Part shown: positions 1 through 29,350 of the stretch, piece after piece
Numbering within the stretch: the stretch's first letter is position 1
Layout: each line of letters opens with the position of its first letter
IMG/VR virus record: IMGVR_UViG_3300012000_000095
Location: 1 to 29,350 of that record
DNA length: 29,350 nt
Source of the DNA: a virus
Strand: one strand, 5' to 3'
The notes under the pieces: model-generated
Told to the model about the DNA's origin: nothing
Database searches by the model: none
The model's input: only the letters and a program-made list of their open reading frames with translations
Program-made: the position numbers and the translations under genes

Positions 1-103
1 TTGCGGCAGGGTGTTTTTCTGCGGAGATAATTTCGCCAACCAAAGTTTTTGAGCGATAAGTTTTTCCTACAAGTAGGCTTTCGATTGTGTATAGGTTTGC
101 CAT
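1..103 (-). CDS. Small hypothetical phage protein, N-terminal part only
   Basis: The gene begins with ATG at 103 and runs off the left edge, leaving 34 codons. The protein begins MANLYTIESLLVGKTYRSKT and continues with a short polar stretch; no catalytic motif is visible. The start is well supported: an AGAAGG ribosome binding site lies about 6 nt upstream, and a damage-type promoter (136-158) would start the mRNA about 25 nt upstream. It is the first gene of the fourth minus-strand operon. I do not recognise a function. Confidence 0.75.
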   Translation of the reverse strand, partial: MANLYTIESLLVGKTYRSKTLVGEIISAEKHPAA

Positions 104-135
104 GTGGCACCTTCTTTCTTTTTTGTTATGTCGCT

Positions 136-158
136 ATTTTACCAAAGCCCACCGACAT
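136..158 (-). promoter_or_regulatory. Promoter of RecA-NDp/PafBC type (operon 4)
   Basis: Reading the minus strand, ATGTCGGTG is followed by 8 nt and TAAAAT. This matches the LexA-independent mycobacterial damage promoter motif tTGTCRGTG-N8-TAnnnT at every fixed position after the first lower-case t. The predicted transcript starts near 129 and reaches the ATG at 103. There is no TTGACA-like -35 box at 16-18 nt. Use by PafBC is inferred from the motif alone. Confidence 0.65.
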
Positions 159-166
159 TTTTCTAC

Positions 167-180
167 TTACTAGCCAGTAA
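167..180. promoter_or_regulatory. Inverted-repeat operator TTACT-N4-AGTAA
   Basis: A perfect 5-bp inverted repeat with 4-nt spacer lies just upstream of the operon-4 promoter. The same element (TTACT, four GC-rich bases, AGTAA) is found at 1326-1339 upstream of the operon-3 promoter and was not seen elsewhere, which suggests a shared operator. Confidence 0.45.
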
Positions 181-206
181 TTCCAGATAATGAGACGCTC
201 AAGCGG

Positions 207-239
207 TGTGAGGTTCATCACACGGTGATCAAAATCACA
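207..239. promoter_or_regulatory. Two tandem Crp/GlxR-type boxes
   Basis: Box 1 (207-222) is a perfect TGTGA-N6-TCACA palindrome. Box 2 (224-239) is GGTGA-N6-TCACA. Their centres are 17 bp apart. This is the consensus of the cAMP receptor protein family (Crp of mycobacteria, GlxR of corynebacteria). Box 1 is centred about 76 bp upstream of the centre of the operon-4 -10 element, a distance compatible with class I activation. Confidence 0.6.
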
Positions 240-287
240 AGAATTTTCAAGGTTTTTTTGCGACACGCCGTAATTCGACTTGACAAG

Positions 288-305
288 GCCCGCAAAAGAG
301 GGGGC
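288..305 (-). terminator. Possible terminator of operon 3
   Basis: On the minus strand GCCCCC-TCTTTT-GCGGGC forms an imperfect GC stem (one C:C mismatch) followed by CTT. It resembles the stronger hairpin at 1482-1500 downstream of operon 2, with the same TTTTGCGGGC 3' arm, so the two look like related terminators. The T tract is poor. Confidence 0.3.
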
Positions 306-307
306 AC

Positions 308-321
308 AAATCGGACATTTT
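308..321. repeat. Dispersed element AAATCGGACATTTT, copy 1
   Basis: This 14-bp sequence is identical to the copy at 1346-1359. Variants occur at 2815-2837 (two half copies) and 2897-2910. All lie in control regions of the minus-strand early operons, so it is probably a protein-binding site. The binding protein is unknown. Confidence 0.5.
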
Positions 322-337
322 GCCTCAGCTATGATCC

Positions 338-357
338 GCATGCATTTTTATGCATGC
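338..357. repeat. Inverted repeat GCATGCAT-TTTT-ATGCATGC
   Basis: A perfect 8-bp stem with a 4-nt loop lies 10 bp beyond the stop codon of the 367-549 gene. It may act as a 3' end stabiliser or terminator for operon 3, but no T tract follows on the minus strand. Confidence 0.4.
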
Positions 358-366
358 ATTGCATAT

Positions 367-549
367 CTATGCACGACGTGGAACATTTTTAAAATCTTTT
401 TTAAACTCGTTAAATGTTTCTTCTTGTTGCTCAGGAGTTAAAGTTGCCCAAATATAACCAAGTAAATAAGCATTTCCTGAATCAGAATCGCCACCTCTGA
501 TTGATTTTGACATTGATTTAATTTCTTGAAGTAATTCCATATTTGCCAT
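367..549 (-). CDS. Hypothetical 60-aa protein, last gene of operon 3
   Basis: The protein is 60 aa, polar and mostly helical-looking (start MANMELLQEIKSMSKSIRGG). The segment around residues 37-55 is rich in Glu, Phe and Lys (TPEQQEETFNEFKKDF). It has no Cys, unlike its operon neighbours. The ATG at 549 overlaps the stop of the preceding 34-aa gene (TAATG), and AAAGGAG lies about 9 nt upstream, so the start is secure. It is the last of six tightly coupled genes driven from the promoter at 1303-1325. I do not recognise the family. Confidence 0.8.
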   Translation of the reverse strand: MANMELLQEIKSMSKSIRGGDSDSGNAYLLGYIWATLTPEQQEETFNEFKKDFKNVPRRA

Positions 550-653
550 TAGTTGTAACTCCTTTTACATTCTGAACATAGGTAATTTAATTTGCAATAG
601 CAACCTGCATAAATAGGTTCTGGATTTTCATAGTAGTCGTCATAGTAGTCCAT
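549..653 (-). CDS. Tiny Cys-rich zinc-ribbon-like protein (34 aa)
   Basis: The 34-aa product begins MDYYDDYYENPEP, an acidic, Tyr-rich head. It ends with a C-x-C ... C-x2-C cluster (Cys at about 18, 20, 26 and 29) that could hold one zinc ion. Start and stop are each linked to a neighbour by a TAATG overlap, so it is very likely translated by coupling. No homologous family is recognised. The role is unknown; DNA, RNA or protein binding through zinc would be a guess. Confidence 0.75.
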   Translation of the reverse strand: MDYYDDYYENPEPIYAGCYCKLNYLCSECKRSYN

Positions 654-772
654 TATGCATTTTCCATTTCTGCTAATTCATTCCAGCATAGGTCGCATGA
701 AATTACATCGTCAATTTCAAACTGCGCTGAAGTTACAGGTGTAGCGCAATATTTACAGTTAATTGTTATCAT
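653..772 (-). CDS. Tiny zinc-ribbon protein (39 aa)
   Basis: The 39-aa product starts MITINCKYCATPVT and has two C-x2-C knuckles: C6/C9 near the start and C26/C29 in SCDLCW. This is the classic layout of a minimal zinc ribbon. Its stop overlaps the next start by TAATG, and the upstream gene ends 3 nt before its ATG. Small zinc ribbons are common in actinophage early regions, but the partner and role of this one are not known. Confidence 0.78.
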   Translation of the reverse strand: MITINCKYCATPVTSAQFEIDDVISCDLCWNELAEMENA

Positions 773-775
773 TTA

Positions 776-889
776 TTATCCCCAACATTCTTGACAAGTA
801 GCGGTTAAAATTTTAGCATCTTTAAGAGCAACCTCTACAGTTGGCTTCTCGCAGATTTGACATGAGAGCATTATCATTTGATTAGTCAT
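776..889 (-). CDS. Tiny zinc-ribbon protein (37 aa)
   Basis: The 37-aa product has the same architecture as the 653-772 protein: C-x2-C at about 10-13 (SCQICEKP) and C-x2-C at about 32-35 (TCQECWG, at the very C terminus). The two may be diverged paralogues. The start overlaps the stop of the 889-1071 gene in a TAATG. Function unknown. Confidence 0.78.
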   Translation of the reverse strand: MTNQMIMLSCQICEKPTVEVALKDAKILTATCQECWG

Positions 890-1071
890 TAGTTATCACA
901 CACGCATTTCTCTGCAGAAATATCAAAGTCGCTGCAGAATTCGCAACCTTGAAATAAGAAATGCTCATCACAATAAATTGCATATTGCAATTCATCGCAA
1001 CAAAAAAATGTATTAGTAGAGCGAAGGAATACCTTAGTTAAAGGCATATGAGAAAGAATTAAAGTTGTCAT
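889..1071 (-). CDS. Small Cys-rich protein (60 aa)
   Basis: I take ATG 1071 as the start (MTTLILSHMPL) because it overlaps the preceding stop as TAATG and has GGAGG upstream. A GTG at 1098 would add nine residues inside the upstream gene. Seven or eight Cys cluster in the second half: FFCCDEL, a single Cys, CEFC, and a terminal CVCDN. This could bind one or two metal ions. It belongs to the operon-3 series of Cys-rich proteins; the family is not recognised. Confidence 0.75.
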   Translation of the reverse strand: MTTLILSHMPLTKVFLRSTNTFFCCDELQYAIYCDEHFLFQGCEFCSDFDISAEKCVCDN

Positions 1072-1247
1072 TATTTTGACACCTCCCAATCTGACCACAT
1101 AGATAAGCGGTCTGAATCATAGTCCATATACCATGATTCGATATTCTGCTCACATGATTCGCAGAAAGTGTAGCAAACATCATTGTGAAATGATTTTGCA
1201 ATTTGATTAGGGATATGTGTTTTACACATTGTATTTAGTGAAGTCAT
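1071..1247 (-). CDS. Small Cys/His protein (58 aa), first gene of operon 3
   Basis: The product starts MTSLNTMCKTHIPNQ and carries C-x2-H near residues 8-11, then Cys at about 25, 29 and 32 (CYTFCESC), so a zinc site is plausible. The C-terminal third is acidic and Trp-rich. The ribosome binding site and first codons closely resemble those of the 2456-2671 gene, which also heads an operon and begins MNSLNV. This suggests a duplicated leader. The promoter at 1303-1325 lies about 50 nt upstream of the ATG. Function unknown. Confidence 0.78.
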   Translation of the reverse strand: MTSLNTMCKTHIPNQIAKSFHNDVCYTFCESCEQNIESWYMDYDSDRLSMWSDWEVSK

Positions 1248-1302
1248 TTTGGACTTCCTTTCTTTAAGGGGTTTACTTCTTTTTCAACCTTCTATACCTA
1301 GA

Positions 1303-1325
1303 AGTATAGCAGGGGGGTCTGACAT
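1303..1325 (-). promoter_or_regulatory. Promoter of RecA-NDp/PafBC type (operon 3)
   Basis: The minus strand reads ATGTCAG, then 10 nt including a C6 run, then TATACT. TGTC and the TAnnnT -10 have the same 12-nt spacing as the other three promoters. The GTG part of the motif is degenerate here (GAC). It drives the six-gene operon 1247 to 367. Confidence 0.55.
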
Positions 1326-1339
1326 TTACTGGCGAGTAA
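1326..1339. promoter_or_regulatory. Inverted-repeat operator TTACT-N4-AGTAA, copy 2
   Basis: A perfect 5-bp inverted repeat is immediately adjacent to the TGTC box of the operon-3 promoter; it is the sister of 167-180. The distance to the promoter differs by 8 bp between the two copies. Confidence 0.45.
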
Positions 1340-1345
1340 TGCCAT

Positions 1346-1359
1346 AAATCGGACATTTT
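1346..1359. repeat. Dispersed element AAATCGGACATTTT, copy 2
   Basis: Identical to 308-321. It lies between the Crp-type box (1364-1379) and the TTACT operator, inside the operon-3 control region. Confidence 0.5.
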
Positions 1360-1363
1360 GAAA

Positions 1364-1420
1364 TGTGAATCACATCACATTTATTTTTTACGCTCAAATC
1401 AGAATGTGATTTACATCATG
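1364..1420. promoter_or_regulatory. Crp/GlxR-type boxes upstream of operon 3
   Basis: 1364-1379 is a perfect TGTGA-N6-TCACA palindrome centred about 66 bp upstream of the centre of the operon-3 -10 element. 1405-1420 is TGTGA-N6-TCATG, one half perfect, and its end overlaps a DnaA box. An AT-rich run (1380-1390) separates the two. Confidence 0.6.
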
Positions 1421-1481
1421 TGGATAACTTACGCTCAGAATTCCAGGGTTTTCCACACCTGTGCATAAAGCCTGTGGATAA
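1419..1481. other. Cluster of DnaA boxes; candidate origin or DnaA-titration site
   Basis: There are three exact matches to the DnaA box TTATNCACA on the same strand: TGTGGATAA at 1419-1427, TGTGCATAA at 1460-1468 and TGTGGATAA at 1473-1481. A near match, TTTTCCACA, lies in the opposite orientation at 1449-1457. No other exact boxes were noticed in the window. The cluster sits between the operon-3 control region and the GC hairpin at 1482-1500. It could be a replication origin, or a site for binding or titrating host DnaA. This is inference; no DNA-unwinding element was measured. Confidence 0.55.
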
Positions 1482-1500
1482 GCCCGCAAAAGCTGCGGGC
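1482..1500 (-). terminator. GC-rich hairpin, likely terminator of operon 2
   Basis: A perfect 6-bp stem GCCCGC/GCGGGC with a 7-nt loop is followed on the minus strand by TTAT. A second small hairpin (GGGCG-ACA-CGCCC) overlaps its far side. The word GCGACACGCC beside it also occurs at 260-269 near the operon-3 end. It lies about 50 bp downstream of the last operon-2 stop. Confidence 0.45.
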
Positions 1501-1548
1501 GACACGCCCGACCTCGTGGGGAGATCAGACACGCCGATGGTTATGTAA

Positions 1549-1659
1549 TTAACCTAACCCGTTTTCTTTTATGTCTTTAATTACAAGGCGGAGCATTAGT
1601 AGCGTAGGTATTCCAATACCTACCTGCACCGCTGTAGTTAGTAAGCGATTTATTGTCAT
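1549..1659 (-). CDS. Small membrane protein (36 aa)
   Basis: The 36-aa product has one predicted membrane span at about residues 6-27 (LTTAVQVGIGIPTLLMLRLV) and a charged C-terminal tail (KDIKENGLG). Its ATG directly abuts the stop of the 45-aa membrane protein upstream, so the two single-span proteins are co-translated and might act together. It is the last gene of operon 2. No known family is recognised. Confidence 0.7.
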   Translation of the reverse strand: MTINRLLTTAVQVGIGIPTLLMLRLVIKDIKENGLG

Positions 1660-1797
1660 TTATTTATTCTTCTTTCTCTTATAAATCTTATAAGCAATTA
1701 ACGCAATAACGGCGGGAACAATTACCTGCCATGATAACGCTATATAGCAAACATATGTATCGAATTCTAATCCGTAGTCATTTAATTCTAGTGTCAT
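1660..1797 (-). CDS. Small single-span membrane protein (45 aa)
   Basis: The N terminus is short and acidic (MTLELNDYGLEFD). One hydrophobic span follows at about residues 15-36 (VCYIALSWQVIVPAVIALIA), then a strongly basic end (YKIYKRKKNK). By the positive-inside rule the C terminus should be cytoplasmic. Its start overlaps the upstream stop as TAATG. A membrane-active early protein (superinfection exclusion, lysis control) is one possibility, but nothing in the sequence proves it. Confidence 0.72.
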   Translation of the reverse strand: MTLELNDYGLEFDTYVCYIALSWQVIVPAVIALIAYKIYKRKKNK

Positions 1798-1976
1798 TAG
1801 TTAAACATCTCTCCAATCATGTCTAGTTGCTCATCTGTAAGATGGTCAATTTCAATAGCCTTAGAGAAACCGAAAACATCTTCGTCTTCATGCGTTTCCT
1901 CTTGTGCTAATTCTTCATCTAGCCAAACATATGCATCCGCAACATCTGCCTGAATTGTATCCCATTTACTCATCAT
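1797..1976 (-). CDS. Acidic hypothetical protein (59 aa)
   Basis: The 59-aa product is strongly acidic, with a run of Glu/Asp around residues 20-34 (DEELAQEETHEDEDVFGF), and looks largely helical. Two ATGs start the frame (1976 and 1973); the first overlaps the upstream stop as TAATG and is preferred. Small acidic phage proteins sometimes mimic DNA or inhibit host DNA-binding proteins. That is only a possibility here; the family is not recognised. Confidence 0.75.
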   Translation of the reverse strand: MMSKWDTIQADVADAYVWLDEELAQEETHEDEDVFGFSKAIEIDHLTDEQLDMIGEMFN

Positions 1977-2104
1977 TAGTTATTCTCCTCTATGTTAAAG
2001 TTATCGGTTAGTTTTTTATTAGCCTTAGTTAATGTGGCTATGGCTTGCTCTAGGCTAGCCTTGCGTTGCGCCTCTACATGCGCCTTATATTCTTCTAGAT
2101 TCAT
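1976..2104 (-). CDS. Small coiled-coil-like protein (42 aa), first gene of operon 2
   Basis: The 42-aa product is a charged, Ala/Glu/Lys-rich helix, probably a short coiled coil (MNLEEYKAHVEAQRKASLEQ and onward). The start at 2104 has AAAGGA about 8 nt upstream and lies about 25 nt from the predicted start of the 2136-2158 promoter. It overlaps the next gene by TAATG. The function is not recognised. Confidence 0.75.
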   Translation of the reverse strand: MNLEEYKAHVEAQRKASLEQAIATLTKANKKLTDNFNIEENN

Positions 2105-2135
2105 TTAGTTTTCCTTTCGTTTTCTTTATGGTGTA

Positions 2136-2158
2136 AGCCTACCATAGCCTACTGACAT
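2136..2158 (-). promoter_or_regulatory. Promoter of RecA-NDp/PafBC type (operon 2)
   Basis: The minus strand reads ATGTCAGTA-N8-TAGGCT, matching tTGTCRGTG-N8-TAnnnT except for the last G of the first half. Spacing is identical to the other three early promoters. It drives four genes (2104 to 1549). Confidence 0.55.
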
Positions 2159-2160
2159 TA

Positions 2161-2177
2161 CCTAGCATAGGGCTAGG
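2161..2177. promoter_or_regulatory. Inverted repeat CCTAGC-N5-GCTAGG
   Basis: A perfect 6-bp inverted repeat lies directly upstream of the operon-2 TGTC box, where operons 3 and 4 have the TTACT-N4-AGTAA element. It could be an operator, or a weak terminator for operon 1 (no T tract). Confidence 0.4.
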
Positions 2178-2185
2178 TGTGTCGG

Positions 2186-2201
2186 TGTGAGTTGCCTCAC
2201 A
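2186..2201. promoter_or_regulatory. Crp/GlxR-type box upstream of operon 2
   Basis: A perfect TGTGA-N6-TCACA palindrome. Its last five bases include the stop codon of the 2197-2454 gene. The centre is about 55 bp from the centre of the operon-2 -10 element. Confidence 0.6.
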
Positions 2202-2454
2202 TATTGCAAGCGACATGTTCGCTATGTGTGCCGTCTAAGTAGTGACCCTTAGCGATACAATTCTTAGCTGTCTCATGGAAGAGACGGCATCTCATCTCAT
2301 GGTAAGAGATGTAGTCTTTATGAACTACCTTATCGCAGGTAGTGCAGAAGTGCCACTTATGGTTATCTTTCTTTACTACCTTACCATCTACTACATCGTA
2401 GCGGTCAATAAACTTAGCACTATGTGTGCAATTATTAGCAAGACACTTATTCAT
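2197..2454 (-). CDS. Zinc-finger-like protein (85 aa)
   Basis: The product starts MNKCLANNCTHSAKF. It has a first Cys pair (C4, C9) and a second region FCTTCDKVVHKDYISYHEMRC in which C-x2-C is followed by two His and a Cys, resembling a treble-clef or C2HC finger. More His and Cys follow near the C terminus (ETAKNCIAKGH). ATG 2454 is 1 nt after the preceding stop and has AGGTAGG upstream; a GTG at 2463 is a weaker alternative. Probably nucleic-acid or protein binding; no named family recognised. Confidence 0.75.
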   Translation of the reverse strand: MNKCLANNCTHSAKFIDRYDVVDGKVVKKDNHKWHFCTTCDKVVHKDYISYHEMRCRLFHETAKNCIAKGHYLDGTHSEHVACNM

Positions 2455-2455
2455 A

Positions 2456-2671
2456 TTAAGCACCTACCTTATTAGCGAATACCCACTTACTCTCATTAGG
2501 TGAGAGGTAGCGGTGAGATAGTAAGCCTTTATCGGCTACCATATAGACATATGCCATACGGCTAATGTAGTTACCATTAGCAAGGCGGAAGATATTGTTA
2601 TCTTTAGTATTACTAGAAGACATTGGATGAGTAGGTTCTACTACTACTGATATTACATTTAGTGAGTTCAT
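2456..2671 (-). CDS. Hypothetical protein (71 aa), first gene of operon 1
   Basis: The 71-aa product starts MNSLNVISVVVEP. It has a Ser-rich linker (MSSSNTKDN) and then a Tyr/Arg-rich segment ending SKWVFANKVGA. There is no Cys. The ribosome binding site AAAGGAG is well placed. Start region and first codons resemble those of 1071-1247, the head of operon 3. It sits about 100 nt downstream of the predicted transcript start, after a leader that carries a tandem repeat. Function not recognised. Confidence 0.75.
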   Translation of the reverse strand: MNSLNVISVVVEPTHPMSSSNTKDNNIFRLANGNYISRMAYVYMVADKGLLSHRYLSPNESKWVFANKVGA

Positions 2672-2707
2672 TTGGAACTCCTTTCTTTTTAGATAAACTT
2701 AGGTAAT

Positions 2708-2748
2708 TTATTTGCTAGGCTCACCTTTCGGATTATTTGCTAGGCTCA
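2708..2748 (-). repeat. Tandem 16-bp repeat in the operon-1 leader
   Basis: TTATTTGCTAGGCTCA occurs twice (2708-2723 and 2733-2748), 25 bp apart, between the operon-1 promoter and its first gene. A 13-codon frame starting at 2749, with AAAGG upstream, spans both copies (MSLANNPKGEPSK). The repeat may be an RNA or DNA binding site. Confidence 0.55.
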
Positions 2749-2779
2749 TTTACCTTTATTTAATTTTTCTTATACTATA

Positions 2780-2802
2780 ATCATATACCTACCCACTGAC
2801 AA
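2780..2802 (-). promoter_or_regulatory. Promoter of RecA-NDp/PafBC type (operon 1)
   Basis: The minus strand reads TTGTCAGTG-N8-TATGAT, a full match to tTGTCRGTG-N8-TAnnnT. An alternative sigma-70 reading is TTGTCA, 17 nt, then TATAGT (2774-2779). It drives 2671 to 2197. Confidence 0.65.
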
Positions 2803-2814
2803 ATATCAAGTCGC

Positions 2815-2837
2815 AAATCGGACATGTCGGACAATTT
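2815..2837. repeat. Double CGGACA element
   Basis: AAATCGGACA is followed directly by TGTCGGACAATTT, giving two overlapping copies of the element at 308-321 and 1346-1359. It lies between the operon-1 promoter and its Crp-type box. Confidence 0.45.
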
Positions 2838-2849
2838 GAAAAAAAAGTC

Positions 2850-2865
2850 TGTGAGTTAGGTCACA
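2850..2865. promoter_or_regulatory. Crp/GlxR-type box upstream of operon 1
   Basis: A perfect TGTGA-N6-TCACA palindrome, centred about 75 bp upstream of the centre of the operon-1 TATGAT -10 element. Confidence 0.6.
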
Positions 2866-2896
2866 TTTAGCCTATATATGGGCGCACTATATGGAC

Positions 2897-2910
2897 AAAA
2901 CGGACATTTA
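2897..2910. repeat. Variant CGGACATTT element
   Basis: AAAACGGACATTTA matches the dispersed element with two changes. It is the most distal copy of the operon-1 control region. Confidence 0.35.
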
Positions 2911-2940
2911 CAAACCCTGGATCATACAAATAAAATCTAT

Positions 2941-2977
2941 ATTAACATTTTCATAAATCTGAAATAGTAGTTGACTA
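2941..2977 (+). repeat. Long dispersed repeat, copy A
   Basis: ATTAACATTTT, 10 variable nt, then AAATAGTAGTTGACTA. The same layout with two changes occurs at 3388-3424. The 3' part contains the near-palindrome TAGTTGACTA, related to other copies at 3229-3237, 4325-4334 and 5147-5156. Confidence 0.5.
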
Positions 2978-2997
2978 AAAATATTTTTAACAAAGTA

Positions 2998-3027
2998 TTG
3001 ACTGCGAAAAATCTGTCATGTTATACT
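2998..3027 (+). promoter_or_regulatory. Strong plus-strand promoter of the structured leader RNA
   Basis: TTGACT, an 18-nt spacer and TATACT, with TG one base before the -10 (extended -10). The predicted start is near 3034. No gene with a ribosome binding site follows for over 230 bp. Confidence 0.65.
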
Positions 3028-3033
3028 TAGGAT

Positions 3034-3160
3034 CTGGTTTTCGGGGGGTTTACACTGAAACTCAAATGTACCAAGTAATTCTTGGGAGTTTAGTGAAGCT
3101 TCTCTCTTTATCCAACTTTAGCATATTTGTTAAAGGGGGGAAAGGGGGGTTTTGCTAAAA
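3034..3160 (+). ncRNA. Candidate structured leader or small RNA
   Basis: Downstream of the strong promoter lies a compound hairpin. Its outer stem pairs CACT(g)AAACTC (from 3054) with GAGTTTAGTG, and its inner stem pairs CCAAG with CTTGG. A second stem, TTTAGCA (3117-3123) with TGCTAAA (3153-3159), encloses two G6 tracts separated by AAA (3135-3149); another G6 tract lies at 3043-3048. A 30-codon frame (3066-3158, ending KGGKGGFC) spans both stems but lacks a ribosome binding site, so an RNA role seems more likely. No known riboswitch class is recognised. Confidence 0.4.
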
Positions 3161-3230
3161 TCTAAATCCCCAAGTATCCACTATAGTAAATATAATATAT
3201 ATAAAGGATAAATAGGTAAATATAAACCAG

Positions 3231-3259
3231 TTGACTAGAATATTATAATAATATATAAT
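3231..3259 (+). promoter_or_regulatory. Promoter TTGACT-17-TATAAT giving a leaderless mRNA
   Basis: TTGACT (3231-3236), a 17-nt spacer and a consensus TATAAT (3254-3259). The expected start, 7 nt after the -10, falls at or next to the A of the ATG at 3267, so the mRNA should be leaderless. Confidence 0.7.
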
Positions 3260-3266
3260 GGAGACA

Positions 3267-3374
3267 ATGGCATCTCATAGAACTGTAAAGTGTGATAAAT
3301 GTGGGCGGGATATAGAGGTAAGATCTGGATTTGCCCATATGACATTAACAAATCATCAGAAAAGCTGTAAGTAG
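3267..3374 (+). CDS. Single C2HC zinc-finger protein (35 aa)
   Basis: The 35-aa product is essentially one zinc finger: C9-x2-C12, then H30-x3-C34, with basic residues throughout (starts MASHRTVKCDKCGRDIEV). The spacing fits a C2HC finger that binds nucleic acid. The ATG lies exactly where transcription from the 3231-3259 promoter should begin; a GGAG lies 3 nt upstream of the ATG, too close to be a normal ribosome binding site. Target unknown. Confidence 0.7.
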   Translation: MASHRTVKCDKCGRDIEVRSGFAHMTLTNHQKSCK

Positions 3375-3387
3375 AAAAAAATATTTT

Positions 3388-3424
3388 ATTAACATTTTGT
3401 TATATATAAAATACTAGTCGACTA
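3388..3424 (+). repeat. Long dispersed repeat, copy B
   Basis: ATTAACATTTT-N10-AAATACTAGTCGACTA, matching copy A at 2941-2977 over 25 of the 27 fixed positions. Its 3' part is within the perfect 12-bp palindrome CTAGTCGACTAG (3414-3425), just upstream of the next gene. Confidence 0.5.
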
Positions 3425-3432
3425 GGATTAAT

Positions 3433-3612
3433 ATGGATACATCAGAAGACACATCTTGCTACACATATAAGGTTGAAATGATTATTCAGATTCTTGCAGC
3501 AGATGAAATATCAGCTAGACAACAGCTAGATGAAAAAGGCGGATATATAACAAGTCGTAAAGTAACTTTTATGGATTCAGTTCAAGTATATAAAGGAAAT
3601 CAAGTTGGATAA
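3433..3612 (+). CDS. Hypothetical protein (59 aa)
   Basis: The 59-aa product starts MDTSEDTSCYTYKVEMIIQI and has an alpha/beta look (strand, helix ADEISARQQLDEKGG, strands SRKVTF and DSVQVYKG). AGGA lies 5 nt before the ATG. The end overlaps the TTG start of the methyltransferase gene by 8 nt, indicating coupling. No family with a known role is recognised. Confidence 0.75.
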   Translation: MDTSEDTSCYTYKVEMIIQILAADEISARQQLDEKGGYITSRKVTFMDSVQVYKGNQVG

Positions 3613-4327
3613 TACTTTGCTTGAATCTGACATGATTTATAAAGACATGATGAATCTTAGAAATTTGTTCATAGCAGTAGATACGCTTTCACATGAATTT
3701 TCATTTAATACTGTATACGATATTGGCGCATCAGATGGAATATTTTCTAGAGTCGTAGCACAGTTCCTTGAACCACATACTAAGTTTCATCTATTTGAAC
3801 CAATTGAAAGAGATGCGGTAGAAAATAACTATAAGCATGAGTGGCATAGAGTATTTCTTTCAGACTCTAAAAAAGAAGTAGATTTTTATAGCGGAGATCA
3901 TAGCATTATTAATGGAAACTCTTATTATAAAGAAGTCACAGGTCACTTTGATAAGATAGATCCAATTAAAGTCTCAACTACAACTTTAGACTCATATGTA
4001 GCTGAAAATAATTTAGAACTACCTGATATCATAAAGCTCGATACTCAAGGTAGCGAATTAGATATTTTAAAAGGAGCGGAAGAATGCTTGAAGTTTGCTT
4101 CATTAGTTATTCTAGAAGTTCCTATACTTACATATAACGAAGGTGCTCCAAGTATTACAGATATAATCTCTTATATGTTAACTCAAAAATTTGTTCCATT
4201 TAAAACACTACAAGATCATTATTTCCATGATGATATGTTAAATAGATGTTTAATACAACAAGATATGGCTTTTATAAAGATTCAGCAATCTCCTGAATAT
4301 ATTAATAATAGATTAGGTAAATTCTAG
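3605..4327 (+). CDS. FkbM-family SAM-dependent methyltransferase
   Basis: The 240-aa product has the hallmarks of FkbM (Methyltransf_21) enzymes. The SAM-binding loop is VYDIGASDG (about residues 38-45). An acidic residue follows the second strand (HLFEP, about 62-66), and the family signature IIKLDTQGSELDILKGAE lies at about 138-155. These enzymes O-methylate sugars or small molecules. I choose the TTG at 3605 because AAAGGA lies upstream and the frame overlaps the previous gene. In context with two glycosyltransferases in this window it may modify a glycan on the virion or host surface. The substrate is not known. Confidence 0.85.
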   Translation: MDNTLLESDMIYKDMMNLRNLFIAVDTLSHEFSFNTVYDIGASDGIFSRVVAQFLEPHTKFHLFEPIERDAVENNYKHEWHRVFLSDSKKEVDFYSGDHSIINGNSYYKEVTGHFDKIDPIKVSTTTLDSYVAENNLELPDIIKLDTQGSELDILKGAEECLKFASLVILEVPILTYNEGAPSITDIISYMLTQKFVPFKTLQDHYFHDDMLNRCLIQQDMAFIKIQQSPEYINNRLGKF

Positions 4328-4447
4328 TTGACTACTAATAAATGTAACTTCTGTGATAATCCAAAGTATGTTGAAAGATTAAACAATAAAGGTGTACTTG
4401 AGAATTACTGTGTAAATTGTATAAATAAACTAAGGAACAATAAATGA
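4328..4447 (+). CDS. Tiny zinc-ribbon protein (39 aa)
   Basis: The start is TTG at 4328, immediately after the methyltransferase stop. The product has C-x2-C near residue 6 (KCNFCDNP) and a second C-x2-C near residue 28 (YCVNCINK), a minimal zinc ribbon like those of the left-hand operons. The end overlaps the next gene by ATGA. The TTG falls inside a copy of the TAGTTGACTA element, so start assignment is less certain. Function unknown. Confidence 0.65.
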   Translation: MTTNKCNFCDNPKYVERLNNKGVLENYCVNCINKLRNNK

Positions 4448-4578
4448 ATAGATGTACTAGATGTAATCAACCAGCATTGTTTAATTTAAAAGAAGATAGA
4501 TCAATATGGTTCTGTATAGCTCATGGCATGGAGTATGCAGATATTAAATCTGGAAAGTATTCTCAATCAAATAATTAA
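4444..4578 (+). CDS. Tiny zinc-binding protein (44 aa)
   Basis: The product starts MNRCTRCNQPALFNL, with C-x2-C at residues 4-7 and a C-x2-H (FCIAHG) at about 24-27, so it can form a C3H zinc site. It overlaps the preceding gene by 4 nt (ATGA) and is probably co-translated. This architecture is frequent in actinophage genomes, but no role has been assigned that I know of. Confidence 0.72.
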   Translation: MNRCTRCNQPALFNLKEDRSIWFCIAHGMEYADIKSGKYSQSNN

Positions 4579-4653
4579 AAAGGCGGGATAGCCAAAGAAA
4601 TTTTCTTTGCTACAATTAAGCCATATGAGACCCTCTTGTAGGTATTACCTAGT

Positions 4654-4935
4654 ATGAAGTCCGAAAAGCTCTCTATAGCCAAGCAGAAGGCTAATTTGGC
4701 CCTGTACATCAGAACCCTTAAAGAAACTATTCCTTGCATGGACTGTAAGGAGTATTATCCATATTATGTCATGGATTTTGACCACGTACGTGGCAAGAAG
4801 CATGCAAATGTTATGGAATTAATTCCTACATTGTCCAAGAAGAAGATAGATGAGGAAATTGCTAAGTGTGAGATCGTATGTAGTAATTGTCATCGTATTA
4901 GGACTCATATGAGAAGAGTTAATAAAATTAAATAG
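4654..4935 (+). CDS. HNH endonuclease, short form
   Basis: The 93-aa product has a zinc-stabilised HNH fold: C28-x2-C31, the DFDH motif at 41-44 carrying the first catalytic His, then CSNCHRIRT with C76, C79 and H80. This type acts as a phage-encoded homing or nicking endonuclease. A 10-codon frame (ATG 4624, ending VCTTGA-like at 4655) overlaps the ATG by ATGA and may couple translation; the start itself has only a weak AGGT. It is a paralogue of 5336-5731, sharing the PYY-x-DxDH and EIAKCE-x-VC-x-NCHRIRT blocks, and it sits beside tRNA genes, a common location for such mobile genes. Confidence 0.85.
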   Translation: MKSEKLSIAKQKANLALYIRTLKETIPCMDCKEYYPYYVMDFDHVRGKKHANVMELIPTLSKKKIDEEIAKCEIVCSNCHRIRTHMRRVNKIK

Positions 4936-4951
4936 GGTCTTCTCTTCCCGC

Positions 4952-4988
4952 CGCACTTTTTTCGGGCGCACTTTTCATTTCGCACTTT
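4952..4988 (+). repeat. Three CGCACTTT repeats upstream of the tRNA
   Basis: CGCACTTT occurs at 4952, 4967 and 4981, with 15- and 14-nt periods, between the HNH gene and the tRNA-Asn promoter. The first copy lies inside a weak hairpin, CCCG-N12-CGGG (4947-4966), that could end the HNH transcript. Confidence 0.4.
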
Positions 4989-5000
4989 ATTTAGTATACT
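4973..5000 (+). promoter_or_regulatory. Probable tRNA-Asn promoter
   Basis: The -10 is TATACT (4995-5000), with a weak TTTCAT -35 at 16 nt. The predicted start near 5007 is just before the mature tRNA at 5011. Confidence 0.4.
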
Positions 5001-5010
5001 TATAAGATAA

Positions 5011-5083
5011 TGACCCATAGCTCAGTTGGTAGAGCGTCGAACTGTTAATTCGAATGTCCCAGGATCGAGACCTGGTGGGTCAG
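5011..5083 (+). tRNA. tRNA-Asn (GTT)
   Basis: The 7-bp acceptor stem TGACCCA/TGGGTCA is perfect, the D arm is GCTC...GAGC, and the anticodon stem TCGAA/TTCGA holds loop CTGTTAA with anticodon GTT (5044-5046). The T arm is CCAGG/CCTGG with an ATCGAGA loop, which replaces the usual TTC start. CCA is not encoded. It would read AAC and AAT, common in these AT-rich genes. Confidence 0.9.
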
Positions 5084-5219
5084 CTGGAACCAGCACCTCT
5101 ACACCTGCCGTCGGTTGCAGAAGTACGTGTTATGTAGCGATATAGCTAGTCGACTACACCATGTTGAGAACGCATGCGGGGAAGCCTTACGGTGTGGAGT
5201 CTATAAACCGAGTTCTCTT
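5084..5219 (+). other. Structured spacer between two tRNA genes
   Basis: The 136 bp hold several inverted repeats: GCTGG-AA-CCAGC right after the tRNA-Asn; CTACACC pairing with GGTGTGG (one G:T); and GAGAAC with GTTCTC. The palindromic CTAGTCGACTA element lies at 5146-5156. It does not fold into a normal tRNA by eye. It could be a tRNA remnant or part of a processed tRNA-Asn/tRNA-Gly precursor. Confidence 0.3.
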
Positions 5220-5293
5220 GCGGATGTTGCATATCGGTAGTGCCTCTGCCTTCCAAGCAGAAGGGGTGAGTTCAATTCTCATCATCCGCTCCA
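5220..5293 (+). tRNA. tRNA-Gly (TCC)
   Basis: The acceptor stem GCGGATG/CATCCGC is perfect. The anticodon stem TCTGC/GCAGA holds loop CTTCCAA with anticodon TCC (5252-5254). A terminal CCA is encoded (5291-5293), unlike the other two tRNAs here. It reads GGA, a frequent glycine codon in the fibre genes. Confidence 0.9.
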
Positions 5294-5300
5294 AATACTA

Positions 5301-5329
5301 TTGACATGATTCGATCCATTTTGTATAAT
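5301..5329 (+). promoter_or_regulatory. Consensus promoter TTGACA-17-TATAAT, leaderless
   Basis: Both hexamers are exact sigma-70 consensus, with a 17-nt spacer. The expected start is position 5336, which is the A of the ATG of the HNH gene. This rules out the in-frame ATG at 5306, which lies inside the promoter. Confidence 0.8.
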
Positions 5330-5335
5330 CGAACT

Positions 5336-5731
5336 ATGAGACATAAAGAGGATATCTTCAGGCTTAGATCTGAGGGCAAAACTTATAATCAAATAGTAGA
5401 AATACTAGGATGCTCTAAGGGAACTATAGCTTATCACTTGAGCGAAAGCGTTAAGGTTAATTATAATACCAGACGAAGAAGTTATAGGCGGGCTATTGAT
5501 AAGCATATTAGAGATTATAAAGAGTCGTTCGGCTGTGTAGACTGTGGAGAGAAATATCCGTACTATATGCTTGACCTAGATCATATTTCAGATAATAAAG
5601 ACTTTAGTGTTTCTGCTTATAGAAATCATACTCAAGATATTGAGATTATAAAAGCAGAGATTGCTAAATGTGAAGTAGTTTGTGCAAATTGTCATAGAAT
5701 AAGAACTTATCAAAGATCTGGTAGATCTTAA
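5336..5731 (+). CDS. HNH endonuclease with N-terminal helix-turn-helix
   Basis: The 131-aa product has a helix-turn-helix at about residues 8-36 (segment EGKTYNQIVEILGCSKGTIA), then a zinc HNH domain: C67-x2-C70, DLDH at 80-83, and CANCHRIRT with C116, C119 and H120. The HTH probably gives the nuclease target specificity, as in intron-less homing endonucleases. It resembles the 93-aa enzyme at 4654-4935 throughout the HNH part. It is placed between tRNA-Gly and tRNA-Arg, and its own perfect promoter makes it an independent unit. The start at 5336 is chosen because transcription should begin there. Confidence 0.88.
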   Translation: MRHKEDIFRLRSEGKTYNQIVEILGCSKGTIAYHLSESVKVNYNTRRRSYRRAIDKHIRDYKESFGCVDCGEKYPYYMLDLDHISDNKDFSVSAYRNHTQDIEIIKAEIAKCEVVCANCHRIRTYQRSGRS

Positions 5732-5743
5732 TTTAATAACCTA

Positions 5744-5816
5744 CTCTTCGTAGCTCAGAGGACAGAGCATTCGGTTTCTACCCGACTGGTCGCAGGTTCG
5801 ACTCCTGCCGAAGAGG
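5744..5816 (+). tRNA. tRNA-Arg (TCT)
   Basis: The acceptor stem CTCTTCG/CGAAGAG is perfect, the D arm is GCTC/GAGC, the anticodon loop TTTCTAC has anticodon TCT (5777-5779), and the T arm GCAGG-TTCGACT-CCTGC is canonical. The first anticodon-stem pair (27-43) is a T:C mismatch. CCA is not encoded. It reads AGA, by far the most visible arginine codon in the phage genes. Confidence 0.9.
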
Positions 5817-5818
5817 CT

Positions 5819-6520
5819 TTACCTTTTTCCCCAACCAACTTTAACTGTCTTGATATGGTTGACTCTTACTAACGGATCACACCATAGATTAATTCCATAA
5901 TCTTTCATCTTCAAAATAAATGATATATCTTCAGAGTATGTTAGTAGGTATGACCCACCAAGCTTATCTGGAACTTCTACTACCATTGGTGAAAACCATG
6001 GTCGTGTAACTCTTTCAAAAACTCCGCTCTTAATACAAGCAAAGCCAAGTCCGCTACCAGTAACTATAAATGGTTCTGTTCTATCTAGAATTTGTTGCTT
6101 GTCCATATGAGGGGGTACTTGATAAACTGCTTCTGGACTCCACTCACATAAAGTTGTTCTGTCACCACTTGCCATAAGGTATGCACCAACAATTGCATCT
6201 TTATCAGATTCGTAAAGTTTCATGAAATCACTTGGATGCCATTCAATATCTGAGTCAATCATAAATATTTTATTATATGTAACAGAACCAAACATAGGTT
6301 CATTGATTCTATGAGACTCTGGAATATTACTTCCGCCAAGAATTGTATTTTCTCTAGCCTCTACAACATTTGAAGCATACTGTGAAAAATATGCCCAAGA
6401 GATTCCTCTTTTTTCTAATTCTTTAATGGTACCCACAAGTGATAATACATATAGCTGATTCATGCTATGTCCTGGGGTTGTAATAATTACGTCGTAATGT
6501 GGTTTCTTGGATTCTTCCAT
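5819..6520 (-). CDS. Glycosyltransferase, GT-A type
   Basis: The 233-aa product has a nucleotide-binding N terminus (DVIITTPGHSMNQLYVLSLV) and the metal-binding DxD motif as IDSDIEW at about residues 88-93, typical of GT-A enzymes that transfer a sugar from a nucleotide-sugar. Later come a Gly-rich block (TGSGLGFACIKSGVF) and an acidic SEDISF motif. I choose ATG 6520 (MEESKK), which has AAAGGGCGG upstream; the longer frame to 6574 would run through the promoter at 6546-6574. The stop is 3 nt beyond the end of the convergent tRNA-Arg. Acceptor unknown; virion or host glycan are candidates. Confidence 0.8.
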   Translation of the reverse strand: MEESKKPHYDVIITTPGHSMNQLYVLSLVGTIKELEKRGISWAYFSQYASNVVEARENTILGGSNIPESHRINEPMFGSVTYNKIFMIDSDIEWHPSDFMKLYESDKDAIVGAYLMASGDRTTLCEWSPEAVYQVPPHMDKQQILDRTEPFIVTGSGLGFACIKSGVFERVTRPWFSPMVVEVPDKLGGSYLLTYSEDISFILKMKDYGINLWCDPLVRVNHIKTVKVGWGKR

Positions 6521-6545
6521 GATCCGCCCTTTTCTATAGGCTACA

Positions 6546-6574
6546 ATAGTAGCATATAGTCTTGCACAATTCAA
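6546..6574 (-). promoter_or_regulatory. Promoter of the GT-A gene
   Basis: On the minus strand: TTGAAT, 17 nt, TACTAT. It starts just beyond the stop codon of the upstream gene (6578) and gives a leader of about 20 nt. Confidence 0.55.
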
Positions 6575-6577
6575 TAG

Positions 6578-6829
6578 TTATGCTACGTATAGGATTGAAA
6601 TTGTTGCCGCAGAAGTAGAAAAAGCATATATATTATTATCTAGCGTTCCAATATGAACAGATGATAAAGGAGATAATGCAACTCCATAACTAGATGCTGT
6701 TACGTAAGGATCTCCAAAATATACTGTTGCGGTTGAAGATGTATTTGTAACTGTAAGTTGTCCAGGATTTGCCGCAACAAATGTGACGGTATTCGCAGGA
6801 ACTGAAATATTAGCATGATTTACTGACAT
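6578..6829 (-). CDS. Small beta-rich protein, probably a virion decoration or tail component
   Basis: The 83-aa product is rich in Ala, Ser, Thr and Val with no charged core (starts MSVNHANISVPANTVTFVAA). The pattern NPGQLTVTNTSSTATVYFGD ... LSPLSSVHIG ... YAFSTSAATISILYVA resembles short phage beta-sandwich proteins that bind capsid or tail. It has its own leaderless promoter. A structural role is inferred from composition only; no family is identified. It shares no operon with other structural genes, which is unusual. Confidence 0.6.
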   Translation of the reverse strand: MSVNHANISVPANTVTFVAANPGQLTVTNTSSTATVYFGDPYVTASSYGVALSPLSSVHIGTLDNNIYAFSTSAATISILYVA

Positions 6830-6835
6830 ATGATA

Positions 6836-6864
6836 ATTATACCAGATATATTATAAAACCCCAA
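6836..6864 (-). promoter_or_regulatory. Leaderless promoter TTGGGG-17-TATAAT overlapping a terminator
   Basis: On the minus strand TTGGGG (6864-6859), 17 nt, TATAAT (6841-6836). Six bases follow and then the ATG at 6829, so transcription should start at the ATG. The -35 is the 3' end of the terminator stem of the upstream operon. TGGTATAAT at the -10 is repeated at the 19678 gene. Confidence 0.6.
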
Positions 6865-6886
6865 CCAAAGGCGGATTCGGTTGGGG
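6855..6886 (-). terminator. Intrinsic terminator of the lysis-linked operon
   Basis: On the minus strand a perfect 8-bp stem, CCCCAACC with GGTTGGGG, encloses a 12-nt loop and is followed by TTTTAT. It ends the six-gene operon that starts at 8495. Confidence 0.75.
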
Positions 6887-6891
6887 TCTTA

Positions 6892-6948
6892 CTATGTATT
6901 GCTACATAGAATACGGGGAGCTTAATCTGTGGGATGCTACAACCCGTA
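6892..6948. repeat. Two further hairpins before the terminator
   Basis: CTATGTA-N4-TACATAG (6892-6909; loop GCAA on the minus strand, a GNRA tetraloop) is followed by TACGGG ... CCCGTA (6912-6948). With the terminator they make three consecutive stems in the 3' untranslated region of the minus-strand operon. They may protect the mRNA end or form a small RNA. Confidence 0.4.
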
Positions 6949-6990
6949 CTAATGAAGTATAAAATAATTTATATTTTAAGTCAACCATTT

Positions 6991-7275
6991 TTAGTCCCAA
7001 AGCGACATTTTATTTGAATCCATTATCCATGGCTTTTCTGCATACTTTTCATCTTTAGTTAAATCATAAAGTAGTTCCATAAGCACAAGACAATCGTCAT
7101 GCCTCCAGGTCATATTACAATTTCCATTTTCTACATTTAAACATTTATTTAGCCTAGACTCAATCTTTTCTACCATCCATAGTAAAGCGGCAGCGGATTT
7201 TGTAGTATCTTCGTAACCGTCTTTTTTGGCCCGATTCATCTTGTAAGCAATCTGATCTATATATATTTTATTCAC
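6991..7275 (-). CDS. Hypothetical protein (94 aa)
   Basis: The product (MNKIYIDQIAYKMNRAKKDG and on) is mostly helical and charged, with a hydrophobic helix AAALLWMVEKIESRL and three Cys in the middle (KCLNVENGNCNMTWRHDDC). I favour GTG 7275, which overlaps the previous stop as GTGA with AGGAG 4 nt upstream. ATG 7278 is possible but too close to that site. It is the last gene of the operon ending at the 6855-6886 terminator. Function unknown. Confidence 0.72.
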   Translation of the reverse strand: MNKIYIDQIAYKMNRAKKDGYEDTTKSAAALLWMVEKIESRLNKCLNVENGNCNMTWRHDDCLVLMELLYDLTKDEKYAEKPWIMDSNKMSLWD

Positions 7276-7448
7276 CATTCTCCTATAGGACATACTGGAT
7301 TTTCTGATATAACTATATCAAATATTTTTTTCTCTTCAACCAAGCACTCGTTGTCTAATTCTGAATATAATTCACAACCTTCACAAACTGGAAGAATCTG
7401 ATTATAGTAGTTTATATATTTATCTGGATATTCATTCAGATCGCTCAT
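7272..7448 (-). CDS. Small Cys-containing protein (58 aa)
   Basis: The product starts MSDLNEYPDKYINYYNQILP, then C-x2-C (VCEGCELY) and two single Cys (NECLVEE, PVCPIGEW), allowing one metal site. The start at 7448 has AGAGGA upstream and overlaps the preceding gene by 17 nt. A longer frame to 7556 would lie within that gene and is rejected. Function not recognised. Confidence 0.72.
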   Translation of the reverse strand: MSDLNEYPDKYINYYNQILPVCEGCELYSELDNECLVEEKKIFDIVISENPVCPIGEW

Positions 7449-7656
7449 CTTTATCCTCTGTAGGAGTAAAAGACGGAGTAGGACCCAGGAGGTATCCTTG
7501 GTTATGATATTCAACCATTTTAGATACATCTTCTGATCCAACAATTTTATTTGCAATCAATGTCAATAAATCATATATTCTATGAAGCATAATATAATTT
7601 ACCATTGGCAAATTATCTTCTAAATTTTGTGGCTGTTCGTTATTTTCCGCTGTCAT
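7432..7656 (-). CDS. Hypothetical phage protein (74 aa)
   Basis: The N terminus is acidic and Gln/Asn-rich. A central amphipathic helix follows (VNYIMLHRIYDLLTLIANKI), then a conserved-looking segment VEYHNQGYLLGPTPSF and an acidic tail. Short proteins with this layout occur in actinophage genomes close to lysis or structural genes, but I know of no assigned function. It overlaps neighbours on both sides by 17 nt, consistent with translational coupling. Confidence 0.72.
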   Translation of the reverse strand: MTAENNEQPQNLEDNLPMVNYIMLHRIYDLLTLIANKIVGSEDVSKMVEYHNQGYLLGPTPSFTPTEDKDERSE

Positions 7657-7759
7657 CGGGTCTTCCTAAATCTTCCCAAAACTTTTCACGCCCCATGGCG
7701 TCAGTTTCTTTAATGGCTTCACCATCAGTTAGAATCGACGGCTGATTTAAGTTTTCCAT
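7640..7759 (-). CDS. Small hypothetical protein (39 aa)
   Basis: The 39-aa product (MENLNQPSILTDGEAIKETD and on, ending GRPDDSGK) is charged, with a GREKFWEDLGRP motif. It starts inside the end of the 7725-7931 gene (35-nt overlap) and ends inside the start of the next gene (17-nt overlap). The gapless nesting of reading frames supports it being real. Function unknown. Confidence 0.65.
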   Translation of the reverse strand: MENLNQPSILTDGEAIKETDAMGREKFWEDLGRPDDSGK

Positions 7760-7931
7760 AATATTCCAATCCCACGTCTTTTTTAAAGCTGCAAGATAAG
7801 CAGTATAAATATATTATACCCTCATCTGTTTCGTTACACATCAAAGGGCCCTGATCCATTGGACATTCAAGTCTAGGAACAAGGCCCTTCTCTGCTAGAA
7901 GAAGGTATTTAGACACATATTGTATCTTCAC
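7725..7931 (-). CDS. Zinc-ribbon protein (68 aa)
   Basis: The 68-aa product begins at GTG 7931 (AAGG upstream). It reads MKIQYVSKYLLLAEKGLVPR, then LECPMDQGPLMCNETDEG and YLYCLSCSFKKDVG, giving four Cys (about 23, 32, 44, 47) arranged as a zinc ribbon, though the first pair is spaced wider than C-x2-C. It lies 12 nt downstream of the lytic enzyme gene. Nucleic-acid binding is plausible but unproven. Confidence 0.72.
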   Translation of the reverse strand: MKIQYVSKYLLLAEKGLVPRLECPMDQGPLMCNETDEGIIYLYCLSCSFKKDVGLEYYGKLKSAVDSN

Positions 7932-7943
7932 ATACCTTCCTTT

Positions 7944-8495
7944 CTAATTTTTGAATTCTGCTAGGAATTCTTTATACCTTGCCCCATTTAGGGAAGGCCA
8001 TGATGACCAATCAGTTCCGCCTTTAGTCATATGATACGTTATCTCTGCATTTATTACTGGATCAAATAATGTGATATTTGATTTTAATTCAAATTTTTCT
8101 TTACGATCAATGCCGAGTTCACCCAACATATTAATCTGAAAAATTCCGTAGGAACTGTCTCCAGTTTTCCTGTTACCATTGTAAGCCATAGGTCTAGCAT
8201 TAGATTCTGACTTAGCAATAGCCCAAGCCGTTTTAAGGGCTTTTCCTTCAAAGCCAACAGCTGATAGAAGTTCTTTTAGTTCTCCGTCTGTTAGCGTCTC
8301 AGAAGGCTTGTACACAGTAGTGCTGTACTTCTCTAAGGTTTCTTTCTTTAGTTGTACTGTCGATTTAGGTGTTTCCACCGTCAATGCTTGAGATGTTGTT
8401 GGTCCAGGCTGGACAGTAAATAAAAATAATGTTATCATTCCTATATACGACCAGTTATGAGCAACATCGCTCAAACGTTGTTTGATATTCTCCAT
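7944..8495 (-). CDS. Membrane-anchored or secreted lytic transglycosylase/lysozyme-like protein
   Basis: The 183-aa product has one hydrophobic segment at about residues 15-30 (WSYIGMITLFLFTVQP) after a basic N terminus, like a signal sequence or SAR anchor. A lysozyme-fold domain follows: WAIAKSESNARPMAYNGN carries the candidate catalytic Glu (about 97), and SSYGIFQINM (114-123) is the classic SLT/goose-lysozyme motif. It should cleave peptidoglycan for lysis or wall passage. I choose ATG 8495, eight nt from GGAGG; ATG 8501 is too close to it. It is the first gene of a six-gene operon with five small unknown proteins. Confidence 0.82.
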   Translation of the reverse strand: MENIKQRLSDVAHNWSYIGMITLFLFTVQPGPTTSQALTVETPKSTVQLKKETLEKYSTTVYKPSETLTDGELKELLSAVGFEGKALKTAWAIAKSESNARPMAYNGNRKTGDSSYGIFQINMLGELGIDRKEKFELKSNITLFDPVINAEITYHMTKGGTDWSSWPSLNGARYKEFLAEFKN

Positions 8496-8528
8496 TGGCA
8501 TTTCCTCCTTTAGAGATAACGAACTATA

Positions 8529-8558
8529 ATAGTAGCATTACTTGACAGTAGGTGTCAA
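8529..8558 (-). promoter_or_regulatory. Promoter of the lytic enzyme operon
   Basis: On the minus strand: exact TTGACA (8558-8553), 18 nt, TACTAT (8534-8529). A second -10-like TATAGT lies at 8523-8528. The -35 is one arm of the inverted repeat 8541-8559. Confidence 0.6.
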
Positions 8559-8559
8559 G
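8541..8559. promoter_or_regulatory. Inverted repeat CTTGACA-N5-TGTCAAG in a divergent intergenic region
   Basis: A perfect 7-bp inverted repeat places a TTGACA on each strand, between the minus-strand lytic operon and the plus-strand glycosyltransferase. It looks like an operator, or a pair of back-to-back -35 elements. The plus-strand copy lacks a good -10. Confidence 0.45.
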
Positions 8560-8579
8560 CCAGTCAACCAGAAAAAAAT

Positions 8580-9581
8580 ATGAAAATATCACTATCTATA
8601 CCAAGACCTGGATTAAATCCAGCGACAGGATTTGGCTATGCCGCACAAAATATAGTTAAATCATTACAAAGCCTGGGACACATTGTTACTTGGACAAATG
8701 CAAATACGCCTTTACAATTAAATTTTACACAACCTCATCATTATAAAATGCATAGAGGACAATATCAAATTGGTTATACTCCATGGGAATCTACTGGCAT
8801 TAGACCAGAGTGGACTGAACGTATGAATTTATGTGATGAAGTTTGGGCAACATCAGACTGGAACGCAGAAGTTTTTAAAAATAATGGAGTTACTGTTCCA
8901 ATTAAAACATACACTCACGGAATAGAAAAAATATGGACTCCTTATAAAAGAGAATTAAGAGAAGGAAGACCATTTAAGTTTTTACATGTTGGAGAACCAG
9001 CACCTAGAAAATCTGGTCAGTTAGTTGTAGATACTTTTATAAGAATGTTTGGAGACAATCCAGACTATCAACTTACTATTAAATCTCATCATTCTCATAC
9101 AATTAGAGTATATGATAAATATGGTAATTTTGGATTACCAGAAAACATATATAATAATATTAAAGTAATTAAAGACGAGTATTCTGCAGAACAATTAGTT
9201 TCTCTCTATCATTCACACCACGTTCTGATCTATCCAAGCTGGGGAGAAGGTTTTGGTTTTATTCCATTACAAGCCCTTGCAACTGGAATGCCAACTATAA
9301 CAACTTATGATTGGGCTCAGTATAAAAAGTATATAGGTCCACTAAAGCTTAAGTCTAGTTTATCAGATGAAGAATTGCCAAAAGCAGTAGGAGATCCACA
9401 TTTAGGTCTTATGTTTAAACCAGATGAAAAACATCTAGAACAATTAATGTATGAATCTGTAATTAATTTTAAAGCATATTCAGGATATTATTTTGCTCAG
9501 TCAACTAAAATACATGAAGAATATGATTGGATTAAGTTGACTAAGAATGCATTTAGTCATTTGGAAGAAAGATTTTCATAA
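8580..9581 (+). CDS. Glycosyltransferase, GT-B (GT4-like)
   Basis: The 333-aa product has the two-domain GT-B layout. The N terminus has a Gly-rich loop (PATGFGYAAQNIVKSL), and the C-terminal domain has a nucleotide-sugar site with HVGEPAPRKSG (about 136-146) and YPSWGEGFGFIPLQALATGM (about 218-237). In GT4 enzymes that last motif is E-x7-E; here the second Glu is Gln (E223, Q231), which may alter the donor or reaction. No ribosome binding site is seen before the ATG, so the start is a little uncertain. It probably glycosylates a virion or host component. Confidence 0.82.
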   Translation: MKISLSIPRPGLNPATGFGYAAQNIVKSLQSLGHIVTWTNANTPLQLNFTQPHHYKMHRGQYQIGYTPWESTGIRPEWTERMNLCDEVWATSDWNAEVFKNNGVTVPIKTYTHGIEKIWTPYKRELREGRPFKFLHVGEPAPRKSGQLVVDTFIRMFGDNPDYQLTIKSHHSHTIRVYDKYGNFGLPENIYNNIKVIKDEYSAEQLVSLYHSHHVLIYPSWGEGFGFIPLQALATGMPTITTYDWAQYKKYIGPLKLKSSLSDEELPKAVGDPHLGLMFKPDEKHLEQLMYESVINFKAYSGYYFAQSTKIHEEYDWIKLTKNAFSHLEERFS

Positions 9582-9605
9582 CCCCTTCCTCTTTAAATAG
9601 AAGTT

Positions 9606-9614
9606 TGGTAGAAT
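9606..9614 (+). promoter_or_regulatory. Extended -10 promoter of the reductase gene
   Basis: TTTGGTAGAAT gives a TAGAAT -10 (9609-9614) preceded by TGG, with no clear -35. It resembles ATGGTAAAAT before 26580 and TGGTATAAT before 19678. The leader would be about 50 nt. Confidence 0.4.
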
Positions 9615-9670
9615 AAGACTTCAACTAAAAAATATAAACCGCAGGGCGGAGAAAAGGTGTTATTTAAAAA

Positions 9671-11605
9671 ATGTCAAAAACTATTGCTAACCCATACGAA
9701 AACTTTATTGCTCTATCTCGATATGCAAGATGGATCCCAGAAGAAGGTCGTCGTGAAACTTGGGGTGAAACAGTAGATCGCTATTTTGACTTTATGACTA
9801 ATCATCTTAAAGAAAACTATAACTACGTTCCATCTAAAGAATTAATTACAGAATTAAAAGAAGCAGTTTTTAATAGAAACGTAATGCCATCAATGAGAGC
9901 CGTAATGACTTCAGGTGCTGCATTAGATAGAGATCATGTCGCAGGGTATAACTGTTCTTTTGTTCCAGTAGATAACCCACGTTCTTTTGATGAAACTATG
10001 TATATCTTAATGTGTGGAACAGGTGTTGGATTTTCTGTAGAGTATAAGTATGTTAATAAACTTCCTGCCGTTCCAGAATCACTTGAAAAATCAGACACGG
10101 TAATTGTTGTAGAAGATTCTAAGCAAGGATGGGCAAAGGCATACCGTGAGCTCCTTGCATTACTTTGGACTGGTCACATTCCAGCAATCGATGTATCAAA
10201 GGTTCGTCCTGCAGGAGCAAGGTTAAAGACAATGGGTGGTCGTTCATCTGGACCTCAGCCACTTGTTAATCTTTTTGATTTTACAATTGCAAAATTTAAG
10301 AATGCAGTAGGTCGTCAGTTAAAACCTATTGAGGCACACGATATTATGTGTAAGATTGGTGAAGTTGTAGTTGTTGGTGGAGTAAGACGATCTGCTATGA
10401 TTTCTCTTTCTAACATTAATGATATTGAAATGGCAGCAGCAAAGTCTGGTAACTGGTGGGAAAATAATACTCAACGTGCACTTTCAAATAACTCAGTGGC
10501 ATATTCTCGTAAGCCAGCAATGGAACAATTTATAGCAGAATGGAAAAATTTATATGACTCAAAGTCTGGTGAACGTGGAATTTACAACGTTGCAGCAGCA
10601 CAAGCACAAGCAGCCAAATATGGAAGAAGGGATCCTGAAATTCACTATGGAACAAACCCTTGCTCGGAAATTATTTTGCGTCCTTATCAGTTTTGTAATC
10701 TTTCAGAAGTCGTATTACGTGAAAAAGATACAAAGAAAGATATTCAGAATAAAGTAAGATTAGCCACTATTCTTGGAACATGGCAATCAACGCTTACAGA
10801 TTTTAAGTATCTTCGTAAGATTTGGAAAGATAATACAGAAGAAGAACGCCTACTGGGGGTTTCCCTTACAGGGCAGTTTGGACATAAGTTTATGTCTGGT
10901 AAAGAGGATTTAGTTTCCTTAGAGGCATTTCTTATGACTTTAAGAGAATCAGCAAGAGAAACAAATAAAGATGAAGCAGGAAAAATTGGGATTCCTGAGT
11001 CTGCAGCTATTACATGTGTAAAGCCTTCTGGAACAGTATCCCAATTGGTCGGGGTATCTTCAGGAATGCATCCATGGCATTCACCATATTACATTAGAAC
11101 GGTTCGTGGCTCTAAGGGAGATCCAATCTCTACATTTCTAAAAGAAGTTGGAATTCCAGTAGAAGATGATGTAATGAAACCAAATGATACCTATGTCTTT
11201 TCCTTTCCAGTAAAAGCCCCAGATGGCGCAATTGTTAGAAATGATTTGACAGCATTAGACCATTTAAACATTTGGTTAGTTTATCAACGTGCTTGGTGTG
11301 AACATAAACCTTCTATTACCGTATCAGTTAAAGAAGATGAGTGGATGGAAGTTGGAGCATGGGTGTACAAGCATTTTGATGAAGTATCTGGAATTTCATT
11401 TTTACCACATTCAGAGCATACATATAAGCAGGCTCCATATCAAGAAGTAACAAAAGAAGAGTATGAGTCGCTACTTGCAAGAATGCCAAAAGAAATTCGC
11501 TGGGAAGACCTATCATTTTATGAAACAGAAGACGGAACATCTACCAATGCTACGCTTGCATGTACATCAGATGGTAACTGTGAGATTGTAGACATTTCTG
11601 CATAA
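9671..11605 (+). CDS. nrdJ: Adenosylcobalamin-dependent (class II) ribonucleoside-triphosphate reductase
   Basis: The 644-aa product matches the monomeric RTPR type known from Lactobacillus leichmannii and many phages. It reduces NTPs to dNTPs in the cytoplasm using coenzyme B12, without oxygen and without a separate radical subunit. Visible landmarks by my count: C95 in AGYNCSF, C331 in NPCSE (thiyl radical site, with Glu 333) and C342 in FCNLSEV, the pair spaced 11 residues as in the Lactobacillus enzyme. CVKPSGTVSQLVG binds substrate. A C-terminal Cys pair (C631, C637; C-x5-C) accepts electrons from thioredoxin. The host must supply B12. Confidence 0.93.
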   Translation: MSKTIANPYENFIALSRYARWIPEEGRRETWGETVDRYFDFMTNHLKENYNYVPSKELITELKEAVFNRNVMPSMRAVMTSGAALDRDHVAGYNCSFVPVDNPRSFDETMYILMCGTGVGFSVEYKYVNKLPAVPESLEKSDTVIVVEDSKQGWAKAYRELLALLWTGHIPAIDVSKVRPAGARLKTMGGRSSGPQPLVNLFDFTIAKFKNAVGRQLKPIEAHDIMCKIGEVVVVGGVRRSAMISLSNINDIEMAAAKSGNWWENNTQRALSNNSVAYSRKPAMEQFIAEWKNLYDSKSGERGIYNVAAAQAQAAKYGRRDPEIHYGTNPCSEIILRPYQFCNLSEVVLREKDTKKDIQNKVRLATILGTWQSTLTDFKYLRKIWKDNTEEERLLGVSLTGQFGHKFMSGKEDLVSLEAFLMTLRESARETNKDEAGKIGIPESAAITCVKPSGTVSQLVGVSSGMHPWHSPYYIRTVRGSKGDPISTFLKEVGIPVEDDVMKPNDTYVFSFPVKAPDGAIVRNDLTALDHLNIWLVYQRAWCEHKPSITVSVKEDEWMEVGAWVYKHFDEVSGISFLPHSEHTYKQAPYQEVTKEEYESLLARMPKEIRWEDLSFYETEDGTSTNATLACTSDGNCEIVDISA

Positions 11606-11617
11606 AAGGTATATAAT
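11589..11617 (+). promoter_or_regulatory. Promoter of the holin-like gene
   Basis: TAGACA (one mismatch to the -35 consensus), 17 nt, exact TATAAT (11612-11617). It overlaps the end of the reductase gene. Confidence 0.55.
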
Positions 11618-11622
11618 AAATA

Positions 11623-11660
11623 TTGGGGTAACACCCAAAATTCCTGGGCACTAGGCCCAG
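11623..11660 (+). repeat. Two hairpins in the leader of the holin-like gene
   Basis: TTGGG-N6-CCCAA (11623-11638) and CTGGGC-ACTAG-GCCCAG (11644-11660) lie between the promoter and a perfect AAGGAGG ribosome binding site. They could time or limit translation. No T tract follows, so they are not simple terminators. Confidence 0.45.
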
Positions 11661-11678
11661 AAATAAGGAGGATCTAAA

Positions 11679-11912
11679 TTGTCAAAAACAAAAGAAGATC
11701 TAAACAATGATGGAAAGGTAACAATGCAAGAAAAAATTCTAGCAGCGTTGGCAAGCTATGGTCGTCACTTTTTGGGTGCGGCTATTGCTCTTTACATGAC
11801 TGGAAATACTGACCCAGGAGACCTAATTAAGGGCGGAATTGCAGCCTGTCTCCCAGTAATTCTAAAGGCACTAAATCCAAATGAAACAAGTTTCGGATTC
11901 ACAAAGAAGTAA
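11679..11912 (+). CDS. Holin-like membrane protein with N-terminal EF-hand-like loop
   Basis: The 77-aa product starts at TTG 11679, which has AAGGAGG 7 nt upstream and no competing ATG. The N terminus carries DLNNDGKVTMQE (about residues 7-18), which fits the 12-residue calcium loop D-x-N/D-x-D-G-x-hydrophobic-x-x-x-E. Two hydrophobic segments follow: about 29-44 (GRHFLGAAIALYMTGN) and about 50-66 (LIKGGIAACLPVILKAL). The C terminus is short and basic. Small two-span proteins of this layout in actinophages are usually called holins, which permeabilise the membrane to trigger lysis. The lytic enzyme lies 3 kb away on the other strand, so the call is inferred. Confidence 0.65.
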   Translation: MSKTKEDLNNDGKVTMQEKILAALASYGRHFLGAAIALYMTGNTDPGDLIKGGIAACLPVILKALNPNETSFGFTKK

Positions 11913-11935
11913 AATATAGTTAAGCTATTAGGACG

Positions 11936-11966
11936 ACTCCTGTGCTAAAATGAGCATAGGAGTTTT
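11936..11966 (+). terminator. Intrinsic terminator after the holin-like gene
   Basis: ACTCCTGTGCT pairs with AGCATAGGAGT (11 bp, one G:T) around the loop AAAATG, followed by TTTT. It lies 24 nt after the holin-like stop and just before the tail-fibre cassette. The loop and stem also contain TGTGCTAAAAT, a possible -10 for the next gene. Confidence 0.75.
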
Positions 11967-11985
11967 CCTATTAGGAGAGTTGCAA

Positions 11986-12336
11986 ATGGCAGGACAAAAA
12001 AACTGGGAAGTAGATCAAAACACTACATTCTCTTTTATTGTAGAATATAAAGACCCTAACGATATACCAATATCTTTAGTAGGTGCAACCGCAAAAATGC
12101 AGGTCCGTGATACAAAAGGCGGATCAAAGCTAGCGTTTACTTTAACATCACCATCAACAGGTGGTATTACAATAGATCCAGCTCTTGGCAAGTTAACCAT
12201 TAAGATGACCCCTACACAAACTAACAAATTATTCTATCCAAAATCTTCATATGATTTAATGGTCATCGACTCTAATGGTAATAAAATAAAATTACTTGAA
12301 GGATTTATGACATTAAATAGATCGGTAACTATCTAA
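11986..12336 (+). CDS. Small tail/baseplate-type structural protein (116 aa)
   Basis: I choose ATG 11986 (MAGQKNWEVDQ) with AGGAG 8 nt upstream; an ATG at 11950 lies inside the terminator hairpin. The protein is all-beta by look: QNTTFSFIVEYKDPNDIPIS, then ATAKMQVRDTKGG, a GGITIDPALGKLTIKMTPTQT segment and YDLMVIDSNGNKIKLLEGF. This pattern resembles the N-terminal domain of baseplate upper proteins (BppU type) that attach receptor-binding proteins. It is the first gene of the fibre cassette and overlaps the next gene by one base. Confidence 0.62.
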   Translation: MAGQKNWEVDQNTTFSFIVEYKDPNDIPISLVGATAKMQVRDTKGGSKLAFTLTSPSTGGITIDPALGKLTIKMTPTQTNKLFYPKSSYDLMVIDSNGNKIKLLEGFMTLNRSVTI

Positions 12337-12800
12337 TGCCAATAATCAATAACGACAACATTCCAAAAGTTATAGTAACTGAAACTATAAACGATGTAAT
12401 TGTTGCTAGTCCTGGACCGCAGGGTCCCCGTGGCAAAACAATATTAAATGGCATTGGCGCACCAGCAGAAAATTTAGGCCTAGAGGGAGACTTCTATTAT
12501 GACAAAGCATCAACAAGATTTTATGGCCCAAAACCTTCTGATCTAACATGGGCTGGAGCAACTAGTTATCTTCTAAATACAGAGATCGCCTTCGAGTACT
12601 CTTGGGAAATGGCTCAATTTAATGGACAAACAGGTCCAGTTTATTCAATTCAAGTAAATCATAACTTAGAATTCCACCCAAATGTGACCGTAAAAACCAG
12701 TGGCGGCGACATATTAGAAACGGGTATAGAGTATAATAATGTTAACACTTTAACACTGACAATGGCTCAACCATTCTCAGGGACAGCGTACCTGTCTTAG
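12336..12800 (+). CDS. Short tail-fibre protein with collagen-like GPQGPRG segment
   Basis: The 154-aa product starts MPIINNDNIPKVIVTETIND. It has a short collagen-like tract PGPQGPRG (about 26-33), then GIGAPAENLGLEGDFYYDKA, a motif common after collagen-like stalks in phage fibres. The C-terminal half is beta-rich (SIQVNHNLEFHPNVTVKTSG). Very likely a fibre or fibre adaptor that trimerises through the collagen-like part. The ATG overlaps the previous stop (TAATG). Confidence 0.72.
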   Translation: MPIINNDNIPKVIVTETINDVIVASPGPQGPRGKTILNGIGAPAENLGLEGDFYYDKASTRFYGPKPSDLTWAGATSYLLNTEIAFEYSWEMAQFNGQTGPVYSIQVNHNLEFHPNVTVKTSGGDILETGIEYNNVNTLTLTMAQPFSGTAYLS

Positions 12801-12813
12801 AGGAGCATAGAAA

Positions 12814-14034
12814 ATGGCAAGACTATTTGTAACTAGTATTAACCTCAACAAGAATGAGCTTATTAATGCTAGAATTCAAAACGTATCATCTGCACCGTCA
12901 CTTCCAGTAACAGGACAGATATACTATAACAACTCAGACAATGTAATGTACTATTACAATGGTCGCACAGCACCAGACGGTCCATGGGTACCAATGTCTG
13001 CTTCTACAGAAGCAATACAAGATATCATTGGATCAACAATTGTTGGCGGAACAGGTATTACTGCGGTCTATGGAGATCCAGCAGGAACCGAAACAATTTC
13101 GATTACCAACACTGGCGTTACAGCAGGAGCATATGGATCAGCAACAAAGATCCCAACATTTACTGTTAATGCTCAAGGTCAATTAACTGTAGCTGGCGAA
13201 GCAGATGTAGCAACAACATTAACAATTAATGGAGATACTGGTACAACTGGTATTTCTCTTCTTACAGAATCTTTACAGGTTTCTGGTGGAGAAGGAATTG
13301 ATGTTACTGTTACAGAAAATACAATTACAATTGCTGGCGAAGACGCAAGCACAACAAATAAAGGCGTAGCATCATTTGCTGATGCAGATTTCACTGTCGC
13401 AAGTGGAGCTGTATCAATCAAGAATGTTAACCTTGGAACACAAACAACAGGAAATTATGTAGCGGGAATCACTGGCACCGCCAATGAAGTTACAGTTTCT
13501 GGTTCAGGTTCTGAAAATGCTAGCGTTACAATTGGACTTCCAGATGATGTAACAATCACAAACAACTTAACAGTTGGCGGTAACTTAAATGTTACTGGAA
13601 CAATCAACTCAGTAAACACAACACAGGTAAATATAGTTGATAATAAGATCAACCTTAATACCGACTTTACAGGAACACCAACAACAGATGCTGGTATCCG
13701 TGTAGAACGTGGTGCTTCACCAGACGTTGAGATTTTGTGGAATGAGTCAGAGGATAAGTGGACACTTACAAATAATGGTACAAATTACCATGAAATTACA
13801 CGTAAGTTTAAGAAGAATATTCTTCTAGCAGATGCAACAAATGGCCCAACAAATACTACATTTTTATTTACACACAACCTTGGGACAAAAGATGTAACTG
13901 TACAAATTTATCAAACTGGCACTCCATACGCTCAAGTCGAAGCTGATGTAGAACATACTTCAGATGACACCACAACAATTAAATTTGCTGCGGCACCTTC
14001 AGACGGAGAATATAGAGTCGTTATTGTAGGTTAA
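12814..14034 (+). CDS. Tail fibre protein (406 aa)
   Basis: The N terminus includes an attachment-type repeat (GQIYYNNSDNVMYYYNGRTA) shared with the next gene (GDIYFNSTSSKIKFYSGTEW). A long Thr/Val/Ser-rich beta-helical region follows with GTTGISLLTESLQVSGGEGI and NTITIAGEDASTTNKGVASF. A C-terminal beta domain reads FLFTHNLGTKDVTVQIYQ ... DGEYRVVIVG. The composition (almost no Cys, many Asn/Thr/Gly) is typical of trimeric fibre shafts. AGAGGAG lies upstream of the ATG. It probably contributes to host adsorption; the receptor is unknown. Confidence 0.82.
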   Translation: MARLFVTSINLNKNELINARIQNVSSAPSLPVTGQIYYNNSDNVMYYYNGRTAPDGPWVPMSASTEAIQDIIGSTIVGGTGITAVYGDPAGTETISITNTGVTAGAYGSATKIPTFTVNAQGQLTVAGEADVATTLTINGDTGTTGISLLTESLQVSGGEGIDVTVTENTITIAGEDASTTNKGVASFADADFTVASGAVSIKNVNLGTQTTGNYVAGITGTANEVTVSGSGSENASVTIGLPDDVTITNNLTVGGNLNVTGTINSVNTTQVNIVDNKINLNTDFTGTPTTDAGIRVERGASPDVEILWNESEDKWTLTNNGTNYHEITRKFKKNILLADATNGPTNTTFLFTHNLGTKDVTVQIYQTGTPYAQVEADVEHTSDDTTTIKFAAAPSDGEYRVVIVG

Positions 14035-14036
14035 TA

Positions 14037-15041
14037 ATGTCGAGACAATTTAAGGTCCCAGTTAACCTAGTACAGCTTACAACAGATCCCACCACCGCCC
14101 TTGCTGGAGATATTTATTTTAACTCAACAAGTTCAAAAATTAAATTTTACTCTGGAACAGAGTGGCTAGAAGTAGGCGCAGGTGCAGGCGGCGGCGGAAC
14201 AACAAATCACACACATGATTATAATGGAAATGTTTTAGTAGGGGCAGGCGGATCCTTAGTAACAACAGCAACATTTGCAGCTGGTGTGCCAAATAATTCA
14301 AACGGACAAAACGGTGACGTTTATGTTGATATAACAAATTTAGATGTATACGTAAAAAATTCTGGTACATGGGGTTCTCCTACAGAAATAAATGCATATA
14401 CAAAATCAGAGGTAGACACACTTCTTGCAGGTAAATCTGCAACAGGTCATACCCACACTTCTTCAAATATAACAGATTTTGATGAAGCAGCTCAAGATGC
14501 AGTGGGAAATAATGTTGGTACTGGACTTTCTTATAATGATAATACAGGATCCATTTCTGTAAATACTTCTACAATTCAAACTCGTGTATCAGGTGTTTCA
14601 GATACTGAAATCGGATACCTTGATGGAGTAACATCAGGAATTCAATCACAAATTAATAGTAAAGCTTCTACAGGACACACTCATACGCTTTCAAATATAA
14701 CAGATGTAACAGCATCTGCCGCAGAACTTAATATTCTAGATGGAGTTACAGTTACTTCATCTGAGATAAATTATCTATCTGGCTTAGACTCTAATGTTCA
14801 AAATCAATTAAATAATATTGGAAATAGCATAGGTGACTATGTTCCTCTATCAGTAGTTGGTTTTGCAGATGGAGTTGCCAAGACTGATTCAAATGGAAAT
14901 GTATTAATTCCAACTTCTCCAGCAGGAGCAGGAATTAAATTTCCAGATAATACAATTCAAACAACTGCATTTAATACAGCGGGATTTGCTACATCTAGTC
15001 AATTATCAGATGTTGAAGTCTTAGCGTTGGCTGGACTATAA
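14037..15041 (+). CDS. Tail fibre protein with repeated GHTH metal-site motifs (334 aa)
   Basis: The N terminus (GDIYFNSTSSKIKFYSGTEW) resembles that of the preceding fibre. A Gly-rich hinge follows (GAGAGGGG), then TTNHTHDYNG, and TGHTHTSSNITD and TGHTHTLSNITD. Such HxH motifs in phage fibres bind metal ions at the trimer axis. YLDGVTSGIQSQINSK and the related block LDGVTVTSSEINYLSGLDSN are repeated coil-like modules. A GDYVPLSVVGFADG module near the C terminus is shared with the 1165-aa fibre at 19678. It starts 2 nt after the previous gene. Confidence 0.82.
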   Translation: MSRQFKVPVNLVQLTTDPTTALAGDIYFNSTSSKIKFYSGTEWLEVGAGAGGGGTTNHTHDYNGNVLVGAGGSLVTTATFAAGVPNNSNGQNGDVYVDITNLDVYVKNSGTWGSPTEINAYTKSEVDTLLAGKSATGHTHTSSNITDFDEAAQDAVGNNVGTGLSYNDNTGSISVNTSTIQTRVSGVSDTEIGYLDGVTSGIQSQINSKASTGHTHTLSNITDVTASAAELNILDGVTVTSSEINYLSGLDSNVQNQLNNIGNSIGDYVPLSVVGFADGVAKTDSNGNVLIPTSPAGAGIKFPDNTIQTTAFNTAGFATSSQLSDVEVLALAGL

Positions 15042-15049
15042 GGAGAATC

Positions 15050-16144
15050 ATGACACTTAACTATACAAATCTAGAGTCAGTAATTAAATCAAAGATTGAA
15101 GGACTGACGGCAACAGTTACCGCCGCATCTTCAAATGGTACAACGGTAACTTATACAGCTAGTAACAGATTTTCTGCTGGTCAGATAGTAACAATTACTG
15201 GACTATCAACATCAGCGTTTAACTTAGCAAATGTCACAATTGCTTCAGCCACAACACAACAGTTTACTGTAACTAATCCAGCAACTGGAACGGCAGTAAC
15301 TGGAGCAGTAGGAGTTGCAGTAGTAAATGTAGATACAAAAGAACTTCTTCTTCAGATGAAGGCCCTTGAAACAGCAACAACAAACCTAAGTCTTGGAAGA
15401 GTTGTTTCTGAAGGAAATTATCAATATAATCAAATTAGTGCAATTGCTAGTCAAACACTTACAGATATTCAAAATGCATCATCTGGTATTTTAGCAAACG
15501 CAGCATTAACTGGAATTCCAACAGCGCCAACAGCGCCAGCTGGGACAAATACAACACAAATTGCAACAACTGCCTATGTTACAAATTCTGTATCTACAGC
15601 AGTAAGCGCAGTAATTGATGCAGCACCAAGTGCTTTAAATACACTTAAAGAATTGGCAACAGCATTAAATAACGATGCAAGTTTTGCATCAACAATAGCA
15701 ACATCTCTGTCCTCAAAAGCATCGCTTACGGGGTCAGAAGTTTTAACAAATAAAACAATTTCTGGATCATCAAATACACTTACAAATATTCCAAACAGCG
15801 CCCTGACTAATAGTTCAATTACTATTAACGGGGCCCCAGTGTCATTGGGTGGAACCCTGACTATTGCAGGAACTATTCCATCTCAAACTGGAAATGCCGA
15901 CAAGTTCTTGTACACAGACGGAACATCATCTTCTTGGCAGACTCAGTCTAATGGGGTAATAGCCTCTAATGGTACGACATTGCTAAAAAGACCTGTTCTA
16001 AATTTCATAGGGGCAACCGTCACCGATGACTTGCTAAATAACAGGACAAATGTTAGTATTAATTCTGGAAACATCACTGGTTTCGGATTGTTGAGATATA
16101 TGCAAGATATCACAGGAATTAATTTTGTAGGAGGAAAGGTATAA
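15050..16144 (+). CDS. Tail fibre protein (364 aa)
   Basis: The sequence is beta-rich and Thr/Ala-rich. An N-terminal domain (TVTAASSNGTTVTYTASNRF ... GQIVTITGLST) is followed by the fibre module SALNTLKELATALNNDASFA, which recurs as TLDTLNELATALGNDANFAT in the 19678 protein. The C-terminal part has SLTGSEVLTNKTISGSSNTL and TINGAPVSLGGTLTIAG, standard phage fibre repeats. Good ribosome binding site (AAGGAG, 6 nt). Role: adsorption apparatus; receptor unknown. Confidence 0.8.
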   Translation: MTLNYTNLESVIKSKIEGLTATVTAASSNGTTVTYTASNRFSAGQIVTITGLSTSAFNLANVTIASATTQQFTVTNPATGTAVTGAVGVAVVNVDTKELLLQMKALETATTNLSLGRVVSEGNYQYNQISAIASQTLTDIQNASSGILANAALTGIPTAPTAPAGTNTTQIATTAYVTNSVSTAVSAVIDAAPSALNTLKELATALNNDASFASTIATSLSSKASLTGSEVLTNKTISGSSNTLTNIPNSALTNSSITINGAPVSLGGTLTIAGTIPSQTGNADKFLYTDGTSSSWQTQSNGVIASNGTTLLKRPVLNFIGATVTDDLLNNRTNVSINSGNITGFGLLRYMQDITGINFVGGKV

Positions 16145-16145
16145 A

Positions 16146-16442
16146 ATGCCAGATTACAGTACTTTATCAACACAAATAAATGCAGTAAAGACAGAAATCG
16201 ATCAAAGTTTAGCGGCAACGCAATACGGCGCACAAGATTTAGTTTTTATTGCAAAAGCACTAGAAACTTTAGGTAATATGTTGGGCGTCAATGATATTGT
16301 CGCAGCAACAGCTGACCGAGTTTCTGCAATTAATTCAGCTGGAACAACAAACGTTAATCTAGTAAATTCAGCAGCGACAACCGCAATTTCTGATATTCAA
16401 AGCAGAATTGCGTTTAACCCAATGCTATTAATAGGAGTATAA
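16146..16442 (+). CDS. Small fibre-associated protein (98 aa)
   Basis: The 98-aa product starts MPDYSTLSTQINAVKTEIDQ. It is predicted helical, with long Ala-rich heptad-like stretches (AAATADRVSAINSAGTTNV and onward) and a hydrophobic C terminus (FNPMLLIGV). A coiled-coil trimerisation element or fibre chaperone would fit its place between a fibre and a beta-rich protein. It lies 1 nt after the previous stop. No family recognised. Confidence 0.68.
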   Translation: MPDYSTLSTQINAVKTEIDQSLAATQYGAQDLVFIAKALETLGNMLGVNDIVAATADRVSAINSAGTTNVNLVNSAATTAISDIQSRIAFNPMLLIGV

Positions 16443-16446
16443 GGAA

Positions 16447-16797
16447 ATGCCAACAATATATAAAGTTTTAGGGCAAGTAGCCCCAGCAGTAGCAACTAAT
16501 ACCGACGTGTATCAGGTGCCAGCAAGCACACAATCAATTGTGTCAACAATTTCAGTATCAAATACAACATCTGCATCAGCAACATATCGTATTGCAATTA
16601 GACCAGCAGCGGAGTCATTGGCTTCAAAGCACTACATCGCATACGACGCAACATTAGGTGCAAATGATTCAATTGCAATTACGTTAGGAGCAACACTACG
16701 AAATGCAACAGCATCACTGGCAACAGGAGATGTTGTAACAGTTTATTCAAACACTGGTGGAGTTTCAATTACATTGTTTGGAACGGAGATTAACTAA
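16447..16797 (+). CDS. Small beta-rich tail protein (116 aa)
   Basis: The product begins MPTIYKVLGQVAPAVATNTD and contains QSIVSTISVSNTTSASATYR, IRPAAESLASKHYIAYDATL and SIAITLGATLRNATASLATGD. This layout is common in phage tail or decoration proteins annotated only as structural: one beta-sandwich with many Ala, Thr and Ser. The resemblance in style to the 6578-6829 protein is notable. AAGGA lies 3-7 nt before the ATG. Function inferred from context. Confidence 0.7.
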   Translation: MPTIYKVLGQVAPAVATNTDVYQVPASTQSIVSTISVSNTTSASATYRIAIRPAAESLASKHYIAYDATLGANDSIAITLGATLRNATASLATGDVVTVYSNTGGVSITLFGTEIN

Positions 16798-16799
16798 AA

Positions 16800-19313
16800 A
16801 TGGCGATTACTAGATTATCTTCAACCAGCTCTGCAACAGGTTTAACAACCGCAGTTCCAGCAGGTCTTGGATATATTACAGAAGTATCTTTTGCTCAAGG
16901 TGGCATTAGTGCATCTGGTACAGGTACATCTAACTATGCTGGACGCAATGCAACTACAATTGCTTACGGTAACGATATTTGGATTATGTTTGGCACCAAA
17001 GGTGCTCATGCATGGTCACACAATGGAACTGAATGGTTTTCTGGAAAAGGCCCGCTGCCTATCAACCAGTCTAAATATTACATGGATTATGTCTCAGATG
17101 CTATTTATGCAAATGGACAATGGGTTGCAGTAACACGTCTAGGACGTATTTTTACTGGAACAAATCAGCACACATGGACTGAAAGAACATCACCATTCGG
17201 TGGAACATATATTAATAAAGTTCGTTTTGGAAATGGCTATTATGTAGCTGTTGCTAATAATGGAAAGTTTGCATATTCAACAGATGCAATTACATGGACT
17301 CTTTCTAATAACGCAGCTTTCTCATCAATTCATGATATCTACGCATTAACATATGCTGCAGGATCTGCAAATAGATGGGTCATGGCTGGAACAAATGGTC
17401 GTATGGCCTATTCAACCAGCAACACACCTCTTGCGTGGACAGCAGTAACTACAGGATTTGGAACTCACACAACACTTGATTCCAACTCAAACGTATATGA
17501 TATGGCCTTTAATGGAACAATCATTCTATCAGTTGGTGGAAATGGAAGATTTTCTACATCACCAGATGGAATTTTTTGGGACGCAAAGACACAGGTTTCT
17601 GGTGCCCCAGAACTACACAGAGTAGTTTGGGCAGCATCAACATCACAGTGGATTGCAGCTGGAGCTGGTAACGCAAGCACATACTGGTCAGCAACAGGAA
17701 GCACATTTAACGCTACATCGATAACATATGCAACCAACTACTTTGGTTCAAATGGTACAGATATGAATAACTCTCAGAATCAGACATTACCAATTGCAAC
17801 AGATGGTCAAACAAAGGTAGCAATTATGACTTATAACTCTGGAGATCAAATTCTTCAGTACACAACATCAACATCATTTACAAACCTAAACTCAAGAGTT
17901 GTAAACTTTGGTAAAATTAGACAGGATGACGCATCTAATCCAGATTCATGGCAGATGACAGCATTGCCTGTAGGTTACGGAAACCTTGAAATGATTGCAA
18001 AGGGTACAAATAAAATCCTAGCATTCTTATCACAGAGAAGACTATTTGGTGGATTCCACTTTATGGAATCTCTTGATAACGGTAAGACTTGGTTCTCTGC
18101 AAGATTTAACGTAGACCCAACAGGAACAGGTGCAAACCTTGGAATTGGTTCAGGTCCATCATCTGGAACTGGAACAAAGATGCAGATTGCATTCTTAAAA
18201 ATTATTAACGGAGTATGGTTCCTGGGAGCATCTAATGGTACTGTTTATACGTCACTTGACGGAGAAACATGGCTATCGGAGTTTAACGTAGGTTCACATA
18301 TTCCAATTACAGTAGAATATGGAAATGACGTTTATGTTGCTATTTCAACAGATAATCGTAACTTCTATAGAACAGCTGGTAAGCCAAATAAAACAGCTGG
18401 ACAGACAACTACATGGACACAAATTTCATGGAACTCAAACGGTGTTCCAGGATCTGCTAACCCTAACTCTCAAGATTACTCACCTAAGTTTATTAAGTGG
18501 GTAGGAGAGAAGTGGGTAGGAGGTTGGACAAGAACTCAAAATTTGTATCACTCATCAGATAATGGCGTATACTGGAGATCCGTCGATGGAAACCCACCAG
18601 ATTACATGTCAGTAATTGGTGATAGAGGAGTAGTATGGGGTAACTCAACATATACCTTTACATCAACATCCACACAAATGGGAGACGATTTTATCTTCGA
18701 TTACAACAACGGAGTTGCTATTGCATCCATGGGTAATGGAACAAACTCATCTAACGCAGTGGTTAACTTAACAATTTCTAATAACTTACAGTCATGGTCA
18801 CATCACTACGGCATGAATGGAAGAACTTATGACAGGACCAACAGCGGTTTCTTATATAACACTGTAGAAACTGTTGTATCTACTAACGATCAGTTCCAGT
18901 CATTACTTGGTCGTTCAGAAAATGCTAACTTTGGTACAATTCCTGGTGAAAGACAGCATGCATTTAACAATGCACAGGTTCCAGTAGTACAGGTATTTGG
19001 AGATATTCCAATGGCATTCATTGGTAGAACTGCACGTCGTGGAGATAACTCACAGGGTACTGACGGCAACAGCTACGGTGGAGGATCACATGGATACGTT
19101 CAGTGGAGAAACGGTATGAACTTGCCAATGGCAAGAGGATACTTTACTCGTCAAACACTTAGAGCATACCCAGTCTCTAAGTTTGTACAAGCTGGAAACG
19201 TATTTATGGCAATTGGATACTGTGATCAAGATCAGGGTACTCAGCCATACACATCAAACGCAGGATACTTTGGAATTTATGAAGTTCCAGCAGTAGACTT
19301 AACAAAGATCTAA
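16800..19313 (+). CDS. Large beta-propeller-like tail protein (837 aa)
   Basis: The 837-aa product contains many degenerate repeats of about 40-50 residues with the pattern aromatic-Gly-Asn-x-x-W/Y-x-x-V ... S-x-D/N-G-x-x-W, for example AYGNDIWIMFGTKGAHAWSH, VRFGNGYYVAVANNGKFAYS and MAFNGTIILSVGGNGRFSTS. Each resembles a sialidase/BNR-type blade (S-x-D-x-G-x-T-W; SLDNGKTWF fits exactly). One or two propellers are likely. It could bind or cleave a surface glycan. Catalytic sialidase Arg/Asp/Tyr residues cannot be assigned by eye. It is the longest single-domain-type protein in the cassette. Confidence 0.75.
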   Translation: MAITRLSSTSSATGLTTAVPAGLGYITEVSFAQGGISASGTGTSNYAGRNATTIAYGNDIWIMFGTKGAHAWSHNGTEWFSGKGPLPINQSKYYMDYVSDAIYANGQWVAVTRLGRIFTGTNQHTWTERTSPFGGTYINKVRFGNGYYVAVANNGKFAYSTDAITWTLSNNAAFSSIHDIYALTYAAGSANRWVMAGTNGRMAYSTSNTPLAWTAVTTGFGTHTTLDSNSNVYDMAFNGTIILSVGGNGRFSTSPDGIFWDAKTQVSGAPELHRVVWAASTSQWIAAGAGNASTYWSATGSTFNATSITYATNYFGSNGTDMNNSQNQTLPIATDGQTKVAIMTYNSGDQILQYTTSTSFTNLNSRVVNFGKIRQDDASNPDSWQMTALPVGYGNLEMIAKGTNKILAFLSQRRLFGGFHFMESLDNGKTWFSARFNVDPTGTGANLGIGSGPSSGTGTKMQIAFLKIINGVWFLGASNGTVYTSLDGETWLSEFNVGSHIPITVEYGNDVYVAISTDNRNFYRTAGKPNKTAGQTTTWTQISWNSNGVPGSANPNSQDYSPKFIKWVGEKWVGGWTRTQNLYHSSDNGVYWRSVDGNPPDYMSVIGDRGVVWGNSTYTFTSTSTQMGDDFIFDYNNGVAIASMGNGTNSSNAVVNLTISNNLQSWSHHYGMNGRTYDRTNSGFLYNTVETVVSTNDQFQSLLGRSENANFGTIPGERQHAFNNAQVPVVQVFGDIPMAFIGRTARRGDNSQGTDGNSYGGGSHGYVQWRNGMNLPMARGYFTRQTLRAYPVSKFVQAGNVFMAIGYCDQDQGTQPYTSNAGYFGIYEVPAVDLTKI

Positions 19314-19326
19314 AGGAGATAATAAA

Positions 19327-19599
19327 ATGACAGAAGAGACAGAAGTACTAGAAACTGGAGTTGAGGAATTTGTTGCATCATCTGAGCCACTCCCAGTTGA
19401 AGAGGTTACACTCTCTTTTACTGAATATACTCAAGAGATCTCCGAAGATCTCGTAGTCATCACATATGGTGACGGAAGAGTTGTAGATAGATCTGGTCCG
19501 TTTGACACTAGAGAGAACGCAGAAGCATTTGGAACATCTTTTGTAGATGCGCTTTCTAACGGTGATATCAAACCAAATCCAGCATCAGTAGAAGGATAA
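19327..19599 (+). CDS. Small acidic protein after the propeller gene (90 aa)
   Basis: The first half is strongly acidic (MTEETEVLETGVEEFVASSE). The second half is a small alpha/beta unit (DLVVITYGDGRVVDRSGPFD, then RENAEAFGTSFVDALSNGD). AAAGGAG lies upstream of the ATG. It is the last gene before a strong terminator, so it is co-transcribed with the fibres. It may be a fibre assembly factor or chaperone; no family is recognised. Confidence 0.7.
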   Translation: MTEETEVLETGVEEFVASSEPLPVEEVTLSFTEYTQEISEDLVVITYGDGRVVDRSGPFDTRENAEAFGTSFVDALSNGDIKPNPASVEG

Positions 19600-19619
19600 T
19601 AAAAATTAATAAAGAAGCG

Positions 19620-19649
19620 GGCCCTAGAGAAATCTAGGGCCTGTTTCTT
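19620..19649 (+). terminator. Intrinsic terminator with GAAA tetraloop
   Basis: A perfect 9-bp stem, GGCCCTAGA with TCTAGGGCC, is closed by the GNRA loop GAAA and followed by TGTTTCTT. It ends the first fibre transcript (11986-19599). Confidence 0.85.
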
Positions 19650-19660
19650 AATGACAAGGC

Positions 19661-19669
19661 TGGTATAAT
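19661..19669 (+). promoter_or_regulatory. Extended -10 promoter TGGTATAAT, leaderless
   Basis: TATAAT (19664-19669) with TGG before it. The expected start is 19676, two bases before the ATG at 19678, and no ribosome binding site is present. It lies directly behind the terminator, and no good -35 is seen. Confidence 0.6.
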
Positions 19670-19677
19670 ACTAATAT

Positions 19678-22600
19678 ATGGCTACTAATTTTCCAAATTC
19701 ATTAGACTCATTAACTAATCCCGCAATAACAGATCAGTTAAGTAGCCCTTCACATGCCGCACAACATGCAAACGCAAATGACGCTATTGAGCAGTTGCAG
19801 GCTAAGGTTGGAGTTAATAGCTCAACCGTAACAACTTCTCATGACTATAAAATTGCCCAATTAGAAGCAGCAATTACTGCTGGCGTTTCTGGCACAAAAT
19901 TAATTTATCAAGACGTAAGAAATCAGAGCGGGGCATCCTTAACTAAAGGAACTCCTGTAAGAGTAACAGGCTCTGACGGAGCATCAGGCAAACTATTAAT
20001 TGCATCTGCTACAAATGCTACTGAATCGGGCTCATCAAAAACATTTGGGCTAGTAAGTTCTACAATATCAAATAATTCAAATGGTCAGGTAGTTACAAAT
20101 GGATTACTTGAAAACGTAGATACAACTGGATCGGTAGACGGAGATCCAGTATGGCTTGGAGTAAATGGGGCTAAGATATTTGGTCTTGTTAATAAGCCAT
20201 CGGCACCAGCACACCTAGTATATCTTGGAGTTGTAGTAAGAGGCGGACAACAGAATACAGGATCAATATTTGTATCTATTCAGAATGGCTTTGAGTTACA
20301 CGAGTTACACAATGTTGCAATTAATCAAGTACAGAATAAAAATGCCTTAGTATACGACTCAACTACAGAGCTATGGAAAAACTACGATTTATCAAATGAC
20401 TTTGTATTAGCAGGAGATTTACAAAATAGTCTAGGAGACTATATCCCATTGAATGTATTGGGACAGCCTTCTGGCCCAGCCGCATTAGATGCAGACGGAA
20501 ATCTAATAGTTCCAGAGAACAAAATTATTATTGAAGGCGCAACGGCGGATGCAAACGAATTAACTATTCAAGCACCAGATGTAACATCCGATATAACAGT
20601 AACCCTTCCAAATGCCACAGGTACACTTGCCCTAACTTCAGATATTACAACAGCAGTAAATAACTTAGTTAACTCTGCCCCAAATACATTAGATACATTA
20701 AATGAATTAGCCACGGCACTAGGCAATGATGCAAATTTTGCAACGACAACAGCTACATCAATTGGCAATAAGGTTTCAAAGGCAGGCGGAGATGTAATTA
20801 CATCAAGTCTTCCATCAGTAGTTGGATTGACAATTAAGGGTGCTACATCGCAAACGGCAGACTTACAACAATGGCAACTACCAGATTCAACAACAGTTGC
20901 TTCAATGTCTGCAACAACTACAGGTGCATCAACAAATGGAGTATTAAAACTACTAGGGGCTTATGGCGGAATTGTAAGTAATGGAGAATGGAAGATTCAA
21001 AGAGTTGGCGGAGCTCTTTTAATATTAAGTCCTAACGGTACAGTAATTAACAGCGTTTATGGAGGAACAACTCTTACTATACAGTCTAATTCAGGTCAAA
21101 CTGCAAATATTACTGAATGGAAAAATAGTAGTGGTACTTTAATGGCAAGAGTGGCTTTTGATGGAAGTTTTACCGCTGGTGGGTTTAATGGTGCAACTAA
21201 ATTTATAGTAGATCAATTTGGAACTCTTTCATTAGGAACAAATAGAAATCTTACAGGAACTCCGACATACCTATTTGTTCAATCGCAAGGCGCTACCGAT
21301 ATTGGCGCTGTTATTAAAGGCCATGCCTCCCAAACTGCCAACTTGCAGGAGTGGCAGAACTCTGCTGGAACGGTGCTTGCATCCATATCCCCAACAGGTA
21401 AATTAACCTCTGCAGTTGATGCAAGCATTAATGGTGTTGTTATTGGTATGGGTGCTGGCTCGGTTTCAAGTAATACATCTGTTGGACTTAATTCACTTGT
21501 TTCAAACACCACTGGTACTTACAATACTGCATTTGGAAATCAATCTCTTCAACTTAATACATCTGGAACTCAAAATACTGCATTTGGTCAAAATGCATTA
21601 TATAACAATAGAACTGGTTGGTATAATACCGCATTTGGTCAAGGTGCATTACAAAACAATAATTATGCATATAGTAATACTGCAATTGGTACTGCAGCGA
21701 TGATATCTAATGTTTCTGGTAGTGGCAACACAGCAGTTGGAATTGCAAGTTTACAATCAAATATTTCGGGCGGTAACAACGTAGTAATAGGAAGTAATTC
21801 TGGATATTCAAATTCAACTGGTTCTGGTAATATTTTCTTAGGAACTGAATCAGGATATTATGAAACAGGTTCTAACAAACTTTACATAGCAAATACTAAT
21901 ACAACTACCCCACTTATCGGTGGAGATTTTTCTGCTAAGACATTGACTTTTGCTGGTAATGCAACCATTACTTCTCAGGCTACTGGTACTATTGGATTAA
22001 TTGTAAAGGCAATAGCCTCCCAAACTGCTAATGTTTTTGAAGTTCAAAACTCAAGCGGCTCAACGCAATTAGCAGTTAATCAATATGGTGTGACAAGAGC
22101 ATTAGCAGGCGGTTACATAACAACAAACTCAGCAGCAAGTGTTGTTTTATACGTTGATGGAGTTACCTCCCAGACAGCAGATTTACAACAATGGCGGGAC
22201 AGTAGTGGTAATGTACTGGCTAAAATTCAATCAACAGGCGCATTTAATACATCTTGGGCTGGTTCATTTGGAACTCTTTCTAATTTATCTTCAACGACAC
22301 TTGGCGTTGTTGCACTCAATAGCACAATTGTTCCACTTGTGGCAAAGGGCGCTTCTTCACAAACTGCTAATCTTCAGGAATGGCAGAACAGTGCTGGGAC
22401 TGTACTTGCAAATGTTGATAGTGCTGGATTTGTAAATGGCAGTGCCTATCGTCAAATTGGTGGCAACTCAAACGGTTTTGGTATTGGAACAATTTCAAGC
22501 GTATTAACTGCCTTTGGTAGTGGTGGAAATGCTACGGTTGTTCCCGTAGTTGTTCGTGGCGCATCAGGTCAAACTGCAAATCTACAAGAGTGGCAGGATT

Positions 22601-23175
22601 CAACAGGTGCGGTAATTGCTAATATGCAAGTTAATGGAAATATGCATGTTTCATATTTGGATTCTTTATCCAGTTTAGGTACTTATTTATACACAGGCAA
22701 CAACGAAGGTTTTCAACTTGTTAACCGAGATGCTGGGCATATACCCCTTAAAATCAAAGGTGCAGCCTCACAAACTGCCAACCTTACTGAATGGCAAAAT
22801 AGTAGTGGAACAGTATTAGCTAAAATTACCTCAACAGGAGCACTTGATGCTACAGCAATTACTGTAAATGGATCTCCTATATCTGGCGGAGGATTAACAC
22901 CATTCTCTATTTCTTCTAATACAGCATTATCTTCTAATTCTAAATATTTTGTAAATACAAGTGCAGTTAGAACTCTTACTCTTCCAGCTTCCCCATCATT
23001 AGGCGATGAAATTCAAGTATTTGACGCATCCAATTTGGCGGGAACAAACAATGTGACAATCAGTTCAAATGGTGGTAAAATTAATGGTAGTGTTCAAGAT
23101 GCTATTGTAGATGTTAATGGCGGAGCAATGGTATTAATTTATACAGGTTCAACATATGGCTGGAGGGCAGGATAA
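19678..23175 (+). CDS. Giant tail fibre/adhesin with repeated QTANLQEWQNS modules (1165 aa)
   Basis: The N-terminal region (about 1-330) carries fibre modules: an AHGN-like SSPSHAAQHANANDAIEQLQ, then GDYIPLNVLGQPSG and TLDTLNELATALGNDANFAT. About eight copies of a 35-residue unit, (I/V)KGxxSQTANLQEWQNSxG-TVLAxI, begin near nt 20836, 21094, 21326, 22015, 22160, 22356, 22567 and 22768. Between copies three and four (nt 21480-21890) lies a block of NTAFGxxAL repeats like the left-handed beta-roll of YadA-type trimeric adhesins. The C terminus has LTLPASPSLGDEIQVFDAS and a Trp-containing end. The mRNA appears leaderless. Probable host-binding fibre. Confidence 0.82.
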   Translation: MATNFPNSLDSLTNPAITDQLSSPSHAAQHANANDAIEQLQAKVGVNSSTVTTSHDYKIAQLEAAITAGVSGTKLIYQDVRNQSGASLTKGTPVRVTGSDGASGKLLIASATNATESGSSKTFGLVSSTISNNSNGQVVTNGLLENVDTTGSVDGDPVWLGVNGAKIFGLVNKPSAPAHLVYLGVVVRGGQQNTGSIFVSIQNGFELHELHNVAINQVQNKNALVYDSTTELWKNYDLSNDFVLAGDLQNSLGDYIPLNVLGQPSGPAALDADGNLIVPENKIIIEGATADANELTIQAPDVTSDITVTLPNATGTLALTSDITTAVNNLVNSAPNTLDTLNELATALGNDANFATTTATSIGNKVSKAGGDVITSSLPSVVGLTIKGATSQTADLQQWQLPDSTTVASMSATTTGASTNGVLKLLGAYGGIVSNGEWKIQRVGGALLILSPNGTVINSVYGGTTLTIQSNSGQTANITEWKNSSGTLMARVAFDGSFTAGGFNGATKFIVDQFGTLSLGTNRNLTGTPTYLFVQSQGATDIGAVIKGHASQTANLQEWQNSAGTVLASISPTGKLTSAVDASINGVVIGMGAGSVSSNTSVGLNSLVSNTTGTYNTAFGNQSLQLNTSGTQNTAFGQNALYNNRTGWYNTAFGQGALQNNNYAYSNTAIGTAAMISNVSGSGNTAVGIASLQSNISGGNNVVIGSNSGYSNSTGSGNIFLGTESGYYETGSNKLYIANTNTTTPLIGGDFSAKTLTFAGNATITSQATGTIGLIVKAIASQTANVFEVQNSSGSTQLAVNQYGVTRALAGGYITTNSAASVVLYVDGVTSQTADLQQWRDSSGNVLAKIQSTGAFNTSWAGSFGTLSNLSSTTLGVVALNSTIVPLVAKGASSQTANLQEWQNSAGTVLANVDSAGFVNGSAYRQIGGNSNGFGIGTISSVLTAFGSGGNATVVPVVVRGASGQTANLQEWQDSTGAVIANMQVNGNMHVSYLDSLSSLGTYLYTGNNEGFQLVNRDAGHIPLKIKGAASQTANLTEWQNSSGTVLAKITSTGALDATAITVNGSPISGGGLTPFSISSNTALSSNSKYFVNTSAVRTLTLPASPSLGDEIQVFDASNLAGTNNVTISSNGGKINGSVQDAIVDVNGGAMVLIYTGSTYGWRAG

Positions 23176-24755
23176 TGGCACCAATTAGATCTTCTTCATT
23201 AGGAGGAATACCCTTTGGTAATACTGCAGGTCGTCCCGCAAATCCAAATACTGGACAACCATATTTTAATGGTGAAACAGCCAGACTAGAGCTATTTACA
23301 TCAGGTAATAGTTGGGAAAACATTGTACAAGAAGTTCCTGGAGTAGCTTCAATTACAGGAAATTATTCAGAGGCAACAAATTCAGGAATTATTACAATTC
23401 AGGGAACAAATTTTGTTTCTGGAGCAATTGCTTCAGCAGTTGGATCCAATGGTGTTGAAGTTCAAGCAACATCAACTATATTCAATTCTTTAGTGCAAGT
23501 AACAGCAACATTTACTGGTTTATCAAACACATTAGAACCATATGACATTAAAGTAACTAACCCATCTAATCTTTTTGGACTACTTCCAGATGCATTATAT
23601 GTAAATGCAAGCCCAGTATGGCAAACAGCAAGTGGATCATTAGGTTCTTTTATTGAACAAGTTTCTATTTCTTTATCAGCAACAGCAACAGATTCAGATT
23701 CTACAATTGCTTATTCTTTAGCAAATGGCTCCTCTCTTCCTTCTGGTATAACATTAAATTCTTCAACAGGATTAATTTCAGGAACACTTCCAGACATAGC
23801 ATCAAATACAACATATACATTTACAATTAATGCTTCGGATGGAGTTAATACAATTCCAAGATCTTTTAGTATTACTTCAGCCGCATTATTGCCTATATCA
23901 ACAGCAGAAGTCTTAGTAATTGGTGGCGGTGGTGGCGGAGGATCTAATGGTAATACAACTGGAGGAGGCGGTGGAGGAGCAGGTGGATACTTATATAATT
24001 CTTCAACATCATTTACACCTGGTACGGTATATACGTTATCCATAGGTACAGGTGGAACAGGTCGTCAGCAATCAACTAGTACTCCAAGCTCTGGAAGCAA
24101 AGGTGGAAACTCTGTAATATCAGGTAGTGGATTCACAACGGTTACCGCATTTGGTGGAGGCGGTGGAGTAAGCAATCAATCTGGTGGAAAATTAAGTGAT
24201 GCAGATGGTGCTTCAGGCGGAGGAGGAAACTACACGGTATCACCTGGAACTGGAATATCTGGGCAAGGTAATTCTGGTGGAAATCCAGAAGCATCAGGTG
24301 GCACTTCCGTTTCTTTTGGCGGCGGCGGTGGAGGAGGATCAGCAGCAGCTGGTAGTCAACCAGCAACAGGTTATGGTGGTAATGGAGGAGCTGGAACAGC
24401 AAACTCAATTACTGGAACCTCATTGTATTATGCCGCAGGTGGAGGGGCTGGAGTACGTGGTGGCTATACTGCTGGAATTGGAGGAAGTGGCATAGGTGGA
24501 AATGGAACAGTTGGATCTGGAAATGGAAATAATGCAAGTCCAGCTAATCGAGGTTCAGGCGGTGGAGGCGGCGGCGGAGACGGCAATAACCCTTCCTATA
24601 TTGGTGGCACAGGCAGTGATGGCGTAATAATTATTGCTTATCCAAATACTGTTGTTCCTGCAACAATATCTGCTGGTCTAACATATGATCAACCAACTCG
24701 TTCAGGATATCGTGTATATCGCTTTACAGCTGGAACTGGCACAATTACATTTTAA
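23175..24755 (+). CDS. Tail adhesin with IPT/TIG, Ig-like and glycine-rich receptor-binding domains (526 aa)
   Basis: The N terminus is a short fibre-attachment segment (GQPYFNGETARLELF). An IPT/TIG-like beta-sandwich follows at about 57-140 (ATNSGIITIQGTNFVSG), then a He_PIG/cadherin-like Ig domain at about 150-235 (LPSGITLNSSTGLISGTLPD). A long glycine-rich domain runs from about 245 to 490 with many GGGGG runs. The C terminus, VIIIAYPNTV ... YRFTAGTGTITF, is the usual end of glycine-rich phage tip adhesins, whose Gly-rich loops (like gp38 of T-even phages) contact the receptor. It overlaps the previous stop as TAATG. Confidence 0.82.
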   Translation: MAPIRSSSLGGIPFGNTAGRPANPNTGQPYFNGETARLELFTSGNSWENIVQEVPGVASITGNYSEATNSGIITIQGTNFVSGAIASAVGSNGVEVQATSTIFNSLVQVTATFTGLSNTLEPYDIKVTNPSNLFGLLPDALYVNASPVWQTASGSLGSFIEQVSISLSATATDSDSTIAYSLANGSSLPSGITLNSSTGLISGTLPDIASNTTYTFTINASDGVNTIPRSFSITSAALLPISTAEVLVIGGGGGGGSNGNTTGGGGGGAGGYLYNSSTSFTPGTVYTLSIGTGGTGRQQSTSTPSSGSKGGNSVISGSGFTTVTAFGGGGGVSNQSGGKLSDADGASGGGGNYTVSPGTGISGQGNSGGNPEASGGTSVSFGGGGGGGSAAAGSQPATGYGGNGGAGTANSITGTSLYYAAGGGAGVRGGYTAGIGGSGIGGNGTVGSGNGNNASPANRGSGGGGGGGDGNNPSYIGGTGSDGVIIIAYPNTVVPATISAGLTYDQPTRSGYRVYRFTAGTGTITF

Positions 24756-24764
24756 TAGTATAAT
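24736..24764 (+). promoter_or_regulatory. Leaderless promoter CTGGCA-17-TATAAT
   Basis: The -35 CTGGCA matches consensus at four positions, the spacer is 17 nt, and the -10 TATAAT (24759-24764) is exact. Position +1 falls on the A of the ATG at 24771. There is no ribosome binding site. Confidence 0.6.
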
Positions 24765-24770
24765 AAAATT

Positions 24771-26516
24771 ATGAGCTATCAACTAAAAGTAATAAAAGAT
24801 TATCCGATTGGCTTTTGGCCACTAGATGAATCTTCAGGTACAACCGCAACAGACATTTCTGGATGTGGAAATAATGCTACATATGTAGGAGCACCTGCTA
24901 GCAATATGTTACCTTTAATTCCAGGCGGGGTATCAGGAACTAAAATAACCAATACTGCTTATATAACAGTACCAACATCAAAAGACTTTTATGGCTCATC
25001 TGTTTCAAACGGACTTGGAAATAAGTACTCATCAGATAATGACTTTACAGTAGAACTTTGGATAAGCCCATCAATTCAATCTACAAATCTTACAACTCTA
25101 TTTGCCGACCCAACAGATAACATTGGTTTATATTGGGAAAAGGGAGATATTATATTTAAGGTTTCCAATACAGAGCAGGTACGATGGGCACTTTCATATT
25201 CAAAGAAAGCTCTACATATTGCTGGAGTATATTCAGTAGATTCAATTAAGCTTTTTATCGATGGCAAGCAAGTTGCAGTAAAGTCTATAGATTCAAATTT
25301 TAAATTTACAAACACTGCTTTAGACCTTCAAATTGGTCCAACATCAGATGCTGGAGATTCCTTTATAGTAGATGCTCCTGCGGTATACAGATATGGTCTT
25401 CCAACAACATCAATTGCTAGACACTATAATGACGCTAACTTTTATATACAACCTATACACGTAGTTCATCCAGAACAAGGTCAACTCTTCTCCTGCTCAG
25501 ATGCAAACAACAGAATCGACTTTGAATATATTTATGGAATATCTAGAAACTGGAAAGAGTTACTAGACTCAAATACATACTATGATGAACAAAATAAATA
25601 TATATCTTTTATTCCAACAGAAACATCAACCCCCAGAACTCTTATAATTAATGATTTTATATTTATTCCAACAGAGAGTGGATTGACTAATTCTAAAATT
25701 GAATGGCGCAATGATTTAGGTATTACGGTTGAAACAAGCGTGGACGGAGCTACATATTTGCCATGTGTTAATGGAGATTCTATACCTCAATATAAGGCGG
25801 GATCATTTAATTCAAGCGGTATTCTATATACAAGAATTACCATGTCTACAACAGATGCCAGCAAATTTCTTCCAAGGCTATCTTTCTTTGCCATTAAATT
25901 TTATAGAGAGTCTTTAGTATATTCAGATAATTCAAATAACTATATTAACTCATCTAATCCTTTTAGCGTGGGGTCTGTAAATTACTCTCCACTTATTAGA
26001 CATTATACAAATGGAATTAGGCCAGCATCAGGATATGGATTTAATATCAATACTGGATTAAACATAAATACAGTAGAGTTATTTTTTACTCCTAAAACAA
26101 CAGGGGCAAACACATTATTCTTTGAATCTACTACTGGCACAAAGTATGCCTGGAATGGGTCAGGAACGGTCTCTAAGGCCTCTATAAGCAAAGTTTACGT
26201 CAATGGGGTAGATAAGACCTCACAGACCAATATAAGCAATTTCTTAGTAGCAGGAGAGCCACATCATATAGTCCTAGTATTTAGTTCACCAGTAACTGGA
26301 ATACTTCAATTTAATTATCAGGTCTCTGGTGGCCCAGATAATTTATATAATAATATAGCAATATATAATAGATCTATTACGTCTTCAGAGGCTTTAACCC
26401 ATTTTAATTTATATTGTGGCAGACCTTCAGCATCAGTATCTGATCCAGCCATTCAAATTACAGAATTAGCTTCAGAGTACTATGATAATGACTGGGTTGT
26501 GCTACAAAGCCTTTAA
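24771..26516 (+). CDS. LamG/concanavalin-like tail protein (581 aa)
   Basis: The N-terminal domain is a laminin-G/concanavalin-type fold: IGFWPLDESSGTTATDISGC is the typical W-x-L-D-E-x-S-G-x-x-x-x-D start, with TVELWISPSI, then HIAGVYSVDSIKLFIDGKQV and LQIGPTSDAGDSF completing the sandwich (to about residue 215). A second LamG-like module is suggested near the C terminus (VELFFTPKTTGANTLFFEST, then GEPHHIVLVFSSPVTG). Such domains bind glycans. It is the last gene of the receptor-binding cassette and has its own promoter. Confidence 0.8.
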   Translation: MSYQLKVIKDYPIGFWPLDESSGTTATDISGCGNNATYVGAPASNMLPLIPGGVSGTKITNTAYITVPTSKDFYGSSVSNGLGNKYSSDNDFTVELWISPSIQSTNLTTLFADPTDNIGLYWEKGDIIFKVSNTEQVRWALSYSKKALHIAGVYSVDSIKLFIDGKQVAVKSIDSNFKFTNTALDLQIGPTSDAGDSFIVDAPAVYRYGLPTTSIARHYNDANFYIQPIHVVHPEQGQLFSCSDANNRIDFEYIYGISRNWKELLDSNTYYDEQNKYISFIPTETSTPRTLIINDFIFIPTESGLTNSKIEWRNDLGITVETSVDGATYLPCVNGDSIPQYKAGSFNSSGILYTRITMSTTDASKFLPRLSFFAIKFYRESLVYSDNSNNYINSSNPFSVGSVNYSPLIRHYTNGIRPASGYGFNINTGLNINTVELFFTPKTTGANTLFFESTTGTKYAWNGSGTVSKASISKVYVNGVDKTSQTNISNFLVAGEPHHIVLVFSSPVTGILQFNYQVSGGPDNLYNNIAIYNRSITSSEALTHFNLYCGRPSASVSDPAIQITELASEYYDNDWVVLQSL

Positions 26517-26539
26517 TTTTGTCACATTGCATGACAAAA
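26517..26539. repeat. Inverted repeat TTTTGTCA-N7-TGACAAAA
   Basis: A perfect 8-bp inverted repeat starts right after the stop codon of the LamG gene. The T's are on the 5' arm, so it is not a standard intrinsic terminator in either direction. An operator or a processing hairpin is more likely. Confidence 0.45.
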
Positions 26540-26542
26540 AGC

Positions 26543-26571
26543 TGGACTTAGACAGTAAGTAATGGTAAAAT
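26543..26571 (+). promoter_or_regulatory. Head-gene promoter TGGACT-17-TAAAAT
   Basis: TGGACT, 17 nt, TAAAAT (26566-26571) with TGG just before the -10. The expected start, 26578, is two bases before the ATG at 26580, and no ribosome binding site is present, so translation is probably leaderless. Confidence 0.6.
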
Positions 26572-26579
26572 AAACTTCT

Positions 26580-26918
26580 ATGAATATTAAAAATGTCCGA
26601 CAGACAGAGGTAGAAGAGTCTACTTTGGGAATCTATGTCTGGGAAATGCCAGATGGACGTTGGATTGGGGATGACGATGGGAACTTTCTTTCGGTCACGT
26701 CCAGAAAAGGAAATAGATCCAGAATCGATGCTTTGGCTAGAGAAGTTCGCTCATTTGGTATATATGAGGGCGGGCCTAAATTTCTTTCAGCACGACGAAA
26801 GATTAACGACGAAGAATACGAAGAGCAGCAACAAAGACTTAAGTGGGGACTAGTTCCAGATCCTTTGGATATTGGAAGCTATAAAGATGAAATGAAAAAA
26901 TTGGGTGGTTTAAGATGA
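26580..26918 (+). CDS. Conserved-type small protein preceding the portal (112 aa)
   Basis: The 112-aa product is highly charged: YVWEMPDGRWIGDDDGNFLS, then RIDALAREVRSFGIYEGGPK and SARRKINDEEYEEQQQRLKW, ending GLVPDPLDIGSYKDEMKKLG. Similar short proteins lie directly upstream of portal genes in other actinophages as I remember them, without an assigned role; a head-assembly or packaging factor is a fair guess. It overlaps the portal gene by 4 nt (ATGA), indicating coupled translation. Confidence 0.75.
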   Translation: MNIKNVRQTEVEESTLGIYVWEMPDGRWIGDDDGNFLSVTSRKGNRSRIDALAREVRSFGIYEGGPKFLSARRKINDEEYEEQQQRLKWGLVPDPLDIGSYKDEMKKLGGLR

Positions 26919-28495
26919 TTGAAATTGAAGACGAAAATTCTAACGAGATTGCTATCTCTAATGTAGCCGACTGGATGAAATTTAATACCCCAACACAAGC
27001 TACAAGCACTGATTTGTTTAAAATTGAAGGCGAAGAATTAACAAAGATTTCTGGTCTAGGACCATCATTTAGAAGAAAAATGAATCGTGAACTTCAAAAA
27101 AGATTTCAAGGAGTTGACGGTACACAGACACAACAGAACCTACTTGCACAAGCCATCACAGGCTATGCAATGTTTGATCTTATTGAACCACCATACAATT
27201 TAGATTATCTTTCAACTGTTTATGAAATTTCACCATACAATTATGCAGCAATTAATGCTAAGGTTTCTAACATTGTAGGTCTTGGACATGACTTTATTGA
27301 AACAAGAAAAACTCAAGAAGCCTTTGATAATATTACTGATGAAAAGTCTTTAGAAAGAGCACGTAGAAAACTAAATAGACTTCGTCAAGATCTATATGAT
27401 TGGCTAGAAGATTGTAATGAAGAAGAAACATTTACAGAAACTTTAATCAAAGTATATACAGATGTTGAAGCAACTGGTAATGGCTATATTGAAATTGGTA
27501 GAACATCTTCTGGAAAAATAGGATATATAGGACATATTCCAGCAAAGACTATGCGTGTACGCAGACTTCGTGATGGCTTCATTCAATTGCTTTATGGCAA
27601 GGCTGTATTCTTCCGCAATTTTGGAGATCAAGATACAGAGAATCCAATTGCAGGCGGACTAGATAGACCTAATGAAATTATTCATTTAAAGAAATATACA
27701 CCAACAAATAACTATTATGGTATTCCAGACATTGTGGCTTCATCAAATGCTATGGCTGGAAACGAGTTTGCTGGCAAGTATAACTTGGACTACTTTGAAA
27801 ACAAGGCTGTCCCAAGATATATTATTACCGTAAAGGGAGCAAAACTTTCTCCAGAGTCAGAGCGTAAGCTACTTGAATTTTTCCAGGTTGGGCTAAGAGG
27901 CAAAAACCATAGATCTTTATATATCCCTCTTCCAGCAGATACTCCAGACGCTAAGGTTGAATTTAAGATGGAGCCAGTTGAGGCGGGTACTCAAGAGTCT
28001 TCATTTAACGTATATCGTAAATCTAATAGAGATGAAATTCTATTATCTCATCGTGTTCCAATTAATAAAATTGGAACTCCAGAAGGAGTTAATTTAGCAG
28101 TAGCACGAGATGCCGATAAGACATTTAGAGAGCAAGTTTGCCGTCCAGCTCAAATGAATTTAGAAAAGAAATTAAATAAAATTGTTGAAGAAATGACAGA
28201 TGCTCTACTTCTTAAATTTAATGAGCTTACTCTTACCGATGAAGATACTCAGTCTAAAATTGATGAGAGATATTTGAGAATGCAGGTAATTACCCCTAAT
28301 GAAGTTAGAATTAGAATGGGCATGGTTCCTCTTGATGGCGGGGATCAAGTAGTACAATTAAAGCCACAGCAACAGGCAGAAGTTAGAGCACAGGCTGGAA
28401 AAACTAGAAATAGAGATTCCGAAAGGTCTGCAAATTCACCCGATATTTCTGGAGAAGGTCGAAATACTCAGGGAGATGGAAGACAAGTCGACTGA
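26915..28495 (+). CDS. Phage portal protein
   Basis: The 526-aa product has the layout of HK97/PBSX-type portals: VYEISPYNYAAINAKVSNIV in the wing region, then DVEATGNGYIEIGR, HIPAKTMRVRRLRDGF and the family-typical EIIHLKKYTPTNNYYGIPDI, followed by SNAMAGNEFAGKYNLDYFEN. The clip/stem and C-terminal crown region ends in a charged, disordered tail (KTRNRDSERSANSPD). Twelve copies form the ring through which DNA is packaged and released. The adjacent prohead protease supports the call. No terminase gene precedes it in this window. Confidence 0.88.
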   Translation: MIEIEDENSNEIAISNVADWMKFNTPTQATSTDLFKIEGEELTKISGLGPSFRRKMNRELQKRFQGVDGTQTQQNLLAQAITGYAMFDLIEPPYNLDYLSTVYEISPYNYAAINAKVSNIVGLGHDFIETRKTQEAFDNITDEKSLERARRKLNRLRQDLYDWLEDCNEEETFTETLIKVYTDVEATGNGYIEIGRTSSGKIGYIGHIPAKTMRVRRLRDGFIQLLYGKAVFFRNFGDQDTENPIAGGLDRPNEIIHLKKYTPTNNYYGIPDIVASSNAMAGNEFAGKYNLDYFENKAVPRYIITVKGAKLSPESERKLLEFFQVGLRGKNHRSLYIPLPADTPDAKVEFKMEPVEAGTQESSFNVYRKSNRDEILLSHRVPINKIGTPEGVNLAVARDADKTFREQVCRPAQMNLEKKLNKIVEEMTDALLLKFNELTLTDEDTQSKIDERYLRMQVITPNEVRIRMGMVPLDGGDQVVQLKPQQQAEVRAQAGKTRNRDSERSANSPDISGEGRNTQGDGRQVD

Positions 28496-28512
28496 CCCTA
28501 CTCAACCATTAT

Positions 28513-28541
28513 TTGCCTTATATACAATAACGTTATAAAAT
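28513..28541 (+). promoter_or_regulatory. Promoter TTGCCT-17-TAAAAT before the protease
   Basis: TTGCCT (28513-28518), 17 nt, TAAAAT (28536-28541). The expected start, 28548, is one base before the ATG at 28549; there is no ribosome binding site, so translation appears leaderless. Confidence 0.55.
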
Positions 28542-28548
28542 TAAGCAT

Positions 28549-29350
28549 ATGAATATTGAGAAATCTCTTTGGTCTTCGCATGGCGACAACATTACGTTAT
28601 CCGTGCCATTTACCAAAGTTAACCGTGAAAAAAGAACAGTCTCAGGATTTGCGACATTAGACAATGTTGACCAGACTGGTGACGTTGTCACTGCTGAAGC
28701 AAGCATCAAGGCGTTTGAAAATTTTCGTGGCAATCTTCGTGAAATGCATCAACCAGTTGCAGTTGGTAAAGTAGTTTCTTTTAAGCCAGAAACATATTAT
28801 GATCCAACAACAAAAGAGTTTTTTAATGGAGTATATGTAGATGCATATATTTCTAAAGGTGCACAAGATACGTGGGAAAAAGTTTTAGACGGAACCCTAG
28901 CGGGTTTTTCTATTGGCGGAAAAATTATTGAATCAGATAATGAAGTTAACAAAGCAACAGGTAAGACTGTAAGATTTATTAAGGACTATTCTTTAATGGA
29001 ATTGTCAATTGTAGATTCACCAGCTAACGAGCTTTGCAATATTCTATCAATATCTAAAATGAATGGTCAGCTAGTATTTAAAGGAATGGCAACAGAAATC
29101 TCAACAGAAAATATTTTTTATTGTGTAGATTCTGATTCAGTATTCATTTCAACAGAAACATCTTATGATTCCCCTGTTACAGGAAAACCTGCAACACTAA
29201 TCGGATGGGTAGAGTCAAACGATGTTAACAAAGCAAAAGAGATAGATAAGATTCTTGATTTACATAAAAAATCAAGATTGTCAATGCCTGAAACACAAAT
29301 TGCAAAACAGGCAGACATAGAAGGAGGTAAAGAAGGGTCAGAAGATACAG
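28549..29350 (+). CDS. Prohead serine protease (capsid maturation protease), C-terminus missing
   Basis: The reading frame is open from ATG 28549 to the right edge (267 codons). It has the fold pattern of the HK97-type prohead protease: RTVSGFATLDNVDQTGDVV, then the His motif REMHQPVAVGKV (His at about 67) and the Ser motif LAGFSIGGKI (Ser at about 121), followed by ELSIVDSPAN. The enzyme cleaves scaffold and capsid N termini during head maturation. From about residue 165 onward there is extra sequence (KGMATEISTENIF and on, charged end), so a fused scaffold domain is possible. The major capsid gene is expected beyond the window. Confidence 0.88.
   Translation, partial: MNIEKSLWSSHGDNITLSVPFTKVNREKRTVSGFATLDNVDQTGDVVTAEASIKAFENFRGNLREMHQPVAVGKVVSFKPETYYDPTTKEFFNGVYVDAYISKGAQDTWEKVLDGTLAGFSIGGKIIESDNEVNKATGKTVRFIKDYSLMELSIVDSPANELCNILSISKMNGQLVFKGMATEISTENIFYCVDSDSVFISTETSYDSPVTGKPATLIGWVESNDVNKAKEIDKILDLHKKSRLSMPETQIAKQADIEGGKEGSEDT

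Follow-up and report, generated by a model that had tools for sequence, protein, structure and literature searches.

The first genes of this phage are probably switched on with the help of a protein that the host already holds. The sequences point to host Crp/GlxR activating, in the class I manner, PafBC-type (RecA-NDp) early promoters at the left end of the window (the whole stretch of DNA analysed, 29,350 nt), a reading to which a probability of roughly 0.6 is assigned. This suggests that phages of a large uncultured freshwater actinobacterial group recruit a host activator at the start of their programme.

Exact pattern search recovered four perfect TGTGA-N6-TCACA sites at the coordinates given by the earlier note and no fifth anywhere in the 29,350-nt window, against an expectation of 0.06 (dinucleotide shuffles: mean 0.06, maximum 1). 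All four are confined to the arm of leftward small genes, and each has its own TGTC-N12-TAnnnT promoter downstream. The distances from box centre to minus-10 centre, previously put at about 76, 66, 55 and 75 bp, were computed as 76.0, 66.0, 55.0 and 75.0 bp for boxes 1–4. The features of this arm are as follows:

1 to 103, minus strand: first gene of operon 1 (MANLYTIESLLVGK...), truncated by the left end of the window; ortholog family with 32 promoters.
136 to 157, minus strand: promoter 1, TGTCGGTGGGCTTTGGTAAAAT, TGTC-N12-TAnnnT pattern match.
167 to 180, unstranded: TTACTnGCnAGTAA, a palindromic module in the spacer of promoter 1, usually found 22-23 bp before TGTC.
191 to 201, minus strand: TGAGCGTCTCA, another spacer module, with an offset of 43-44 bp before TGTC.
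207 to 222, minus strand: Crp/GlxR-type box 1, TGTGATGAACCTCACA on that strand, exact match, gap of 49 bp to TGTC.
224 to 239, unstranded: weak box with 1 mismatch, lying 66 bp upstream of promoter 1.
1071 to 1247, minus strand: first gene of operon 2, 58 aa, from the open reading frame list; ortholog family with 16 promoters.
1303 to 1324, minus strand: promoter 2, TGTCAGACCCCCCTGCTATACT, TGTC-N12-TAnnnT pattern match.
1326 to 1339, unstranded: TTACTnGCnAGTAA again, the palindromic module, in the spacer of promoter 2.
1346 to 1355, minus strand: module TGTCCGATTT in the spacer that separates box 2 from promoter 2, 31 bp before TGTC.
1364 to 1379, minus strand: Crp/GlxR-type box 2, TGTGATGTGATTCACA, exact match, gap 39.
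1405 to 1420, unstranded: weak box with 2 mismatches, at a distance of 41 bp from box 2.
1976 to 2104, minus strand: first gene of operon 3 (MNLEEYKAHVEAQRKASLEQ...), 42 aa, from the open reading frame list; ortholog family with 18 promoters.
2136 to 2157, minus strand: promoter 3, TGTCAGTAGGCTATGGTAGGCT, TGTC-N12-TAnnnT pattern match.
2186 to 2201, minus strand: Crp/GlxR-type box 3, TGTGAGGCAACTCACA, exact match, gap 28.
2456 to 2671, minus strand: first gene of operon 4, 71 aa, from the open reading frame list.
2780 to 2801, minus strand: promoter 4, TGTCAGTGGGTAGGTATATGAT, full TGTCRGTG-N8-TAnnnT.
2815 to 2824, minus strand: module TGTCCGATTT in the spacer that separates box 4 from promoter 4, 23 bp before TGTC.
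2850 to 2865, minus strand: Crp/GlxR-type box 4, TGTGACCTAACTCACA, exact match, gap 48.

The two weaker sites that had also been reported are present, but boxes with up to two mismatches are not enriched across the window (17 found, 18.2 expected), so that evidential weight lies only in perfect boxes or in phased imperfect ones. Two further TGTC-N12-TAnnnT matches, at 6807-6828 and 8526-8547, lie beyond the early arm, both without a box. Rfam returned the three tRNAs and nothing else.

The core promoters carry a PafBC-type element, TGTCRG(tg) followed by TAnnnT 12 bp after TGTC; the published RecA-NDp-type consensus is tTGTCRgtg-8nt-TannnT (PMC5656591), and PafBC acts by sigma adaptation at a minus-26 motif (PMC11804915). 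No minus-35 hexamer was detected: the positions -8 to -5 relative to TGTC carry no more than 0.26 bit per base, and ordinary sigma-A minus-35/minus-10 promoters were rejected for lack of that signal. The core of promoter 1 recurs in another phage (G001), likewise with a box 49 bp upstream.

Taken alone, the four distances of the window are suggestive of helical phasing; with relatives included, the phasing becomes decisive. In IMG/VR phages selected on the portal protein only, 48 boxes were found in 9 of 22 records and none with the reversed pattern, and in the fetched stretches of relatives a promoter follows 18-49 bp downstream of 39/49 boxes. The same regions hold 92 promoters, 39 with a perfect box, 22 with an imperfect one (phased in 21/22) and 31 with none; a box on every early operon, as the earlier note had it, describes all four promoters of the window but only about two thirds of those in relatives. 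Gaps from box to TGTC peak at 18, 28, 38, 48-49 and 59 bp, and the period of 10.3 bp, calculated from 72 gene-family-by-spacing states, was matched by 0 of 5000 permutations. On the raw data the best score went to a plain half-turn period of 5.1 bp, which was rejected, gaps near 23 and 43 being almost empty and the 32-34 class always accompanied by an extra module.

A composite scan of the whole of IMG/VR (box, N30-60, promoter) gave at least 119 matches, compared with 9 for the inverted box TCACA-N6-TGTGA; the peaks at 18 and 28 are not a product of selection, because they fall outside the scanned range. By gap, the collection-wide stretches numbered 26 at 21-26, 24 at 41-46 and at least 119 at 46-51. 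Orthologs shift by whole turns: one gene family occurs at gaps 28, 38 and 48, the operon 3 family (18 promoters) at 27-28, 38-40 and 48-49, and orthologs of the first gene of operon 4 (in L128 and L134) at 38. Palindrome enrichment upstream of TGTC-N12-TAnnnT, which had been proposed as a check, was found in the phage and its relatives, with far lower controls (0.06 expected in the window, 0 for the reversed pattern), and the proposed combination of helically phased Crp/GlxR-type boxes with a damage-type promoter recurs, far above chance, in dozens of relatives. Partial homology among the promoter families and shared modules in the spacers are what a compositional artefact, or one ancestral cassette copied together with its spacing, would leave behind; this explanation has a negligible probability, being already refuted by the controls, by whole-turn differences within orthologous genes and by the family-by-spacing permutation test (0/5000).

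In G021, a near-complete relative of 109 kb, every box falls inside a single region of about 7.5 kb. No boxes were seen near portal genes in portal-flanking loci alone, because such loci stop short of the early arm. The box system is conserved across portal proteins differing to about 50% identity. Up to 8 distinct perfect boxes occur per phage, compared with 0 or 1 per candidate host genome (n = 21), as might be expected if the boxes were decoys, drawing host Crp off its own targets once the cell is infected, with the promoter link being secondary. Decoys would, however, need neither promoter nor helical phase, and 39/49 boxes have both, which makes titration very improbable.

The identity of the box reader was approached through candidate hosts, small actinobacterial genomes which may not include that of the true host. 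Crp/GlxR orthologs with the helix GASRETVNKAL were present in 21/21 of these candidates and HTH_PafC in 34/38, while TTGTCAGTG-N8-TAnnnT preceded a RecA-like start in seven; the sampled recA promoters had no upstream Crp-type box. An HTH_Crp domain was found in 0/13 phage records, and a phage-encoded Crp was rejected for these records; of the 49 Pfam families found among 101 G021 proteins the first 25 were listed, and other regulators may have escaped. Reading through host Crp/GlxR, as proposed before, is consistent with the orthologs in all 21 candidates and with the lack of a Crp in the 13 phage records, the host protein remaining the presumed reader. The further proposal that the phage senses host cAMP status was not sustained: class III adenylate cyclase (PF00211, actinobacterial kind) was found in 0/21 candidate genomes, with a positive C. 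glutamicum control, and the Crp of M. tuberculosis binds DNA in the absence of cAMP, whose effect is only ~2-fold (PMC4005916). cAMP sensing was rejected for lack of such a cyclase in the 21 candidate genomes, which leaves a role for cAMP unsupported.

Perfect boxes numbered three across 21 candidate genomes (0 or 1 each), and boxes with at most one mismatch in eight of them numbered 108, compared with 109 in the control. Because canonical boxes are almost lacking in these genomes, no host Crp regulon of the exact motif is visible there, and a rich host regulon using an identical box was rejected. This lack of enrichment favours a different reader, a phage regulator unrelated to Crp that acts as an activator or as a repressor shutting off early genes, as do the other repeated modules at fixed offsets in the same promoters, which make at least one extra DNA-binding protein probable, and the absence of a recognisable family for most early genes. 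Such a regulator is nonetheless an unlikely reader: the box is the textbook Crp consensus, TGTGAN6TCACA (PMC4117774, PMC4005916), the GlxR-type recognition helix is kept in all 21 candidates, no Crp-type domain occurs in the 13 phage records, and the earliest transcribed genes require a factor already present in the cell.

Under activation by host Crp/GlxR, the host's own dimer would bind the four boxes on one helix face upstream of the core promoter and touch RNA polymerase, most likely at the alpha C-terminal domains, and this contact would raise transcription of the leftward early operons. The core promoters, of PafBC/RecA-NDp type with a minus-26 TGTCRG and an extended minus-10 in place of a minus-35, would engage host polymerase by PafBC sigma adaptation, pairing pre-existing Crp/GlxR with a PafBC responsive to damage or single-stranded DNA. 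From sequence we infer Crp binding, Crp activation, PafBC action and host identity alike, and the direction in which a symmetric box would act is judged from phasing only.

Repression or fine-tuning by Crp at the box, for instance through DNA bending or contact with PafBC-bound polymerase, seems improbable. Known Crp/GlxR proteins act both ways (PMC4117774), and a half-turn position is tolerated when another motif is present; the nearest box edge nevertheless lies 18-59 bp before TGTC, too far for simple occlusion, and strict one-turn phasing across several turns marks class I activation.

Set against activation by host Crp/GlxR are the near absence of canonical boxes from candidate host genomes, the third of promoters that lack a box, and the existence of half-turn spacing (gaps 32-34), always with an extra motif.

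At least four additional modules (TGTCCG, GACACGCC, TTACTnGCnAGTAA and TGAGCGTCTCA) occupy fixed offsets in the early promoters. All 32 half-turn boxes (gap 32-34) have an extra spacer motif. Tentatively, the early region may follow a modular promoter grammar of host Crp/GlxR dimer, PafBC-type minus-26 and at least four modules, in which a second activator at TGTCCG or GACACGCC lets Crp act from the opposite helix face; if so, phage early genes would integrate several host signals via one sigma-adapted polymerase.

That most promoters in the early region of a phage should carry a host-activator box locked in helical phase seems to be undescribed, the open-access literature searched having yielded nothing alike. 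Dozens of natural promoter variants give a sequence-only readout of helical-phase selection, the box system suggests how abundant uncultured freshwater actinophages may begin infection, and it yields a claim open to test, namely that a single polymerase can be acted on by both Crp/GlxR and PafBC.

Among known phages, Stanwilliamsviridae of Streptomyces (Karimac, Peebs, Tomas, BillNye) show up to 58% portal identity and share the left-arm gene order transglycosylase, glycosyltransferase, ribonucleotide reductase; Karimac, Peebs and Tomas also have leftward small genes at the left end. Their scanned early arms, unlike the window's, contain neither a perfect box nor a box-coupled promoter. The same system was rejected for isolated Streptomyces and Rhodococcus relatives, boxes being absent from the arms scanned. 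In the tree, box phages stand beside Streptomyces members, and a single origin is weakly supported.

Class I Crp promoters (E. coli lac type, Mycobacterium CRP, Corynebacterium GlxR) resemble the phage promoters in the palindromic TGTGA-N6-TCACA upstream of the core, the whole-turn steps and the contact with the polymerase alpha C-terminal domain, presumed in the phage. The phage differs in its PafBC-type minus-26 core without minus-35, in the location of the sites in a phage early region and in the unsupported cAMP dependence. Counted from an assumed start, phage box centres would lie at about -54, -64, -74 and -84, 2-3 bp off the E. coli positions.

PafBC-dependent (RecA-NDp / P1) actinobacterial promoters likewise have TGTCRG(tg) 12 bp before TAnnnT and no minus-35, whereas those of the phages favour TGTCAGTCC/ACC together with TGcTAtAaT as an extended minus-10, and most carry an upstream Crp-type box that the sampled host recA promoters lack.

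A genome-collection scan for box plus promoter pointed to no host; it returned mostly one Nocardia locus, which we take from its protein start to be dnaX, and a single phage-like contig binned with Flavobacteriia (L236). The Nocardia locus makes up 11/18 genome hits, with a perfect Crp-type box 30, 41, 44 or 50-55 bp before TGTCRGTG-N8-TAnnnT. Nocardia differs from the phage in its high GC, single locus and looser gaps offset from the phage values, and its box may serve a divergent gene; Nocardia dnaX is a cellular precedent for the pairing of box and promoter.

The window, a linear virus record of 29,350 bases and 37% GC, contains four matches to the Crp/GlxR-type palindrome TGTGA-N6-TCACA (the box), compared with 0.06 expected. 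A pattern search reproduced exactly the four coordinates reported in the earlier note and returned no further match. Each box lies upstream of its own leftward (minus-strand) TGTC-N12-TAnnnT promoter, the distances from box centre to minus-10 centre being, as previously noted, 76, 66, 55 and 75 bp (boxes 1-4). The four operons concerned consist of consecutive, very small genes that fall into no recognisable family.

Boxes and spacer elements in the window (gap, bp between box and promoter TGTC)
207-222, box 1, gap 49
1364-1379, box 2, gap 39
2186-2201, box 3, gap 28
2850-2865, box 4, gap 48
262-269, 1501-1508 and 1528-1535, GACACGCC, also found in the fetched loci L085-L164
308-317, 1346-1355, 2815-2824 and 2897-2906, minus strand, TGTCCG[A/T]TTT repeats
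167-180 and 1326-1339, TTACTnGCnAGTAA, a 14-bp palindrome just upstream of the minus-26 element

The portal protein (26915-28495) is 58% identical to those of Streptomyces phages of the Stanwilliamsviridae. The window shares with one of these, Karimac, the gene order transglycosylase (minus), glycosyltransferase (plus), ribonucleotide reductase (plus), and the left end of Karimac also carries leftward small genes; because gene order and layout match, the four boxes were placed in the equivalent of the left arm, a position and layout suggesting an early region. Adjoining box 2, positions 1416-1483 hold two DnaA-box-like TGTGGATAA, one TGTGCATAA and one TTTTCCACA, a possible replication origin. 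The GC content is low and many relatives apparently come from fresh water, so the host is likely to be a low-GC freshwater actinobacterium. No perfect box occurred in the scanned arms of four isolated Streptomyces members (Karimac, Peebs, Tomas and BillNye) or of Rhodococcus phage Peregrin. A single origin of the box-bearing phages is permitted, without being proved, by the portal tree (support 62/6).

Across all IMG/VR, a box followed by N30-60 and TGTCRG-N10-TAnnnT gave at least 119 matches, against 9 for an otherwise identical pattern with the box inside out (TCACA-N6-TGTGA). Among long contigs found by motif alone, 22 of 25 encoded a related portal (48-95% identical). When 22 records were picked by portal protein only, to avoid motif-based selection, nine contained 48 boxes, against none in the 22 for the reversed pattern. 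In the fetched stretches, window included, 39 of 49 boxes had a promoter 18-49 bp downstream. The relatives much strengthen the original observation. Of their 92 early-region promoters of this type, the box was perfect in 39, had one mismatch in 16 and two in six, and was lacking from 31; imperfect boxes occupied the same phased gaps as perfect ones in 21 of 22 cases. In the near-complete relative G021 (~109 kb once its repeated end of 3,269 bp is removed), a single contiguous region spanning the ends held every one of the 11 boxes (8 distinct), over ~7.5 kb, and 23 of 24 promoters, over ~12 kb. This phage also encodes, among other genes, RecA, pyrimidine-dimer glycosylase and solute-binding-protein domains (L449-L454).

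Gaps clustered at 18, 28, 38, 48-49 and 59 bp; apart from a class at 32-34, intermediate values were nearly absent. The peaks at 18 and 28 cannot be a product of the scan, since they lie outside its range. As relatives are non-independent, promoters were grouped by first downstream protein, giving 72 distinct gene-family-by-spacing states, whose best period of 10.3 bp was matched by none of 5000 random sets. Several whole-turn values occurred within single families, namely 27-28, 38-40 and 48-49 for the operon 3 family and 18, 28, 37-38 and 49 for another. Over the whole collection, the in-phase six-base window 46-51 held more than 119 stretches, and the out-of-phase windows 41-46 and 21-26 held 24 and 26, many of them at window edges. 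Such a pattern would be expected if a box-bound protein must face polymerase.

The exception to this rule, a half-turn class, correlates with sequence. Every one of the 32 promoters whose gap is 32-34 carried TGTCCG/T or GACACGCC/GC (16 each) between box and promoter, a module present in only 3 of 67 promoters with gaps of 27-29; by gene family, the counts were 19 of 19 and, near 28, three with and 18 without. Irrespective of the box, GACACGCC almost always precedes TGTC by 25 bp (53 unique cases at 25-26 bp), and it occurs 370 times in early-region loci versus 9 for a scrambled control. TGTCCG sits mostly 31-33 or 23 bp before TGTC, and TGTCCG[A/T]TTT elements sometimes abut the box directly. 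The 48-49 class is marked by TTACTnGCnAGTAA at 22-23 bp (about 30 cases), which looks like a further regulator site, and by TGAGCGTCTCA at 43-44 bp. The spacers are therefore not filler.

The core consensus, built from one sequence per family and spacing, was (A/T)(A/T)(A/T)TGTC(A/g)G(T/A)(C/G)(C/G)...TGcTAtAaT, without a minus-35 signal. It agrees with a damage promoter described as LexA-independent, tTGTCRgtg-8nt-TannnT (PMC5656591), which is used through PafBC, a factor that is switched on by single-stranded DNA, binds the minus-26 motif and sits between sigma-A domain 4 and DNA (PMC11804915). PafC was found in 34 of 38 small actinobacterial genomes, and the strict motif preceded a recognisable RecA start in 7 of 21. 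In one such genome (G219, 825224-825246, L284) the sequence TTGTCAGTGGGCTTTGGTAAAAT is almost the same as window promoter 1; neither a clear gene nor an Rfam RNA follows it.

Host Crp/GlxR would be the most economical reader of the box, because the box has the consensus sequence of Crp sites (PMC4117774, PMC4005916), an ortholog with the helix GASRETVNKAL is present in all 21 candidate small genomes (plausible, not proven, hosts), and none of 13 phage records encodes a Crp-type HTH; the latter was found in 394 of 395 sampled class relatives. A caution is that canonical boxes are nearly absent from these 21 genomes themselves (three perfect in all; with up to one mismatch, 108 versus 109 for the control in eight genomes). 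They keep one ortholog but lack class III adenylate cyclase (0/21), so that, with so few boxes, theirs may be an orphan Crp. Crp of M. tuberculosis binds its own sites without cAMP (PMC4005916). Of the earlier interpretation, the combination of a Crp-type box with a damage-type promoter is retained, and the proposed reading of host cAMP status is unsupported, given the cyclase missing from the candidate genomes and the cAMP-independent binding in M. tuberculosis. We infer that host Crp/GlxR would bind the box and activate the early promoters, themselves of PafBC type, in a class I manner, perhaps joined at some of them by a further factor bound to the modules. A possible cellular precedent for the pairing of box and promoter is Nocardia, in about ten species of which (L229-L246) the same kind of box precedes a PafBC-type promoter at dnaX, with gaps mostly of 30, 41 and 50-55 bp.
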